From Planctomycetaceae bacterium (GTDB lineage: Bacteria > Planctomycetota > Planctomycetia > Planctomycetales > Planctomycetaceae), in assembly GCA_020426325.1 (NCBI GenBank), contig JAGQQG010000017.1:1-64000 (forward strand): a stretch of DNA of 64,000 nt, in the 5' to 3' direction. Positions 1 through 64,000 of this stretch are shown in pieces (the stretch's first letter is position 1; each line of letters starts with the position of its first letter). Both the position numbers and the translations under genes were made by a program. The notes beneath the pieces were generated by a model that had not been told where the DNA came from, made no database searches, and worked only from the letters and a program-made list of their open reading frames with translations.

Positions 1-336
1 ACACGCGACAAACAGGGCAAAGTCCAAGAGACTCACGACGTGACATTCTTCATCAGCAGCCTGCCGCCACGTGTGCGACGGCTCAATCAACTGCTGCGGG
101 ATCACTGGTCCATCGAGAGCAGCGAGCACTCTGTCCTGGATGTCGTTTTTACAGAGGACGCCAGCCGGATTCGAACCGGTTCGGCCCCCGAAGTGGCGGC
201 CGCCTTCCGAAGACTTTCCCTGAACATTCTCCAACAGAACACTTCCCTCAAAGAGAGCATTCGAGGCAAACGACTCTGTGCTGGCTGGGACGAAGCCGTC
301 CTCGACGGCATCTACGCAGCATTCCAAGCCGCTTGA
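1..336 (+). CDS. ISAs1-family transposase, C-terminal part (runs in from the window edge)
   Basis: The frame is open from base 1 to the TGA ending at 336, so the gene starts outside the window; an ATG/GTG within this stretch need not be the start. The protein matches the end of ISAs1-type DDE transposases as I know them: a segment like ISSLPP, then RRLNQLLRDHWSIE, VLDVVFTEDASRIR, AAFRRLSLNILQQ and a final DGIYAAFQA. The glutamate of the HWSIE stretch, the third acidic residue of the DDE triad, is present. The usual following residues (NSLHW) read SSEHS here, which hints at decay. No inverted repeat that would mark the right end of the element is evident after the stop. It directly abuts a truncated SIR2-like gene. 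Confidence 0.85.
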   Translation, partial: TRDKQGKVQETHDVTFFISSLPPRVRRLNQLLRDHWSIESSEHSVLDVVFTEDASRIRTGSAPEVAAAFRRLSLNILQQNTSLKESIRGKRLCAGWDEAVLDGIYAAFQAA

Positions 337-1025
337 ACGTGCGATTGCCGTGCCACTGGGCTGCACAGCTTCGACAAGAGGAAACCAACGATACGATCAT
401 CTCATTCAACTATGACCGTGTCCTTGAGACCCTGGTTTCTGAAAACCCGGACCTGCACTTCAAGACCGGTGGCGACTGTGAGCCCCTTCCTTTCGTGACT
501 GATGTACTTAAGCTGCACGGCAGTGTTGATTGGAGATGGACCGAGCACACAACACTCGAGATCCAAGAGAACGAGCCCTATTTTGCACTGAACGCGAATG
601 ATAATGAGCTAGCGATCGCTACACCGGGGCCACGAAAACAGTCGACTGTCACAGACATGTTTGAGCCTCTCTGGCTTTTAGCAGAGCAGCAATTGCAAGA
701 AGCTCACGCAATCGTGTTTTTAGGATACCGATTTCCGCCAACAGACGCACAGGCACGGCAGCGTATTCTTCGCGCCGTACGTCGTGGTTCAGCAGAGAGG
801 GACGTCGAATTTCATATCGTATTGGGGCCCGACACGAACTCGCCAGATGTGTCACGACTAGCTGGCCTATTAGAGGCTACACGACGCAATCCAGGCGGAG
901 CACGAAGTCTTGGACGCCTAGGACGAAGTGTTATTCACAGACACGCGATGTACGCCGAGGATTTCCTATCGGTCTACGATGCGAAGAGATTTGCTCAACA
1001 CTACAAGTCGGACAGCCCGACGTGA
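333..1025 (+). pseudogene. SIR2-like domain protein, 5'-truncated remnant
   Basis: The 230-codon frame carries the second half of a SIR2-like (SIR2_2 type) NAD-binding domain: TIISFNYDRVLE near residue 22, VLKLHGSVDW near 60, and a late AIVFLGYRFPPTDAQAR near 125, in the order expected for this family. Full-length members have roughly 100-200 residues before the first of these motifs, including the glycine-rich nucleotide site, and those are missing. The only start in frame is a TTG overlapping the transposase stop, so this is best read as a gene cut by the adjacent insertion element. Proteins with such domains often act as NAD-depleting effectors in phage defence, but nothing here shows that this remnant is functional. 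Confidence 0.7.
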
Positions 1026-1069
1026 AATCGAGGGTGGCCTCATCCCCGTGGTTGTATGTAGCCGTGTAG

Positions 1070-1192
1070 GTCCGGCTCTCGCCGGACGCAACGACCATGT
1101 GCGATCACAGTTTATCGGCGTCCGGCTCTCGCCGGACGCAATGACCAAATGACGTACATCATCGCGGCGGCCGGCACAGCCGGCCCTACAAC
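1070..1192. repeat. Palindromic repeat family 1, copy A (with an extra half unit)
   Basis: The 18-base palindrome GTCCGGCTCTCGCCGGAC occurs at 1070-1087 and again at 1120-1137. A second palindrome, GGCCGGCACAGCCGGCC, lies at 1169-1185. Bases 1121-1192 match 1841-1912 with a single difference (C/T in the spacer). The arrangement of two unlike hairpins with a fixed spacer resembles REP/BIME-type elements. The first hairpin with its short lead-in is duplicated in this copy only. Confidence 0.85.
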
Positions 1193-1286
1193 TATTCGAC
1201 ATAGACGGAAAGAAAGTGAGAGGGACCGGCGGCGTCTCGGTGCTCGTACGGGGCTTCCCCTTCCGCCAAGTAACCCAGTACGGAAC

Positions 1287-1661
1287 TTAGAGCGTCTTGC
1301 CAGGTAATGGAATATCGTGGCCGTTGAGTGAGAACCTAACATCGTTTCTGCGCGCATCGATCGCAACGTCAATTGCGGATTCGTCTAAGTCCGCAATCTT
1401 GTTTCCATCCACCGTAATCTCAGCATTGGTGAAGACAAACGTCCGACCGGAAGCTTGCACAGTCGTGATGTCTTCACCTTCTGATGCGAAGAATTCACCA
1501 TCAATGTCTGCCACGAGCCCGTTCGGCAAGGTTGCAGACCCCGACACGGATATCGTCGCGGTCGAGATAGTGAAGCCAATGAACAGCAGAAGGCAGAGCC
1601 CACAGGCCAAAATCGTCGGAAACTTGATTCTCGGGCGACGTTTCGAGTCTTGCATTGTCAT
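1287..1661 (-). CDS. Small membrane-anchored or secreted orphan protein
   Basis: This 124-residue protein is not recognised. It begins with a charged stretch (KRRPRIKF) followed by one hydrophobic segment at about residues 15-35, which would act as a signal anchor facing the rest of the chain outward. The exported part is rich in beta-prone and acidic residues (VADIDGEFFASEGEDITTVQ) and looks like a small beta-sandwich or barrel; no catalytic motif is visible. Two ATGs lie close together, at 1661 and 1655, and either could start it. The gene stands alone between two direct copies of a palindromic repeat, with no operon partner. Confidence 0.6.
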   Translation of the reverse strand: MTMQDSKRRPRIKFPTILACGLCLLLFIGFTISTATISVSGSATLPNGLVADIDGEFFASEGEDITTVQASGRTFVFTNAEITVDGNKIADLDESAIDVAIDARRNDVRFSLNGHDIPLPGKTL

Positions 1662-1835
1662 CGTTTATCGTCCTTGGTACCGAGCAAAATGAGAGCCAAC
1701 AACACGGTTGAATACCACAGTGGAGAGAATCGCGTCCAGATAATTTCTACCACCCCAAGTAGAACCGAATAAGTCAATCGGTGGTAGACATCTCATAACA
1801 TCACTACCGAAAGCAATCCGGCGAGGGCGAGTCAG

Positions 1836-1912
1836 GTAGGTCCGGCTCTCGCCGGACGCAATGACCAAATGACGTATATCATCGCGGCGGCCGGCACAGC
1901 CGGCCCTACAAC
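1836..1912. repeat. Palindromic repeat family 1, copy B
   Basis: This is a 77-base unit containing the GTCCGGCTCTCGCCGGAC hairpin at 1840-1857 and the GGCCGGC/GCCGGCC hairpin at 1889-1905. It is in the same orientation as copy A and nearly identical to it over 72 bases. It sits in the 320-base gap between the orphan gene ending at 1661 and the mlaD stop at 1982. I see nothing else in that gap. Confidence 0.85.
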
Positions 1913-1981
1913 CAGGCTGCACTACTGGGCGAGCCAGCATTGGCACACCGTGGAGTGACCGAGTTTACGTGACGCCTCACA

Positions 1982-3166
1982 TCACTGGCGGAAGGGGCCG
2001 TCCGGCGATGGTGAGGTAATACGTTGGACCGGGTTGCCCTGCTCTTGGGGGACGCCGGGGACTTCTTTGAGGCCGCTGCTGCCCTGGATCGCGCCGCGGA
2101 CGCCGAGGAGTTCGGGGTGGCGGGCCACCTTGTCGCTGAATACGCGCAGGTCGCGGGCGATGAGGTCGAGATTGCGTAAGACGATCGGAAGCGACGCGGC
2201 CGAGCGGTTGAGGTTGTCGTACAGCGTCGGGTCTTTGGCCAGTTTGCTGATCGTGCCGTCTCCCTGATTGACCAGCTTGGCGATCGTGGTCAACTCGTTC
2301 AGCAGCGTGTCGAGTTGGCTCAGGGACGAGTCCAGCTTGGTGACGATCGTCGGCGTCGCCTTGGCGATCGGGCCGGTCATCTGATTCATGTTGTCCAGCG
2401 TGCCGTTGAGCGTGTCTGCGGTGACGCCGATCTTCTCGATGGACAGCCGGGCCGCCGTGATGGTGCCGCGCGTCTCATTGACCATCTCCGGCAAGGCGGC
2501 GACGGTCGCCTGCAGACTCTCCTGCAACTCCGGATTGCCGAGCAGTTGCTGTGCGCTGCCGAGTGCGACCTGGGCGGTCTCCATTGTCTCCGCGAACTGC
2601 ACCAGAGCGTCTGCTGCCCGTTCGACGACTTCATCCAGACTCCCCTGCTTCGTCTCGACGAGCATGTTGACGTTGGACGCAACCTGCTTCCATTCAAGAC
2701 TCGTCTGCTCGAAGGCAGTCAGCGTGTCATGGACTTTCGCATCCAGACGTTCGACGATCTGCATCGGATCGCGTGGCGGCAGGCCGACGATCTTGGAATT
2801 GGGCGGCAACAGTTGCGTGCTCGAACCCAGCGAAAAGTTAATGCTCGCATCGCCGAACAGCGACCGCTGGAGCATGGGCTTCGCATCGAGTCGCAACTCG
2901 CGATCACCCTTGATGTCCACGACGACCAGCACCCCGCCCGTCTCGTCGTCCAGCCTGACCTCACGTACGCTGCCGATCTCCAACCCGTTCTGACGGACCG
3001 GCACGCCCTTCTGGGCACCCGCGGCCTCCTCGAACTGGATCGCGATCGCGTACGTCGGCTGCCAGTATGATTGTAGCTCGCCGAACATCAGCACAAACAC
3101 CGTCGCCAAAGCGAGTGCAACGAGGACGAACAGCCCGACACGGAATTGGAGTTGTTGTTCAGTCAC
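1982..3166 (-). CDS. mlaD: MlaD/MCE-family lipid-binding protein
   Basis: The 394-residue product is the periplasmic substrate-binding part of an MCE lipid transporter. A single N-terminal membrane helix (about residues 9-28) is followed by the MCE/MlaD domain at about 38-115, with the typical GVPVRQNGLEIGSVREVRL and FGDASINF stretches. The remaining 270 residues are mostly helical and coiled-coil-like, similar to the long tails by which MCE proteins form a tube. In the family it binds phospholipids between inner and outer membrane. It is last in an mlaE-mlaF-mlaD order on the minus strand. The start is a GTG (3166). The C-terminus is proline-rich and longer than in E. coli MlaD (183 residues), as is common outside Proteobacteria. 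Confidence 0.9.
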   Translation of the reverse strand: MTEQQLQFRVGLFVLVALALATVFVLMFGELQSYWQPTYAIAIQFEEAAGAQKGVPVRQNGLEIGSVREVRLDDETGGVLVVVDIKGDRELRLDAKPMLQRSLFGDASINFSLGSSTQLLPPNSKIVGLPPRDPMQIVERLDAKVHDTLTAFEQTSLEWKQVASNVNMLVETKQGSLDEVVERAADALVQFAETMETAQVALGSAQQLLGNPELQESLQATVAALPEMVNETRGTITAARLSIEKIGVTADTLNGTLDNMNQMTGPIAKATPTIVTKLDSSLSQLDTLLNELTTIAKLVNQGDGTISKLAKDPTLYDNLNRSAASLPIVLRNLDLIARDLRVFSDKVARHPELLGVRGAIQGSSGLKEVPGVPQEQGNPVQRITSPSPDGPFRQ

Positions 3167-3289
3167 GATTGGTTGATGGGTGATAGTTTATGGTTGAGGG
3201 ATAAGTTGGCTGTCGCTGGGTTCGCCAGAATTCAGTCGAATGCCTATCTGGTATTGTCTGGTCTGAACTCTGGCGAGTTCAGCTACGGC

Positions 3290-4081
3290 TCAGGCGGCGG
3301 CGAGTTCGGTGAGGCGTTCGCCGGCTTCGCCGCGGATAAACTGGTGCACGCGGGGATCGTCACTGGCGAATGCATCCTTGGCAGTCCCTTCAAAGATGAT
3401 CTGGGGTTCGTCCGGTTTGAGTCGTGTCAGCGGGTAGAACATCACGATGCGGTCCGCGACTTTCCTGACCGTGTGCATATCGTGCGTGACGACGACGCTC
3501 GTCATCTTCTCCCGGTCTCGTGTGCGCAGGATGAGTTCGTTGATGACGTCACTCATGATCGGATCGAGTCCGGTGGTCGGTTCATCGTAGAGCATGATGG
3601 CGGGCGACATGGCGAGGGCCCTCGCGAGGCCGACCCGCTTTCGCATGCCGCCTGACAACTCAGCAGGCTTCTTGTCTACGACGACATCCGGACTCAACCC
3701 GACATCCCGCAGTCGCCCGTGCACCGTCTCCACGACCTTTTGCTCCGGCAGTCGTTTGTTCTGTCGCAGGCCGAAGGCGACGTTCTCGAAGACGGTCAGA
3801 CTGTCGAACAGGGCGGCCTGTTGGAACAGGTAGCCGAACTTCAGTCGCTCGCGTGTGATCTGCTTCTCCGACCGCGAGCGAATGGGACGACCGTCCCAAA
3901 GCACCTCGCCCTGCGTCGGCTCCAGCAGGTCCATCATCAGCTTCATGGTGACCGACTTGCCGCATCCACTCTCGCCGATGAGCACCAGCGTCTCCCCCTC
4001 GCGCACGTCCAGCGTGATGTCCCGCAGCACATGCTGGGAACCGAAGGACTTTGAGGCGTGTTTGAGTTGGATGAGGGACAT
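3290..4081 (-). CDS. mlaF: MlaF-type ABC transporter ATP-binding protein
   Basis: This 263-residue protein is the ATPase of the MCE lipid-transport complex on the cytoplasmic face. It has Walker A GESGCGKS near residues 37-44, the Q-loop [12 protein letters not shown] near 85, the signature LSGGMRKRV near 142, Walker [14 protein letters not shown] near 162-174 and the H-loop VVVTHD near 198. The SGGMRKRV form of the signature is typical of MlaF/MKL proteins. Its permease partner lies upstream and its substrate-binding partner downstream. The 123-base gap to mlaD contains simple TTGATGG-like sequence, and the gap to mlaE contains a palindromic repeat. Confidence 0.95.
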
Positions 4082-4112
4082 ATGTCAGGGAGCAGCGAAT
4101 AGGGACCGTTTC

Positions 4113-4182
4113 GTAGGGTGCATGCATCGAAGTGGAATGCACCGCGTACGCGGTGCATTCCGCGTTGCTTCATGCACCCTAC
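4113..4182. repeat. Palindromic repeat family 2, copy A
   Basis: A 70-base element is bounded by the perfect inverted ends GTAGGGTGCATG (from 4113) and CATGCACCCTAC (to 4182), with an inner hairpin GGAATGCACCGCG/CGCGGTGCATTCC. It ends two bases before the mlaE stop codon, so in the mRNA it lies between mlaE and mlaF. A similar copy is at 5094-5164 and a half copy at 31411-31441. Confidence 0.85.
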
Positions 4183-4184
4183 AG

Positions 4185-5012
4185 CTAAACCATCGCGACA
4201 TCTCCCGGCCAGAGGACGTAGTAGAACTTCATGAAGAATGTGCCGAGCAGGAAGTCGATCAGCAGGATGGCGATGAACGTGTAGACGAACGATTCGGTTG
4301 CCGCCTTGCCGACGCCTTCCGCGCCGGCTTCGGAATGGAAGCCGCGATGACAGGCGATGATGGCGATCGCTGCTCCGAAGAATACGCTTTTGATCACGCC
4401 GCTCAAGACGTCGTAAGCCGTAATGAAGTTGAATGAGTGATGCCAGTAGTAGAACGAATGCACACCGAGGACTTTCGTGCTGAAGATCCAGCCGCTCAGC
4501 ATGCCGATGCCGTCCGCGACGATCGTGAGCAGCGGAATCAACAGGAAGCACGCGAGGAACCGAGGCACGACAAGGAACCGCACGGGGTTCGCACCGAGTG
4601 CTGTCAGTGCATCAATCTGTTCGGTGACCCGCATCGTGCCCAACTCCGCGGCCATCGAGCTGCCGACCCGCCCTGCAAGCATGAGTGCCGCAAGCACCGG
4701 ACCGAGTTCCTTGACCAGCGTGACGTTGATGACGGTGCCGAGCTGGTTCTCCATGCCCATCATGGCGAACTGATCATACGCCTGCACGGCGAGCACCATG
4801 CCGATGAACCCTCCCGTAATCAGAATCACCGGGATACTCAGCACGCCCGTCTGATACATGATGGGCCAGATCACCCCACCCCGCGGCCAGTTGATCCACC
4901 AGACCATCTTCAGCGCGAACAACGTCAGGTCACCCACAAGCCGCACACCGTCGAGCACCGTTTCACCAACGGTATGAACGAAGTTCGGACGTGTGAGTGT
5001 TGTGGTTGTCAA
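4185..5012 (-). CDS. mlaE: MlaE-type ABC transporter permease
   Basis: The 275-residue product is the membrane permease of the MCE transporter. About five hydrophobic segments are visible, and the conserved MlaE block reads [40 protein letters not shown] near residues 97-137, including the family hallmark [13 protein letters not shown]. It would carry phospholipid across the inner membrane together with MlaF and MlaD. The frame opens with a TTG (5012). No ATG precedes the first membrane segment, so TTG or one of the GTG codons just downstream must be the start. Repeats of family 2 lie on both sides of the gene. Confidence 0.92.
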
Positions 5013-5061
5013 GGATCGGGTTTCGGGTCTCGGCGTTCGGGTGTCGGATCAACCATTCAAC

Positions 5062-5083
5062 CCCACGGGCAACGCCCCGTGGG
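5062..5083. repeat. Small hairpin upstream of mlaE
   Basis: CCCACGGG and CCCGTGGG form an 8-base stem with a 6-base loop in the leader of mlaE. A degenerate relative (CCCACGGG...CCCGCGGG) lies at about 24974-24992, ahead of lgt. Neither has a U-run. Confidence 0.5.
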
Positions 5084-5093
5084 TCCGATTCTC

Positions 5094-5164
5094 GTAGAGT
5101 GCATGCAACGAAGTGAAATGCACCTCCTATGGTGGTGCATTCCGCGTTGCTTCATGCACCTTAC
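5094..5164. repeat. Palindromic repeat family 2, copy B
   Basis: This 71-base relative of the element at 4113-4182 begins GTAGAGTGCATG and ends CATGCACCTTAC. The half near 5134-5152 (GGTGCATTCCGCGTTGCTT) is identical to that in copy A. It lies between the mlaE start and the next gene. Confidence 0.85.
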
Positions 5165-5178
5165 TTCACCCAAGAGGA

Positions 5179-5805
5179 TCATCGAGTGAAGACGACTCCC
5201 GCAGACCGAAAACCGCTGAACTCGCTCTGCTCAGGTACTTCCCAAATTGATTTGTCAAAAGGTTCCGTGGTCTGGAAGAGGACTCCTGCATCGCTGTCGA
5301 GGTCAACGATCATGACTTCTCGCTGCAATCCCTTAATCGAGGATTGTGATTGATTTGATTCGTCGCTTGTTGCTGAGTCATTCATGTCGGAACCTTCCAG
5401 ATCAAGACGCTCTTCTGCCTCCTCCTTAACCTTTGGTCGAAGTTCAGAGAGCAGATCTGAGACTCTGTTAAGGTTCGATCGTGTTTGTCGCACGATGAGC
5501 GAAGCTGTTCTCTCATGTGTGACGATCATCCCCTCGCCGTCTTGCCAACTCTCTGGATCAACCGTTGACTGAATTAATTTGATCAGCAGTGAAGGATCAA
5601 ATGTCGGAGCTTCATCCTTCTTCTCGGAGATTGATCTGACCGGTTCGCGACCAACGGACCAGACTGCCAGATCGGCCACTGGATAGACAACCGTGAGGAG
5701 CTGTTCGTCCGTCCTACTCTCCTCCGCTGCGTTCAAAGGCACGAAGGCGAGACCAACGGCAGAGACCAATCCTGCCAGACAGACGCGTGTTCGTGTGATT
5801 CTCAT
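5179..5805 (-). CDS. Exported protein with a secretin-N-like segment
   Basis: The 208-residue product has a clear signal peptide (charged RITRTR, hydrophobic core LAGLVSAVGLAFVPL, cleavage near NAA). The middle part (VVYPVADLAVW, then LIKLIQSTVDPESW, then IVRQTRSNLNRVSDLLSELR) resembles short secretin N-domain-like proteins that are frequent in planctomycetes; their role is unknown. The C-terminal third is acidic and serine-rich and shows no motif. An ATG at 5805 preceded by AAAGGA is preferred to the longer frame starting at 5904, whose first 33 residues carry no signal features. Transcribed alone; a repeat remnant lies upstream. Confidence 0.7.
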   Translation of the reverse strand: MRITRTRVCLAGLVSAVGLAFVPLNAAEESRTDEQLLTVVYPVADLAVWSVGREPVRSISEKKDEAPTFDPSLLIKLIQSTVDPESWQDGEGMIVTHERTASLIVRQTRSNLNRVSDLLSELRPKVKEEAEERLDLEGSDMNDSATSDESNQSQSSIKGLQREVMIVDLDSDAGVLFQTTEPFDKSIWEVPEQSEFSGFRSAGVVFTR

Positions 5806-5943
5806 CGTCGATTCCTTTCGACTCGTGGGAAATGTCGGTGTGACCCGGTACGCTAGAGGGAAGTGGTTCAGCTTGACGAGGGAATTCAATTCTGTGGGTG
5901 GCATGCTCTCACGCCGATAGGCGGGTGAGCATGTTGTTCATGT

Positions 5944-5991
5944 GGGTCTCGAACATGACGACCCGGCTATCGCCGTGACGCCATGCCACCC
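5944..5991. repeat. Palindromic repeat family 4, partial copy
   Basis: The stretch GACGACCCGGCTATCGC...GACGCCATGCCACCC matches the right-hand ends of the elements at 14681-14787 and 15305-15412. It lies in the 278-base gap upstream of the CehA/McbA-like gene. I see no other feature in that gap. Confidence 0.6.
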
Positions 5992-6083
5992 AGTCCTTAA
6001 CTGACCCACGACCCGCTCGACACAGGGCGGATCGCGACGGGCGGGCACTGTATCCCATTTTTACAATTGCGGGGAGACCAGAT

Positions 6084-8177
6084 ATGACGGGCGTATTCCG
6101 TTGTCTGATCACGGGTTGTGTCATCACCATGTCCGCCCTGCCCGGCTCGGTCGTGGTTGGCGAGGACGTCAACCTGCGGCTGACTCTGCGTGACCACAAC
6201 ACTGGGCAACTCGTCCCCGGACGGATCACGGTCGAGCAACACGCTGAAGGAGCAGCTCCGGTTTATCACTTCGTGAAGTCCCTCGACCCGGAGGGGTCGG
6301 CCATTCCGTATGACGTCACGCGGGGGCCGGAGAGTTTCGAGAAGCACACAACCGTCTCGGCTCACCCCTTCGGGGCAACGGTCCCGCCGGGGCACTATGT
6401 CGTCTATTACGAACACGGTCCTGAGTGGCGAGGTAACAAGGCTCAACTCACCGTCAAGGAGGGCGAGGTCACAGAGTACGCTTTGCCGACCTCCCGGTGG
6501 ATCGACATGAACGAGCGCGGCTGGTACTCCGGCGACACACACGTGCATCGGAAGGTCGAGGACCTGCCGAACGTGATGCGAGCTGAGGACCTCAACGTGG
6601 CTTTGCCGTTGTCCTACTGGGTGCGGGATGCGTACACGCCGCCGTCGCAGGGGGACAAGACGGTTGCGGTCGAGCCGGGGCTAATCACGGTCGATCCGAA
6701 CCGGGTCATCTGGCCGATGAACACGGAGTACGAACTTTTCACGCTCAACGGCCAGCGGCACACTCAGGGGGCCGTGTTTGTGCTGAACCATCAACAGCCG
6801 CTCACCCTGCCTGCTCCGCCGGTCGCTCCCATCGCAGCGGAGGCACGGCGACAGGGAGCCATCCTCGATCTCGACAAACACTCGTGGCCGTGGTCGATGA
6901 TGCTGGTGCCCATCATGGACGTCGATCTTTTTGAGCTGGCCAACAATCATATCTGGCGAACCGGATTCTTCTTCAAACAGTGGACACAGGAGATGCGACC
7001 TGAAGGTTGGAACATCGAGACGGACGCAGACGGCTTCACCGAGTGGGGCTGGATCGACTTCGGCTTCAAGTCGTACTACGCCCTGCTCAACTGCGGCTTC
7101 AAGATGCGTCCCACCGCCGGCACCGCCAACGGTGTGCATCCCGTGCCGCTCGGTTATGGTCGCGTGTACGTCGAATGCCCCGACGGCTTCACGTACGACA
7201 ACTGGATGCAGAACCTCAACGCCGGCCGCTCGTTCGTCACGACCGGCCCGATGCTGTTCGTCACCGTGAATGACCAGCCACAGGGCAGCACGATCACCGT
7301 TGATGAACCCACGACCGTCCGCGTGCAGGGGACGATTGAAACCATTATCCCGAATCAGGTCGTCGAGGTCATCAGGAACGGATCACTCGTTGAAAGGCTC
7401 GACCTCGACTGGGAGTACGAGAGTCCCTGGATTCATCGAGCGAAGATCGACGTTGAGGTGCCTGTCGATGGTTCGTCGTGGATCGCTGTACGGTGCTTCG
7501 CCAGCAAGCAGCTTGGCCGGCGGCACAAACTCATGTTCGCCCACTCGTCTCCTGTTCACATCGAGATGCCCGGCAAGCCGCTGCGGCCGCGCAAAATCGA
7601 GACAGACTACTTTGTCCGCCGGATGAGGGAGGAGATCGAACGCAACCTCGACCGCCTGCGTCCCGATGAACTGGCTGAGTACGAGCGAGCCCGTGACATC
7701 TATGCCGCACTGGGAGAAACGGCCATTGATGAACATTCAACAACCAATGAAGAACTGATGTCGCTCATCATCCCCGACGATCAGCTCCCGACCGGCTGGA
7801 CGTCTATGGACCTCTCGGAGACGGACTTCGAATCTTCCGAACCAATTCCGACACTGGTCTCCCGGCCGGATATCGTACACGCAATGGCGTGGTATACAGG
7901 CGGAAAGGGAATCGCGAATTCGAAAGTGGTTCGCGTCCTGCTGGCTCTCTATCGAAACCCAGAGGGGAAGCTGAGCATGGGAATGTATGCCCATGTCTAT
8001 GCAGATGAGGAGTCGGCGAGCATGAACGCGACGATTCTCAAGCGTCGAGAGGCTTCCAGGGGTCGCCTTCACGTCTGGCAACGCGGGGATCTGCTGGTCG
8101 GCCTCTACAATGCCGTCGAGATGACGGATGAAGAGTTTCAGTCGTGGGTTCAGCGAGTTGACGCACGCCTGCCATGA
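6084..8177 (+). CDS. CehA/McbA-family metallohydrolase-like protein
   Basis: This 697-residue protein resembles CehA/McbA-family hydrolases, a PHP-related metal-dependent group whose founding members hydrolyse carbaryl. A signal peptide is likely at residues 1-26. A beta-sandwich segment follows (about 27-145), and then the metallohydrolase part opening with GWYSGDTHVHR at about 147-157, where the two histidines would bind metal. A later GAILDLDKHSWPWSMM stretch near 255 may supply further ligands, and ANGVHPVPLGYGRVYV near 345-360 is typical of this group. The last 150 residues (from about 540) form a separate domain I do not recognise. The ATG at 6084 follows GGGGAG at good spacing. Substrate cannot be told. 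Confidence 0.75.
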   Translation: MTGVFRCLITGCVITMSALPGSVVVGEDVNLRLTLRDHNTGQLVPGRITVEQHAEGAAPVYHFVKSLDPEGSAIPYDVTRGPESFEKHTTVSAHPFGATVPPGHYVVYYEHGPEWRGNKAQLTVKEGEVTEYALPTSRWIDMNERGWYSGDTHVHRKVEDLPNVMRAEDLNVALPLSYWVRDAYTPPSQGDKTVAVEPGLITVDPNRVIWPMNTEYELFTLNGQRHTQGAVFVLNHQQPLTLPAPPVAPIAAEARRQGAILDLDKHSWPWSMMLVPIMDVDLFELANNHIWRTGFFFKQWTQEMRPEGWNIETDADGFTEWGWIDFGFKSYYALLNCGFKMRPTAGTANGVHPVPLGYGRVYVECPDGFTYDNWMQNLNAGRSFVTTGPMLFVTVNDQPQGSTITVDEPTTVRVQGTIETIIPNQVVEVIRNGSLVERLDLDWEYESPWIHRAKIDVEVPVDGSSWIAVRCFASKQLGRRHKLMFAHSSPVHIEMPGKPLRPRKIETDYFVRRMREEIERNLDRLRPDELAEYERARDIYAALGETAIDEHSTTNEELMSLIIPDDQLPTGWTSMDLSETDFESSEPIPTLVSRPDIVHAMAWYTGGKGIANSKVVRVLLALYRNPEGKLSMGMYAHVYADEESASMNATILKRREASRGRLHVWQRGDLLVGLYNAVEMTDEEFQSWVQRVDARLP

Positions 8178-8193
8178 CTTTGAAAGTAATCGA

Positions 8194-8532
8194 ATGGAAG
8201 AACCCTATTGGCCCGAAGCATCGACTGACGGACGCTGTGGATGGTGCGGTCAGCCATTGACCGAGGGCGAGATATTCACAGTCGAAATGGAGGTTGCAGC
8301 CTGGGAACAGGGTGAGCGACTTTTTGCGCCAGAGCATCCTGCCCTTTATTGTGACGACGACCCGATTCCCAGTTGTCGGGCATGTCGGGACAGCATCACA
8401 ACCAACTTTGATCAATGTATTGAAGAGCTGAACAAGCGATCAACCTTTGATCGGGTCACTTCGATAACGATGATCGTGATCCTGACAAGCATCTGTATGT
8501 ACGTCTTGCTCTCACTGATGAGAATGATGTGA
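8194..8532 (+). CDS. Zinc-ribbon-like protein with C-terminal membrane helix
   Basis: The 112-residue protein has a CGWCG pair near residue 15 and a CRACR pair near 62, which could bind one zinc ion, and a hydrophobic C-terminal segment (SITMIVILTSICMYVLLSLM) that would anchor it in the membrane. The ATG at 8194 is chosen because it begins 16 bases after the preceding stop; an upstream in-frame start at 8128 would overlap the previous gene by 50 bases. The stop overlaps the GTG start of the next gene (GTGA), so the two are probably translationally coupled. Function unknown. Confidence 0.6.
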   Translation: MEEPYWPEASTDGRCGWCGQPLTEGEIFTVEMEVAAWEQGERLFAPEHPALYCDDDPIPSCRACRDSITTNFDQCIEELNKRSTFDRVTSITMIVILTSICMYVLLSLMRMM

Positions 8533-8867
8533 AAGTCGATTCCCTCTCGCTTGAAGTTGTACCACCCGTCTCATGCGAAGATTGCGGGTTGTGTTGTGTT
8601 GGTATCGGGTCGCCCGTGCTGTTGTATCAGTCACAGCCACATGCTCAAGGACCGCATCCGTGTCGACCAGAAGGGTTGCCGGTGGAGTTGATTGAGGAGA
8701 TTGACGACCGCTTTCTTGGTCTTGCACGCGGGCAGGAACCGCAGGCGCAGTGTCTGTGGTACGACGCGGAGATGAAACGCTGTCGTCACTACGAATGGCG
8801 GCCGCAAATCTGCCGCGACTACGAACTCGGCGGCACGGCGTGTCTGTTGCGACGGCAACAAGAGTAG
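8529..8867 (+). CDS. YkgJ-type cysteine-cluster protein
   Basis: The 112-residue product fits the YkgJ/CxxCxxCC family of small proteins thought to bind a metal or Fe-S cluster. It has CEDCGLCCVG at residues 16-25, then C near 75, CRHYEWRPQICRDYE near 85-99, and a late C near 104. The arrangement of the N-terminal C..C..CC and the RPxxCRxYE motif is characteristic. The start is GTG at 8529, overlapping the upstream stop. A 9-base inverted repeat begins at its stop codon. The cellular role of the family is not established. Confidence 0.75.
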   Translation: MKVDSLSLEVVPPVSCEDCGLCCVGIGSPVLLYQSQPHAQGPHPCRPEGLPVELIEEIDDRFLGLARGQEPQAQCLWYDAEMKRCRHYEWRPQICRDYELGGTACLLRRQQE

Positions 8868-8890
8868 TCATCACGCTCCGCCGTGATGAC
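8867..8890 (+). terminator. Hairpin after the YkgJ-type gene, possible terminator
   Basis: GTCATCACG and CGTGATGAC form a perfect 9-base stem with a 6-base loop, starting at the last base of the stop codon. No T-run follows, so it may instead protect the mRNA end. Confidence 0.35.
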
Positions 8891-9026
8891 AGTAACGCTC
8901 GAACGCATCCGAGTGACTTGGACGCACACACTACTCCCGCTCATCTCGCGGAGCGAGATGGCGACTTTGGACATCCGCGCCCGAATATCGGTGGAGGACG
9001 TTACAAGACACGCGTAGACTGCCGGC

Positions 9027-10100
9027 ATGAACACTCTCCCACCGATTGATGAAATGCAGCGGGCATATCTTGAGCTGGATGCGTCGTACAATGGCGTGTT
9101 CTTTCTGGCGGTGAAGACGACGGGCATCTTCTGTCGACCGACGTGCCCGGCACGGAAACCGTTGCCTCGTAACGTTGAGTATTTCGCCACAGCAGAGGAG
9201 GCGATGGCGGCCGGCTTTCGGGCGTGTAAGCGGTGTCGACCATTGGAATGGGATGACGAACCAGCGTGGGCCACTGCCCTGCTCAATGACATCCGGCGTG
9301 ACCCGACATCGCGGATCACCGATCACGATCTCTGCGAGCGAGGCATCGACCCGGCGACCGTGCGGCGGCACTTTCAACGACGTTATGGAATGACGTTTCA
9401 TGCGTTTGCTCGCGCTCAGCGATTGACGGGGGCGCTGGAGCAACTGAACGGGGCGGGCACTCTGGATGATGCTGTGTTTGAGAGCGGATACGACTCGCAC
9501 AGCGGGTTCCGTGAGGCGTTCGTGCAGATGTTCGGTGAAACGCCGGGTCGCTCGCGGAATGGTCACTTCGTGAGGCTGTCGTGGTTCTGCAGCCCACTCG
9601 GCCCGTTGGTCGCCGGTGCGACGGACGAGGGTGTCTGTCTGCTGGAGTTCAATGAGCAAGAGCGGTTGCAGTCGCAGTGTGATGCGCTTCGCAAACAACT
9701 CGGACAACCGCTCGTTCCCGGATCACATCGGCACCTTGATCAACTGGAGGAGCAACTTGCCGAGTACTTCGCCGGCTCGCTGCGTGAGTTCACGGTTCCC
9801 CTGCTCTACTCCGGCACGGAGTTTCAACAGCGTGTTTGGCAGGGACTGCTTGCAATTCCGTACGGCGAGACTCGTTCGTACGAACAACTGGCCAATGACA
9901 TCGGCTCTCCAACTGCGGCACGCGCCGTCGGTCGCACGAACGGTCTGAACCGCATCTCGATTGTCATCCCCTGCCACCGCGTCGTCAGCAAGAATGGCAC
10001 GCTTTGCGGCTACGGCGGCGGCCTGCGTCGCAAGGAGTTTCTGCTCAACCTGGAACAACAACACCGGCGAGCGGGGGACGACAGTCCCCTGACCGGTTAG
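9027..10100 (+). CDS. ada: Ada: DNA alkylation repair methyltransferase and activator
   Basis: The 357-residue protein has the three-part layout of Ada. An N-terminal zinc domain with Cys36, Cys40, Cys67 and Cys70 (FCRPTCPARKP, ACKRCRP) repairs methylphosphotriesters. An AraC-type helix-turn-helix spans about residues 85-175 (ATVRRHFQRRYGMTFHAFAR; FESGYDSHSGFREAF). The C-terminal Ogt/MGMT domain has the active site PCHRV near 315 and removes O6-methylguanine by suicidal transfer to the cysteine. Length matches E. coli Ada (354). It probably also activates its own transcription, but no Ada box is evident to me in the 159-base upstream gap. It is a single gene in this context. Confidence 0.95.
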   Translation: MNTLPPIDEMQRAYLELDASYNGVFFLAVKTTGIFCRPTCPARKPLPRNVEYFATAEEAMAAGFRACKRCRPLEWDDEPAWATALLNDIRRDPTSRITDHDLCERGIDPATVRRHFQRRYGMTFHAFARAQRLTGALEQLNGAGTLDDAVFESGYDSHSGFREAFVQMFGETPGRSRNGHFVRLSWFCSPLGPLVAGATDEGVCLLEFNEQERLQSQCDALRKQLGQPLVPGSHRHLDQLEEQLAEYFAGSLREFTVPLLYSGTEFQQRVWQGLLAIPYGETRSYEQLANDIGSPTAARAVGRTNGLNRISIVIPCHRVVSKNGTLCGYGGGLRRKEFLLNLEQQHRRAGDDSPLTG

Positions 10101-10179
10101 AATGGAATAATATATGGCGGTAGTGGTCCGACTACCAATGATTGTCGGGTAACATCGTCATCATTCCGCGTGAGACACC

Positions 10180-10317
10180 GGGTAGCACGGGTTGTCCCAA
10201 CCCGTGTCGCGGAGCGATGGGAAGCACTTTCTCAGTTGTACGACCTCAGATCACAGGTCGTCTTTGCGAATGCTTCTGGCCGCTTCGCGGCACCGGTTGA
10301 ATCAACCGGTGCTACCC
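10180..10317. repeat. MITE-like palindromic element, family 3
   Basis: A 138-base element is bounded by the perfect 9-base inverted ends GGGTAGCAC (10180-10188) and GTGCTACCC (10309-10317). Inside are two hairpins, ACGGGTTGTCCCAACCCGT near the left end and CACCGGTT/AACCGGTG near the right. It encodes nothing. A closely similar left half occurs inverted at 31154-31199. The half hairpin GTAGTGGTCCGACTAC at 10120-10135 just outside it is related to the stem at 14650-14676. Confidence 0.75.
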
Positions 10318-10334
10318 GCTGATGGGATGAGAAG

Positions 10335-10664
10335 ATGGCATACAACGAGCAACATGCAAAGCTGCTGCGGAAGTCGGTCGCGTCGTTTGGTGACATCACC
10401 GAGAAGAAGATGTTTGGCGGGTTGTGCTTTCTGCTGAACGGCAACATGCTTTGTGGCGTTCATCAAGGTGGAGGGATGGCCCGGGTCGGCAAGGAGTCGG
10501 AGGTGGCGGCCCTCGAACTGGACGGAGTCACACCGCTGTCATTCACCGGCCGCAAGATGGGGGGTATGGTTGACCTCAGTGCAGCCGCGATCGAAGACAC
10601 CAGAATCCGCAAAGCTGTCCTCAAACTGGCGAGAGAATTCGTAGGTGGTTTGCCAGCCAAGTAA
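10335..10664 (+). CDS. TfoX N-terminal domain protein
   Basis: The 109-residue protein matches the stand-alone TfoX-N family: EQHAKLLRKSVASF at the start, then ITEKKMFGGLCFLLNGNMLCGVHQGGGMARVG, and later a segment like PLSFTGRKMGGMVDL. The family is named for the competence regulator TfoX of Haemophilus, but isolated TfoX-N proteins are widespread and have no settled function. Here there is no TfoX C-terminal domain, so a role in competence should not be assumed. It follows a repeat element and is probably transcribed alone. Confidence 0.85.
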   Translation: MAYNEQHAKLLRKSVASFGDITEKKMFGGLCFLLNGNMLCGVHQGGGMARVGKESEVAALELDGVTPLSFTGRKMGGMVDLSAAAIEDTRIRKAVLKLAREFVGGLPAK

Positions 10665-10682
10665 CCACTTTAAGGGCTCTGC

Positions 10683-12128
10683 TCACAGTCCCAGATGGTC
10701 CAGCAGTCTGCGGTAGGTCTCATGACGGGATTTGAAGCGGGCCACACGGAGTCCTCGGAATTCAATCTCTTCAGGATCGAGCGGTTGTGAGATGCCCATT
10801 TGTGCGCCCGCGTCGAAACCTCCGGAGTGGATGATGGACGGGATGCTGACGACTCCCAGTCGCGTGAGACTGCGGGACATGTGGCAGTCGGCACACTGTT
10901 GGAAGAGCACCTTTTTGTCGTCATATCCCCAGTCCGGTGCTCCCCATTTGCTGCCATCGATCGCGACGCGGTACTGCGGTTGTTCCTCTGGCTCCCGCTC
11001 CAGCCCACCTGATCGCAGATTGTCGAACAGAAGGTGTCGCTTCAGACGGTAGTCGAGGATGTTGATCCCGACGCCGGTGTTGGTTTCCGGCTCGACGCCT
11101 CCATCAAGGTTGCGAAATACCCGGAACTGGACGGACTCGACCAGACGGGTGGGCACGGGCCGCATCTGATCATCGAGGGAGACCATCATCTGCATCAACA
11201 GCACCTCTGTCCCGACCGGAATCTCAGGAACGCTCTCTTTCAGTTTTGCGAACCCAAACTGTGCTGAGAATTTCCAGTCGAGTCCCTCCCTCGCGAGATC
11301 TTCGAGATAGCTCGTGACCTGTTCTCGTCCTTCCGGGAATCGATAGAAGATCCGGTAGTGTGATCTTCCGAAGAACGACCGGGCATGCAGGGATACAAAG
11401 CGGTCCATGATGTCTTCGTGCATGTTCGGATAGTAGAAGTCGATCTCCACCCACTCATCGCGGTCCGTCAGCAGGTGATGCGGCAGGTAGTTGACCGAGG
11501 CATCAAAGTTGTGCTCGGCAGCGAACTCGCCCGACTCAATCGCACAGGTGTACGTGTCCGGCAGTCGGGCCAACGCTTCCCTCGAGATCGCCAGTGACTG
11601 TATGCACCTGGCCAGTTTGCTGCATAAGAGATCGCGACGCTGCCTGGTTTCACGATCCCCTCGACGTTGTATGTTCTGGTCGATCAAGTGATCGTAGACA
11701 GCCCACAGGTCGTGTTGAAGTACGACACGTTTGAGTGGATCTTCAAACATCTCCTCCCCATCAGCGTTGAGAAACTCATCGAGCAAGGGAAGAACGCGAT
11801 CGAAGACTTCTTCACTGGACCAGTAGTCAGTCGATCCCCAGGCGAGAAACTCAATGACGTCACCGCCCTCGTAACGCACCGCCAATGGCTCGTCGCCTTT
11901 TGGCGGCACCGTCCGGGGACGGATGTAGAATGCTGCGTACAACCGATTCCACAAATGTTCGGGGTTTGCATCATAGAGGGGCAACGGGGCGTCGCTCTTC
12001 AATGTGCCGACCAGCGGCCCCTCCTGATGATAGTACTCCGAGAGATCAGATGCCTTCGCTCGCGAGTTGACCGTGCACAATGCGTGGACCGTCACCATGA
12101 CCAACAGCAGTTGCGATCGCTTGAACAT
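10683..12128 (-). CDS. Exported protein with one CxxCH haem-type motif
   Basis: The 481-residue product is not recognised. It has a signal peptide (MFKRSQLLLVMVTVHALCTVNSRAKA) and a long helical region, then a late CADCH motif at about residue 417, which in an exported protein could bind one c-type haem. The surroundings (VLFQQCADCHMSRSLTRLGV) resemble the single-haem segments common in planctomycetal secreted proteins. The ATG at 12128, preceded by GGAAGA, is preferred over the 22-residue extension that lacks signal features. It lies 70 bases after an SGNH hydrolase on the same strand and may be co-transcribed with it. Confidence 0.65.
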   Translation of the reverse strand: MFKRSQLLLVMVTVHALCTVNSRAKASDLSEYYHQEGPLVGTLKSDAPLPLYDANPEHLWNRLYAAFYIRPRTVPPKGDEPLAVRYEGGDVIEFLAWGSTDYWSSEEVFDRVLPLLDEFLNADGEEMFEDPLKRVVLQHDLWAVYDHLIDQNIQRRGDRETRQRRDLLCSKLARCIQSLAISREALARLPDTYTCAIESGEFAAEHNFDASVNYLPHHLLTDRDEWVEIDFYYPNMHEDIMDRFVSLHARSFFGRSHYRIFYRFPEGREQVTSYLEDLAREGLDWKFSAQFGFAKLKESVPEIPVGTEVLLMQMMVSLDDQMRPVPTRLVESVQFRVFRNLDGGVEPETNTGVGINILDYRLKRHLLFDNLRSGGLEREPEEQPQYRVAIDGSKWGAPDWGYDDKKVLFQQCADCHMSRSLTRLGVVSIPSIIHSGGFDAGAQMGISQPLDPEEIEFRGLRVARFKSRHETYRRLLDHLGL

Positions 12129-12198
12129 CGGGAATCTTCCAATCAGTATTGCAGTGAGATCAAACGGATGAACTTGCCATTCACAGGTTGCCACAGGT

Positions 12199-12924
12199 CT
12201 AATTGTTATTCAGTGCCTGCTGAATCGCGGCGACAGCCTGTGCGGCCAGTTGACGTGATCCCTCTTCCGTGAAGTGCACGTTGGCCGGACGTTGAATCTC
12301 CTCCAGTCGAGAGAGCGCGAAGGCATATTGATCATCGGTCGGGATACCGTGCTCCTGCATGATGGCGGCCGCCACCGCGTTGTACTTCGCCGAATCACCG
12401 ACCACGCGTCCCGTTGCTCCCTCCGGCACGGGGGTTGTCGACCGCCAGATGAGTTTCGCCTCGGTCTTTTGCAACCGCTCGACCAGCGTTCTGAGATTCT
12501 GTTCGTACTCCTCGATGGGCACCTGTTGATGCCCCTGCTCCACATCAACCAGTGCCCCCTTGTCGTCAATGTACTTCAGATCGTGCAGACCCCAGTTGAA
12601 GTGAATGACGTCCCACGGCTTGTCACCCAGCCACTGTTCGATGTGCTTGAGGCCGTTCGTCGTCGGCCCGCCATTGGTGGGAATGCGATGCACGTTGGCC
12701 TTGCCCTTGAGCATCTCCTGTACAGGGACCGTGTAGCCGATCGAGATCGAATCTCCAATGAGCAACACACGCGGCAACGCGGGATCGTCGATTACCTCCG
12801 CAAATGCGGGGTTCGGTTTCGGCTTCTTAGGCTCCGGCTTGCCCGTGCCCTGCCCCTCCTGAGCGTTCGCGAAGGTCGATGTCAATATGAAGACCAACAA
12901 AACCGTGATCGTGATTCGTTGCAT
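12199..12924 (-). CDS. Secreted SGNH-type hydrolase
   Basis: This 241-residue protein has a signal peptide (cleavage near ANAQ) and a linker rich in P and K. An SGNH/GDSL hydrolase domain follows: block [13 protein letters not shown] near residues 54-65 with the nucleophilic serine, block II with NGGPTTNG, block [12 protein letters not shown] near 110, and block [10 protein letters not shown] near 219-227 with the catalytic histidine. Aspartate at the usual DxxH position is replaced by asparagine or contributed by a neighbour, a variation seen in some members. It probably deacylates a carbohydrate or other ester outside the cytoplasm. It follows the DapA-like gene by 24 bases. Confidence 0.85.
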
Positions 12925-12948
12925 CTCTCTGTTGTCCTTCTGGAAGTT

Positions 12949-13851
12949 CTAAGTGATTGGAAGAAGTCCTGCTGTATCCAACGCCTCGCGAATCCGCTTG
13001 ATGTCAGCGTTTGTGCATGGTGGTGACGGACGTCGCGGCGGTCCCATTTCGTAGCCGAGCAGTGTCATTGCCGCTTTGATGCCGGCAGCACCATGACGGA
13101 GGATCTCGTGATCGGGTGCGAGCAGGCGGGTCTGGATCGTTTGAGCCTCTGCGAGTTTGCCCTCCATGACGTATCGCAACACCTCCTGACACTCCCGTGG
13201 TGCGACATTGACAAGCATCATGCAGCCGCCGTTAGCGCCGATGGCTGCTCCGGGCAGGAGCAGACTGGCGTTGCTGATCCAGAACTTCTTGTCAGCGGGT
13301 ACGAACTGTCGCACGCGTGACTCGAAGCGGATGTTGTCGTAGGTGATGTAACCGTAGACGTTGTCTCCAGCGACAATCTCGCCAATCATCTCCGGCGATG
13401 TGCTGGCTGTGATGCCGGTCTGGAGGAACATGCCCGGGGCCGTCTGATGGATCACGATCACAGGCACCGCTGCCCTTGGGATGACCTGCTCGAAGTAGCC
13501 TCGGATGTTCGTCGTCAGCCGGGGAATGCGAATGCGCAGCAGTTCGGCCCCAGCATGTGCGTAGGCTTCTGCCAGCCTCAGCGTCTCGGTGACCGACGGA
13601 TTATCGATCCCTGCGATGATCAGCCGCTCGCCACCCAGCGCGCGATGCGTGGTCCGGATGATCTCCAGCCGTTCCGCCTCGGAGAGAAACGCCTCCTCGC
13701 CATTCTCCGAGTTCAGGACGAACCCGCACAACTCTGTCTCCTTCCATCGCTGCACATTACGTTCAATGGCCCCGTGATCGACCGCGTCATCCTCTCGAAA
13801 AGGGGTGGGCATCGGGGCGATCACGATCGGATCATCAGTCGGGATCGGCAT
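12949..13851 (-). CDS. DapA-superfamily protein lacking the Schiff-base lysine
   Basis: The 300-residue protein has the TIM-barrel layout of dihydrodipicolinate synthase/N-acetylneuraminate lyase proteins: PMPTPFREDDAVDHGAIERN at the start, ENGEEAFLSEAERLEI near 50, and a C-terminal helical tail. The two key catalytic positions are changed: the usual LYNVP reads VIHQTAP, and the usual GIKEASG reads GYITYDN, so the tyrosine is histidine and the Schiff-base lysine is isoleucine. Normal DapA chemistry is therefore unlikely. The ATG at 13851 follows GAGGAGG at ideal spacing. It is first in a minus-strand group with an SGNH hydrolase and a CxxCH protein. Confidence 0.8.
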   Translation of the reverse strand: MPIPTDDPIVIAPMPTPFREDDAVDHGAIERNVQRWKETELCGFVLNSENGEEAFLSEAERLEIIRTTHRALGGERLIIAGIDNPSVTETLRLAEAYAHAGAELLRIRIPRLTTNIRGYFEQVIPRAAVPVIVIHQTAPGMFLQTGITASTSPEMIGEIVAGDNVYGYITYDNIRFESRVRQFVPADKKFWISNASLLLPGAAIGANGGCMMLVNVAPRECQEVLRYVMEGKLAEAQTIQTRLLAPDHEILRHGAAGIKAAMTLLGYEMGPPRRPSPPCTNADIKRIREALDTAGLLPIT

Positions 13852-14032
13852 GCAGGTCACCTCCTCGAAACACGCTGCGGCACTCGTGCTCTCACTTCCG
13901 GCAGATTCTGCACTATCGCTGTCTGACTCAGCGACTGCAAACGACTTGCGTCATTTGTTTCGCATCAATTCTTGACCATGACGCACACCGTCGATATTGT
14001 CCGCCGCCTTCACTACTGACAGGATGTCCACT

Positions 14033-14620
14033 ATGGCGACCACGAATCTGTTCGTCGAGTTACTTGTGATCGGAGTTGGTGCCGCGTGTTGGGTGCTGTT
14101 GTTCATGCTGGGCCTCATCGGCGTCGATTTGTTTCCCCTTCAGGCGGCACTTGGCTATCCGGTGCTGGTGTTCCTGCTGCCGCTCGTGTATGTGCTCGGG
14201 ATCATCTCCGACCGCATGGCGGACTTTGTGTTTGACAAGCTCTTCAGCGGCCCGCTCCGCGCCCGCTACTTCGCCGACCGCCGCGACTATCAGGATGCCC
14301 GCCGATTGGTGATCAGTTCCTCAAGCCGGCTGGCCAACATGCACGACTACGGTCGCACGCGCATTCGCATCTGCCGCGGCTGGTCACTGAATGCCCTGCT
14401 CATCGCCCTCGCCCTCCAGTTCGTGATGCGTGCCCACGTCTTCACCACCCCAGGCAGCGACGCCGCCCTCACCTGGGCCGCCGCCGCCTGCGTCCTGCTC
14501 TCGATGGCCTCCTGGTGGTCCTGGTACATGATCTGTTCCTGGGAGTACCTCAAAATCCACGAACACGCCGAGTTCCTGCGACAGACGTCCTACCAGGAAC
14601 CACTGAAGATCGCTGCGTGA
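14033..14620 (+). CDS. Multi-pass membrane protein of unknown function
   Basis: The 195-residue protein has about four membrane segments: two close together near residues 7-30 and 38-60, and two near 120-140 and 148-170, separated by a charged cytoplasmic loop (RARYFADRRDYQDARRL). No family is recognised. The ATG at 14033 is 7 bases after AGGATG; an ATG nine bases upstream is equally possible. It is a single gene between the DapA-like gene (divergent) and a repeat element. Confidence 0.6.
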   Translation: MATTNLFVELLVIGVGAACWVLLFMLGLIGVDLFPLQAALGYPVLVFLLPLVYVLGIISDRMADFVFDKLFSGPLRARYFADRRDYQDARRLVISSSSRLANMHDYGRTRIRICRGWSLNALLIALALQFVMRAHVFTTPGSDAALTWAAAACVLLSMASWWSWYMICSWEYLKIHEHAEFLRQTSYQEPLKIAA

Positions 14621-14649
14621 AATCGCTTGAGGTCCTGAATCAGAGTGAA

Positions 14650-14787
14650 GTAGTGGTCCGACTGTCGGACCACTACCGGACTCCGTCGGTCGGGCAGACA
14701 GTTGCACGTCGAAGAGAATCTGTGCGATGATGGGATGACATCGAAGCACAGGGCGACCCGGCTGTCGCGGTGGCGACATGCCACCCG
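14650..14787. repeat. Palindromic repeat family 4, copy A, with a perfect hairpin at its left
   Basis: A perfect 12-base stem (GTAGTGGTCCGA/TCGGACCACTAC, loop CTG) at 14650-14676 is followed by the family 4 body at 14681-14787. The body begins CTCCGTCGGTCGGGCAGACA and ends near GCGACATGCCACCCG. A direct copy of the body lies at 15305-15412. It stands 30 bases after the membrane-protein stop, and the hairpin could end transcription although no T-run follows. Confidence 0.8.
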
Positions 14788-14858
14788 CCGCTACGTCACA
14801 CTGCGGAAGGAAGAATTCAAAGGCTCTGTACTGAAATAGACGACCGCAGAGGTTTGTG

Positions 14859-15155
14859 ATGATAAAGTGGCAGAATGCCATCAAACGTGGATCCTACTGG
14901 GCGGGAATTCTGTCAATTGTAAGCACAACTTCAGGTTTGTTGATCTTGCCATTATTTGGTGCTGGGCACGGTGCGTTTGACGGAGCGATTGTCTTGCTGT
15001 TGCTGCCAGGATTCGCCCTTGTCTCAGTTTTGCTCCGATATGGACTCCTTTCTGATGGATTGTTGGTATTTGCTATTATTTTCGTGGTCAATTACTTCTT
15101 GGCATTCTGCTTCCTTCTGATCTCTCGAATGTTGGGGCGCGATAAACGATCCTGA
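14859..15155 (+). CDS. Small three-helix membrane protein
   Basis: The 98-residue protein is almost wholly hydrophobic, with three probable membrane helices (about residues 12-30, 38-58 and 66-88) and short charged ends. The ATG at 14859 lies 6 bases after GAGG; the GTG just before it is too close to that site. No family is recognised. Base use is more AT-rich than the neighbours (many TTG, ATT and TTT codons), and the gene is bracketed by two direct copies of repeat family 4. Both facts suggest it was acquired. Confidence 0.55.
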   Translation: MIKWQNAIKRGSYWAGILSIVSTTSGLLILPLFGAGHGAFDGAIVLLLLPGFALVSVLLRYGLLSDGLLVFAIIFVVNYFLAFCFLLISRMLGRDKRS

Positions 15156-15304
15156 TGGATGGCGATTTGGTCCCATGGATGCCGTGTCCTAGTGAATGAC
15201 TAATAGACATGATGCGTGTCACAGCTTTGGTCGGACTGGGGGGCGGGAATGGTTGTTCAGTACTGCTGGCCGACCGAAGCAGTGCCGAGAGCGGAGGGAA
15301 TGTG

Positions 15305-15412
15305 CTCCGTCAGTCGGGCAAACAGTGGCACGTCGAAGTGAATCTGTGCGATCATGGGGTCCCGTCGAACCCCATGGCGACCCGGTTGTCGTCTTGACGC
15401 CATGCCACCCGA
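15305..15412. repeat. Palindromic repeat family 4, copy B
   Basis: This copy begins CTCCGTCAGTCGGGCAAACA and ends GACGCCATGCCACCC, and contains the inverted pair CATGGCG/CGCCATG near its right end. It matches the body at 14681-14787 in the same orientation with scattered changes. It lies in the 379-base gap between the small membrane protein and the nitroreductase; nothing else is evident in that gap. Confidence 0.75.
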
Positions 15413-15534
15413 CGTAACTCATTCTGCGGGTGCGTTCCAAGGAGTTTCAGCGGCGAAACTTAATCGACGTGGTTCGCGTGATCCGAACGGACTGTTGATC
15501 AGCGACCACGCACGCTACCTCTGACTCCACGTCG

Positions 15535-16101
15535 CTACGGCCGTTCGTTGATGATGTCCTCGACCTCTTTCCTTCTCGCTTCGGGAATTGAGGCGGGGTA
15601 GCCGTACCAGAACAGGCCGACGATGCGTCGCTCGCCCGGTTCCAGCCCGAGGAGGCGGGCGAATTCGTCGGTGCGGGTGACGGCTCCGGTGGACCATTTC
15701 ATCCCGATCCCTTCGGCCCAGAGTGCGAGCGCCAGATTCTGGGCAGCACAGCAGCAGGCAGCGTAGTCTTCTTCGCTGCGAATCGGGTCGTCGGTCACTT
15801 CACACGTCAGCACGAGCCAGCCGGGAACGGAGGACCAGCGTTGTTGCTTGGCTGCCGCTGCGGTGTCTCCTTTCGCCTCTCGTACAAGTTCCGTGTTCAG
15901 GCGGGCGATCTCCCGGACGGTTTGATCGCCCAGAAGATGGAACCGCCAGGGCTCGGTGTGTTTGTGGTTGGGGGCCCAGCGGGCGAGTTCGATTGCCCGC
16001 AGAATGACGTCCCGAGGGGGGCATTCTGGTTGGAAATTCTCGATGGTCCGACGATGGCGGATGACATCAGAAATGGTTGAATTTGGCGGAAAATCGAGCA
16101 T
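15535..16101 (-). CDS. Nitroreductase-family flavoprotein (YdjA-like)
   Basis: The 188-residue protein is a small FMN-dependent nitroreductase. RHRRTIENFQPECPPRDVI near residues 16-34 and RWAPNHKHTEPWRF near 41-54 are the usual FMN-phosphate and substrate-side motifs, followed by SEEDYAACCCAAQNLALALWAEGIGMKW near 108-136 and RIVGLFWYGYP near 158. It would reduce nitro or quinone compounds with NAD(P)H in the cytoplasm. Length fits the minimal, YdjA-type group. It is divergent from the YhaO-like gene, with a 100-base shared upstream region. Confidence 0.88.
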   Translation of the reverse strand: MLDFPPNSTISDVIRHRRTIENFQPECPPRDVILRAIELARWAPNHKHTEPWRFHLLGDQTVREIARLNTELVREAKGDTAAAAKQQRWSSVPGWLVLTCEVTDDPIRSEEDYAACCCAAQNLALALWAEGIGMKWSTGAVTRTDEFARLLGLEPGERRIVGLFWYGYPASIPEARRKEVEDIINERP

Positions 16102-16201
16102 GAGCAGGGTCTAAAAAGTCGGCATTGCAGGATTTACAAGACTCCGGTATCTTCCCGCCCCATTCGATGTTTGTCGACAGTCACGATGCAGGGAGGCACT
16201 C

Positions 16202-17368
16202 GTGGATTTGAGATCGTTTCGCTTTTTGCACGCAGCCGATTTCCGGCTGGATGTCCCGTGCATGGGGGTTCGCGATCTTACGCCCGAGCTGTGCCGTCTG
16301 TTCGTCAACGCCCGCTATGCCGCTGCTCGGCATGTGTTCGATACGGCGATTGCACACGAGGTTAACTTCGTGGTTCTTGCTGGCGGACTCCTCGATCCGG
16401 CACTCCCAGGGTTGCGTGGTCCGTTGTTTTTGATTGAACAGTTCGAGCGTCTGGCCCAGCATGGAATCAAGGTCTATTGGGCCGGTGCCACGTTCCTTTC
16501 GATTGGACGCTGGCCCCGTCAAGCTCCCCTCCCCTCGAACCTTCGGCTGTTTGCCAAAGGGGCCGCGTCGCAGATTCACGAACGGAACTCCCGGCCGGTC
16601 GCGCGGCTGTTACTCCTGGATGAAGATCCTGTTCGCCCGCTGAGTTCCAAGCTCTTCACGATTGGGATCGATCCGCAATGCACAACGGCAACCAGAGATG
16701 CTGAGTCGGCTGTCGACTACTGGGCACTGGGGGGACAGTCGCAACGAGACACTCACACGTTTGACGGAAACATCGTCCATTTTCCGGGTTCGCCCCAGGG
16801 CCGCATTCCGGAGGAAGTCGGCCCGCATGGTTGCAGCCTGGTGACGGTCGATGGTGCTGGCGATGTTTCGATCCAGCCGGTCGCAACGGATGTCGTGCGC
16901 TGGTGCCAGGAGGCCTTCCGGTTCTGTGATCACACCCCCTGGACAGAAGTTGAACAACAGTTTGAAGAGCGTGTCGATCGTTTGCGGCATGAACTGACCT
17001 CGACGCCAACCGTTGAGATGGCCGTGATCAACTGGACCGTGACCGGCAGCGGGCTCTCAATGCAGCGTCTCATGCAGCCTGAAATGCAGCGGCAACTCAT
17101 GAGCAAGTTGAACACCCGATTCCAGAATCGGGTGCCGGCAATCTGGAATCTCGATCTTGATGCCGTCATTGATGCTCGACAACTGGACGACTGGCAAAGT
17201 GAATCAACTTCACTCGGGGCGTTTCTGCGCGAAGCTGCAGGGATGTCAGAGAGCCTGAGTCAGGGACACGGAGCGGAGAACGCTCCGCCCTTCTTCAATC
17301 AGCCATTCCGACGAAAAGTCACGAACGAAGGCATTCATCAACTCAGGAAAGCACTGCTCACGAACTGA
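16202..17368 (+). CDS. YhaO/SbcD-like protein without metal ligands (predicted pseudo-nuclease)
   Basis: The 388-residue protein aligns by eye with YhaO, the Mre11/SbcD-like partner of YhaN: FRFLHAADFRLD at residues 6-17, VNFVVLAGGLLD at 54-65, LAQHGIKVYWAGATF at 84-98, DYWALGGQSQ at 172-181 and FPGSPQGR at 194-201. In active enzymes these sites read HAADLHLD, AGDLYD, GNHD and ALGHIH. Here the histidine of the first, the aspartate of the second, the asparagine, histidine and aspartate of the third and both histidines of the last are gone. The fold is kept, the di-metal centre is not. The start is GTG at 16202, after GGGAGG. It lies 99 bases before the YhaN-like gene, so the pair is probably co-expressed. 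Confidence 0.82.
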   Translation: MDLRSFRFLHAADFRLDVPCMGVRDLTPELCRLFVNARYAAARHVFDTAIAHEVNFVVLAGGLLDPALPGLRGPLFLIEQFERLAQHGIKVYWAGATFLSIGRWPRQAPLPSNLRLFAKGAASQIHERNSRPVARLLLLDEDPVRPLSSKLFTIGIDPQCTTATRDAESAVDYWALGGQSQRDTHTFDGNIVHFPGSPQGRIPEEVGPHGCSLVTVDGAGDVSIQPVATDVVRWCQEAFRFCDHTPWTEVEQQFEERVDRLRHELTSTPTVEMAVINWTVTGSGLSMQRLMQPEMQRQLMSKLNTRFQNRVPAIWNLDLDAVIDARQLDDWQSESTSLGAFLREAAGMSESLSQGHGAENAPPFFNQPFRRKVTNEGIHQLRKALLTN

Positions 17369-17467
17369 CTCGCTTCGCGCTGTCCCGCAACAGCTCGAAG
17401 TGACGGACCATTCTCGAAACTCACGACGGCCCCGCAGCTGTCATCACTCGACCAAGGCGACCCAAAC

Positions 17468-20400
17468 ATGAAGTTTCATCGCATCGACATTGACGGATTC
17501 GGCGTACTGGCTCAGACGACACTGGACGGACTCAACGGCCAGCTGAACGTCGTCTACGGTCCCAACGGGGCCGGCAAGTCGACACTCCTGCACTTTCTGA
17601 AGGGGGTTTACTGCGGGTATGACGAGGGCCGTCGGCTGGGCTTGATGCCTCCCGTTGGGGGCGGCCCCGGAGGAGGCAGCGTCGTTGCCGATTGGCAGGG
17701 GGATGTATGCCGTTTCACGCGGACCAGTGAAACGGAGAGTGACCACAAACTTCGAGTCACCCTGGACCGCAACGGGCGACACACTGCACATCCGCGGTTT
17801 GCAGGGAACGAAGTACCGGCTGCTCTTCTCCCCATGCTTTACATGGTTGGACATGCCGATGTGCATGCCCTCGATCGACTGGTGGAGAAAGCCATCGACG
17901 ATGGAATTGATCTTATCACACGCGGAGACGACTCTCTTCAACTGGCGTCCACATCGACGGGGGTGCACGCCCATCGTGCTGAACTCGAAGATGAAGCTGA
18001 TAAGGTCCGCATCGCTGAGTTAACGGGACAGCGTCAGCGCTTACAGGCCGAGCTTGAGGAACTGACGAGGCAATTGCGTGAACGGTGTGACCAACTCACC
18101 CGAGCACACAACTCGCGTCAGCAATCAAACCGTGAACAGGCCTGGAAGACCGTCCAATGGTTACAGACGGAGTTGCAAGCGGCGGAATGCGATCTGCGCG
18201 AGGCGGAAGATCGTGCGTGGCAGCCGAGCTCGACGCATCAGCGGACTCAACGCGTGACCATGACTTTGCCGACTCAACCGAAACGGCAGGCATCCACCAG
18301 CCACCTGGACGTCAGTCGCCGGGTGGAACTGGAAGCCATCGATGAACGCATCATCGAGGCGCGAACAACCCTGATCGATATCGCACAGCGACGACTGGAA
18401 GTGAGTCTGGGAGCGGCCCGCATCGCCGGTAGCGAAGATCTGCAATCCGGCGAGCTGCTTACGGTCCTGCGTGAGTCGCTCCAGGAACTGGAGGGCACGA
18501 TCCTTGAACTGCGGGACGACTCGCAAAACCTCAGCCGAGACCGGGATGTCCCGCGTTGCCAGTGCAAGCAATGGGCAACGACGACACGAACGGCTGTCGA
18601 GGAGATGCGTCGCCGGCTGTACGGTATCTGTGAGCAGGTATCGCGGTTCGAGCTGCATCACAACAAAATGTTCTACTCTGCTGTCTCTGAAGAACTCGAC
18701 CAGGAGGAACATGAGCAATTGCAACTGGTCCAGTCGTTGCGAGAGCAGCGGCAGGCGATTGTCGAGTCGACCGGGAATCTGGAGACCTGGCAAGGTCCTT
18801 CGCAACGCTGCGTCGAACACGAGCTGTGCGAATGTTCGGACCATTGGGAGTATCAGCAGCGTCTGGTTCGACCTCAGCCTGTCCCCGCAGCCACGACGAC
18901 CGTGGTCGTTGAGCGACCTCTGCCCGTTGCGACGATCATCAAACCGACAGCAGAGCAATTGCGACGGCTGCGTCAACGGCGGGACGACCTGCGTACGAAG
19001 CTCGAAGCGGCCCGCGTCCACTGGCGGACCTGCCGCCTGCAATCGAGTCCGTTCACACTCCCCGAGGACGTGCGAGCCCTGGAAGAGCGGATTGATCTGA
19101 CTCGCGTTGAACTGGACACGATTGAACGTGAATTGATCTCACTTCAGGAGCGGGCTCATGTGCTTTTGTTGACGGGTGAAGTGATCAGACGGGCTGTCCA
19201 ACGTGTGGAGCAGGACGGACGGCCACAGGCAATTCGCTGGGCGGGTGCTTATCTCTCCCGATTGACGGGCGGTCGGTATGTTGACCTGCGTGTCACACCG
19301 GAGCATCACGACCTCCGCGTTGTTGACAGAGAGGGAACCGAACGACCTCGTTGGACACTCAGTCGCGGAACTCTGGATCAGGTGGCCCTGTCCCTGCGAC
19401 TGGCACTGGTGCGGGCGTATGCCGACAAAGGCATCAATTTCCCGATGGTCATGGACGATGTGCTCGTCGACTGTGACATCGACCGCCTGCAGGAAGCCGT
19501 CCGACTACTGTGCGAGTTTGCTGTCAAACATGATCAGCAGATCATTTATCTGACATGCGGCACCCATCTCGCGAGTCTGTTCCATTCAGAAGGGACAACG
19601 CCCATCACGATGCCCGGGTCGCTGGCCGATTCCTGGACGAGAGATGAATCCGTCAAACGTCCGGCCAACTGGACGATTCGTGGTTGGGTCGATCAGACAG
19701 AGGTCACTCATCGGTCGTCAGAGAGTCCATCTGCCCCGATCAAGATCGTCGAGGAAGCGCACTTCGTTCGCGTGCCTGAGCAGAGTGCATCGGCTCCTGC
19801 GATCCGGTCGAATGAGAGCCGTGACACCTCATCTCGGCAACGAGTGTCGCCCGGCTCGGATTCCGATCGTGTTCGACTCACTCGTCCCTTGAACCGGCGT
19901 CAGCCTGGTGGTCAGTTTTGGCTGTCGATGGACAGTCCGCTGATGCTTGTGCCTTCGATCGGTGATCAGATGGGACATCGACTGGTCGCATTGGGTATTC
20001 GGACCGTCGAAGAACTGATCGAGTTGCCGGCTGATCAGGAAGTGGTGCCGCTGAAAACCTTGCAGATCAGCGAATCTCGACTTCGTGACTGGCAGGCCGA
20101 AGCGATTCTTTTGTGCTGCGTCCCAGACCTGACCGGGCAGGACGCACAACTGCTCGTGGCCTGTGGCGTCCGCACTCCGCAGCAACTGGCACAGATCGAT
20201 GTTGATCAACTCGTACACCGACTGAGCCGTCTGCCGCAAGACCAGTGGGGACGGCATCGCCGCGAAGGTTGGCCATCGCGAGACGCGGTGCAACGCTGGA
20301 TTCACAACGGCCGCCATGCCCGTTCTCATGAGGATGCCCGTCGTTCAACCTCAAAGCACAATTCCGTCCGCAGGCCGTTCTCTCGACGCCAGCAGTCGGA

Positions 20401-20980
20401 GACAAGTTCCTCCGGCACCCGCATCCGGATTGCCCGGACGGGTCATTCACGTCGGGATCACTCAGACCAACGACAACATGAGACTCAGGTGGCGGCGCAC
20501 ACTACACCATTCGTCACTGCTTCGACGGACGAGTCGGGCGACTGGAAGTTCTACCTGAGCCCGGAGAGTCCGGTCGTAGATGCTCCGTCGATCGGTCCGA
20601 AGATGGCGATGAGACTGGAACGGATCGGCATCGTGACCGTCAGCGATCTGTTGGCCAGGAACGCAGCAAAGGTCGCCGAGCGACTGGATCACAAGCGAGT
20701 CAAGGAAGAGACCGTCGTCATGTGGCAGCAGCAATCGCGATTGATGTGCCGCATCCCGCATTTGCGCGGACATGATGCACAGGTGCTCGTGGCCTGCGAC
20801 ATTACTCAGCCAGAGCAAGTCTCAGGCATGGATCCGCGAGCCTTATTCGGAATCATCGGCCCGTTTGTGGAAACGGTCGAAGGACAACGCCTCCTCCGGT
20901 CAAGCAAGACACCCGACTTGGAAGAGGTCACCGAGTGGATCAGATGGGCGAACCACGCTCGCCCGCTCAAGGCTGCATGA
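17468..20980 (+). CDS. YhaN/Rad50-like coiled-coil ATPase with two DUF4332-like modules
   Basis: The 1170-residue protein has an SMC/Rad50-type split ATPase: Walker A GPNGAGKST at 31-39, a long helical coiled-coil region (about 180-600), the signature LSRGT at 631-635 and Walker B MVMDDVLVDCD at 660-670. Cysteine clusters RCQCKQW near 361 and CVEHELCECSDHW near 447 fall in the coiled coil and could act in place of a zinc hook. After a charged linker come two related segments at about 817-925 and 1026-1130, each with a SIG(D/P)xM-type turn and a GxDAQxLVAC stretch, resembling DUF4332, a helix-hairpin-helix-like domain. YhaN proteins usually end after the ATPase, so this is an added DNA-binding-like tail. 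The partner gene upstream encodes a YhaO-like protein. Confidence 0.88.
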   Translation: MKFHRIDIDGFGVLAQTTLDGLNGQLNVVYGPNGAGKSTLLHFLKGVYCGYDEGRRLGLMPPVGGGPGGGSVVADWQGDVCRFTRTSETESDHKLRVTLDRNGRHTAHPRFAGNEVPAALLPMLYMVGHADVHALDRLVEKAIDDGIDLITRGDDSLQLASTSTGVHAHRAELEDEADKVRIAELTGQRQRLQAELEELTRQLRERCDQLTRAHNSRQQSNREQAWKTVQWLQTELQAAECDLREAEDRAWQPSSTHQRTQRVTMTLPTQPKRQASTSHLDVSRRVELEAIDERIIEARTTLIDIAQRRLEVSLGAARIAGSEDLQSGELLTVLRESLQELEGTILELRDDSQNLSRDRDVPRCQCKQWATTTRTAVEEMRRRLYGICEQVSRFELHHNKMFYSAVSEELDQEEHEQLQLVQSLREQRQAIVESTGNLETWQGPSQRCVEHELCECSDHWEYQQRLVRPQPVPAATTTVVVERPLPVATIIKPTAEQLRRLRQRRDDLRTKLEAARVHWRTCRLQSSPFTLPEDVRALEERIDLTRVELDTIERELISLQERAHVLLLTGEVIRRAVQRVEQDGRPQAIRWAGAYLSRLTGGRYVDLRVTPEHHDLRVVDREGTERPRWTLSRGTLDQVALSLRLALVRAYADKGINFPMVMDDVLVDCDIDRLQEAVRLLCEFAVKHDQQIIYLTCGTHLASLFHSEGTTPITMPGSLADSWTRDESVKRPANWTIRGWVDQTEVTHRSSESPSAPIKIVEEAHFVRVPEQSASAPAIRSNESRDTSSRQRVSPGSDSDRVRLTRPLNRRQPGGQFWLSMDSPLMLVPSIGDQMGHRLVALGIRTVEELIELPADQEVVPLKTLQISESRLRDWQAEAILLCCVPDLTGQDAQLLVACGVRTPQQLAQIDVDQLVHRLSRLPQDQWGRHRREGWPSRDAVQRWIHNGRHARSHEDARRSTSKHNSVRRPFSRRQQSETSSSGTRIRIARTGHSRRDHSDQRQHETQVAAHTTPFVTASTDESGDWKFYLSPESPVVDAPSIGPKMAMRLERIGIVTVSDLLARNAAKVAERLDHKRVKEETVVMWQQQSRLMCRIPHLRGHDAQVLVACDITQPEQVSGMDPRALFGIIGPFVETVEGQRLLRSSKTPDLEEVTEWIRWANHARPLKAA

Positions 20981-21023
20981 GGATTATCTCAGCTGTATTG
21001 ACGTGAAGTAACGACGATCAAAT

Positions 21024-21236
21024 CACCACGGAGACACAGAGACACGGAGGTCGTCTGGAGAGACATTCGCATGGAGAACGTGTTTGCGGATCAGGAATCC
21101 TTGATGATGTTCCTTCAAGAGGCTGCAAATAAATCCGATTGTTCATTAGCAACGACAGGAATTGCAGTCGAGGAATGTCAACAGAATCAGCCGATGCCTC
21201 TTCGAGACTTCTCCGTACCTCCGTGTCTCCGTAGTG
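21024..21236. repeat. Inverted-repeat element, family 5, copy A
   Basis: Two arms, CACCACGGAGACACAGAGAC from 21024 and CTCCGTGTCTCCGTAGTG ending at 21236, are inverted copies of each other around about 160 bases of spacer. The same arms occur at 35416-35571. A 77-codon open frame crosses this element but has no protein-like features. The element fills most of the 324-base gap between the YhaN-like gene and the kinase-like gene. Confidence 0.75.
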
Positions 21237-21304
21237 AACTCATCCAGGACTCCATGTGTGTCTGCCTCATCACATCGAAGTCCCGGTTTGCAAGTGGTGG
21301 ATGA

Positions 21305-23605
21305 TTGGAACCTCCTTCGAGACAACTGCTCGATCTTCTGTCGCGGTACGGACTCGCGACGCCGGCAGATGTGCGCCGTTGTCGCCCACAAGTTAAACGG
21401 CTGGCACGCGATCTGCCCACGTTTGATTCGGTCTGGATTGACGCGCTCACACAAGCTCGAGTGCTGACACCCTTCCAGGCAAAATTGCTCGAATCGGATC
21501 AACCGCAGAGATTACAAGTCGGACCTTGTGTGCTGGTTGACGAATGGGAAAGGGACGGACTTTGGACGCTCCGCCTGGCGAAACATCGCATGAGCAGGCA
21601 GAAGTGCCTGCTCACCTTCGTCAGCGTACCCAGCGACAATCTGCCGAAGGCGCTTCAGCTGGTCCGCGATGTGATTGGAAAGCAGCGAGGCCTGTCACAT
21701 CCGTCCATCATTGTGCCGCAAGGCTGTGACGAAGCGGACAGTCAACTCGTCGTGGTCAGCCCGCATGTTGCCGGCCCGACACTCAAACAATTGCTCGTTC
21801 GCAGAGGGCGATTCCCGATCTCGGTCGTGACGGATATCGCCTGGCAACTGGTTGAAGCGCTCGCTGCCCTTCAGGATCGCGAAGTCGTGCACGGTGACAT
21901 CACGTTGACGAACGCAAGGTTGACACCGAAAGGGCAGACGGTGCTCCTGCATCCGGGCGTGATGCCCGCCGTCGGCAGTCGAGTCTCAATCCATGCGACC
22001 CACGGGCCCGAATCCTATGACGGAACGGCCCCCGAACTCATCAGCACAGGCCGCACGGCGACTTATCAGTCTGACCTGTATGCATTGGGGTGCCTGCTCT
22101 GGCAATTGCTGGCCGGGCGGCCCCCCTTCCCAACCGGCGACCCGCTCGCCAAGCTCTCAGCCCATCAGACCAAACGGATGGACGATGTTCGTCGCTGGGT
22201 CCCTGATACTCCTGTTGAACTCGCGACACTCATACAACGGCTGACCGACAAGAACCCGGAGAATCGCGGCAGCGGTCCCAGTCAACTCCGCAAGGAATGG
22301 TCGCTCGGTAAACGGCTCGGCAGACAGCGCCTCGCCCAGTTCCATTCGTCATTCGGCACCGTCGTTCCCAGGCGAGGTGACGTCCACCACAGTGCATCAC
22401 GGTTCCCGAAGACAGCGGCGATGGGAACCCTTTTTGTGCTCAGCGGACTTTCCCTCTCGCTCTTCGATGCTGGGGCCCGCAACGAGTTGTTGCGTCTGGC
22501 CGGTCGCAACATTGAACCGATCAATGTGATTCAGTCACAACCCGGAGATGACGTTGACTCCACACAAGCAGCCATTGATTCATCGAAGCCGAACGATCTG
22601 GTGCCCTTTCCTGCTCAATCTTCGAATGGAGTCATCGAGTTGACAGCGGCTGGACCCTATGATGTCACGACGCTGAGCACCGATCGTCCTCTGGTGATTC
22701 GGGCTGCTGAGGGAGTGCAACCGACGGTGGTGGTCCGGACGGCCCCTCTCCGGCTCTCGGCCCCCTCGGTGCAGGTCGAGGGGGTTCGGTTTGAGAGTGA
22801 GGACGGCTCCCACCCGTCGGTGCTGTTGGCGGTGCAGAGTCTGAACCTCGCGGTCACGAACTGCCGTATGGAAGGAGCCGACTCCGAAACGATCGACGAG
22901 GCTCCATCGAAAGCGGACGGGCGAATCCCCTCTGCGATCGCCTGGAAAGTGACCGATCCTCGGAATCCGACCGGCGGAAAGTTCCTGATGAAAAACACAT
23001 TCGTTGACGGTGCCTTTCATGCAGTCGACACGCACTCAATGCCTCGCTCACTCTCGTTTGACAACTGTCTCAAGGTTGGAGCTGGCGCCTTAACCCGACT
23101 CTCTCACACCGGACGTGCCGTACCGCTACGGATTCATCTGCGTCAATCAACCCTTCGGAACAGCGGCGGCGCAATCAGCTGGACGGCACAGACATCACAA
23201 GACTCGATTCAGCCGACGTTGCTGATCGCGGAGAGTTGCGTGTTTGATCTCCCCTTTGAGTCAGCTGCCCTGTTGGAGTTCGCAGAATCGACACCTCCCA
23301 CTGGTTGGGAACGGATGATCGAGGTGCGGGGCGAAGGTTCCTTGCTGCGTCAGTCATCGAAGCTCGCTGCTGGAAACGTCATCATCGGGCAAGATATTCA
23401 GACTGTTGATACATCGCAACTGCGCATCGAAGGGCTGCTTCTCGACGCTTTCGAGTTCGCCAGCTCTGATATTCATGATCCTCGAAACTCAGTCGTCACT
23501 AACACTCAGGCCCCACTGATGTCAGCGTCAATGCCCGGGATCGACGCGTCCAGGCTGACACGCAAGACCAATTCGCCACTCGTCCAGCAGGCCGCGAGGC
23601 CGTAG
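21305..23605 (+). CDS. Membrane pseudokinase with predicted beta-helix ectodomain
   Basis: The 766-residue protein opens with a helical segment (about 5-68, ending RVLTPFQAKLLES) of the kind that precedes kinase domains in many planctomycetal Ser/Thr kinases. The kinase fold follows at about 72-345 but has lost its catalysis: no glycine loop, LLT where ALK should be, HGDITLTN (196-203) for HRDLKPEN, and HPG (216-218) for DFG. APEL and SDLYALGCLLWQLLAGRPPF remain. A hydrophobic stretch near 370-392 should cross the membrane. The last 300 residues show short beta-strand repeats (VIELTAAGPY, PLVIRAAEGV, VQVEGVRFESED) like pectate-lyase-type helices. Start is TTG at 21305, directly after an in-frame stop; the next methionine is inside the kinase fold. 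Confidence 0.75.
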   Translation: MEPPSRQLLDLLSRYGLATPADVRRCRPQVKRLARDLPTFDSVWIDALTQARVLTPFQAKLLESDQPQRLQVGPCVLVDEWERDGLWTLRLAKHRMSRQKCLLTFVSVPSDNLPKALQLVRDVIGKQRGLSHPSIIVPQGCDEADSQLVVVSPHVAGPTLKQLLVRRGRFPISVVTDIAWQLVEALAALQDREVVHGDITLTNARLTPKGQTVLLHPGVMPAVGSRVSIHATHGPESYDGTAPELISTGRTATYQSDLYALGCLLWQLLAGRPPFPTGDPLAKLSAHQTKRMDDVRRWVPDTPVELATLIQRLTDKNPENRGSGPSQLRKEWSLGKRLGRQRLAQFHSSFGTVVPRRGDVHHSASRFPKTAAMGTLFVLSGLSLSLFDAGARNELLRLAGRNIEPINVIQSQPGDDVDSTQAAIDSSKPNDLVPFPAQSSNGVIELTAAGPYDVTTLSTDRPLVIRAAEGVQPTVVVRTAPLRLSAPSVQVEGVRFESEDGSHPSVLLAVQSLNLAVTNCRMEGADSETIDEAPSKADGRIPSAIAWKVTDPRNPTGGKFLMKNTFVDGAFHAVDTHSMPRSLSFDNCLKVGAGALTRLSHTGRAVPLRIHLRQSTLRNSGGAISWTAQTSQDSIQPTLLIAESCVFDLPFESAALLEFAESTPPTGWERMIEVRGEGSLLRQSSKLAAGNVIIGQDIQTVDTSQLRIEGLLLDAFEFASSDIHDPRNSVVTNTQAPLMSASMPGIDASRLTRKTNSPLVQQAARP

Positions 23606-23626
23606 AATCGTCTGAGGGATCAGTTG

Positions 23627-24472
23627 ATGCAGGTTGTGAAAACGGTATCCGATGTTCGGGAAGCAGTCGCAATCGCCCGCGACGGTGGCGAACGTATCGG
23701 CTGCGTCCCCACGATGGGAGCCCTGCATGCTGGACACATGAGTCTGGTCGAAGACTGCCGCGAGCGATCCGATTTCGTGGTCCTCACGATCTTCGTCAAC
23801 CCGACGCAATTCAGCCCGACCGAAGACCTGAGCAAATACCCGCGACCCCTCGAAGACGATCTCGCCAAGTGCCGTGAGGCTGACGTCGATCTGGTGTTCA
23901 CGCCCGAAGTGCCGATGTTGTATCCGCAGGGCTTTGAAACCTACGTTGAACTTCAGCATATTCCGAACCGACTTGAAGGAGCACATCGCCCGACGCACTT
24001 CCGCGGCGTGGCAACAATCGTCACAAAGCTGTTCAACATCGTGCAGCCGGACGTCGCCTGTTTCGGGCAGAAGGACTATCAGCAACAGACCCTCATTCGC
24101 CGTATGGTCCGCGATCTCGACATGCCGGTGGAAATCGTCGTCTGTCCGACGGTCAGGGAACGCGACGGCCTCGCCCTCAGCAGCCGCAACGTGTACCTCA
24201 GCGAAAGCGAACGGCGGTCGGCTCTCTCGCTGTATGCATCGTTGCAACTGGCGCAGGAGCGGATTCAGTCCGGCGAGACCGACCTCCACGCGATCCGGAC
24301 TGCGATGCACGACCTGATGGCCTCCCGTGAATATGTGAGTCCCGATTACGTGAGTCTCGCGGACCCCAATACACTCGACGAGTTAGACACCCCTGTTCCC
24401 CACATGGTCGCCCTCGTCGCCGCCCGCGTGGGAAAGACACGGTTGATCGATAACCTGGTGATTGAGCTGTGA
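23627..24472 (+). CDS. panC: Pantothenate synthetase
   Basis: The 281-residue enzyme joins pantoate and beta-alanine with ATP, the last step of vitamin B5 synthesis, in the cytoplasm. Diagnostic motifs are PTMGALHAGHMSLV near residues 29-42 with the HxGH-type nucleotide site, FVNPTQFSPTEDLSKYPR near 58-75, FRGVATIVTKLFN near 125, CFGQKDYQQ near 146-154 and RERDGLALSSRN near 182-193. Length is normal for the family. The ATG at 23627 is 8 bases after GAGGGA; a TTG immediately before it is less well placed. It starts 21 bases after the pseudokinase stop, so transcription may be shared, but panB and panD are not in the window. Confidence 0.96.
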   Translation: MQVVKTVSDVREAVAIARDGGERIGCVPTMGALHAGHMSLVEDCRERSDFVVLTIFVNPTQFSPTEDLSKYPRPLEDDLAKCREADVDLVFTPEVPMLYPQGFETYVELQHIPNRLEGAHRPTHFRGVATIVTKLFNIVQPDVACFGQKDYQQQTLIRRMVRDLDMPVEIVVCPTVRERDGLALSSRNVYLSESERRSALSLYASLQLAQERIQSGETDLHAIRTAMHDLMASREYVSPDYVSLADPNTLDELDTPVPHMVALVAARVGKTRLIDNLVIEL

Positions 24473-24496
24473 AAGATCCTTTGAGTTGGCCATGTC

Positions 24497-24958
24497 ATGC
24501 ACCATATTGACTTCAGGGTTGTTGAAACAGATCAATGGTTCGGTGATGCAATTGATATTTCAATCGATGGCACAAACATGATTGACCTCGTCTGTGAATT
24601 CGAATTACCGATGGCGACTGCCGAAGGGACACCAGATATCGCGGGTGGATACATGGGCATCGCAGCATCCTCGCATCTTCCGCCATCGCAACACTTCCTC
24701 GGCATCCATGCTTCCTCCCTCAGGGAAGATGCAAAAACAGACATCCTCTGGTGTGGCGATTGCGGCGAACCCGGCTGCTGGCCGCTGCTGACACGGATTA
24801 CCGTCAATGATGATTGCGTCATCTGGTCGGAATTCGAGCAACCACACCGCACAGCTCGTAGCAAGAAGACACCGTGGGTTTACGACTGTTTTGGCCCCTT
24901 CGAGTTTGATCGAACTCAATACGAATTGTCGCTCGTCAATGCAGCTAAAAAAAGCTGA
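24497..24958 (+). CDS. Conserved-looking small protein with CGDCG...GCWP motif
   Basis: The 153-residue protein is not assigned to a named family. It has no signal peptide or membrane segment. The central motif ILWCGDCGEPGCWPLLTRI near residues 83-101, followed by VIWSEFEQPHR and a C-terminal GPFEFDRTQYE, looks like a conserved core that I have the impression recurs in uncharacterised bacterial proteins. The three cysteines could bind a metal. It starts 24 bases after panC and may be part of the same transcript. Confidence 0.6.
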   Translation: MHHIDFRVVETDQWFGDAIDISIDGTNMIDLVCEFELPMATAEGTPDIAGGYMGIAASSHLPPSQHFLGIHASSLREDAKTDILWCGDCGEPGCWPLLTRITVNDDCVIWSEFEQPHRTARSKKTPWVYDCFGPFEFDRTQYELSLVNAAKKS

Positions 24959-25028
24959 TGTGATGTTGAGTGCCCCCACGGGACGTACCCCGCGGGCTTT
25001 GCGAACCTCCTATTCCCTACTCCCACTC

Positions 25029-26090
25029 ATGCGTCAAACACTCATCCGTATCTTTCTCGATGAACCGTGGGCTCTCTGGAAGGTCGATGCTGCGGCCGGC
25101 TATCCGGGACCGGGGGTTGGCATTGCGCTGCTCGTGGTGATGGCATTGTGGGCTGGCTTCCAGTTGCTGCGTCGTCGCTCTCCGGTTGCTCCGGAGCAAC
25201 GCTCGACCCTCATGTTGTTCGGTATCGGGTTGATTGCCGTCAACTTTGCCCCGCGTCTTCCGTTCGCCTCGTTCCCGGTGTTCGGCTACGGCTTTATGCT
25301 GCTCGTGGGATTTCTCACAGCGGTTAAGATCGCAGAACGCCGTGCACGTCGGGAGGGGCTCGAACCAACCCTCATCATGGATCTCGCGTTCTGGCTGCTC
25401 ATCGCTGGCATCGGCGGAGCAAGGCTGTTCTATCTTGTGCAGTACTCCGATCGCGTCTTCGGCGGCAAGCAGGGCCTTGGGATCGTGACCGCAGCCCTCA
25501 ATCTCTCGCAGGGGGGACTCGTCCTTTTTGGAGGACTGCTCGGTGGGGCAGCGGCCTACTTCCTCTTCTGTTATCGCCGCGGCATTCATCCTCTGCATTT
25601 GGGTGACATCGCGACGCCGTCGGTCTTCATCGGCATCGGTTTCGGACGAATCGGTTGTCTGCTCAACGGTTGCTGCTGGGGCGGACGCTGTGAACTTCCG
25701 TGGGCCATCACGTTTCCCCAGGGAAGCGTCCCCTGGCAGGCCATGGTCGAGCGAGGCCTCCTCGACCCGGCCTCTCCCGCGACATTCTCTCTTCACCCCA
25801 CGCAAATCTACAGTTCCATCAATGCCTTCCTGCTCGCCTGGGTGGTGACGGCATTCTACTCACGACGTCGACACGACGGTGAAACCTTCGCGCTCGGCTG
25901 CATCCTGTACGCCATTACCCGTTTCACCATCGAGGCCCTCCGAAACGACGAACTCGGCCAGTTCGGTACCAGCCTGACTATTTCCCAATGGGTCAGCATT
26001 GGCATCCTGATGACCGGTCTCGGCGTACTCGCTTTCGTCAACCGCCGCCCTGTTGATTCCCTGCAAACGACTGCAACATCGGGACGGTGA
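25029..26090 (+). CDS. lgt: Prolipoprotein diacylglyceryl transferase
   Basis: The 353-residue membrane enzyme transfers diacylglycerol from phosphatidylglycerol to the lipobox cysteine of prolipoproteins. About seven membrane segments are visible. Lgt signatures are present: GYGFMLLVGFLTAVKIAERRARREG near residues 88-112, and GIGFGRIGCLLNGCCWGGRCELPWA near 198-222 with the conserved glycine-rich GRxGC.xNGCC core, and HPTQIYSSI near 256. The frame runs upstream to 24807, overlapping the previous gene; the ATG at 25029 is chosen because the transferase begins there. Several lipoproteins in this window (the RND adaptor, two LRR proteins) would be substrates. Confidence 0.92.
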   Translation: MRQTLIRIFLDEPWALWKVDAAAGYPGPGVGIALLVVMALWAGFQLLRRRSPVAPEQRSTLMLFGIGLIAVNFAPRLPFASFPVFGYGFMLLVGFLTAVKIAERRARREGLEPTLIMDLAFWLLIAGIGGARLFYLVQYSDRVFGGKQGLGIVTAALNLSQGGLVLFGGLLGGAAAYFLFCYRRGIHPLHLGDIATPSVFIGIGFGRIGCLLNGCCWGGRCELPWAITFPQGSVPWQAMVERGLLDPASPATFSLHPTQIYSSINAFLLAWVVTAFYSRRRHDGETFALGCILYAITRFTIEALRNDELGQFGTSLTISQWVSIGILMTGLGVLAFVNRRPVDSLQTTATSGR

Positions 26091-26266
26091 TGTTGCCACA
26101 CGGGTATACAGCGAACAGAGTCAGACACCTGTGATCTCATCCAGCTCAATGCTCAACTGACTGAGATGGAGCAGGTTCTGCATACGGCGGACGTCCACAC
26201 AAATGTGCCACTGCCTGCCCGGCTAACCTTCATCGCCTCACTCGGCAGAACATGTCGGGAAAACCT

Positions 26267-27025
26267 TCACGGTTGTGAACACATGGGAGACTTCGTTGCG
26301 CCTGTTTCTCCCATCAACTCAACCACTTTCGGTTCGATGGCTTCGGCCCAGACGCAAAATCCCTTGGGGCTGGGATGCTCGAAGTCGGGCATGAGTTCCG
26401 CGGAAATCGTGCCATCAGGACGCAAAAAGATTTCGTTGACATTCATAAAAAAGATGGTTTCGTTGTCAGCTAAATCAGCGATGATGGTGTTGGTTTTGGC
26501 CAGCTTTTCTCGTTCCTCGTTGGGCTGTTCGCCTCGGTAAAAGATGGCCAGCAGCAGGATTTTGGAGTCCGGCAACCGCTCCCGTACTGTTCTCACGATT
26601 GCTGTGACCCCCTCGGCGATCTCTTCGGCTGTGTTATGGGGCCCGTTATTCTGGCCGATCATGATGATAGCCAGCTTTGGCGAGATGCCATCCAGATTGC
26701 CGTGCGTCAGTCGCCAGAGTACGTGTTCCGTCCGATCGCCTCCAATCCCCAGATTGGTCGCATGACGGTTGGCATAGAATTGATCCCACACCGGTCGACC
26801 GTCTTCGGGATACTTCCAGTTCTGAACAATCGAGTCGCCGATAAACAGCAGATCGACCTCCCCCTGCTTCAGTTGCTCGTTGATGGCCTCGTGGCGATCA
26901 TGCCATTGCTGACCGTTGCCAGGGATCGGCGTGACTGCTGTATTCGCCAAAGTGACACTCGCTGATGCCAGAATGAAAAACAGGGCCATGAGGGGAACTG
27001 TCCATCCTGATCGAAACTGATTCAT
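26267..27025 (-). CDS. Secreted SGNH/GDSL hydrolase (PAF-acetylhydrolase-like)
   Basis: The 252-residue protein has a signal peptide (VPLMALFFILASASVTLA) and a complete SGNH domain: block I LLFIGDSIVQNW near residues 60-71 with the nucleophile serine, block II LGIGGDRTEHVLWRL near 95, block III IMIGQNNG near 122-129, and block V DFEHPSPKGF near 222-231 with the Asp-His pair. The spacing resembles PAF-acetylhydrolase beta/gamma-like enzymes of planctomycetes. Substrate is probably an acylated glycan; the neighbouring sulfatases fit a role in polysaccharide use. The ATG at 27025 is preferred over the 25-residue upstream extension. Confidence 0.88.
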   Translation of the reverse strand: MNQFRSGWTVPLMALFFILASASVTLANTAVTPIPGNGQQWHDRHEAINEQLKQGEVDLLFIGDSIVQNWKYPEDGRPVWDQFYANRHATNLGIGGDRTEHVLWRLTHGNLDGISPKLAIIMIGQNNGPHNTAEEIAEGVTAIVRTVRERLPDSKILLLAIFYRGEQPNEEREKLAKTNTIIADLADNETIFFMNVNEIFLRPDGTISAELMPDFEHPSPKGFCVWAEAIEPKVVELMGETGATKSPMCSQP

Positions 27026-27369
27026 AAACAATTCTCTGCGGTTTGATTCATCGGAGACATGTCGGCGCGTTAACGACCTCAATTGACCGGAGATCGACAA
27101 GAGGTCTTCCGATATCCGATGATCGCGAAAATCTTAATCACCCGCCGGTTTCCTGTCAGCGTCATTAGACAGCAAGGTAGTTCACGTATCTAACCCATCA
27201 AGCCTGACAACCGAGACAATCGGTTGCCAGTCAGCGGTTCGTACCATGCTTGCATCGCGTCAACAGGGCAAGCATGTCGTATCGAATCGGCAGATCATTT
27301 ATCTATGCTCATCCTGATGCGCGATATGAGCATGGAATCCGGCACGCATGGTCTTGGAAGCAATAGCGA
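27026..27369. other. Gap between SGNH hydrolase and first sulfatase
   Basis: These 344 bases contain no gene I can support. Two small inverted repeats lie close together: CATGCTTGC/GCAAGCATG (27245-27276) and ATGCTCAT/ATGAGCAT (27305-27333). Neither has a T-run. The second ends 37 bases after the sulfatase stop (reading the minus strand) and may end or stabilise its mRNA. Confidence 0.4.
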
Positions 27370-29022
27370 TCAGTTGCCCGTCGGCAATGGGATACTGATG
27401 CCTTCCTTTTCCAGCGTGTCTCTGATGTACTTGAACCGCTGGTACTCGGAAAGGGTGATGGGCCCACTGTACGACTCGCTTTGCAGCTTTCGGGGCGGGT
27501 ACTTGACGTACGTTTTCATCAGGTCCTTGATTGATTCACTGATCGTCACCATTGTCCACGTCCGCTCCGTGAAGTTGTTCATGAAGATGTCGTATCGTTC
27601 CTGGGGATCGGCCCAAAGGTCGAACACCTGCGGAACCGTGGCAACGTACTTGTCTGCCCCTTTCCAGCCGAGATTAGAATCGACTGCCAGACCACCCGTC
27701 GGCTGTCCGTCATCGCCGCGCAGATTGAAGACCGCTTTGTAATTCCCGACACGGGCTGCTCCTGGAGTCAGCTCGTTCTCGGTGAAATAAAACCAAGACT
27801 TCCGCTGGCTCGCTCCTGTTCCTGTCAGCACGGGCGTCATGTCATAGCTGTCGAAATAGATGGGTTTGTCTTCGCGATCGTTCGTGGGGAGTTTCTGACC
27901 TGCGGCCGATGCGAACGTGGCCATGAGGTCGAGACCGCCCACGATGTCGTGATTCCGCACACCCGCTTTGATTTTTCCGGGCCAGATCGCGATGGCGGGC
28001 ACTCGGTTGCCGCCTTCGCGGACAGTCCCTTTGGTGCCGCGAAACGGCGTGTAGCCGGCGTCCGGGTAGACGTCCTGCCAGGCGCCATTGTCGGTTGTGT
28101 AGAACACCAGGGTGTTCTCATCCAACTTGAGCTCACGAAGCTTGTCCATGATGTTTCCGATGCGGGCATCCAGTTCGACGACCGAATCTGCGTATTTGGA
28201 CTTGGATAGCGACTTGTGTTGGAACTCAGGGGCCGGAAGATTCGGCTGGTGAACCTTCATGAAGTTGATGTTGATGAAAAAGGGAGTGTCCGGGTTCTTG
28301 GCTGCATCCTCCAGAAACTTGATCCCGGACTGCTCGACGTATTTATCCATGAAGGGGATTCCGACAATTCCCTGGTCCGGCGTGTCGACATACTGGCCAT
28401 TGACCTTCCAGTCTTCCTTCGCCGGTTCGCCCGCGTTACCGGACAGCGAACCTTTCGTCACCTTGTCGAACATCTCCCGCAGTTTGGGGTCCATGTCTGG
28501 AAACCACGTGGGATCTCCGTACGTGTAGGCATTGCAGTGATAGAGGAAGCAGTGCTCCATCATGTCATAGCCCTGGGCGTTCGGCAGTGCATAGTCAGCT
28601 TCACCAAGATGCCATTTCCCGGTGAAATACGTTTTGTATCCCGCCTGCTTGAGTACGGAGCCGAGCGTCCATTCCGCCTTGGGGAGTCCTCCCCCTTGAC
28701 CCTGAAAGGCCACAGTCGTCATCCCACTGCGATTCGGAATGCGACCAGTCTGCATGGCAGCACGCCCCGGAGTACAACTCGGCTGAGCGTAGAAAGAAAA
28801 AAACGTCATCCCTTCAGCGGCCATGCGATCGATGTTCGGCGTCGGCATCCCCCGGCCTGTCCCTCCTCCGTAAGGTCCAAGATCACCATACCCCGTGTCA
28901 TCAGAGACAATAAAAAGGATGTTCGGCTTCTCAGCAGCGATCGCGTTGCCTGCCCCCCAAAGGAAACTCGACCCGCCAGCCAGCATCAGCAGGGCGAACG
29001 GCCATCTCATCATTCGTTTCAT
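27370..29022 (-). CDS. Secreted arylsulfatase (type I, Cys-type)
   Basis: The 550-residue product is an exported sulfatase with a signal peptide ending near AIAA. The metal-binding start PNILFIVSDDTGYGDLG lies at about residues 33-49. The active-site SCTPGRAAMQTGR has Cys83, which is converted to formylglycine by a maturase not in the window. The GKWHLGE and TDNGAW motifs follow in the middle. The C-terminal subdomain is complete (FDLWADPQERYDI near 480). It would release sulfate from sulfated polysaccharide in the periplasm or outside. ATG 29022 follows GGAGGA at good spacing. A second sulfatase lies upstream in the same direction after a 456-base gap, so they are probably separate transcripts. 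Confidence 0.94.
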   Translation of the reverse strand: MKRMMRWPFALLMLAGGSSFLWGAGNAIAAEKPNILFIVSDDTGYGDLGPYGGGTGRGMPTPNIDRMAAEGMTFFSFYAQPSCTPGRAAMQTGRIPNRSGMTTVAFQGQGGGLPKAEWTLGSVLKQAGYKTYFTGKWHLGEADYALPNAQGYDMMEHCFLYHCNAYTYGDPTWFPDMDPKLREMFDKVTKGSLSGNAGEPAKEDWKVNGQYVDTPDQGIVGIPFMDKYVEQSGIKFLEDAAKNPDTPFFININFMKVHQPNLPAPEFQHKSLSKSKYADSVVELDARIGNIMDKLRELKLDENTLVFYTTDNGAWQDVYPDAGYTPFRGTKGTVREGGNRVPAIAIWPGKIKAGVRNHDIVGGLDLMATFASAAGQKLPTNDREDKPIYFDSYDMTPVLTGTGASQRKSWFYFTENELTPGAARVGNYKAVFNLRGDDGQPTGGLAVDSNLGWKGADKYVATVPQVFDLWADPQERYDIFMNNFTERTWTMVTISESIKDLMKTYVKYPPRKLQSESYSGPITLSEYQRFKYIRDTLEKEGISIPLPTGN

Positions 29023-29478
29023 CTTGATTCTCCTCCGATTCACTGTGGTGCAAGATTGCAATCCATACCAGATCCGCCAGCTGACTCATTTCAGCCAAAT
29101 CACATTCAGCGTGAAGCCGGTTCAACAGAATCGACCGGTCGAAGCAACGATTTCCTTGACCAGATCCAGATACCAATGACTGGCCATACTGCAACAGGCG
29201 TGACACAAGTTGGATTCTCGTGCGAAATCTCCTTGCGGTCAAACGGGGGGAAGATTCTTCAACAGTTTTTCACTGATCACACAACCTGAACGTACTGCCG
29301 TTCAATGACCATTCAACCGACCACATTCGTTCATACCCTCTGAATTATGCAGGGCCAGCGACCTCAGCCGACCTTCAGCGTTGAACACATGCACAGCTCC
29401 GCTTCGACCGGGCAAGATTTGCTGGAGCACCAAACCACGCCTCCCCCTGCCCGATCGAAACAGTGACACGCCTCGCGA
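29023..29478. other. Gap between the two sulfatase genes
   Basis: These 456 bases hold no supported gene. Open frames crossing it are extensions of shadows of the flanking genes. I see no strong repeat or terminator. Confidence 0.4.
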
Positions 29479-30903
29479 TCAGTCACTTGTTGCAGGCTTG
29501 GGCACGAATTCGATGGGGGCACCGAGCGGGATCAACGGCTCCCTGGCCACGCTGGCCTGAAAGTCCTGAATGATATTGCTTGTGTGAGCGATGACCCAGC
29601 TGTGGACGTGCGGGTAGTTGTACGCTTGTCGCTCTTTCGGGTCGACATCAAGGTTCACAATGTGCGGTGTTGCCAGTTCGAGAGCGGGCGCATCGAGCGT
29701 GCGTTGCAGCACCATCACCATCTTGAATTGATGCCACTTCACCCCGTACATCTTCTCGCCCATCCAGTAAGGGAACCCGTCCCGTGCCGAGTGTTCCTCT
29801 TTCCCTTCAAGGAAGGCGCGTTGGTCCAGTCCGTCGATCACGCGGTCTTCCGGAACCTCTGCACCTGCCCACTTGAGGAGCGTGGTGAACATGTCGGTGA
29901 TATGCACGACCTCATTGCTTCGACGATTCTCAGGGACGACTCCTGGATAACGAACGAGGCACGGTGTGCGAAGCGAGCCTTCCAGCCCGGTGAAATAAGA
30001 ACCGTCCCAAACACCAGCCGAGCCTCGCCACGGGTCCATTTGTTCCGGGCCATTGTCGCCTGAAAAGACCACGATCGTGTTCTGATCGAGACCCATCTGT
30101 TTGAGAAAGTCGAGCAGTTCACCAAAATCATGATCGAGTTGCAGCAGGCAGTCCGCCCTCTCACCATGGCCGGACTTGCCTGCAAACTCTTCTCTGGGAG
30201 TGGTCGGCAGGTGCATCAGCGTATGGTTGAAATACAGGAAGAACGGTTTGCCGGCTGCCTGGCTTCGCCGGATGAAGTCCTTGCTCCGCTTCAGAGACTC
30301 CAGATCCAGATCCCGTTTGACCGCTGGCGTCAATTGCACCGTCTGTCTGACATCCTGCCCCTTCTTTCCCTCATAGATGTAAGCAACAGGATCGCGAGTG
30401 GGGTCATACCAGGGATCGTCGGCCCAGAGAGCCTCATCGTAACTGTGCGGGGGACCGTACCACTCGTCGAACCCCTGATCAGTCGGCCATCTTCCCTTGG
30501 AGGCACCAATGTGCCACTTGCCCACGCACGACGTCGCATACCCTTCATCGGCCAGCACCTCCGCCATGGTCCGCTCCCAGGTCACCAGTCCGCCCTCACT
30601 CCCAGCGAGGGCGACCGTGTGATTACCAGAGCGGATGGAATAGCGACCGGTCATCAATGCCGATCGAGAAGGTGTGCATTGCGTCTCCGGCGCGAAGTTG
30701 AGGAGCAGCATCCCCTCCTCCGCAAAGCGATCAATTCTCGACGTCTCCGCTCCCCTCAAAACCCCACCACCGTAACAGCCCAACTCACCGTTCCCGAGAT
30801 TATCGACCAGAAAGTAAACAATGTTGGGCGGAGCCTGCTGAGCAAACACCCGCGAGTGAGCGAGACAGACAATGGTCAAAGCGACAAAGACAATAATTCT
30901 CAT
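29479..30903 (-). CDS. Secreted arylsulfatase (type I, Cys-type)
   Basis: The 474-residue product has a signal peptide (MRIIVFVALTIVCLAHSRVFAQ), the start motif PNIVYFLVDNLGNGELG and the active-site QCTPSRSALMTGR with Cys76. GKWHIGASKGRWP and FSGDNGPEQ follow. The second aspartate of the usual DD pair reads N (LVDNLG), as in some sulfatases of the A/B type, while the rest of the metal site looks intact. It is only moderately similar to the other sulfatase, with a different C-terminus (FKMVMVLQRTLDAPA; NLDVDPKERQAYNYPH). The ATG at 30903 is chosen for the signal peptide; the longer frame adds 30 residues with none. Likely role: desulfation of an algal or other polysaccharide. Confidence 0.93.
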   Translation of the reverse strand: MRIIVFVALTIVCLAHSRVFAQQAPPNIVYFLVDNLGNGELGCYGGGVLRGAETSRIDRFAEEGMLLLNFAPETQCTPSRSALMTGRYSIRSGNHTVALAGSEGGLVTWERTMAEVLADEGYATSCVGKWHIGASKGRWPTDQGFDEWYGPPHSYDEALWADDPWYDPTRDPVAYIYEGKKGQDVRQTVQLTPAVKRDLDLESLKRSKDFIRRSQAAGKPFFLYFNHTLMHLPTTPREEFAGKSGHGERADCLLQLDHDFGELLDFLKQMGLDQNTIVVFSGDNGPEQMDPWRGSAGVWDGSYFTGLEGSLRTPCLVRYPGVVPENRRSNEVVHITDMFTTLLKWAGAEVPEDRVIDGLDQRAFLEGKEEHSARDGFPYWMGEKMYGVKWHQFKMVMVLQRTLDAPALELATPHIVNLDVDPKERQAYNYPHVHSWVIAHTSNIIQDFQASVAREPLIPLGAPIEFVPKPATSD

Positions 30904-30989
30904 TCCCGACTCCCTGTTGAATTGCTTGTTGAAATGGAAGGAGTGATCCGTTCGTAGGTCGCCAAGAGGTGACATCATAACCGTTTGCC

Positions 30990-31340
30990 TCACCTACAAC
31001 CTCCCACGGCTTCGCCACCCCGGTTGACGAGCAACCGGGGCCACCCGAGATATTTGAATTCCCGGACGGCCTCTGTCTCAACCGGTGCTGCGTCAGCGAC
31101 GGGAGGCATTGCTGGAAACGAACAACTCAGAATCCCACGTCGTCCTCCCCAAGGCTTCCCGTCGCTTTGCGACACGGGTTAGGACAACCCGTGGTACCCG
31201 ATCGATCGTCGTCGATTCAACTTATGAGCCTAAAAGCAAGGCCGATCGGCACACGAATTCCTGAACGGCCTCTGACGAGCAACCGTGGCCATTCGCGGAC
31301 AACAGCTCACTCAAAAGGTCTCCACAACCACAAAGCTGGA
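30990..31340. repeat. Cluster of degenerate palindromic repeats (family 3 relatives)
   Basis: The 570-base gap between the sulfatase start (30903) and the next gene (31475) is mostly repeat-like. CCCCGGTTGACGAGCAACCG near 31017 is a hairpin and recurs weakly near 31276 (CTGACGAGCAACCG). GACGGCCTCTG follows GAATTCC-like sequence twice (about 31055 and 31254). The segment 31154-31199 is an inverted near-copy of 10180-10225. No open frame here looks like a gene. Confidence 0.6.
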
Positions 31341-31410
31341 AGCCGACAACGGAGAACGCACCTCTCAGTCTGCAGAATAAGTCTGCCCGTAACCACCGGG
31401 AACGAGTGAA

Positions 31411-31441
31411 GTGGGGTGCATGAAACGAAGTGACAGGCACC
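31411..31441. repeat. Palindromic repeat family 2, half copy
   Basis: GTGGGGTGCATGAAACGAAG and the next eleven bases match the left half of the elements at 4113 and 5094. The right half is missing, replaced by unrelated sequence leading into the end of the next gene. Confidence 0.55.
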
Positions 31442-31474
31442 AATGCGATGATGGCGCCCGGCAGAATGTTTCCG

Positions 31475-31804
31475 TCATCGGATTTCCAGCCCGCGAAGCG
31501 CGATGTCTGCAGCCACGAGCAGCGAACAGCCGGCTACGAAACCCACTACGATCATCATGAGTGGCACCCGCCACGAGTTGTGGATCAGTTTTGCGCACGT
31601 GAATGTTCCCCATGTGACGCCGACCAGCGGCCACCAGATATCGAGGGGGAGTCGTGCACGCATGTTCTGGAGAATCACTATCAAAAATTCGACTAACAGC
31701 AGAAACGTTATGAATCCGCCCGCGACCCAGAGAATGGCCAAGCCGGTTGCCTTCCACCAGCCAATTGGGTCACTGTTCAGAAGTTCTTCATCGCCAATTC
31801 CCAT
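31475..31804 (-). CDS. Small three-helix membrane protein
   Basis: The 109-residue protein has three likely membrane segments (about residues 18-40, 52-70 and 80-102) with a GTFTCAKLIHNSWRVP loop between the second and third. No family is recognised. The ATG at 31804 is 7 bases after AAAGGA and gives a compact protein; the open frame upstream to 32026 overlaps the next gene's stop and has no protein-like features. It follows the 646-residue unknown on the same strand after 218 bases. Confidence 0.6.
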   Translation of the reverse strand: MGIGDEELLNSDPIGWWKATGLAILWVAGGFITFLLLVEFLIVILQNMRARLPLDIWWPLVGVTWGTFTCAKLIHNSWRVPLMMIVVGFVAGCSLLVAADIALRGLEIR

Positions 31805-32022
31805 CGTAATTCCTTTCACGGATGTCATCGATGTGGATTGCAAGGGAGAGTGATTGGGCGGCAGGGTAGCCAGGACATGGCACTGACCTTGAGGAATCAG
31901 TTGGCTCGATCCTACCGGGGCGATGTTCACCAAACCAGCACACGTCCACGGCCCCGGAACGGAGACATTTTCGGCAATTGAACGCGAGTCTTGCGCCCCG
32001 GCCACGCGCGGGTCACACTGAA

Positions 32023-33963
32023 TCACACCCTCCGAATGAAATGCTCTGCGTAGCTCCTCACTTCCTGCCCATTGAGTACGTGGAATGTTCTCAATTGCCC
32101 CACCGTCTCTTGCGAGAAGTGGGCGAGGGGGACGTGGACGAGGCGTTTTCCGAACCTCTTGGCGATGCGGCGCCAGGCGATGCCGGGGGGGGCGTCGGAT
32201 AGCAGGGCGATGTGTCTTTCACGCGAGTGCGTGCAGGCTGCGAGGAGCAGACGTTCTTCCAGCGTGTCCGCCACGTCGAACTGCGGGTCGCGCCAGATGT
32301 CTTTGATGGGGCGTGGCGGGAAGAGGAACATGGCTCCGCCGTACGTCGCTGAAGCGATGCCCGGACCGATCACGTCGTCGTGGAAGTCGGTCGCGAACAG
32401 GCTGAGCGTCGACTCGTCGTGATGCTCCGCGAACCAGGTGATTCGCCACGGGTACTCGCGGGGGTCAGCGGGCGAGTCGAACAGCATGACCACGCAGTCG
32501 AGGTTGCCGCGCGACGGCGGGACGACCTTCACGTACAGGTCGCCCGTGTGCCAGTTGCGGAGCGTCTCGCGGATATCGAGACCGTCCTTGAGCGACGTCG
32601 TAAACTTCTCGCTGTTAGCGAGGTCCTGCCCCATGATGGACAGAGCATGATCCTTCACATGGGTGCGGAAGCGTTCGATCTTCTCGTCCTCCGGCGGCCA
32701 ACTGCACTGACGATACGGGTTCCACTCCATCGCGAACTTCTCCCGATCCGGCTTGGGCGGACGTCGGGTCAGTTGCAGGTTCGTCCACGAGACGGGCGGA
32801 CCGGGCAGCCGCGACTTCATCTCGACAACGTCACCGTCCGGGAACTCAGCCCGATCGATGCCCATCGAGAGTGACTCGAACGGCAGCAACTCTGTGTACG
32901 GATACTCGCGGACCAGCTCGGCCAGATGGATCGCGAACGGGTCGCCAGCCAACTGCTGAGCAGCGACGATCAACGAGTAGAAATCGGGTGTCAGTCGCCG
33001 GTGAATGAGCGACAGGTTTCGAACATACTTGAGGTACGTCCGCAACAACTGCGGCGAGATGCGTCGAGCCCGTTTGCCGAGATCGTCACGGTAACGATCC
33101 CGCGTCGCGAGTAACAACTGCTTGATGCCATCAACGGTCAGGTTTTCATCATCATCCAACTCAGCCCGCGCCCGCTCGTACAGCCCCGTGATGAACGGCA
33201 TCTCGCCGAGCAGAAACAACAGCGTGCGCGGATTGACCGCGTGGATGGACGTGGGCTCGACGTCATCGTCGGACGGGGTTGATGGTTGATGGTTGATGGT
33301 TGAGGGTGAAGCGTCCGACGCTTCTGCTCTTGTCTCTTGACTCTCCGCTCTTGACTGATACGCATTCTTCACCCACGGCCAATGCGCGAACTCGCACACG
33401 AACAGGATGTGCTCGAAGCGCTGCTCCAACTCCGCGAGGCGAGCGGCCATCGTGAGGACGCGGTCGTGTGCTTGTCCTTCGGGGGCGGGGATGCCGGGGA
33501 GGATGCCGGCGGCGAATTTCTCGATCGGCAGTTGCTTGAGAGCATACGGGTCGGGCAACACCGAGCCGCGCGGCTGGAAGCGGGCCGTCTCCAGATCGAT
33601 GAACGCTCGCGGCATGTGCTCCTGCATGGCGATCCGCAGAGCAGCGATCACCGGCTGACACGGATCGATCGGCACATAGCTGAAGGCTCGGTCATCATCC
33701 TCGTCCTCCTCAAAGTCCGACTCGGGAGTCCACTCAGTCGCAGCAAACGACGACGGCTCCTCTTGCAACACCGCAGTCACTGACGGCAGAAAGCCAATGG
33801 CCCGTTCCACGTCCTCCTGAAACGACCACGGCAATGGCACCGCCAGACAGTCGAATTCCTCGCTGAGCATCACCCGCCGTACCTCGATCGCAAAATCCCC
33901 ACTGCCATGAATGACCGGCAGGACGGAGATGCGTGACGAGAGTTGCAGGAAGGGGTGAGGCAT
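32023..33963 (-). CDS. Large cytoplasmic protein of unknown function
   Basis: The 646-residue protein has no signal peptide, no membrane helix and no motif I can name. Its opening (SVLPVIHGSGDFAIEVRRVML, then FDCLAVPLPWSFQEDVERAI) faintly recalls the start of TraB/EreA/ChaN-like proteins, which begin with a similar conserved His and a charged helix, but I would not assign it. Between about residues 207 and 237 there is a low-complexity insert (RAESQETRAEASDASPSTIN) that coincides with a nucleotide minisatellite of TTGATGG units. The gene starts 3 bases after the stop of the 182-residue unknown, so the two are surely co-transcribed. Confidence 0.65.
   Translation of the reverse strand: MPHPFLQLSSRISVLPVIHGSGDFAIEVRRVMLSEEFDCLAVPLPWSFQEDVERAIGFLPSVTAVLQEEPSSFAATEWTPESDFEEDEDDDRAFSYVPIDPCQPVIAALRIAMQEHMPRAFIDLETARFQPRGSVLPDPYALKQLPIEKFAAGILPGIPAPEGQAHDRVLTMAARLAELEQRFEHILFVCEFAHWPWVKNAYQSRAESQETRAEASDASPSTINHQPSTPSDDDVEPTSIHAVNPRTLLFLLGEMPFITGLYERARAELDDDENLTVDGIKQLLLATRDRYRDDLGKRARRISPQLLRTYLKYVRNLSLIHRRLTPDFYSLIVAAQQLAGDPFAIHLAELVREYPYTELLPFESLSMGIDRAEFPDGDVVEMKSRLPGPPVSWTNLQLTRRPPKPDREKFAMEWNPYRQCSWPPEDEKIERFRTHVKDHALSIMGQDLANSEKFTTSLKDGLDIRETLRNWHTGDLYVKVVPPSRGNLDCVVMLFDSPADPREYPWRITWFAEHHDESTLSLFATDFHDDVIGPGIASATYGGAMFLFPPRPIKDIWRDPQFDVADTLEERLLLAACTHSRERHIALLSDAPPGIAWRRIAKRFGKRLVHVPLAHFSQETVGQLRTFHVLNGQEVRSYAEHFIRRV
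33277..33310. repeat. In-frame TTGATGG minisatellite inside a coding region
   Basis: Four tandem GGTTGAT-type units occur here within the 646-residue gene, encoding the STINHQPST stretch. A looser version lies between mlaF and mlaD at about 3169-3205. The adjoining bases to about 33360 are also simple-sequence-like (CTCTTGTCTCTTGACTCTCC). Confidence 0.8.
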
Positions 33964-33966
33964 CAG

Positions 33967-34515
33967 TTACTCATCCGCCGAGATGACAATGATTTCAAAC
34001 CAGTCTCGGCGAGTTTCAGACATTTCGGTCAAACATAACTCGGTCACGTCGGTGTCCACTCCGACATGAAATGTGTGACATGTTCCAAACCAGTGAGGCG
34101 GTCGGTCGATCGTCAGCCAGTCTCGGACTCTAGGCAGAGCGAACGTCTGGAGAGCATCTCGAACACGAGATCGAGCATCAGACCAGACTGAACTGACGTG
34201 AATCGCCCATTGAGAAGTTAGTCCGACATCGACACCAATACTCCCCGACTCGACTGGCGAACGGATTGCCAACACTCCATAAAATCGAGAGAGGTCTTCA
34301 CCTCCATGATGTTTCACTTTGACTCGTGAGGCCTGGAACATCACGGTTTCGGAAAAGCTGTCTTCGGGTTGACGATGAAAGGACAGCATGAGCTGATCAA
34401 AGATTCGGACACTGGACAGTGCAGTTGAGATCATCTCTGTCCCCAGCGGATAGCTGCGACCCTTCGTGAGTTTTTGACGATAGGCGGTGGGAATGAGTTT
34501 CACAGACACAATCAT
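33967..34515 (-). CDS. Protein of unknown function
   Basis: The 182-residue protein is not recognised. It lacks signal and membrane segments and has a mixed composition; a run of beta-prone residues (FYGVLAIRSPVESGSIGVDVGL) and the segment PPHWFGTCHTFHVGVDTDV are the most distinctive. The start codon overlaps the stop of the dehydrogenase gene upstream (TGATG), implying translational coupling, and its own stop is 3 bases from the next start. It therefore sits in a tight three-gene unit with a dehydrogenase and the 646-residue unknown. Confidence 0.6.
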   Translation of the reverse strand: MIVSVKLIPTAYRQKLTKGRSYPLGTEMISTALSSVRIFDQLMLSFHRQPEDSFSETVMFQASRVKVKHHGGEDLSRFYGVLAIRSPVESGSIGVDVGLTSQWAIHVSSVWSDARSRVRDALQTFALPRVRDWLTIDRPPHWFGTCHTFHVGVDTDVTELCLTEMSETRRDWFEIIVISADE

Positions 34516-35384
34516 CACTCGAACGCGCGGATGATGCTCGAATTGTCGTCGTCGCCGTGGCCTTGGTCAACGAGGGCCTGCAAGGTCTCCACGTGCCACT
34601 CGGAGAGTGGCGTCGTTGCTCCCGACGCTACGGCAGATTCGAGGATGAGGCGGACATCTTTGAGGTGCTGCCGCAGACGGGCCTGCGCGGTGAAGTCGCC
34701 GGTGAGCATCTTGTCACCTTTGGTGTCCATCACGGTTGAATGAGCGGGTGACGCCTTGAGGACTTCAAGTGCCTTCGCGGGATCAACGCCGGTCGCCTTG
34801 GCGAACGAGAGACCTTCCGCGAGCACGGCCCGGTTCAGACCGAGGACCAGATTGACGACCAGCTTCATCCGCGCCCCGCTGCCACTTGGGCCGACGTGCA
34901 TCGTCTTGTGGCCAAGGGCGTTGAGAATGCCCTGACAGGCGGCCACATGTGCGTTATCGCCGCCGACCATGATGAGGGCTTCACCCTCCCGTGCCTGCAT
35001 GCTCGATCCACCGACGGTCGCGTCGAGGTAGCCGACGCCCTGCTCCGCCAGTTGCTCGCCCAGCTGTGTCATCTCTATCGGGCTGCCGGTGGTCGTGTCG
35101 ATGATGATGGCGTCAGGACGTAGGTGCGGTCGCAGTTGTTCGATCACACTCGTAGAGATCGACGAATCGGGGAGTGAAAGCAGGATGTGGGAACACTCGC
35201 GGGCCATGTCTGTCACTTCATCAGCAATGCGCCCGCCCCGTTTGACCAGTTCGTCACGTCGTTGAGCATCAAGGTCAAAGCCCAGCACGGAAAAGCCACC
35301 ATCGAGCAGTCGCTCCGAGAGAGCACTCCCCAGCAGACCCAGTCCAATCATTCCGATCGTTTCGATCGTTTCGTCGCTGCTCAT
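34515..35384 (-). CDS. NAD(P)-dependent beta-hydroxyacid dehydrogenase family protein
   Basis: The 289-residue protein belongs to the 3-hydroxyisobutyrate dehydrogenase/tartronate semialdehyde reductase family. The Rossmann motif GMIGLGLLGSAL lies near residues 11-22, followed by VLGFDLDAQR, and the substrate motif DATVGGSSMQAREGEALIMVGG near 120-141. SGSGARMKLVVNLVLGLNRAVLAEG near 160-184 carries the catalytic lysine in the family's G.G...K.xxN signature. It would oxidise a small hydroxyacid in the cytoplasm. ATG 35384 is preferred to a TTG further up. Coupled by overlap to a downstream unknown. Confidence 0.9.
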   Translation of the reverse strand: MSSDETIETIGMIGLGLLGSALSERLLDGGFSVLGFDLDAQRRDELVKRGGRIADEVTDMARECSHILLSLPDSSISTSVIEQLRPHLRPDAIIIDTTTGSPIEMTQLGEQLAEQGVGYLDATVGGSSMQAREGEALIMVGGDNAHVAACQGILNALGHKTMHVGPSGSGARMKLVVNLVLGLNRAVLAEGLSFAKATGVDPAKALEVLKASPAHSTVMDTKGDKMLTGDFTAQARLRQHLKDVRLILESAVASGATTPLSEWHVETLQALVDQGHGDDDNSSIIRAFE

Positions 35385-35415
35385 GGTTGGGATTTCTGTT
35401 GAAGACGGCAAAACT

Positions 35416-35571
35416 CACCACGGAGGCACTGAGGTCACAGGGCGAGTCTTTGGGCGGTATCGTCATGAGTCGTGATCAGACAACGAGACACAAAGAGGTG
35501 TGCCTGCGGTTGAGTGTCCAAACGTTGAAATTCCATCCTCACTTTTCTCCGTGCCTCTGTGCCTCCGTGGT
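35416..35571. repeat. Inverted-repeat element, family 5, copy B
   Basis: Arms CACCACGGAGGCACTGAGG from 35416 and GTGCCTCTGTGCCTCCGTGG ending near 35570 are inverted copies around about 105 bases of unrelated spacer. It lies between the dehydrogenase start and the LOG-family stop, so it interrupts a same-strand gene series. Confidence 0.75.
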
Positions 35572-35600
35572 AATCCCTTTGGTGGTGATTCGAGCGAACG

Positions 35601-36182
35601 TCAACGTTCATCGCGGTCGAGCCATTTGTGGGTTTCGGGGGGATGGGTGGCGGCGAGGCGGTCGAGTAACCTGGCGGGGTCCGTTTCGACCTGGAGCAGA
35701 TTGCGGTGTTGGGGTCGCAAAAAGCGTTCTTCGGTTGCGTGGTCGAACATGGTGATCAGTGGATCGTAGTAGCCGGCGACGTTGAGCAGGCCGCATGGTT
35801 TCTGGTGGATGCCGAGTTGCAGCCAGGTGAGCATTTCGCAGAGTTCTTCGAAGGTGCCAAAGCCGCCGGGGAGTGCGATGAAGGCGTCCGACAGGTCAGC
35901 CATCAAGGCTTTGCGTTCGTGCATCGAGTGGACGATGCGGAGATCGGTGACGCCATTGTGGGCGAGTTCTCGTTCGACGAGAGCTTCCGGGATCACGCCG
36001 ATGACCTCGCCGCCCGCTTCGAGTGCCGCGTCAGCGAGGACACCCATCAGGCCGATGTTCCCGGCCCCGTAGACCGTGCGCAGGCCACGAGAGGCGAGCA
36101 GTCGCCCGAGATCGCGGGCCGCCTGAGTGTATTCATCACGTGAGCCGACGCTCGATCCACAGTAGACGCAGACGGTTCTCAC
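35601..36182 (-). CDS. LOG-family (TIGR00730) nucleoside 5'-monophosphate phosphoribohydrolase-like protein
   Basis: The 193-residue protein has the Rossmann-like LOG fold: VCVYCGSSVGSRDEY at the start, VYGAGNIGLMGVLADAAL near residues 41-58, and the catalytic PGGFGTFEELCEMLTW near 105-120 with the family's PGGxGTxxE. Such enzymes release adenine or related bases from nucleoside monophosphates; older annotation as lysine decarboxylase is wrong. GTG at 36182 overlaps the upstream TGA (GTGA), giving translational coupling to the Gfo/Idh/MocA gene; the frame's earlier ATG would lie inside that gene. Confidence 0.9.
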   Translation of the reverse strand: MRTVCVYCGSSVGSRDEYTQAARDLGRLLASRGLRTVYGAGNIGLMGVLADAALEAGGEVIGVIPEALVERELAHNGVTDLRIVHSMHERKALMADLSDAFIALPGGFGTFEELCEMLTWLQLGIHQKPCGLLNVAGYYDPLITMFDHATEERFLRPQHRNLLQVETDPARLLDRLAATHPPETHKWLDRDER

Positions 36183-37519
36183 GCCGTTACTCCTGAGGGA
36201 ACGCCCCAATGGCCACTGCGGTATTCGCGGCCCAACAGCGCATTGACCTCCGCGTCCGTTGACTGTTCGGTTGCGGGGTCGAAGTCGAACGATCGATTGA
36301 CCCGCGTGCCGATGTTGGCGAGGTGGGAGAGGGATGCGGAGAGGTGTCCGGTGTGGGCGTCGGCTCGGAGTTCGGCCTTGCCGCGGATTGCGTCCATGAG
36401 GTTACGTTGGTGATCGCTCACGCTGCCGCCGAGTGAGCCCTCCGGTTGTCGGTCGACCTTCTTATTGCGGCCTTCCCACAACTGGAACTTGCCTCGCTTG
36501 CTGAGGAACATGCGTCCGTCCGTCCCGAGGAACTCGACGCCGTTGTCCACGTTCTCGGGATAGTTGGTTGACCAGAGTCGCATCTCGAAGATGAGTTGCT
36601 TCGTACCGAGGGTTGAGTCGCCGCTGGGGTACTCGAAGACGGATGTGATGGTGTCTGCGAACTGCTGGTCGTCATCGTGAACGTACTTGCCGCCGAGGCT
36701 GGAGACGCGCGACGGTTGCGTGTCGACGCCGAGGCCCCAGCGGGCGACGTCGATTTCGTGGACGCCATCGTTGCCGGCGTCTCCTGTACCGAAGTCGTAC
36801 CACCAATGCCACGTGTAGTGATGGCGGTTCTTCTGGAAGGGGACCATCGGTGCGGGGCCGATCCAGGTATCGTAGTCGAAGCCGGGGGGCGGATCGCTGG
36901 GAGTCTCATGTCCGATCGGACCGCGGAACTGCACGTCCCACGCTCGGGCGACCATGACCTCGCCGATGACGCCTTCGCGGAGCATCTGAAAAGCCTGCTG
37001 GTGTCCCTCGCTGCTCCGTGTCTGTGTTCCGTGCTGAACGAGCTTGCCGGTCCGTTTTTGCGCATCGACCAGCATGCGTCCTTCGCGAACGTTATGGGAG
37101 CATGGTTTCTCCACATAGACATGCTTGCCTGCGTCCAAGGCGAGCAGCGCAGCCGGCGTGTGCCAGTGGTCGGGGGTGGCGATCGACACGATGTCGATGT
37201 CCTTGTCATCGAGTATGCGTCGCAGGTCGCTGACTGGCTTGGGATTCGCAGCCTCTTTGACCCCCTCCGCCAGCCTGGCCTCGTCGACGTCGCAGACGTA
37301 GGCAACCTCGGCATCTTTCTGTCCGTCCCAACCTCGGACGTGAGCCCTGCCCTGCCCCCCCAGGCCGATGATCCCGACACGGAGACGCTCATTGGCTCCA
37401 GCGGCTCGCAGAGGGGCCGCAGAGAAAGCCAATGCAGAGCCTGCAATGGCCGTTGAAGTCTGCAAGAAGCTGCGTCGGGGCGTCCCGTATCCGTGTTCCG
37501 TGGATTGACCTGATTTCAT
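36179..37519 (-). CDS. Tat-exported Gfo/Idh/MocA-family oxidoreductase
   Basis: The 446-residue protein opens with a twin-arginine signal (RRSFLQTSTAIAGSALAFSA) and continues with the NAD(P)-binding domain: RVGIIGLGGQGRAHVRGW near residues 46-63, CDVDEARLAEG, SIATPDHWHTPAALLAL near 111, and YVEKPCSHNVREG near 137 with the EKP motif and its catalytic lysine. The C-terminal domain carries the GDAGNDGVHEIDVARWGLG stretch near 250. Exported members of this family with GWxGxGD-like sites are abundant in planctomycetes and are thought to act on sugars or polyols. ATG 37519 follows GGAG; its stop overlaps the LOG gene start. Confidence 0.92.
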   Translation of the reverse strand: MKSGQSTEHGYGTPRRSFLQTSTAIAGSALAFSAAPLRAAGANERLRVGIIGLGGQGRAHVRGWDGQKDAEVAYVCDVDEARLAEGVKEAANPKPVSDLRRILDDKDIDIVSIATPDHWHTPAALLALDAGKHVYVEKPCSHNVREGRMLVDAQKRTGKLVQHGTQTRSSEGHQQAFQMLREGVIGEVMVARAWDVQFRGPIGHETPSDPPPGFDYDTWIGPAPMVPFQKNRHHYTWHWWYDFGTGDAGNDGVHEIDVARWGLGVDTQPSRVSSLGGKYVHDDDQQFADTITSVFEYPSGDSTLGTKQLIFEMRLWSTNYPENVDNGVEFLGTDGRMFLSKRGKFQLWEGRNKKVDRQPEGSLGGSVSDHQRNLMDAIRGKAELRADAHTGHLSASLSHLANIGTRVNRSFDFDPATEQSTDAEVNALLGREYRSGHWGVPSGVTA

Positions 37520-37854
37520 CGTTGGCTCCAAAGGGTACAGATGGGAAGTCATTTCAACGAGTCCGTAACGCACAATGGTGTCGCGGTGAACTTGAGATGT
37601 CAAACCGGCTGAACAATCAGCGGTCGGAGTGAAAAAACTGAAAACCGAGAGGAGACCTCAAAATTCGACGAACACGGACTTTTCATCATTCTGGGAAGTT
37701 GCAAGAATAGAGTAGACGATACAGGTGCGATGAGCTTTAACGATGAGGGCTCCTGCACTTTATGGTCATAATTTACTGATCAATCGGGCGGATGTGACGA
37801 ACACCATTGCGATTTGCATGCGGCGCCGTCACAGCGAGTGAATCGATCAATTCC
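37520..37854. other. Divergent upstream region of the oxidoreductase and CBS genes
   Basis: These 335 bases should hold the promoters of two divergent genes. I see no confident -35/-10 pair, repeat or gene in it. Confidence 0.4.
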
Positions 37855-38340
37855 ATGCCAGACGGACCCGTCGAGTTTGACCTCAGGCGGTTATTGCAGC
37901 AGACGCACGTCAGCGAGCTGACGTTGACCGTTGTGCCCTTGCTTTCGCCCGACCAAACGCTCGAAGCTGCAGCTGCTTCGATGCGGGAGGTGAGTCATGG
38001 AAGTGCCCTCGTTTGTGATGCGGATCAACTGGTCGGAATCATCACCGAGCGTGATCTGCTTCGCCTCCTGGCCGAGGGGAAAGATTTCGATTCACCTGTC
38101 AGTGAGTCGATGACATCCCCTCCTCAGACTCTCTCCACTGATGATACGTTGCTCGACGCAGTTCGCCTGATGGATCGAGGTGGATACCGTCGCCTTCCCG
38201 TTGTTGAAGGGGATGCTTGTGCTGTAGGAATCGTCGACGTGAAGACCGTGATGAATTATGTGGTCGAACACGTCCCCACGACGGTCTACAATCAGGCTTC
38301 ACACGCCCTGCTGACCGTCAGACACGCGGAAGGAGCCTGA
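37855..38340 (+). CDS. Two-CBS-domain protein upstream of korA
   Basis: The 161-residue protein is a tandem CBS (Bateman) module: the first CBS spans about residues 27-80 and ends GIITERDLLRLLAEG, the second about 85-150 with DTLLDAVRLMDRGGYRRLPVVE and VGIVDVKTVMNYV. Bateman modules bind adenine nucleotides and sense energy state in other proteins. There is no attached enzyme, so it probably works by contact with a partner. It precedes korA by 180 bases on the same strand, and a second CBS protein follows korB, which suggests a link to that enzyme. Start ATG 37855 is the first at the conserved region. Confidence 0.85.
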   Translation: MPDGPVEFDLRRLLQQTHVSELTLTVVPLLSPDQTLEAAAASMREVSHGSALVCDADQLVGIITERDLLRLLAEGKDFDSPVSESMTSPPQTLSTDDTLLDAVRLMDRGGYRRLPVVEGDACAVGIVDVKTVMNYVVEHVPTTVYNQASHALLTVRHAEGA

Positions 38341-38520
38341 TTAGCGGACCGATGGACAGGCTTCACAACTCCCCTACCGCGATCTCGTCGGACGTTTTTT
38401 CACAGATATGGTCTGGTGCTGCCAGGTCACAGCTGTGAGAAATCTCAACAGAATCAAACTCCCTGAAATTGATGAACGGCACGCTCACCAGAATGACTGC
38501 ACGAGCGAATGCCTTAGAGG

Positions 38521-40401
38521 ATGAATCAAGAAATGTCGACTGTTGACACAGCTGAAGCTCAAGAGAAGGAACTGCAGGAAGTCGAATCCGTTGTGATCCG
38601 TTTTTGCGGAGACAGCGGTGACGGAATGCAGCTTGCCGGAACCCAGTTCACAAACGTCTCCGCCGTCTTTGGCAACGATGTGAGTACCTTGCCGGACTTT
38701 CCCGCTGAGATCCGCGCCCCTGCCGGATCACTGGCGGGTGTATCCGGTTTCCAGCTGTGCTTCTCCAGCAGTGAAGTCTTCACGCCGGGTGACGAGGTTG
38801 ACACGCTCGTCGCAATGAATCCCGCAGCCCTGAAGACGAACTTGCGCGACCTGAAACGTGGCGGCACACTGATTGTCAACGAGGACGCCTTCGACAAGGC
38901 CAACCTGCAGAAAGCTCACTACGGCACCAATCCGCTGGAAGACGGCGATGCGCTTGCAGCATACCGGGTCCACAAGGTGCCGATGACCCGTCTCACGCGG
39001 GACTCGGTCGAGGGACTTGGTCTCACGCAACGCGAAGCTGATCGTTGCAAGAACATCTTTGCACTCGGACTGGTCTACTGGCTGTATGATCGGGATGCCA
39101 CACCGACCGAAGAGTGGTTGACCAGCAAGTTCTCCAAGCATCCCTCGATCGCAGAGGCGAACCTCCGGGCGCTCAAGGCAGGGCAGAACTACGGATTTTC
39201 GACAGAGTCATTCACGGTTCACTACGAAGTCGGCCCAGCCGCGCTGCCCGCCGGTCGATATCGGAAGATGACCGGAAACGAGGCGCTCGCTTTCGGCCTT
39301 GCGACTGCTGCCAGGCTCGCAAACACGGAACTGTTCTTCGGCGGTTATCCGATCACGCCTGCCAGCGACATTCTGCATGAACTGTCGAAACTCAAGCACT
39401 TCGGTGTGAAAACGTTTCAGGCGGAAGATGAGATCGCTGCGATCACCTCGGTGATCGGGGCTGCTTTCGGCGGTGCACTCTCCGTGACGGCCAGTAGCGG
39501 ACCGGGCATTGCGTTGAAAGGCGAAGGTATCGGCCTGGCTGTGATGACCGAGTTGCCCCTGGTCATCATCAATGTGCAACGCGGCGGGCCGAGCACCGGC
39601 CTTCCCACCAAGACTGAACAGTCCGATCTGTTCCTCTCCTACTTTGGTCGAAATGGCGACTGTCCATTGGTCCTGCTTGCAGCCCAGTCGCCTGCAGACT
39701 GTTTCGACATGGCTCAGGAAGCTCTGCGTTTAGCTGTTAATCACATGACGCCCGTGTTTCTGCTCACGGACGGATACATCGCCAACGGTGCTGAACCGTG
39801 GCCGATCCCCAATGTTGAAGACCTCAAGCCAATCAAGGTCGTTCACCCCACCGAACCGAACGCCAATGGTGACGGGTATCTTCCCTACCTGCGTGATGAA
39901 AACCTTGTGCGTCCGTGGGCCATTCCTGGCACGCCGGGTCTTGAGCATCGTCTCGGCGGTATCGAGAAGTCGGATGGAACCGGGAACGTCGATTACGATC
40001 CCAAGAATCACCAGCACATGGTTGAAACGCGCCAACGCAAGATCGACCTCATCGCAAACGACATCCCCGAGCAGACCGTGTTCGGTCCGGAGAGCGGTGA
40101 GTTACTGGTCGTCAGCTGGGGAGGAACCTACGGAGCCGTTCGTACAGCGGTCGACCGCAGCATCAAGGCGGGCAAGTCGGTCGCACACTGTCACATCAGG
40201 TACATCAGCCCCTTCCCTCGCAACCTGCAGGAAGTCTTCGGTAATTACAAGAAGATTCTGATTCCGGAACTCAACATGGGACAGCTGCGACTCATCATCC
40301 GCGGCAAATACCTTGTCGATGCCAAGGGATTCAACAAGATTCAGGGCAAACCTTTCCTTGTTTCTGAACTCACAACCAAGATCGACGAAATGCTGTCGTA
40401 G
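38521..40401 (+). CDS. korA: 2-oxoacid:ferredoxin oxidoreductase, fused gamma-alpha subunit
   Basis: The 626-residue protein is the large subunit of a two-subunit 2-oxoacid:acceptor oxidoreductase, most likely 2-oxoglutarate type. The gamma domain comes first ([20 protein letters not shown] near residues 25-44). The alpha (pyrimidine-binding) domain starts near 250 with [37 protein letters not shown], followed by [20 protein letters not shown] and [19 protein letters not shown] near 353-371. It converts 2-oxoglutarate and CoA to succinyl-CoA, passing electrons to ferredoxin, with the TPP subunit encoded next. ATG 38521 fits. The substrate is inferred from the fused layout. Confidence 0.93.
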
Positions 40402-40501
40402 AATTCTCAAGTCAGCTTCCAGGCATCAGTGATGTTGGCCTCGGGACATGCTGATTGATCTCGTCCGAACTCTGATCACTAAAAAACGAACTGCTGCAAT
40501 C

Positions 40502-41527
40502 ATGTCCATGACCGACGTTGAACTGCCTGTCTTGACCGCCAAAGACTTCGCCAGCGATCAGGAGATTCGCTGGTGCCCACGATGCGGTGACTACTCAATC
40601 CTGGCTCAGATGAAGAAGGTGCTTCCTACCCTTGGCATCCCGAGGGAGAACATCGTGTTTGTCTCGGGCATCGGCTGCTCCAGCCGGTTCCCGTACTACA
40701 TGAACACGTATGGGTTCCACAGCATTCATGGTCGTGCTCCTGCCATCGCGACCGGACTGAAAGTCGCGCGACCCGAACTGCAGGTGTGGGTCATTACGGG
40801 TGATGGGGATGCCCTGTCGATCGGCGGCAACCATTTCATGCACGCCATCCGCCGTAATGTCGATTTGAAGATCATCCTGTTCAATAATCAGATCTACGGA
40901 CTGACCAAGGGGCAATATTCACCGACCAGCCCTCTCGGCAAACGTACCAAAAGTTCGCCGCTCGGCTCGGTGGACTACCCGCTCAGCCCGCTGTCGGTCG
41001 CCATCGGCTCGGAGGCCACCTTTGTCGCCCGCAGCGTGGACGTGGACATCAAGCACCTCACGATGGTCCTGGAGCGGGCAGCCGCTCACAAAGGCACAGC
41101 CTTCGTCGAGGTTTATCAGGATTGCAATGTCTTCAACTCCGGAGCCTTCGAGTTCGCGTCCAAGAAGGACGAAAAGGTGGAAAACTGCATCTACCTCGAG
41201 AACGGCAAACCGCTGATCTTCGGCGCAAATCGTGACAAAGGGATTCGCCTGAATGGCAAGGGAGAACTTGAGGTCGTCGGACTTGATGAAGTCAAAGAGG
41301 ATGACCTGCTATTCCATGATGAGACTTCGAAGGAACCGGCTCATGCCTTCAAACTCGCCCGGATGAGATGGCCGGAAATGCCCGAACCGATGGGTGTGTT
41401 CCGTGACATTAAAAAACCGACCTACGACGCTGCAGTGCAACAGCAGATGGAAGACGCCACTGCCAAGAATGGCGGTGGTGATCTCGAAGCTCTGTTCAAC
41501 AGCGGCGATACCTGGGAAGTGAAGTAG
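40502..41527 (+). CDS. korB: 2-oxoacid:ferredoxin oxidoreductase, TPP-binding beta subunit
   Basis: The 341-residue subunit has the typical opening IRWCPRCGDYSILAQMKKVLP near residues 21-41 with the conserved CPxCG, the SGIGCSSRFPYYMNTYGFHSIHGRAPAIATGLK stretch with cluster and substrate contacts, and the TPP/Mg site GDGDALSIGGNHFMHAIRRN near 100-119 ending NNQIYGLTKGQ. Four cysteines ligate a [4Fe-4S] cluster in the family (those near 24, 27, 60 and a later one near 205). No ferredoxin-like delta subunit is encoded nearby. ATG 40502 gives a start at the conserved region; the 18-codon extension is unlikely. It follows korA by 100 bases. Confidence 0.94.
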   Translation: MSMTDVELPVLTAKDFASDQEIRWCPRCGDYSILAQMKKVLPTLGIPRENIVFVSGIGCSSRFPYYMNTYGFHSIHGRAPAIATGLKVARPELQVWVITGDGDALSIGGNHFMHAIRRNVDLKIILFNNQIYGLTKGQYSPTSPLGKRTKSSPLGSVDYPLSPLSVAIGSEATFVARSVDVDIKHLTMVLERAAAHKGTAFVEVYQDCNVFNSGAFEFASKKDEKVENCIYLENGKPLIFGANRDKGIRLNGKGELEVVGLDEVKEDDLLFHDETSKEPAHAFKLARMRWPEMPEPMGVFRDIKKPTYDAAVQQQMEDATAKNGGGDLEALFNSGDTWEVK

Positions 41528-41553
41528 CATTCGCAAGACTTTGTTCGCACGGG

Positions 41554-42081
41554 ATGTCCACAATGATTTGTCCTCACTGCGGTCACGATAACATCCCGGG
41601 GGTCGATGCCTGCGAAGTGTGTGGACAGCCACTGAGTGGGTTGGACCTGACGACCAGCGAACTGGAACGTGCAATCACTGAGCACCCGGTTAGGGCGCTT
41701 GTCCCGAAAAAACCGCTGACGGTTTCCGGTGAGACAACCGTCAGTGACGCGATCGATGCCATGGTCCAGCATCGGATTGGATGTCTGCTTGTTGAACAGG
41801 ATGGGCAGATCACGGGCATCTTCACCGAGCGGGACGTGCTGAATCGGATTCTCCCTGACCGCACGAACCTTTTCTCTCCGGTGTCTGACTTCATGACGGT
41901 CTCGCCGGAGACGATCAGCCGGACCGACTCGATTGCCTATGCGATGCATTGCATGTCGGTCGGCGGATATCGGCATCTCCCTGTCGCGGGATCTCAGGGC
42001 GATGCGATTGGGATGATCTCGGCACGCGACTTGTTGCGTTACCTGTCGATCCGCTTCGCCGACATTCGAGACGACTCTTGA
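41554..42081 (+). CDS. Zinc-ribbon plus two-CBS-domain protein
   Basis: The 175-residue protein starts with a zinc ribbon, CPHCG at 6-10 and CEVCG at about 20-24, then a Bateman module: CBS1 about 50-105 (TVSDAIDAMVQHRIGCLLVEQDGQITGIFTERDVLNRIL) and CBS2 about 112-168 (YAMHCMSVGGYRHLPV). The start is 27 bases after the korB stop, so it is co-transcribed with the oxidoreductase. With the other CBS protein upstream of korA it brackets the enzyme. The role is inferred to be regulation of the enzyme by nucleotide binding; the ribbon suggests contact with a protein or nucleic acid. Confidence 0.87.
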   Translation: MSTMICPHCGHDNIPGVDACEVCGQPLSGLDLTTSELERAITEHPVRALVPKKPLTVSGETTVSDAIDAMVQHRIGCLLVEQDGQITGIFTERDVLNRILPDRTNLFSPVSDFMTVSPETISRTDSIAYAMHCMSVGGYRHLPVAGSQGDAIGMISARDLLRYLSIRFADIRDDS

Positions 42082-42112
42082 GTCTGCTCAACGTTCAGGG
42101 CTGTACGACATC

Positions 42113-42931
42113 ATGCAGGTGCTCATCGTCGGTTCAACCACGGCTCCTGAGTTTGCCGGCCTTCTGCTTGCATTACACTCGTTCGTACAATCGGAAGGTA
42201 TCGAGTCCTGTCATTCGATTCGCGAACTCCCCGAAAATATGGACGCGGATCTGGTTGTCATCCTCCAGCAATTGCCGGATGAGTTCACACAGTCGGAACT
42301 CTTGACCCTCATCGACCGTTACCCACTCGGACATCTGGTCGTCTGCTATAGCCCGTGGTGCGACTCCGATGGACGGACGCGGCAGATCTGGCCGCATGCG
42401 GTGCGCGTCCCGCTCATGGATGCGACCAACCGACTCGCGCAAGAGATCGAAAGCATCCGGAACGGGCGTCCCTCCCTGCCCCTGACTGCGACTCGCGAAG
42501 AGACGTTTGATTGTCTCCTGCCGTCGGATCTTCCTGAGAGTAAATTGTCCCGACGGTTGTGCATTCTCTCTACTGATTCAGCATTTCGAAACTGGATACA
42601 GGAGATACTCCAGAATGCCGGTCATCAGATTGATGAGTCGCTCAAGCCAACAACCGAGGGAGTTATCTGGGACGCCGATCCATGGTCGCCGAATGGTCGA
42701 TCCCAGCTGGCTTTGCTGATGACTGAGTGTCACGCCAAGACATGGATTGCGATGTGCGGATTTCCGCGCCGGTACGAGGTCCACGAGTTGCTGAACGCGG
42801 GGATCAGCCTCGTGTTGCCCAAAGTATTGAGTCCGACACAATTGCTCGAAGGAATTGAATCGGCATTTGACACGTCGTCGGAAAGGGACTTGACTCATTC
42901 GCTACATCGTCGATTCCATGAGTTGGCATGA
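42113..42931 (+). CDS. Response-regulator-like protein of unknown function
   Basis: The 272-residue cytoplasmic protein shows two segments that each look like degenerate alpha/beta receiver-type folds: LIVGSTTAPEFAGLLLAL to about residue 110, and LCILSTDSAFRNWIQEILQNAGH from about 148 to 260, ending with LLNAGISLVLPKVLSPTQLLEGI, reminiscent of the last helix and conserved-lysine region of receiver domains. Neither has the acidic trio and phosphorylatable aspartate in the expected place, so any resemblance is structural only. It follows the zinc-ribbon CBS gene by 31 bases and overlaps the next gene by 4 bases. Confidence 0.55.
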   Translation: MQVLIVGSTTAPEFAGLLLALHSFVQSEGIESCHSIRELPENMDADLVVILQQLPDEFTQSELLTLIDRYPLGHLVVCYSPWCDSDGRTRQIWPHAVRVPLMDATNRLAQEIESIRNGRPSLPLTATREETFDCLLPSDLPESKLSRRLCILSTDSAFRNWIQEILQNAGHQIDESLKPTTEGVIWDADPWSPNGRSQLALLMTECHAKTWIAMCGFPRRYEVHELLNAGISLVLPKVLSPTQLLEGIESAFDTSSERDLTHSLHRRFHELA

Positions 42932-43647
42932 ACATCGCGAGAGCAATTTCAGTGACCGGAGCGATGCTGATCGGGATCGTTGCAGGTTGTGATGCTGAAC
43001 GATCAAAGCCTGCCAACGCAGATGCGAAGGCTTCCGAGGCCAGTTGGAGCGAACAGCTCGCAGAGGTACAGGCGGGAACGCGAACGGAGGTTCGCGTCCT
43101 GCACAGTGTCATCACAGATGCGGACTTCATGCGACTTACTGCCGGCTGTGAGTCGCTGGAAGTCCTGAATATCGAGACACTGCAAGTTAACAGTGCCGAG
43201 TTTGCAGTGCTTGCAAAACTGCCTCATCTGCGACAGCTCCGGCTCGGCTCACCGGTTGGGGATGCTGAACTTCATGAGATTGCTTCGATCACATCCCTGC
43301 GCGTGCTCAATCTTCCCAATGGAGAGTTCACCGATGTGGCCATTAAGGAGCTAGCGCGCCTGCCTCAACTTGAACTTCTCAGGTTTCGCAGCCCGCATGT
43401 GACGGATCGAGGGTTGGAGACGATCGCGATGTTTCCTGCACTCAGATTCTTGCACCTGATTGAAGTCCCGATCACCGATGAGGGCCTCATGTACCTGGAA
43501 GGATATGATCAACTCGAATCGCTGTACCTGGATGGCTGCGGATGTACCGATGATGGCATCCTGCGTCTCCTGAAGGCTCTCCCCACGCTGCACCTGCACC
43601 GGGATCAACTCCATCTCGACGAGGATTCTCACGCACATCCACATTGA
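42928..43647 (+). CDS. Leucine-rich-repeat lipoprotein
   Basis: The 239-residue protein carries a lipoprotein signal (GAMLIGIVAGC, lipobox with Cys21) and about five LRR units from residue 60 on: LEVLNIETLQV, LRQLRLGSPV, LRVLNLPNGEF, LELLRFRSPHV, LRFLHLIEVPI, LESLYLDGCGC. The repeat pattern (xxLxxLxxLxLxxxxITDxGLxxL) is the type often found in planctomycetal exported proteins. The C-terminus is histidine-rich (DEDSHAHPH) and might bind metal. It overlaps the previous gene by ATGA. A related LRR lipoprotein occurs at 49002-50648. Confidence 0.8.
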   Translation: MNIARAISVTGAMLIGIVAGCDAERSKPANADAKASEASWSEQLAEVQAGTRTEVRVLHSVITDADFMRLTAGCESLEVLNIETLQVNSAEFAVLAKLPHLRQLRLGSPVGDAELHEIASITSLRVLNLPNGEFTDVAIKELARLPQLELLRFRSPHVTDRGLETIAMFPALRFLHLIEVPITDEGLMYLEGYDQLESLYLDGCGCTDDGILRLLKALPTLHLHRDQLHLDEDSHAHPH

Positions 43648-43743
43648 CAATATTGCCTGAGACGGGTGCACCGTCCCGCTCGCCCAACGCATGCAGTGCG
43701 GCTATGATCTGGCGGGATTTTCCATATTGTTGAGAGAACGCGG

Positions 43744-44601
43744 ATGAAGATTGCTGGAATCCAGATGGATGTTGCGCTCGGCAAGGTCGATGCGAATCTC
43801 GATCGTATGGTCGGCTTTCTCGAACAGACGACGGCGAACGGGGCATCGCTGACGATCTTTCCGGAATGTGCAGTGACCGGATACTGCTACGACACACTGG
43901 ACAGTGCAAAGTCATACGCGGAATCGATCCCCGGTCCGGCGACGGAACGGATGGCGGCAGCCTGTGCCGAGCATTGCTGCTACACCGTATTCGGCATGCT
44001 GGAACGCGATAGCGACCGTGTGTTTAATGCGGCTGTTCTTGTCGGTCCGAGTGGTGTCATTGGGAGCTATCGCAAGGTACACCTGCCCTACCTGGGCGTC
44101 GACATGCACACGACTCCCGGCGATCGTCCGTTCGCTGTGCACGAGGCGGATGGCGTCAACATCGGCATGAATATCTGCTACGACGCAGCCTTTCCGGAGG
44201 CAGCCCGGTGTCTGGCTCTGCTGGGGGCCGATTTGATTGTGCTCCCCACCAACTGGCCACCCGGGGCTGAGTGCATGGCGAACAACAGCATTGCATCACG
44301 TGCAATGGAGAACGCCGTCTACTACGCGGCCATCAACCGGGTCGGCACCGAGGCCGGGTTCTCATTCATCGGGCTGAGCAGCATTTGTGCCCCCAACGGA
44401 AAAGTTCTCGCTGCAGCCCGCGGGACCGACGAAGAAATCCTTTACGCGGAGATCGATGTCACTCTCTCTCGGCGCAAACACATCATTCGAGTGCCGGACA
44501 GGCACGAGATCGACCGCTTCGCCGACCGCCGTCCCGAGATGTACGGTCCGATTGTCGAGCCACACAATCTTGAGACACCTCGATCTGTGCATCAGAAGTG
44601 A
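43744..44601 (+). CDS. Carbon-nitrogen hydrolase (nitrilase superfamily)
   Basis: The 285-residue enzyme has the Glu-Lys-Cys triad in family context: [12 protein letters not shown] near residues 39-50, [15 protein letters not shown] near 103-117, and [32 protein letters not shown] near 142-173 with the catalytic cysteine in ICYD. It would hydrolyse a small amide or omega-amide in the cytoplasm. Length is typical. It begins 96 bases after the LRR lipoprotein and precedes TerC by 67 bases. Confidence 0.93.
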
Positions 44602-44668
44602 TTATGGAGATCCAGATCGTTCATCGGACACAACGCAACCGAGATAATTACATCAGCAGGACAACAAC

Positions 44669-45463
44669 ATGGACTGGATGATCGCACTTGTCGCTCTCAC
44701 CGCGATGGAGATTGTGCTGGGGATCGACAACATCGTCTTTCTGGCGATCCTGGCTGACAAACTCCCCCAAGACCAGCAGGCGAAGGCTCGCACGCTGGGA
44801 CTGGCGGCAGCCCTAGTGATGCGGATTTTGCTCCTGTTAGGCATCTCATGGATCATGGGGCTCACGCGACCGCTGTTCGACCTGTCAACGCTCGGTCTGA
44901 ATGCGGAGTGGTTCGGCGAACACGGTCAGGAGATGCTCGAAATCTCCGGTCGTGACGTGATCATGCTTGTGGGGGGGCTATTCCTGATCGGCCACAGCGT
45001 GAAGGAAATCCACATGAACATCGAGGGTGCCCATGACGGTGTTGAAGGGGGACAACCAACGACCAAAGTCCCCACGTTTGCGGCAGTAATTACTCAGATC
45101 ACGCTCATGGATATCATCTTCTCCCTGGACTCGGTCATCACAGCTGTCGGCATGGTTCAGGCGGACAAAGTCTGGGTCATGATCACTGCAATTGTCCTGG
45201 CGATTGGAGTCATGATGTTCGCTGCGGGTCCGATCAGCCGATTTGTTTCGAAACATCCGACGGTCAAGGTTCTGGCGCTCAGTTTTCTGATTCTGATCGG
45301 AGTGATGCTCGTCGCTGAATCGCTGGGGACGCACATCAACAAGGGGTATGTCTACTTTGCCATGGCATTTTCGCTGGTGGTCGAACTGATCAACATGCGC
45401 GTCCGTCCGGCTCCCCACCCACTGCCTGTCAACACATCCCCTCAACGCCCCGAAGCAGACTGA
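44669..45463 (+). CDS. TerC-family membrane protein
   Basis: The 264-residue protein has about seven membrane segments and the TerC signature motifs: EIVLGIDNIVFLAILADKLP near residues 14-33 and MDIIFSLDSVITAVGMVQ near 148-165, the two repeats with conserved acidic residues thought to bind a metal ion. Members such as TerC and Alx have been linked to Mn2+ export and tellurite resistance. Substrate is not shown here. It is convergent with the copper-type P-ATPase, whose stop lies only 4 bases away. Confidence 0.93.
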   Translation: MDWMIALVALTAMEIVLGIDNIVFLAILADKLPQDQQAKARTLGLAAALVMRILLLLGISWIMGLTRPLFDLSTLGLNAEWFGEHGQEMLEISGRDVIMLVGGLFLIGHSVKEIHMNIEGAHDGVEGGQPTTKVPTFAAVITQITLMDIIFSLDSVITAVGMVQADKVWVMITAIVLAIGVMMFAAGPISRFVSKHPTVKVLALSFLILIGVMLVAESLGTHINKGYVYFAMAFSLVVELINMRVRPAPHPLPVNTSPQRPEAD

Positions 45464-45467
45464 CACG

Positions 45468-47897
45468 TCAGATGTCCTGCGAGCGGAGTCGGAGCGCATT
45501 GGAGATCACGGAGACCGAACTCATGCTCATGGCAGCGGCAGCGATCATCGGACTCAACAGGATGCCGAAGAACGGATAAAGAATTCCGGCTGCGATCGGG
45601 ACACCGAGGCTGTTGTAGACGAAGGCGAAGAACAGATTCTGCCTGATGTTTTTCATAGTGGCCCGGCTGAGTCGGATCGCTCTCTCGATTCCGCGCAGAT
45701 CCCCTTTCACGAGGGTCACTCCAGCACTCTCTATTGCAATATCCGTCCCTGTCCCCATTGCGATGCCCACATCGGCAGCAGCGAGGGCCGGCGCATCATT
45801 GATGCCGTCACCGGCCATGGCAACTTTCATCCCCTGTGCCTTGAGTTCTCTGACCCGGTTATGTTTGTCTTCCGGAGTAACACCCGCCTGAAACTCATCA
45901 ATTCCCAACTGGTCTGCAACCGTTTTTGCGGTAACGGCATTGTCTCCGGTCAGCATGGCAACCTTGAGGCCGAGTTCATGGAGCGCACGGACGGCAGCGG
46001 GAGTGGACTGCTTGATCGGATCTTGCACAGACAGCAGCCCGGCCAGTTGCCCATCGACGGCAACCAGAATCACGGTGGCCCCCTCAGAGCGAAGTTCATC
46101 CGCCTTCGTTTCCGCCTCACTGACCCCTGACACCCCCTGCTCTTGCAGGAGTGATGATTTCCCGATGAGAACGTCATGCGTCTCAACCTGCCCCGAGACG
46201 CCGCCGCCGGTGATGGAGTCGAAACCTTCGACGTCAGGAAGGTTCAACTGGCGTTCCCGCGCGGCACGGACGATCGCTTCAGCAAGAGGGTGTTCGCTAC
46301 GTTGCTCGACGCCAGCTGCCCATGAAAGCAGTTGCGATTCCTCCACATCGCTGAGTGGAACGATTTGCGTGAGTTCCGGACGTCCCTCCGTCAATGTGCC
46401 GGTCTTGTCGACGATCAGGTAGTTGACCGTTTCGAGCGTCTCCAGTGACTCGGCATCCTTGATGAGGACGCCCTCCTTTGCCCCGCGACCTACCCCGACC
46501 ATGATCGACATCGGAGTGGCGAGCCCCAATGCACAGGGGCAGGCTATGATCAGCACCGCGACTGCATTCACCAGTGCATACGCCAGCCGGGACTCGCTGG
46601 GACCGAGCCATGCCCACAGGCCAAAGGTCAGAATCGAAACAGCGATGACGGTCGGCACAAAGTAGCCGGCGACGGTGTCTGCAATCCGCTGGATCGGTGC
46701 ACGACTGCGCTGGGCACCCGCCACCATCTCGACGATCCGCGCGAGCGTCGTCTCGCTGCCCACCTTTTCAGCCCGCATCTCAAAAGAACCGGTTTGATTC
46801 ACGGTCCCGCCGATGACTTCATCACCTGTGGATTTCTTCACGGGGACGGGTTCGCCCGTGATCATTGACTCATCGACACGACTGTTGCCGCTGAGGATCA
46901 TCCCGTCCACCGGAATCTTGTCTCCGGGGACGATGCGGATCGAGTCACCGACCGTGACGTCCTCCAAAGGCACCACCTGCTCTTCACCATCGCGGATGAC
47001 GCGTGCCGTGTCGGGAGCCAGTGACATCAACTCGCGAATGGCTCCCCCCGTCTGCTTTCGGGCGCGCAGTTCGAGCACCTGTCCCAGCAGGACGAGTGCA
47101 GTGATCATGGCAGCGGCTTCGCAGTAGACGGGGATCGTACCGTGTTGCTGGAAAGTCTCGGGGATGAACTGAGGGAACAGCATCGCGAAAAGGCTGAACA
47201 GGTAAGCGGCCCCAGTGCCCATCGCGATGAGCGTGAACATGTTGAGATTGCCGGTTTGCAAGGATCGGACTGCACGCACAAGGAACGGCCATCCGCACCA
47301 GAGCACAACGGGCGTTGCCAACACAAGTTGCAGCCATCGTGAGAACTCATGACCGATCCAGTCATTGACTGGGACGCCGACCATGGGGGCCATGGCGAGT
47401 ACGAACAGGGGAACAGTCAGGACGACCGCAACCCAGAATCGGCGCGTCATCGAGGAGAGTTCTGGATCGTCCTCTTCTTCGTAGGAAACGCTCTTCGGTT
47501 CGAGATCCATTCCGCAGATCGGACATGAACCGGGATGATCCTGCTCAATTTCCGGATGCATCGGGCATGTGTAAACGGTCGCCCCGGCCTTGAAGGAGGG
47601 GTTTCGCTCCAGAGACATCCCACATTTTGGACAATCTGCGGGTGTCGGACTTTCCACACCCGGACACATCGGACAGACATACTTAGCAGAACTTGATGGC
47701 TGAGGTTTCTCAATCGTCGCACTGCCGTGACAACATGCGTGCCCTGGACCAATCTGCACGAGTTGAATCGACGGTGCTGCGGCTTCGAACTTCTTCAGAC
47801 AATTCGGGCAGCAAAAGTAGAACGTTTCGCCATCGCGAACGGTTGAGATCGCGGTTTTTTCATCGACGGTCATTCCACAGATGGGGTCGATGGCCAT
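45468..47897 (-). CDS. copA: Copper-translocating P1B-type ATPase with YHS and heavy-metal-binding domains
   Basis: The 809-residue pump has a YHS domain at the N-terminus ([26 protein letters not shown]), then two heavy-metal-binding HMBD-type segments with CPMCP...CPKCGMSLE near residues 74-95 and [25 protein letters not shown] near 110-134. About eight membrane helices include [13 protein letters not shown] near 445 with the CPC metal site. The catalytic DKTGTL follows near 490, and [24 protein letters not shown] near 700. It exports Cu+ (or Ag+) from the cytoplasm. Start ATG 47897 follows GGAG. Specificity is inferred from CPC and the C-terminal membrane helix motif [13 protein letters not shown]. 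Confidence 0.95.
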
Positions 47898-48097
47898 ATC
47901 GTTCGTTCTCCATTCTTTGCATGTTTTCGGTGCTGTCTCACGGCTTGCTCGATCCCTGCCTGACGAAGGAAGCCTCTCGATTCATTTTAGCTGTTCCTTG
48001 AAAACGCTGCAGATCGCCAGTACCACGGTGTTTACGGACAGAGACTCTTTACGGGAATCGTGAGTCCGGGCATCCATCCACAGCAAGGAGCTTCGTC

Positions 48098-48985
48098 ATG
48101 AAGCTGAGTCTGTTTTCGGTCAGTTACGCTGGGTACTGGGGACAGCACTCACTCGATGTGCTGGAGTTCATCGCCAAGGCGGCCGAACTGGGTTACGACG
48201 CAGTGATGCTCGCCGGAAAGCGACCGCATCTCTCTCCGTTGGATGCCACGGACGAACAGGTCTCAAACATCAGGCAGTCGCTCGATCAAAACAAGATCCA
48301 GTGTGCCGTCATCGCAGGCTACACCGATCTGGGCGGTAACGTCGCTGCTGAAGTCCCCTATCTCGAAATGCAGATTGCGTACGTCGAGAGTCTCTGCCGC
48401 ATCGGAGCCGAATTGGGAACAGGTGTGGTCCGCATCTTCACGGCCTATGAGGTGGACGGCGTCAGCCCTCATGCCACGTGGAAACATGTCGTGAAATCGT
48501 TACAGGAAATCTGTGAACGGGCGGAGTCGTACGGCGTCACGATCGCTGTGCAGAACCATCATGACATTGGTGTTCACAGCGACGCGTTGCTGGAGTTGCT
48601 GCACGATGTCGACCGGCCAAACTGCAAGTTCGGCTTCGACGCATGGTCCCCTGCCCTGCGTGGAGAGGATCTCTATGAAGCCGCATTAAAAATGGCTCCC
48701 CACACCGCCATCACCACCAATGCGGACTATCTCCGTTTGCCACGGTTTCGTTACGTGCCTGAGGTTATCAACTATGAGCGTGTGACCCCTGATCTGGTGA
48801 AGGCAGTCAAGTTTGGCGATGGGTTCATCGATTACCCGTCATTCTTCAGAGGACTGCGAGAGGGCGGGTTTGACGGCATCGCCAACTATGAAATGTGTTC
48901 ACCGATTCGCGGCGGAGGAGACATTCAGAACCTGGACGAATACTCAGCGCAATACCTGCACTGGATGAACGAGCATGCTCTTTGA
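48098..48985 (+). CDS. Sugar phosphate isomerase/epimerase family protein
   Basis: The 295-residue protein is an AP-endonuclease-2/xylose-isomerase-like TIM barrel. Metal-binding and barrel motifs are seen in IAVQNHHDIGVHSDALLELL near 148-167, NCKFGFDAWSPALRG near 175-189, and GDGFIDYPSFFRGLREGGFDGIANYEMCSP near 241-270, with the last glutamate in the usual position for a metal ligand. It probably isomerises or epimerises a sugar or cyclitol. It is single and follows a 200-base divergent upstream region shared with the P-ATPase. Confidence 0.87.
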   Translation: MKLSLFSVSYAGYWGQHSLDVLEFIAKAAELGYDAVMLAGKRPHLSPLDATDEQVSNIRQSLDQNKIQCAVIAGYTDLGGNVAAEVPYLEMQIAYVESLCRIGAELGTGVVRIFTAYEVDGVSPHATWKHVVKSLQEICERAESYGVTIAVQNHHDIGVHSDALLELLHDVDRPNCKFGFDAWSPALRGEDLYEAALKMAPHTAITTNADYLRLPRFRYVPEVINYERVTPDLVKAVKFGDGFIDYPSFFRGLREGGFDGIANYEMCSPIRGGGDIQNLDEYSAQYLHWMNEHAL

Positions 48986-49001
48986 GCATCTTTCCCGTTC
49001 T

Positions 49002-50648
49002 CTATTCAGCGGCCTTCCAACCGATGGGTGAGATCCACGGAAGGTCATCGTCCAGCACCGATGGCACTGGTGGTGCAGGCTGTGCGTCCCCGGCTCGCAA
49101 TGTTGTCAGACAGCGAGGTGCCGCATCGACGCGACCGCCGGGAACGATCTCGATCGTCCAGTTCTCATCCGGCTGCGACTTTTGAGTGGGCCCGGCCACG
49201 AGTTTCAGGAGTTCGCTTGAGGAGACCGCTCGCATAGCATCCTGTTGAATCTGAATGCCTGGAGGAGTCTGGTGAGTCAATTGAGGTACCAGTTCGTCCG
49301 GGTATTCAATCCGAGGATCGCGTTCACATGCCTGTCGGAAGAAGTAACGACTCATCTGGGTTTTGCCCTCTTCGTAGAGCAGAACTCCGATGTTGTAATG
49401 AGCTGCCGCCGGGCCAATGACCTCGGTGAACCGTTGCAGGCTCTCATCAATGTCGCCGCTGTGTCCAAGGGCGACGGCCAGATCAAATCGGACACGATCA
49501 TCATAGGGAGCCTGCTCCAGAGCAGCCGACAGAACCGAGACGGCATCCTCCCAGCGTCGCTGCGTCAAATAGACCTTTCCCGCAGCAGCCAGCACGACCT
49601 GATCACTCAGTCGTTCTGAAACGATCTGCTGGAGTTGCTGAACCACTTTTTCCGGATCATCGCTTGAGATCGCATCAGAATCCGGTAAACGGTTTCTCTG
49701 TGTCCCTATGCGATGTGGCAGCCTCTGTGGCTCCTCCGGTGGCCAAGATCCTGCATCCGTAATGGTTCCTGCCCAATTGGGCTTGCGGGGCGTCTGACTT
49801 GTCGGCTCGAAGTGCAGTGAAGATTCGTCGTCATCGTAATCCGAAAGGACGCGGCAATTCGGATGTGCCCGTTCAAATTCCAGGATGGCCTCTCGGCTCA
49901 CTTCAGTGCCGCGAACACTCAACCCTTCGAGATGAATCAAAGCCCGGAGATATCGCAGTCCGTCATCCGTGATCGCTGTGCGTTCCAGGGAAAGAAACCG
50001 CAAATCCTCCAGATCAATGATGTCGCGAATCGCATGGTCATCGATCGGCAGATCACAGAGTCCGAGCATTTTTAGCTTCGACGATTCAAACAATCCTTTC
50101 AAGCACGCATTCGTCACTTGAGTCCCGCTCAAGTCGACCGCACGTAACGATTCAATCTGTGTCAATGATTCTACGTCAGCATCCGTGGCGGCTGTCTCCG
50201 TCAGGTCTGCAACCAGCAACCCCCCTTCGTCGGAGAACTTCAGAATCCCGCCCAGCAATCTTAAACTTTCGACAGGATCCGTCGATGGCGCAGACTTTTC
50301 AAGCGACCAAGTCGTGTTATTGACCGGGATGTCCTCTGTCGGAAATGGCGCTGGTTGATCAGCATTCACGTCTTGATCGACGCTGACGTCCTCCAACGAT
50401 TCATCAACCGCAGGAACATCCGGCTCATCGGATTCTGGAGGCAGATAGGGAACTTCAGCAGCACTCTCCTCGGGTGAAACGGGATCAACAGCACTGTCCT
50501 GCTTCGACGAGCCGCCGAAAACGACCGACGTGCAAGAGGAGACGGCTCGCACAGGGGACGACCAACGACTGTGAGCAGTCTCTGTTCGACAACCGCTCAT
50601 GAGGCAAAGCGACGCCAGCAGCGCAGCGGCATGATTGTAGCGTCGCAT
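49002..50648 (-). CDS. LRR and TPR lipoprotein
   Basis: The 548-residue lipoprotein has a short signal ending in a lipobox (ASLCLMSGC) and then an acidic, proline-rich linker (residues about 45-115). LRR units follow at about 140-255 (LRAVDLSGTQV; LKMLGLCDLPI; LRFLSLERTAI; LEGLSVRGTEV). TPR-like helical pairs lie at about 335-440 (LAAAGKVYLTQRRWEDAVSVLSAALEQAPYDDRVRFDLAVAL; HYNIGVLLYEEGKTQMSRYFF). Both repeat types bind proteins. The ATG at 50648 is 9-12 bases after AGGTGG; an upstream GTG at 50657 is less likely. It is divergent from the cadherin-like membrane protein. Confidence 0.8.
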   Translation of the reverse strand: MRRYNHAAALLASLCLMSGCRTETAHSRWSSPVRAVSSCTSVVFGGSSKQDSAVDPVSPEESAAEVPYLPPESDEPDVPAVDESLEDVSVDQDVNADQPAPFPTEDIPVNNTTWSLEKSAPSTDPVESLRLLGGILKFSDEGGLLVADLTETAATDADVESLTQIESLRAVDLSGTQVTNACLKGLFESSKLKMLGLCDLPIDDHAIRDIIDLEDLRFLSLERTAITDDGLRYLRALIHLEGLSVRGTEVSREAILEFERAHPNCRVLSDYDDDESSLHFEPTSQTPRKPNWAGTITDAGSWPPEEPQRLPHRIGTQRNRLPDSDAISSDDPEKVVQQLQQIVSERLSDQVVLAAAGKVYLTQRRWEDAVSVLSAALEQAPYDDRVRFDLAVALGHSGDIDESLQRFTEVIGPAAAHYNIGVLLYEEGKTQMSRYFFRQACERDPRIEYPDELVPQLTHQTPPGIQIQQDAMRAVSSSELLKLVAGPTQKSQPDENWTIEIVPGGRVDAAPRCLTTLRAGDAQPAPPVPSVLDDDLPWISPIGWKAAE

Positions 50649-51171
50649 CTCAACCACCTCAGTGCGGTCGATGTCGGCTCATGGCAGGACATCTGCCGTA
50701 AAAAAGAGCCCACTTCCTCCTTGAAAATGCGGTCTGACTCACGAAACGGGAAACGAGCGTGAGCTCCGCCATCAATTCAATCGTCGGATTCCTCCCGACA
50801 GCGTCAGCCGATCGAACGCACGAAAGATTGAATCGTCTGATCAAACTGAAATCCGTCCGAGCTTTGGAAGAACAGAACCAACGAAACCAGCAGTCGTAAT
50901 ACGTCGAATCGGAACGACTGGCAGAATTCGACCGCTTAATCCCTTCAGGACATAAATGTCAACAAGATCAACCTCGCTGATCTCGAATCTGTAGTGAATT
51001 ACTGCATTCGACGGGTTTTGCATGATAGTTCTCATTAGGCAACAGAATCCCCTTGCAAACGTACGGGCGTTCACAGACGGCGACGTTTGGAGACACAACT
51101 GCGGGATCGCCTGACTGGGCCGGGCGACCACCGGCTGCGCGAGCCCCTGACACGAAATCCCATGAGACACC
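50649..51171. other. Divergent upstream region of the LRR/TPR and cadherin-like genes
   Basis: These 523 bases should hold promoters of both divergent genes. The open frame on the minus strand (50841-51458) overlaps the next gene antisense and has no protein-like features. I see no clear repeat. Confidence 0.4.
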
Positions 51172-53157
51172 ATGCTCCCCTGGCTGGTCATACTGCTGAG
51201 ATCGTTGCTGCCGATTGATCTGGCTGCGCAGATTCTCCCACCCGATCTGTCGATCGCTGAGGATGCACCCTTCGCGACTGTGATCGGAAAGCTGGAACCA
51301 ACAGGAGTCGGACCAGCAAACCTCCATCTAATCGCTTCGATCCCTGGTGGCGTGATCAGTTTCGACCCGGTGACAACTGAAGTTTCAGTCGCTGATTCAG
51401 CAAAGCTTGACACTGAATCGTCTCGACGGATCGTTCTCTTTCTGCGAGAGACCCGCACGAAATCTCCCGATCTCTATCGCTCCCTGTTTGTTGACCAGCT
51501 CCTCAAAAATGGCGCGAGCCCTCGCAACCTCGAACGATTCACGACAGATGTCCGATTTCGCATCTGTGTCGTTGCTGTGACTGAAGTCGAGGAGCAGGCG
51601 ACAATCCTGCCTGAAGGCGACCCCATCGCTGAGGGTGGCAACCACGCCAACAGTCATCGCCAGCTGGTCACGACAGGTTTAGAAGTTGCCGAAATTCCAG
51701 AAGGGCTGGCCTCACCAAAGTCGGCTGACACATTTGAGATCGATCCGCTTGTTCAGGTTCAGGCCTATCTCGATCGGGTGAAATTGTCCAAGAATGCCGT
51801 CAACGCTCAAGAGCAAAGCAAAGACCAGCACGTCGTAGCAACAGTGACATCACCTGACGACACTCCCGATTCGATCGGTGAGTCAGAAAGGGACAACCTC
51901 TCGCAAGACGTCGCTGAAACAGCAGTTGAAGCCACTGTCATTGCCCCCATTGCGACGCCGAGTCAACTCCCATCGAGTGATGACGTTGCATCGGCTCCTT
52001 CACCTTCACTTCCCGTTGTCACAAAAGTCCAGTCTCCCCCCGATCGGTCAGATGCCGGCGCTGCGGGCAAAAACACTGCCAGCTCCTTCACGCATCAGCA
52101 TGCTCGCCGTGATGCGATGTGGCTGATCGCTGGTCTTCTGCCCCTGTTTCCGATCATCTGCTTTGGCGTGGTGTTTGCGTGGAATGTGTTGAAACACGCC
52201 AGACTGATTGGCCGATTGTCCGGTTGTTTCAATCGTCAGAATGAAGCGACGTCCACGATTGAGACTTTGGACGTCGATGAAATCATCGAAGTACAGCTCT
52301 CCGGGGCATCACAGGATCTCGATGAGTCTGACCTGACGTTACTCAAATCAGGAAACAACTCAACGACGAGTGACGATGCAGCTGCACTCATGTCGCAGTG
52401 CCTGCAGGCATTGGAAAGTCTGAATCACCCTGTCGATTCTCTGGCTTCTCCTTGTGAAACGGGCCTTAACACATCTAGACTGAACTTGTCGGATGACCTG
52501 ATTCTGGAGCCGACAACTGCCGCAGTCGATTCATCAGAACAATCTTCTGTGCCAAGAAGCCAAGAGCGCGGCCACTCACTCAGAGAAACGGTCGCGGGTC
52601 TGGTCTCCGAAGCCAACGTGTATGAGTCTGAGACTGTCGAAGAGTGTGAACGGTCACGGTACACATCAGATTTAGAGGACGAAGCATCCTCGACATCAAT
52701 ACCATCAATAGAGGATCTTTTCCGTAGCGGCCCCCCTTCAATTGATGTTCAGCCACGCACTGGAAGCGACGCCCTCAGTGAAGTCGATCGACTCCGCAGG
52801 TTGATCCAGGACGAGTTCGGGATCGCGGTGAAGAACTCTCCCGATCAACAGAACTCAACCACGAATCCAAAGCCGCGAGTCAAGCTGGAACCACCGCCGC
52901 CAATCGACCTGGGAGAGTTTCGTGAAATCTCAGAGGCCGCATTTCGTCAGGCTATTATCACATCGCGGACCAACGTGCGGCATCGACAAATTCGTCACCT
53001 GCTGACCTATTCAGCGATTGTGGGCAGCCTCGTCTGTGCGATCGCTTCAATTGTTCTCTCACCACACATGCGCATCCCCTTGCTGATGGTGAGCGTGTCC
53101 GCCTTTGCTGTCCTCGGATACCTCAAATCACGTCGCCCACCGGAAGAGGACACCTGA
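51172..53157 (+). CDS. Membrane protein with cadherin-like N-terminus
   Basis: The 661-residue protein starts with a signal or anchor (LPWLVILLRSLLPIDLAAQ) and a segment resembling a cadherin-type Ig repeat: DLSIAEDAPFATVIGKL near 25-41, VISFDPVTTEVSVADSAKLD near 60-80. The middle is serine- and acid-rich and looks disordered. Membrane helices lie at about 316-340 (MWLIAGLLPLFPIICFGVVFAWNV) and at the end (about 608-650, SAIVGSLVCAIASIVL then MVSVSAFAVLGYL), so most of the acidic stretch of 345-600 should be cytoplasmic. No enzymatic motif is visible. It may be a structural or adhesion protein of the planctomycetal envelope. Confidence 0.65.
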   Translation: MLPWLVILLRSLLPIDLAAQILPPDLSIAEDAPFATVIGKLEPTGVGPANLHLIASIPGGVISFDPVTTEVSVADSAKLDTESSRRIVLFLRETRTKSPDLYRSLFVDQLLKNGASPRNLERFTTDVRFRICVVAVTEVEEQATILPEGDPIAEGGNHANSHRQLVTTGLEVAEIPEGLASPKSADTFEIDPLVQVQAYLDRVKLSKNAVNAQEQSKDQHVVATVTSPDDTPDSIGESERDNLSQDVAETAVEATVIAPIATPSQLPSSDDVASAPSPSLPVVTKVQSPPDRSDAGAAGKNTASSFTHQHARRDAMWLIAGLLPLFPIICFGVVFAWNVLKHARLIGRLSGCFNRQNEATSTIETLDVDEIIEVQLSGASQDLDESDLTLLKSGNNSTTSDDAAALMSQCLQALESLNHPVDSLASPCETGLNTSRLNLSDDLILEPTTAAVDSSEQSSVPRSQERGHSLRETVAGLVSEANVYESETVEECERSRYTSDLEDEASSTSIPSIEDLFRSGPPSIDVQPRTGSDALSEVDRLRRLIQDEFGIAVKNSPDQQNSTTNPKPRVKLEPPPPIDLGEFREISEAAFRQAIITSRTNVRHRQIRHLLTYSAIVGSLVCAIASIVLSPHMRIPLLMVSVSAFAVLGYLKSRRPPEEDT

Positions 53158-53219
53158 TGCGCTTGTGTCTGTTCTGCTCGACTGCAGTCTGTCTCTGCAA
53201 GCACTTCAAAGATCGCGTG

Positions 53220-53669
53220 TCATGACGAAGACTTCTTGTTGGTCTGCCTGTGCTCCCAATTCACCTGCATTTGCAGAAAAATGAATGATGCGGTCCAGGC
53301 AATCAGAATGAGGCCGGTCAGAGTTTCCAGCGCGGTCATGAACCGCACTGGCCCGTTGGGGGTGATGTCGCCGAAGCCGAGTGAAGTGTAAGCAACAAAT
53401 GAGAAGTAACCGTAGTCCGTTGAACTCTGGCCATTGGCATCAATGAGCCCTCCTGGACCATCGAGGAGGTCGACGACATAGTAACCGATCGCGAAACAGT
53501 AGAGTTCGACGACATGTGCCACAATGGCTCCGATCACCATTGCATTCAGCCATCGTCTCGGGTGCGGAGACGTGCGGCTGCACAGTCGTGACAGGTTGAC
53601 GAGTGCGAAGTAGTGAATCCCGACGCACGTCATCACCAGTCCAACGGAAATCATGGTGACGGTGAGCAT
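53220..53669 (-). CDS. Potassium-channel-like protein with pore motif
   Basis: The 149-residue protein has three or four hydrophobic segments and one pore loop with YTSLGFGDITP near residues 93-103, matching the TxGFGD-type selectivity filter of two-TM (Ion_trans_2) channels. One or two N-terminal membrane segments precede the pore and one outer helix (LTGLILIAWTASFIFLQMQ) follows. No cytoplasmic regulatory domain is present. Channels of this size act as tetramers for K+. It is convergent with the preceding cadherin-like gene, 62 bases away. Confidence 0.8.
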   Translation of the reverse strand: MLTVTMISVGLVMTCVGIHYFALVNLSRLCSRTSPHPRRWLNAMVIGAIVAHVVELYCFAIGYYVVDLLDGPGGLIDANGQSSTDYGYFSFVAYTSLGFGDITPNGPVRFMTALETLTGLILIAWTASFIFLQMQVNWEHRQTNKKSSS

Positions 53670-53921
53670 GAGACGTGCTGCGGGTTCGTGCCTTGAATCG
53701 AACGAGAATAGACCGATGTTCGATGATCAACCGGTTTCATTCAACTCAGCGGAGATGGACTCACGGAAATTGTTCGCTGGACTTTGCACCCGAGCCAACC
53801 TTCCCGTCCGGATTCTCCCCACATCGATTGTGCATCGACGATCACTCGCATAAGGTGACTTGCGACTTCTTTCAGCAATGCACGTAAAATCTTCACCCAG
53901 GCCGGTTACGAACTCGATTCT

Positions 53922-55304
53922 ATGGCGACACAGAATCCCACACATGATCTTCAGGCTCGAACAGGCCAGCGGCTTCGATGTGGATGCCCTCCATCCACAC
54001 TTGTGAACATGTTGGTGTTGGCGGCTCTGTCAGGATGCGGAGCCGGCGTGCCTGACAACTCTTATCAGGCTCCACCTCCTCCCGAGGTCACGGTCGCTCA
54101 TCCGTTGCAGAAAACGGTCACGATTTTCATCGAAGAGAATGGAGAGACGGAAGTCGTCGAACAGGCGGACGTTCGAGCCCGCGTCCGAGGCATCCTGGAG
54201 GAGATCAAGTTTGTTCCCGGTCAGATTGTTCAACAGGATGACGTACTCTATGTCATTCAACGCAGCGAATATCAGGCTGCACTCAACTCAGCGAAGGCAG
54301 CACTCGCAGCCGCTGAGGCTGCGATCGAAGTCGCCAATGCTCAAACGGGAGTCGTTGAGGTCGAACTGACCCGAGCTGAGACGGATTTTCAGCGTCATAA
54401 AGAACTGCTTGCGAAGGAAGCCGTCACACAAAGCCAGTTTGACACCGTGCTGGCAACTCGCGACGGGGTCCGTGCCCGTCGGGAGGCCGCCATCGCTGCC
54501 ACCGCTGCGGCCAAGGCCGATCGCGATAGGGCACAGGCGAATCTCGATCAGGCACAACTCGACTTTGACTACACCCTCGTGAAGGCTCCGATCAGCGGCC
54601 GCATCACCAAGACCGAGATTAAGCAGGGCAACCTCGTCGAAAACGGCAGCCTGATGGCCACGATCGTTGGTCGGGACCAGATGTATGCCAACTTCAACGT
54701 CAGCGATCGAGAGGTTCTTCGTCTCCAGAAGGCAGCACAGGAACGAGGCGAGCCGCGTAATCCGGAGAAAGATCGTTACCGCGACATGCCCGTCTACCTC
54801 AGACGTGAGCTGGATGAAGGATTCCCCTTCGTCGGCAAGCTCGACTATGTCGATCAGGAAGGGGTCGATCAGTCGACGGGCACCTTCGCGATCCGGGCGA
54901 TTTTTGAGAACCCGGACAACTTGATCCTCCCGGGCCTTTTCGTGCGAGTTCGCGTCCCGGTCGGCAAGCTCGATGACGCTCTACTCATTCCAGAGCAGGC
55001 GCTCTCACGGGACCAGCGAGGGACTTATGTACTTGTCGTGAATGAGGAACGGAAAGTCGATCGACGAACGGTGACGCCGGGGCAGACCGAAGAAGGCATG
55101 GTCGTCATCGAAACTGGACTCACCGGTGATGAACTCGTCCTCATCGATGGAGGGCAGCGTGCTCGTCCAGGGGTGGAGGTGAGCCCAACTGAGATCAATC
55201 TCACCATGCCCGACGAGTCCGAGTCCGTCCAAACGGAAGCCGCTTCACCAGCAGATGAACCTGTCGAGTCAGCTGAAGCAGCTCCCACTGAGGATCAACC
55301 CTGA
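53922..55304 (+). CDS. RND efflux periplasmic adaptor lipoprotein
   Basis: The 460-residue adaptor is the membrane-fusion protein of an RND pump. An N-terminal stretch ends with a lipobox (LAALSGC near residue 39). The barrel-sandwich and hairpin follow, with VRARVRGILEEIKFVPGQIVQQDDVLYVI near 83-111, an alpha-hairpin to about 215, and APISGRITKTEIKQGNLVENG near 223-243. The final third has the DALLIPEQALSRDQRGTYVLVV block. It docks on the transporter encoded 22 bases downstream. The C-terminal tail is acidic and proline-rich. No outer-membrane channel gene is present in the window. Confidence 0.94.
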   Translation: MATQNPTHDLQARTGQRLRCGCPPSTLVNMLVLAALSGCGAGVPDNSYQAPPPPEVTVAHPLQKTVTIFIEENGETEVVEQADVRARVRGILEEIKFVPGQIVQQDDVLYVIQRSEYQAALNSAKAALAAAEAAIEVANAQTGVVEVELTRAETDFQRHKELLAKEAVTQSQFDTVLATRDGVRARREAAIAATAAAKADRDRAQANLDQAQLDFDYTLVKAPISGRITKTEIKQGNLVENGSLMATIVGRDQMYANFNVSDREVLRLQKAAQERGEPRNPEKDRYRDMPVYLRRELDEGFPFVGKLDYVDQEGVDQSTGTFAIRAIFENPDNLILPGLFVRVRVPVGKLDDALLIPEQALSRDQRGTYVLVVNEERKVDRRTVTPGQTEEGMVVIETGLTGDELVLIDGGQRARPGVEVSPTEINLTMPDESESVQTEAASPADEPVESAEAAPTEDQP

Positions 55305-55325
55305 CGTCTGCCTGTTGCGGAACTC

Positions 55326-58300
55326 ATGTCCGAATTCTTCATTCATCGGCCCATCTTCGCCACTGTGATCTCGATCGTCATCGTGATCTCGGGGGTCGTG
55401 TCGTTCACGGCATTACCTGTCGCCAAGTTCCCCGAGGTCTCTCCGCCGACGGTCAAGGTGAGTGCAGTTTATCCGGGGGCTGACGCACGGACGATCGCGG
55501 AAACGGTCGCCACGCCGATTGAGCAGGAGGTGAACGGGGTCGAAGGCATGCTCTACATGTCTTCGACGAGTGCCAGTGATGGTTCTTACTCGTTGACGGT
55601 GACGTTCGAGTTGGGGACCGACATGGACATGGCAGCCGTGCTCGTGCAGAACCGCGTCGCGATCGCGGAACCCAAACTGCCTGAGGATGTGCGTCGTCAG
55701 GGAATCACGACCAAGAAACAGTCGACCCAGATCCTGCAGTTCATCACGTTATCGTCTCCCTCCGGCGAGTACGACGCATTGTTCTTGAGTAACTACGCAC
55801 TCAACATTAAGGACGAACTCAGCCGGGTGGAGGGTGTCGGTGAGGTCACCGTTTTTGGCGCGGGTGACTACAGCATGCGCGCCTGGCTGGATCCGCGCCT
55901 CCTCAAGCAACGGGGATTGACCACGGAAGATGTCGTCAATGCCATCCGCGAACAGAACGTCCAGGTGGCAGCGGGAAAGATTGGTGCAGCCCCTGCCCCG
56001 CCGGGGACAGCCTTCGAACTGACGGTCAATACTCAGGGACGACTTGCAGAAGTGGAGGAGTTTGAAGACATCATCGTCGCGACCGGAGACGGAGGACGCC
56101 TGCTCCGAGTCGGCGACGTTGCTCGCGTCGAACTGGGGGCCAAAGCCTACACATTCGACTCGACTTACAAAGGGCAGGCCTCAACATCTCTGGCGGTTTA
56201 TCAGTTGCCAGGTGCAAACGCGATGAACACCGCAAAGGCGATCCGCACCCGACTCAATGATCTGAGTTCGGCCAGTTCATGGCCCGAGGGTGTCGAATAT
56301 GCAGTGCCGTTTGATACCACACGATTCGTCGAAGCCTCCATTGCTGAGGTTTACAACACACTGTTTGTGGCAGCGGTGCTCGTGATCATCGTGATTTACA
56401 TTTTCCTTCAGGACTGGCGAGCGACCATCGTGCCTGTGGTGGCCATTCCGGTGTCTCTCATCGGAACGTTTGCCTTCATGGCCGGCATCGGATTCTCGCT
56501 CAACATGCTGTCGCTGTTCGGCATCGTGCTCGCCATTGGAATCGTCGTCGACGACGCGATCGTGGTCGTGGAAAACACCACCCGCCATCTGGCAGAAGGA
56601 CTGTCTCCCCGCGCCGCTGCCGTGAAAGCCATGCAGGAGATCACCGGTCCGGTCATTGCAACAACGCTCGTACTGCTCGCGGTGTTTGTGCCGACCGCGT
56701 TCATGGGGGGGATCACTGGTCAATTAAACCGTCAGTTTGCTCTGACAATCTCAGCCGCTGTCCTCATCAGCACCATCAACGCCCTGACCCTCAGCCCTGC
56801 CCTGTGCGGGATCATCCTCCGCCCCCCGCAGGAGCAGCAGTTCATTCTGTTCCGCTGGTTCAACATGGCCTTTGATCGTGTCACCGGGACTTACACAGCG
56901 GTAATTTCCCGCCTCGTTCGGATCGTGGCCCTCGTGATGCTTGTTTATGGGGGTCTCGTGTTCTTGACCGGGTGGACCTTCGGCAAATTGCCGACAGGCT
57001 TCGTCCCCACGGAAGACCAGGGTTATATGTTCGTCAACGTCCAACTCCCTGATGGGGCAGCACTGGATCGGACGAACGCTGTCATGTCGCAACTGGATGA
57101 CGTCTATCGCGAGACTCCCGGCATCTCCGACTGGGTCTCGATTGCAGGTTACTCGTTGCTGAGCGGGAATGCCGGTTCGAATCTCGGCCTGTCTGTTGTG
57201 ATCTTCGAGCCCTGGGAGGATCGCAACACGCCTCCTCTCAGCCAGGAAGGCATCGTTCAATCCCTGCAACAACGATTTGCAAAAGTCAAAGAGGCAATTG
57301 TGTTCGGCTTCATTCCCCCGCCGATCGATGGCTTGGGTAACGCTGGTGGCTTCCAGATGGAGGTTCAGGATCGCGGTAACGTAGGGACCGCTGAACTCCA
57401 GGAGGTCACAGAGAACCTGGTCGTCACAGGAAATTCACAGACAGGGCTGACGAACCTGAACACCACCTTCCGTGCGAATGTCCCGCAGCTGTTTGCAGAG
57501 GTTGACCGAACCAAGGCCAAGACCATGAATGTCCCCTTGAGTTCGGTCTTCGGCACGCTGCAGGCTTATCTCGGCTCAGCGTATGTGAATGACTTCACGT
57601 ACCTCAACCGCTCCTATCAGGTGCGACTGCAGGCGGAGGCCGAGTTTCGTGCGAAGGCAAGCGACATTCTGGCACTGGATGTACGTGATGCGACCGGACA
57701 AATGGTTCCGCTGGGATCACTCGTCGAGGTCCGCAACGAATTCGGCCCGACTGTCGTGCGGAGGTACAACCTGTACCCAAGTGCCTCCATCAACGGGTCA
57801 GCAGCCCCCGGATACAGTTCCGGACAAGCACTCACTCTGATGGAGCAAGTCGCAGCGTCGCAACTCCCGCCGGCTTTCGGTTACGAATGGACGGGGATGT
57901 CATTTCAGGAAAAACTCGCAGCGGGTGGACAAGGCGCCATTTTTGCCTTGGCGGTCCTGTTTGTATTCCTGGTGCTGGCAGCTCAGTACGAAAGCTGGAC
58001 GAGCCCGGCAGCTGTCATTGCGGTTGTTCCTCTGGCAGCATTGGGCGTCGTCCTCGCACTCATTTTCCGAGGGGCCGACAACAATACCTACACGCAAATC
58101 GGCATCGTCCTGCTGGTCGCCCTCGCCAGCAAGAATGCCATCCTCATTGTCGAGTTCGCCAGCGAACAGCGACATTCCGGCATGAGCATCCGTGACTCGG
58201 CCGTCAACGCGGCCAAACTTCGCTTTCGTGCCATTCTCATGACCGCCTTCTCGTCGATCCTTGGATTCCTTCCCTTGCTGGTCGCTAGTGGAGCAGGAGC

Positions 58301-58439
58301 CGCAAGTCGCCAAGCGGTCGGAAACGCAGTCGTCGGCGGCATGCTCGCAGCCACCGTCTTCTCGCTGATGTTCGTCCCAGCGTTTTTCGTCGTCTTCCGC
58401 AGCCTCTCAGAAATCCGCAAGACAGAACAGAATTCATAA
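55326..58439 (+). CDS. HAE1-type RND multidrug efflux transporter
   Basis: The 1037-residue protein is an AcrB-like inner-membrane pump. It opens MSEFFIHRPIFATVISIVIV, and has the family's FPEVSPPTVKVSAVYPGADA near 37-56 and 12 expected membrane helices in two halves. Proton-relay aspartates sit in GIVVDDAIVVVENTTRH (about residues 404-420), and the second half has ASKNAILIVEFASEQR near 940. Large periplasmic loops follow helices 1 and 7. It exports drugs or toxic compounds using the proton gradient, together with the adaptor before it. Length is normal for HAE1. Local regulators are not seen. Confidence 0.96.
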   Translation: MSEFFIHRPIFATVISIVIVISGVVSFTALPVAKFPEVSPPTVKVSAVYPGADARTIAETVATPIEQEVNGVEGMLYMSSTSASDGSYSLTVTFELGTDMDMAAVLVQNRVAIAEPKLPEDVRRQGITTKKQSTQILQFITLSSPSGEYDALFLSNYALNIKDELSRVEGVGEVTVFGAGDYSMRAWLDPRLLKQRGLTTEDVVNAIREQNVQVAAGKIGAAPAPPGTAFELTVNTQGRLAEVEEFEDIIVATGDGGRLLRVGDVARVELGAKAYTFDSTYKGQASTSLAVYQLPGANAMNTAKAIRTRLNDLSSASSWPEGVEYAVPFDTTRFVEASIAEVYNTLFVAAVLVIIVIYIFLQDWRATIVPVVAIPVSLIGTFAFMAGIGFSLNMLSLFGIVLAIGIVVDDAIVVVENTTRHLAEGLSPRAAAVKAMQEITGPVIATTLVLLAVFVPTAFMGGITGQLNRQFALTISAAVLISTINALTLSPALCGIILRPPQEQQFILFRWFNMAFDRVTGTYTAVISRLVRIVALVMLVYGGLVFLTGWTFGKLPTGFVPTEDQGYMFVNVQLPDGAALDRTNAVMSQLDDVYRETPGISDWVSIAGYSLLSGNAGSNLGLSVVIFEPWEDRNTPPLSQEGIVQSLQQRFAKVKEAIVFGFIPPPIDGLGNAGGFQMEVQDRGNVGTAELQEVTENLVVTGNSQTGLTNLNTTFRANVPQLFAEVDRTKAKTMNVPLSSVFGTLQAYLGSAYVNDFTYLNRSYQVRLQAEAEFRAKASDILALDVRDATGQMVPLGSLVEVRNEFGPTVVRRYNLYPSASINGSAAPGYSSGQALTLMEQVAASQLPPAFGYEWTGMSFQEKLAAGGQGAIFALAVLFVFLVLAAQYESWTSPAAVIAVVPLAALGVVLALIFRGADNNTYTQIGIVLLVALASKNAILIVEFASEQRHSGMSIRDSAVNAAKLRFRAILMTAFSSILGFLPLLVASGAGAASRQAVGNAVVGGMLAATVFSLMFVPAFFVVFRSLSEIRKTEQNS

Positions 58440-58584
58440 AGCTCCACAAGTCGGCCAAACAGCAACTCCCGCCAACTTGCAAATCACATCCGCATGCAAG
58501 ATACTCCGGCAACACAGTTGTGAATTGGACGTTCACTCAATGCTCGATTCGTCGGTATTGCAGGTATAACGCCCGTGACAACAT

Positions 58585-58657
<73 letters not shown>

Positions 58658-58713
58658 CTTTCTTTCATGTACAGACTCCCGAGCTACAGAGTTCGCGGTG
58701 TGAGCGAGCTTGA

Positions 58714-60447
58714 CTACAGGCTTGGTTTGGGGGGAGCTGTTGGAGTCTCCCAGAGTTTTACGCCCGTTGCTTTCACCTTGCGACGGAAGACTTTGTCGGC
58801 TGCGGTTACGTAGAGGGTGTCGAATTCCGAGCCGCCGAAGGTGACGTTGGAGAGCCATCCTGCTTGTGGCTTGTCGAGGATCACGTGAACTCGACCGAGT
58901 TGGTCCAGTACCTGGAGGCCGACTGAGGATGTGACATAAATCCGGCCTTCCGTGTCGACTGTCATGCCGTCTGCTCCACTCGATTGTGCTTCGTCATCAA
59001 GGTGCAGGTGACCGTAGGTCTGCTTATAGGCCAGCGAACCATCGGACTGACGCTGAAAGGAATAGGTGAACCGTCCGGCAGTGTCTGCAACCGTGATCAG
59101 AGTCTGGTCGGGTGAGGCGATGATGCCGTTGGGGCGGCTGATGCCCTGATCGACCTCGGCTTTCTCTCCGTTCGATGAGAAACGCCAGATTGTCTGGTTT
59201 TGGGGATCGGTGAAGTAGCCGGTCCCGTCCGCGAGGACAATGAGGTCATTTGAGGTGACCTCCTCGATAACGATCTCTTCATTTCCCTGCTCGTCATAAC
59301 GCACAATTCGCTGGTAGCCGTTCTGGCATCCATAAAGTTTGCCATCAGGTCCGAACATCAGCCCGTTGATCCCTGATCCACTCTTCTCGACGAAGATGCT
59401 CACGGTCCCGTCGAGGGCGATCTTGTGGATGATACCCTGAGGGACGTCGGTGAAGTACACCTCACCTTTGGCGTTTGCTGCGGGGCCTTCGGTAAACCGA
59501 TGCCCCTCGCTGACGAGTTTCCAGCCCTCGCCGGGTATGAGGATGTCCGTGCGGCGTTGGGGGGCGACACCCGACTTGACCGGTTCGGGATAGTCACGCC
59601 AAAGCCAGCGGAGGGCATCGGGGATGATCGATGAGGCATGTTTGTTGTTGTGGCCTCCCTCACCCCAGGCATGCTCGACGTCATAGCCTGCATAATTGAG
59701 AGCGGACAGCATCGTCTGGTTGGCGTTCCACCAGCTGCCGGCGTACAGGTTGAGATCGTTCGAGCCATCCTGCAGAAAGACGCGGATCGGCTTGGGCTCG
59801 AACTTGCGAACGAGGGTCGGAAAGTCGCCTCCCCCTCGCAGGTCGACGTATGTTCCGACGGTACTCAGGACACGGCGAAACTCGTTCGGTCGTTCCCACG
59901 CCACGTTGAAGGCACAGATGGCTCCGGAACTGGAACCTGCGATCGCACGGTCGTTGGGATCTTTGCTCAGATTGTAGGACTTGCTGACTTCGGGCAGGAT
60001 TTCTTCCAGCAGGAACCGGGCATAGCGATCACCGAGAGAGTCGTACTCGAAGCTGCGGTTGAAGCGAGGCTGTGCGTCTTCATGAGGGGCCGGAACGACG
60101 CCCGGGCTGACGAAGATGCCGATCTGGGCCGGGACATCTCCCTGATGGATGAGGTTGTCAAGAACGATGGGCACCTTCCACTGATTCGCCAGTCCGAGTC
60201 CATCCTGCACAACGAACACGGGCGTCGGTTTCTCGGCATCGTACTGAGAGGGGATGTAGACCCAATACTGGCGGACCGTGCCGGGAAAGATCTCGCTATG
60301 CCACTCAAACGGGCCCTCGACTTTTCCTTCCGGGACTCCGTCTTTGCGTTCGGAATCTGGATGAGTTTCATACACCTCGTCTGCGGCGAACGACACCGTG
60401 GCGACAAGGAGAAACGTGAGGGCCATCATCAGCAGGGAGATTCTCAT
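58714..60447 (-). CDS. Exported esterase fused to an SMP-30/gluconolactonase-like propeller
   Basis: The 577-residue protein has a signal peptide (LLMMALTFLLVATVSFAA). Residues 40-290 are an alpha/beta hydrolase of the esterase D type: RQYWVYIPSQYD, PTPVFVVQDG near 75, and the nucleophile elbow AGSSSGAICAF near 171; GGHNNKHASS near 262 may hold the catalytic histidine. The second half (about 310-560) is a six-blade SMP-30 propeller with repeated YFTDVPQG, GLMFGPDGKLYGC, GYFTDP, RPNGIIASPD, GMTVDTEGRIYVTS units. Both activities suit breakdown of acylated or lactone sugars outside the cytoplasm. Such fusions recur in planctomycetes. Confidence 0.9.
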   Translation of the reverse strand: MRISLLMMALTFLLVATVSFAADEVYETHPDSERKDGVPEGKVEGPFEWHSEIFPGTVRQYWVYIPSQYDAEKPTPVFVVQDGLGLANQWKVPIVLDNLIHQGDVPAQIGIFVSPGVVPAPHEDAQPRFNRSFEYDSLGDRYARFLLEEILPEVSKSYNLSKDPNDRAIAGSSSGAICAFNVAWERPNEFRRVLSTVGTYVDLRGGGDFPTLVRKFEPKPIRVFLQDGSNDLNLYAGSWWNANQTMLSALNYAGYDVEHAWGEGGHNNKHASSIIPDALRWLWRDYPEPVKSGVAPQRRTDILIPGEGWKLVSEGHRFTEGPAANAKGEVYFTDVPQGIIHKIALDGTVSIFVEKSGSGINGLMFGPDGKLYGCQNGYQRIVRYDEQGNEEIVIEEVTSNDLIVLADGTGYFTDPQNQTIWRFSSNGEKAEVDQGISRPNGIIASPDQTLITVADTAGRFTYSFQRQSDGSLAYKQTYGHLHLDDEAQSSGADGMTVDTEGRIYVTSSVGLQVLDQLGRVHVILDKPQAGWLSNVTFGGSEFDTLYVTAADKVFRRKVKATGVKLWETPTAPPKPSL

Positions 60448-60573
60448 CGCATGCCTTTCACAGATGCAGGATCGGAGTGAACGATACCTGTGACTGTATC
60501 AGACAGAGAGACATGCTCCCAACTCAGCGCGCGAAGGCTCCGTCCAGTTGAGGCGATTCGCGAGTCGCTCGCC

Positions 60574-62007
60574 TCAGGCGGCTCGGCGAGCCTGAGAGGT
60601 CGCCGGGGGCAGGTTCACGAGCGTGTGAATGTTGCCAGTGACAGAGGATGACGTAAAGTCACCATCCTGAGGTGCAATCTGCATCGGGACCCGAGAGGTC
60701 GGGAACAGCATCGTCGACATCACGCGTGCGTTGACTTCTGCCCCTTCTTCGAGGCTGAGCTTGTAGCGGCCGAGAATCGTCGGCAACGTGATCTTCAGCT
60801 GCATCATGCCTAAGGCTGCACCAATACACATGCGAGGACCGGCACCGAAAGGCAGATACGCATACGGTGAGGGATTGATCGTCCTCCAGCGATCCGGGCG
60901 GAACGACTCCGGCTCGTCGTAGAGTTCCGGGAGGTGATGCGTCATGAACTGGCTGAAGACGACGACCGAACCGGGTGACAGATGAAAAGGTCCCAGATCG
61001 ACCGGCTCAGCAGTCACCCGTTGAACGTAGGCGGACGCGGGGAGGACCCGCATGCTTTCTTTGAGCACACGGTCAAGGACTGTCAATTCGTCGAGCTGCT
61101 CCGGACGGGGAGAGTTTCCACTCGTCTGTTTCGAGAGTTCTTCATGGAGTTCTCTCATCACCTGCGGATGCTGTGAAAGCAGGAAGAGCGTCCACGTGAG
61201 CGAGTGAGCCGATGTGAGATGGGCTGCTCCGAACAGCAACGCAATGTGGCCGATCAGCTGATCGTCGCTGATGCCTCCCTCTTCGTCATGAGCCTGAATG
61301 AGCAGTGAGAGCACATCGCGTCCGGAACTCCCTGCACGTCTTAACCGAAGCATCTCCTTGATCGGTTTCTCGAGTTCCTCTGCGGACTCAAGCAACTCCT
61401 CATAGCGTTCCGTGAGGTCTGCGTTGGGGATGAAGGCAGCCGGTCCGATTTCGTGATTGAGTGCGACCCAACGCTCGGTCTTCTTTCCGATCTCAAGGGC
61501 GAGTTCCGGTTCATCGAGACCGAACAGGATGCTGCATGTGAGACGCAGCATGTACTCGGTCATGTCCTGGTCGATGTCGCGGACTTCGCCCGGTTGCCAG
61601 GTGTCGAGCATCTCTTTGGATGTCTGTGCAACCATGTCGTGGTAACCCACGATGGCTTTTTTGGCAAACGGCCCCATCGCAATCCGGCGATGTCGCTTGT
61701 GTTCGTCGCCATTCATACTGAGCAGGCCGCTCGACACTCGTCGCTGAGCGGAGCGTTTCGATCCCCGTAAGGCGAAGAAGCGAGAGTGAAATCGCTGGGA
61801 GTCGCTGAGGACCTGCTTGTTGTATTCCGGTCCAAAAATGAAGTAGATCCGTTGCGAGTCCTCCTCCAGTGCCGCCAGATGACCGTGCTTCGCCCAGAGT
61901 CTTCGCATGCAAACGACCGGGTCGTGAGCAAAGTCCGCAATCCGGCCGATGGTCACCGGAAGCTTCGTGCGGTCGGAGGAAAGACGGGGGAACTGATTCA
62001 CAGACAT
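60574..62007 (-). CDS. Cytochrome P450 with an atypical I-helix
   Basis: The 477-residue protein is a soluble-looking P450. The haem-binding loop FGAGPRMCIGAALG lies near residues 403-416 with the axial cysteine, the K-helix has ExxR (KESMR near 324), and the PERF-like region reads ESFRPDRW. In the I-helix, where most P450s have AGxE/DTT, this one reads GAAHLTSAH: the threonine is present but the acid is leucine. That acid-alcohol pair normally delivers protons for O2 activation, so peroxide use or altered chemistry is possible. No ferredoxin or reductase gene adjoins it. ATG 62007 is chosen over a frame start 17 codons upstream. Confidence 0.92.
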   Translation of the reverse strand: MSVNQFPRLSSDRTKLPVTIGRIADFAHDPVVCMRRLWAKHGHLAALEEDSQRIYFIFGPEYNKQVLSDSQRFHSRFFALRGSKRSAQRRVSSGLLSMNGDEHKRHRRIAMGPFAKKAIVGYHDMVAQTSKEMLDTWQPGEVRDIDQDMTEYMLRLTCSILFGLDEPELALEIGKKTERWVALNHEIGPAAFIPNADLTERYEELLESAEELEKPIKEMLRLRRAGSSGRDVLSLLIQAHDEEGGISDDQLIGHIALLFGAAHLTSAHSLTWTLFLLSQHPQVMRELHEELSKQTSGNSPRPEQLDELTVLDRVLKESMRVLPASAYVQRVTAEPVDLGPFHLSPGSVVVFSQFMTHHLPELYDEPESFRPDRWRTINPSPYAYLPFGAGPRMCIGAALGMMQLKITLPTILGRYKLSLEEGAEVNARVMSTMLFPTSRVPMQIAPQDGDFTSSSVTGNIHTLVNLPPATSQARRAA

Positions 62008-62104
62008 GATCTCGCGATTCGTGCGAAGAGAGGCAGTCGGTTTGTACTCGTGCTCCAAGATCGCTGCAAGACGGGTTCTGAGAGACCTTTCGGTTCAGGA
62101 ACCA

Positions 62105-62141
62105 GGAATAAAAAAGCCCGACTCCGTGAGGAGCCGGGCTT
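62105..62141 (-). terminator. Rho-independent terminator after the PDZ protein
   Basis: On the minus strand AAGCCCGGCTCC and GGAGTCGGGCTT form a strong 12-base stem (one mismatch, loop TCAC), directly followed by TTTTTTATT. It lies 27 bases past the PDZ gene stop, and 98 bases before the P450 start on the same strand, so it separates the two transcripts. Confidence 0.92.
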
Positions 62142-62167
62142 CGAATTTCGTCGAAACTCGCTTCAAC

Positions 62168-63442
62168 TTAGCGTTGCTGGCTGATCTGAGTCAGGAACTC
62201 GCGGGCGAGGTTCGTTCGCAGACCATTCTGAGCGTCGAGTCGGGTCAACCAGGCATCAACCTCACGTTGCGTCGGCTGACGTCCGGCGACCACCTCGAAC
62301 AAACGACGAATGTAGGTTTCGTCATCCTGATTCGACTTGGTGTAGAATTCGGGACCACCCAGAAGCTGAGCACGCACATCGTCGAGTGACTCGCCACGAT
62401 CGATGCTCGACGACCAGACCTGACGTTCGTTGTAGCGAATGTCGCGGTTCAGGTAGTCGCGGAACCATTGGACAATCTGGTCCAACTGTTCGTCACGATT
62501 CGTTGCATAGCCAACCTGCTGACTGTTGCTGTTGTTCGACGTCACGGTTGAGTACAGGCTCATGTCAACCGTGCGCGGATAGCCGGCGGTGATGACCTGA
62601 TAGGGATTTCGGGTCGAGTAGTAAGTATTGTTGTCCGCCACGATCGAGGCTTGCACCGTGTACTGCCGACGCGGATCGATGATCTGCGGGTCGTAGTCGA
62701 CCGAGAAGGGAATCGGGATCTTGCTGAAGTCAGAGATCCGCTTGGTCACGATGGGAATGGTGACCCCCGGTCGAATTTGCTCAAACAGGTCAACCTGCAC
62801 CTGAGCATTTCTCGGCAGTCGCGTGTTTGTGTCCCGAAAACTGACGGTCCCTTCAATCCGTTGGAAGCGGCCTTCCAAAGTAACTGGCATGTTGAGCAGG
62901 TTGCCGGTCCGATGGTCTTGCACGAGCAGGTTCACGTAGCCTTCCGTAGTGGCGTACTGGTTGAACGCCTGTCCGAGTTCGTGGCGGTGATTCTCGATCA
63001 GACCAACCTGATAGCCGGAGACGGTGACAATCAGATCGTCTGGTTCGAGTCCGGCGGTCGAGGCGGGTGAGTTGGGAGAGACACGCACGATCTGCACGCC
63101 GGTGCCGGTATCCATCGAGTAGATGCCCAGACGCCAGCGCGGCTGCTCCTGCGGTGTCCCCGGGGCCGGAATGACGCTGGGGGCAACCCGGAGTTCATTC
63201 GGCTGAGTGGTTGATCCAAATCCGTCCAGCGGGTTCTGGTTGGCGGGAGCGAACGGATCGAAGACACCCGGATTGCCGATTCCTGTGGGGTTGTTGCTCG
63301 GAAACAGCGGGTCCAACGGCTGTGGAATGATGCTGTCCCGGTCGGTCGGTCGTAAGTTGGGGTCGATCGCATGAGCGTCTGCAGACAGGGCAGTCAGCAG
63401 GGCAACCAGCATCGCGCTCCGCAACGCGTTCCTCAAGTTCAT
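62168..63442 (-). CDS. Exported PDZ protein with YbaY-like and DUF4214-like parts
   Basis: The 424-residue protein has a signal peptide (MLVALLTALSADAHA). A PDZ domain lies at about residues 100-180 (LGIYSMDTGTGVQIVRVSPNS; STAGLEPDDLIVTVSGYQVG). A segment resembling the YbaY/YscW lipoprotein fold is at about 195-295 (GTVSFRDTNTRLPRNAQVQV; PFSVDYDPQIIDPRRQYTVQA). The C-terminal 110 residues contain WFRDYLNRDI and LLGGPEFYTKS, which resemble DUF4214-type helical repeats. Combination unusual; function not known. ATG 63442 follows GGAGGA at 7 bases. A strong terminator follows the stop. Confidence 0.8.
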   Translation of the reverse strand: MNLRNALRSAMLVALLTALSADAHAIDPNLRPTDRDSIIPQPLDPLFPSNNPTGIGNPGVFDPFAPANQNPLDGFGSTTQPNELRVAPSVIPAPGTPQEQPRWRLGIYSMDTGTGVQIVRVSPNSPASTAGLEPDDLIVTVSGYQVGLIENHRHELGQAFNQYATTEGYVNLLVQDHRTGNLLNMPVTLEGRFQRIEGTVSFRDTNTRLPRNAQVQVDLFEQIRPGVTIPIVTKRISDFSKIPIPFSVDYDPQIIDPRRQYTVQASIVADNNTYYSTRNPYQVITAGYPRTVDMSLYSTVTSNNSNSQQVGYATNRDEQLDQIVQWFRDYLNRDIRYNERQVWSSSIDRGESLDDVRAQLLGGPEFYTKSNQDDETYIRRLFEVVAGRQPTQREVDAWLTRLDAQNGLRTNLAREFLTQISQQR

Positions 63443-63534
63443 GTCAATTTCCTCCATGACGGATGTTTCTAGGTCGTCCGGACATCAGCGGTCGCGAGTC
63501 CGGTGCGGGATCAATAATGTGTGGGAAGCGAAGA

Positions 63535-64000
63535 CTAATTCCGTTCGCGGAGGCCAAGCTGCCCCAGAGCGAAACTGGCATTCTGGCCGGGAATCGGCTG
63601 GAAGCCACCTTTGACGACACCTTCCTGTCCGAGACGGCTGAAGACGTACTTGAGGAACTCACTCTGAACTAACGGCAGTTCCTGACCGGGGGGTTGATTG
63701 ATCACGAGTTGCAGCGGTCGCATGAGCGGATAGCGTCCCTGGTCGGCCTCGATGCTGTCGATGGCAATCGCGGGGAGTCCCGAACGAACTGACAAAGCAA
63801 CCGCTCTCACGCTCGCCGTCTGACTCAGCAGTCCGGCGTATCCAATCGCATTGGGGTTTGCCTCAACGGCCTTGACCAGATGGATATTACTCGGCTGCTG
63901 GACCATCGTGTTCTTGAAATCATCGCCGCGGAGAAGAACCGTTTGCAGATAGACCGTCGAGCCGGTCGTCGGTCCTCGACCCTGCAGAGCGATCGGGCGG
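63535..64000 (-). CDS. PstS-like phosphate-binding protein, C-terminal part (runs off the window edge)
   Basis: The frame is open to the window edge, so about 155 residues of the C-terminal half are visible. They contain GRGPTTGSTVYLQTVLLRGD, a PstS-like segment in which the glycine/threonine loop contacts phosphate, NPNAIGYAGL near the middle, and RYPLMRPLQLVINQPPGQEL, the usual order for PstS-type binding proteins. The protein ends RERN. It would bind phosphate in the periplasm for a Pst transporter; the transporter genes are not in this window. The stop is 93 bases from the PDZ gene start. Confidence 0.8.
   Translation of the reverse strand, partial: RPIALQGRGPTTGSTVYLQTVLLRGDDFKNTMVQQPSNIHLVKAVEANPNAIGYAGLLSQTASVRAVALSVRSGLPAIAIDSIEADQGRYPLMRPLQLVINQPPGQELPLVQSEFLKYVFSRLGQEGVVKGGFQPIPGQNASFALGQLGLRERN

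Follow-up and report, generated by a model that had tools for sequence, protein, structure and literature searches.

Mre11-Rad50 complexes are near-universal, and it is difficult to disentangle what they do by cutting from what they do without it. Mre11 both dimerises and binds Rad50. Nuclease-deficient E. coli SbcCD (H84Q), whose ATPase activity is down by only ~15%, has been used to measure DNA-length-dependent ATPase stimulation (PMC6265447). Eukaryotic DNA polymerase B-subunits, from which every catalytic residue of the related phosphoesterase has gone, act as regulatory subunits (PMC4996933, PMC10721889). In the open-licence literature searched, we found no bacterial Mre11 or YhaO paralog described as inactivated.

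Here we analyse a two-gene locus in a 64,000-nucleotide stretch of DNA from a Planctomycetaceae bacterium (the window). The locus resembles canonical Mre11-Rad50, SbcCD and YhaO-YhaN systems in the fold of its phosphoesterase, in the order of genes (phosphoesterase, then SMC-like ATPase) and in the intact nucleotide-binding motifs of the partner. It differs from them in that the nuclease site is lost, the coiled coil is shortened, DUF4332 has been added to the ATPase, and the subunit is dispensable within the genus. Retention of an inactivated Mre11-like phosphoesterase fold is shared with the B-subunits of eukaryotic DNA polymerases alpha and delta (PMC4996933, PMC10721889), but their partner is a polymerase and not a Rad50-like ATPase, and no close sequence relation is claimed. 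The features of the locus are listed in Table 1.

Table 1. Positions of the features of the pseudo-YhaO/ATPase locus in the window.
Feature	Coordinates	Strand	Description	Basis
Conserved upstream block	16120..16161	+	Present in all five genus genomes, including those without the pseudo-nuclease	Alignment
Pseudo-YhaO/Mre11-like subunit	16202..17368	+	388 aa, GTG start, stop codon included	ORF calls, AF2, Foldseek, VIA-align, ligand table
Motif I HAADFRLD	16229..16252	+	Asp13 kept, ligand His replaced by Arg15	Alignment, ligand table
Motif II AGGLLD	16379..16396	+	Bridging Asp replaced by Gly62	Alignment, ligand table
Motif III region WAGATF	16478..16495	+	Asn and catalytic His in no register	Alignment, ligand table
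Motif IV region IDP	16667..16675	+	Ligand His gone (Pro158; exact register uncertain)	Ligand table
Motif V ALGGQSQ	16724..16744	+	Both ligand His gone (Gly178, Ser180)	Alignment, ligand table
FPGSPQGR, residues 194-201	16781..16804	+	Conserved non-ligand loop of the fold	Sequence
Partner ATPase	17468..20980	+	1170 aa, YhaN/SMC-like head; in 5/5 congeners	Pfam AAA_23/AAA_27
Walker A GPNGAGKST of the ATPase	17558..17584	+		Sequence
Walker B MVMDDVLVDCD of the ATPase	19445..19477	+		Sequence
First DUF4332 (helix-hairpin-helix) domain of the ATPase	19952..20308	+	Two stretches	Pfam PF14229, E 1.8e-37

The frame of the pseudo-YhaO gene, whose GTG start at 16202 has a GGAGG a short way upstream, is unbroken through the last codon (to 17365) and the stop (to 17368). 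The original prediction, a YhaO/SbcD-like pseudo-enzyme without a frameshift, therefore had both the coordinates and the open frame right. Sequencing error or frameshift is ruled out as a source of the losses described below, because an independent metagenome-assembled genome of a sister bacterium (G001, Planctomycetaceae bacterium HKST-UBA51) contains an ortholog (L069) with the same eight site residues at 59-60% protein identity.

The AlphaFold2 model of the window protein, built with 50 relatives, is confident (pLDDT 90, pTM 0.88) and has the Mre11/SbcD/YhaO fold that had been expected. Its best structural matches are Mre11 proteins (Foldseek to 3av0_A, E 1.1e-13), and VIA-align superimposed 278 residues, spanning 5-331, on 4tug_C (MjMre11) with Z 23.0 and rmsd 3.7. 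The C-terminal helices are of lower confidence (pLDDT ~66-92) and are poorly covered by the structural matches. A relative from Rhodopirellula baltica gave a model with Z 24.5 against 3av0_A. The window protein is 34% identical to one canonical YhaO (E 6.7e-20); together with the fold match, this means that the alignment of motifs is no chance resemblance. The family profile matches P. furiosus Mre11 1ii7 (E 5.5e-8), with the family ALGGEHER opposite ALGHIHKR. By fold and homology, comprising phosphoesterase core and capping domain, the protein belongs with Mre11/SbcD/YhaO. Domain models recognise it poorly: Pfam gives no match for it at E up to 1, Metallophos (PF00149) included, while 36/50 relatives match PF00149 at E up to 0.01; the NCBIfam Mre11 models match it weakly, and nothing in the window genome exceeds the curated 77.65 bits of the sbcD equivalog TIGR00619.

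We scored the site at eight positions, namely the seven metal ligands (D, H, D, N, H, H, H) and the catalytic His. In the alignment, the window protein reads D-R-G-T-F-P-G-S where all canonical planctomycete YhaO compared read DHDNHHHH, so that of the complement of an active nuclease D13 alone is kept. All four motifs had been read correctly from the letters (HAADFRLD, AGGLLD, AGATF, ALGGQSQ), and the His of motif IV, absent from that list, is lost as well. The claim that every metal-binding residue is gone thus stands for six of the seven ligands and for the catalytic His, and fails for the motif I Asp. Ligands displaced to shifted positions, which would have spoken against the prediction, were not encountered: relatives hold their ligands in place, and motif III of the window protein offers no Asn or His in any register. 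Nor was a substitute set of His, Asp or Cys ligands seen to be conserved in the alignment of the window protein with its sister ortholog. The FPGSPQGR loop, noted earlier near residue 194 and found at residues 194-201, is strongly conserved among the 50 relatives (G196 in 50/50, Q199 in 49/50, R201 in 47/50).

Comparison of the window gene with the G001 ortholog gave a dN/dS of ~0.22 overall, with the lowest value, ~0.10, over residues 1-120, the former active-site half; both are rough since dS is >1. For the partner ATPase the ratio is 0.12. These values support purifying selection on the pseudo-nuclease, kept as a pseudo-enzyme.

Searching the genome collection with a profile built from degenerate members yielded 193 relatives. 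We inspected the best 80 of them, which come almost only from Planctomycetota and mostly from Pirellulales. The scan used two peptide patterns containing YWALGG and the motif I Asp, with motif III and the other sites outside the patterns; the invariance of Gly at the first GHxH His, like that of the motif I Asp, therefore partly reflects how the hits were chosen. Among 82 tree sequences, the catalytic His and the first His of GHxH (a pattern-biased column) occur in 0/82 each, and Asn at the motif III position in 5/82. The motif I Asp is kept in all 82 (again pattern-biased), the motif I His in 77, the motif II Asp in 67 and the last His in 70, and 65/82 keep both of the latter two. We take these four residues to be the metal-1 ligands of Mre11, assuming that ligands are assigned to metal 1 and metal 2 as in Mre11 (PDB 1II7) and related phosphoesterases. 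On this assignment, all inspected relatives have lost the metal-2 half and the catalytic His, and most keep exactly the metal-1 half. Since most retain this whole half-site, the ligands were lost stepwise.

The 82-sequence tree shows four independent losses of the motif I His, accompanied by loss of the motif II Asp in 3.8/4 pairs and of the last His in 3.9/4. This sample is too small for significance: with four to six independent pairs available, tests of joint loss cannot go as low as 0.05. The motif IV position changed 16 times, unrelated to losses of these three residues. Motif III now reads VYWAGGxxDxPxxWP in the family, and the near-invariance of W93, W104 and P105 implies that the pocket is under a new constraint and not free to vary.

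Pairing with an ATPase is the rule: 72/80 related loci have an SMC-like ATPase with intact Walker A directly downstream, mostly with an ATGA overlap, and the LSxG signature and Walker B are intact in those adjacent ATPases whose frame is complete. Of the eight remaining loci, four lie at contig ends, three have an ATPase whose Walker A is a variant (GHNEAGKST or GCNEAGKTT), and at one (L118 4128-5540, termite-gut MAG Th196P3bin88) no ATPase adjoins the gene in the stretch examined. Four Pirellulales genomes (G040, G049, G054, G057) contain both canonical and degenerate pairs. The window genome itself has a second YhaO system (C420-type), likewise degenerate and, like its family, found beside a YhaN-like ATPase; this YhaO forms a clade separate from the window protein, and its ATPase has a hydrophobic apex and is without DUF4332. 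No active paralog was found elsewhere in the window genome; by eye, the two other weak matches look like an OLD-like ATPase and a membrane phosphoesterase of the YaeI-like kind.

The window locus is a two-gene system of the same kind, with the nucleotide-binding motifs of the adjacent ATPase intact. This ATPase has a shortened coiled coil without a hydrophobic apex (maximum 19-residue hydropathy 1.25) and carries a second DUF4332 copy near its C terminus. The same build characterises the ATPases of the window lineage (G000-G004, G008, G015), which form one clade (support 100) in the ATPase tree, with G008 and G015 sister to the genus: they have no apex, carry DUF4332 and have Walker B at ~residue 660 vs ~1000. 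DUF4332, a domain that a single paper of the open-licence literature searched mentions by name, was confined to this lineage among the ATPases scanned. In G015 (L060 7289-8488), DUF4332 is encoded by an ORF of its own, immediately 3' of a shortened ATPase.

A hydrophobic stretch near the coiled-coil apex was present in all of 63 full-length partners except the window ortholog at L069; among the partners L070-L148, nearly all full-length ones have hydrophobic segments at ~residues 480-540. These segments suggest that the complexes may be anchored in the membrane. ATPases paired with canonical planctomycete YhaO have no hydrophobic apex. Firmicutes YhaO-YhaN (Latilactobacillus and Enterococcus plasmid records) resemble the Pirellulales degenerate-nuclease systems in the hydrophobic apex of YhaN, which the window ATPase, by contrast, does not have, while their YhaO keeps GNHD and LGHIH. 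Because two Firmicutes YhaN carry the apex beside an intact YhaO, we reject it as the cause of nuclease loss, and it is not a consequence of that loss either.

Within the genus the two genes have fared differently. The ATPase is present in 5/5 genomes. Of the pseudo-nuclease, G000 and G001 have an intact copy, G002 retains 96 aa, and G003 and G004 have none at the locus. The G002 ORF (L056 4988-5275) joins the beginning of the pseudo-nuclease to its end through an in-frame internal deletion and adjoins the ATPase start at the contig end; with ~340 bases to that end, an assembly fault is possible. In the ATPase tree, G003 and G004 are nested in a lineage with G008 and G015 as outgroups, and a degenerate copy persists in both of these outgroups, which makes gene loss likelier than late gain. 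None of the five genomes contains a canonical YhaO or an SbcD above the TIGR00619 cut-off. Since the gene is deleted or absent where the ATPase stays, the subunit is not indispensable, and the pseudo-nuclease is best read as becoming dispensable in this genus. In genomes without it, the conserved upstream block stands shortly before the ATPase. A promoter would be a guess for this block; a sigma-70 promoter is rejected, as no consensus match was found in it. The selected pseudo-enzyme originally proposed is supported by the constraint on the gene, the confident fold and the intact ATPase partner across the family, but its deletion or absence in congeners departs from that proposal. The structural or regulatory role suggested with it would be in keeping with the pairing.

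We consider that the protein is probably a catalytically dead Mre11/YhaO-type subunit whose role is to scaffold the adjacent SMC-like ATPase without cutting. Computation here shows a preserved fold, a metal site of which one Asp is left, purifying selection on the gene, unbroken motifs in the ATPase and a pairing that holds across the family. The congeners that lack the gene count against a scaffold, since they show that the ATPase can do without it. The same genomes, together with the loss of ligand residues, would fit a decaying relic, in which the nuclease has become unnecessary, the gene drifts toward loss with no present function and the ATPase works alone. We regard this as unlikely: in G000 and G001 the frame is intact at 59-60% identity with dN/dS ~0.22, constraint is strongest in just the half that held the active site, none of which a neutral relic would retain, and in Pirellulales relatives the gene persists, in most cases in translational coupling with the ATPase.

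Remaining catalysis, as a phosphoesterase or otherwise, with one metal or a rebuilt site, is very improbable for the window protein. Among its relatives it finds some footing in the full metal-1 half-site of most members and in the joint loss of metal-1 ligands in nearly all pairings at the four motif I His losses, as would follow from one metal still being bound in those relatives. Yet the window protein keeps D13 alone, the catalytic His is absent from the whole tree, and the two orthologs share no new ligand set; in Rv0805, a related phosphoesterase, changing just the motif III Asn (N97A) abolishes activity (PMC13001264). Scarcely more probable is a part in an anti-phage defence or conflict system instead of DNA housekeeping. 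The ATPase head is best matched in PADLOC by MADS and Lamassu ATPase models (mad3, E 9.5e-15; LmuB, E 2.8e-14), which also counts against a scaffold, and one plasmid-borne canonical YhaON pair adjoins BREX genes. The pseudo-nuclease, however, matches no PADLOC family, the system is widespread in one order and paired with its ATPase, unlike a patchy defence island, and the window neighbours (a nitroreductase, a Ser/Thr kinase-like protein, pantothenate synthesis) include no defence genes. The MADS and Lamassu matches may reflect a shared SMC-like build, and other roles may also apply.

As a non-cutting scaffold, by analogy with Mre11, the dead subunit would attach by its C-terminal helices to the coiled-coil base of the ATPase and would dimerise the complex, which may sense or tether DNA in an ATP-dependent manner without nucleolytic cleavage. 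The helix-hairpin-helix DUF4332 domains fused to the window-lineage ATPase may have taken over DNA contact, which would account for a subunit that is shortened or lost in 3/5 congeners. The likely order of events would begin with loss of the catalytic His and of the metal-2 half-site in a paralogous YhaO-YhaN pair; the window lineage would then have lost the metal-1 half-site, coil length and hydrophobic apex and gained DUF4332; finally, the subunit gene would have been eroded or lost while the ATPase stayed. More speculatively, and in our judgement doubtful, a whole planctomycete Mre11-Rad50-like branch may have turned from nuclease to non-cutting, ATP-driven DNA tether or sensor, passing from a one-metal, half-site pseudo-nuclease on a membrane-anchored ATPase in Pirellulales, through the window lineage, where a fully dead subunit sits on a soluble ATPase that has helix-hairpin-helix domains of its own for DNA binding, to an ATPase that works alone.

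From the sequences compared, loss of the catalytic site was stepwise across a large planctomycete family, followed in some relatives by loss of the gene itself. Evolution has here split cutting from non-cutting by degrees, leaving a half-site family, a single-ligand lineage and ATPase-only congeners, and comparison of these three forms would reveal the job of a nuclease-free complex.
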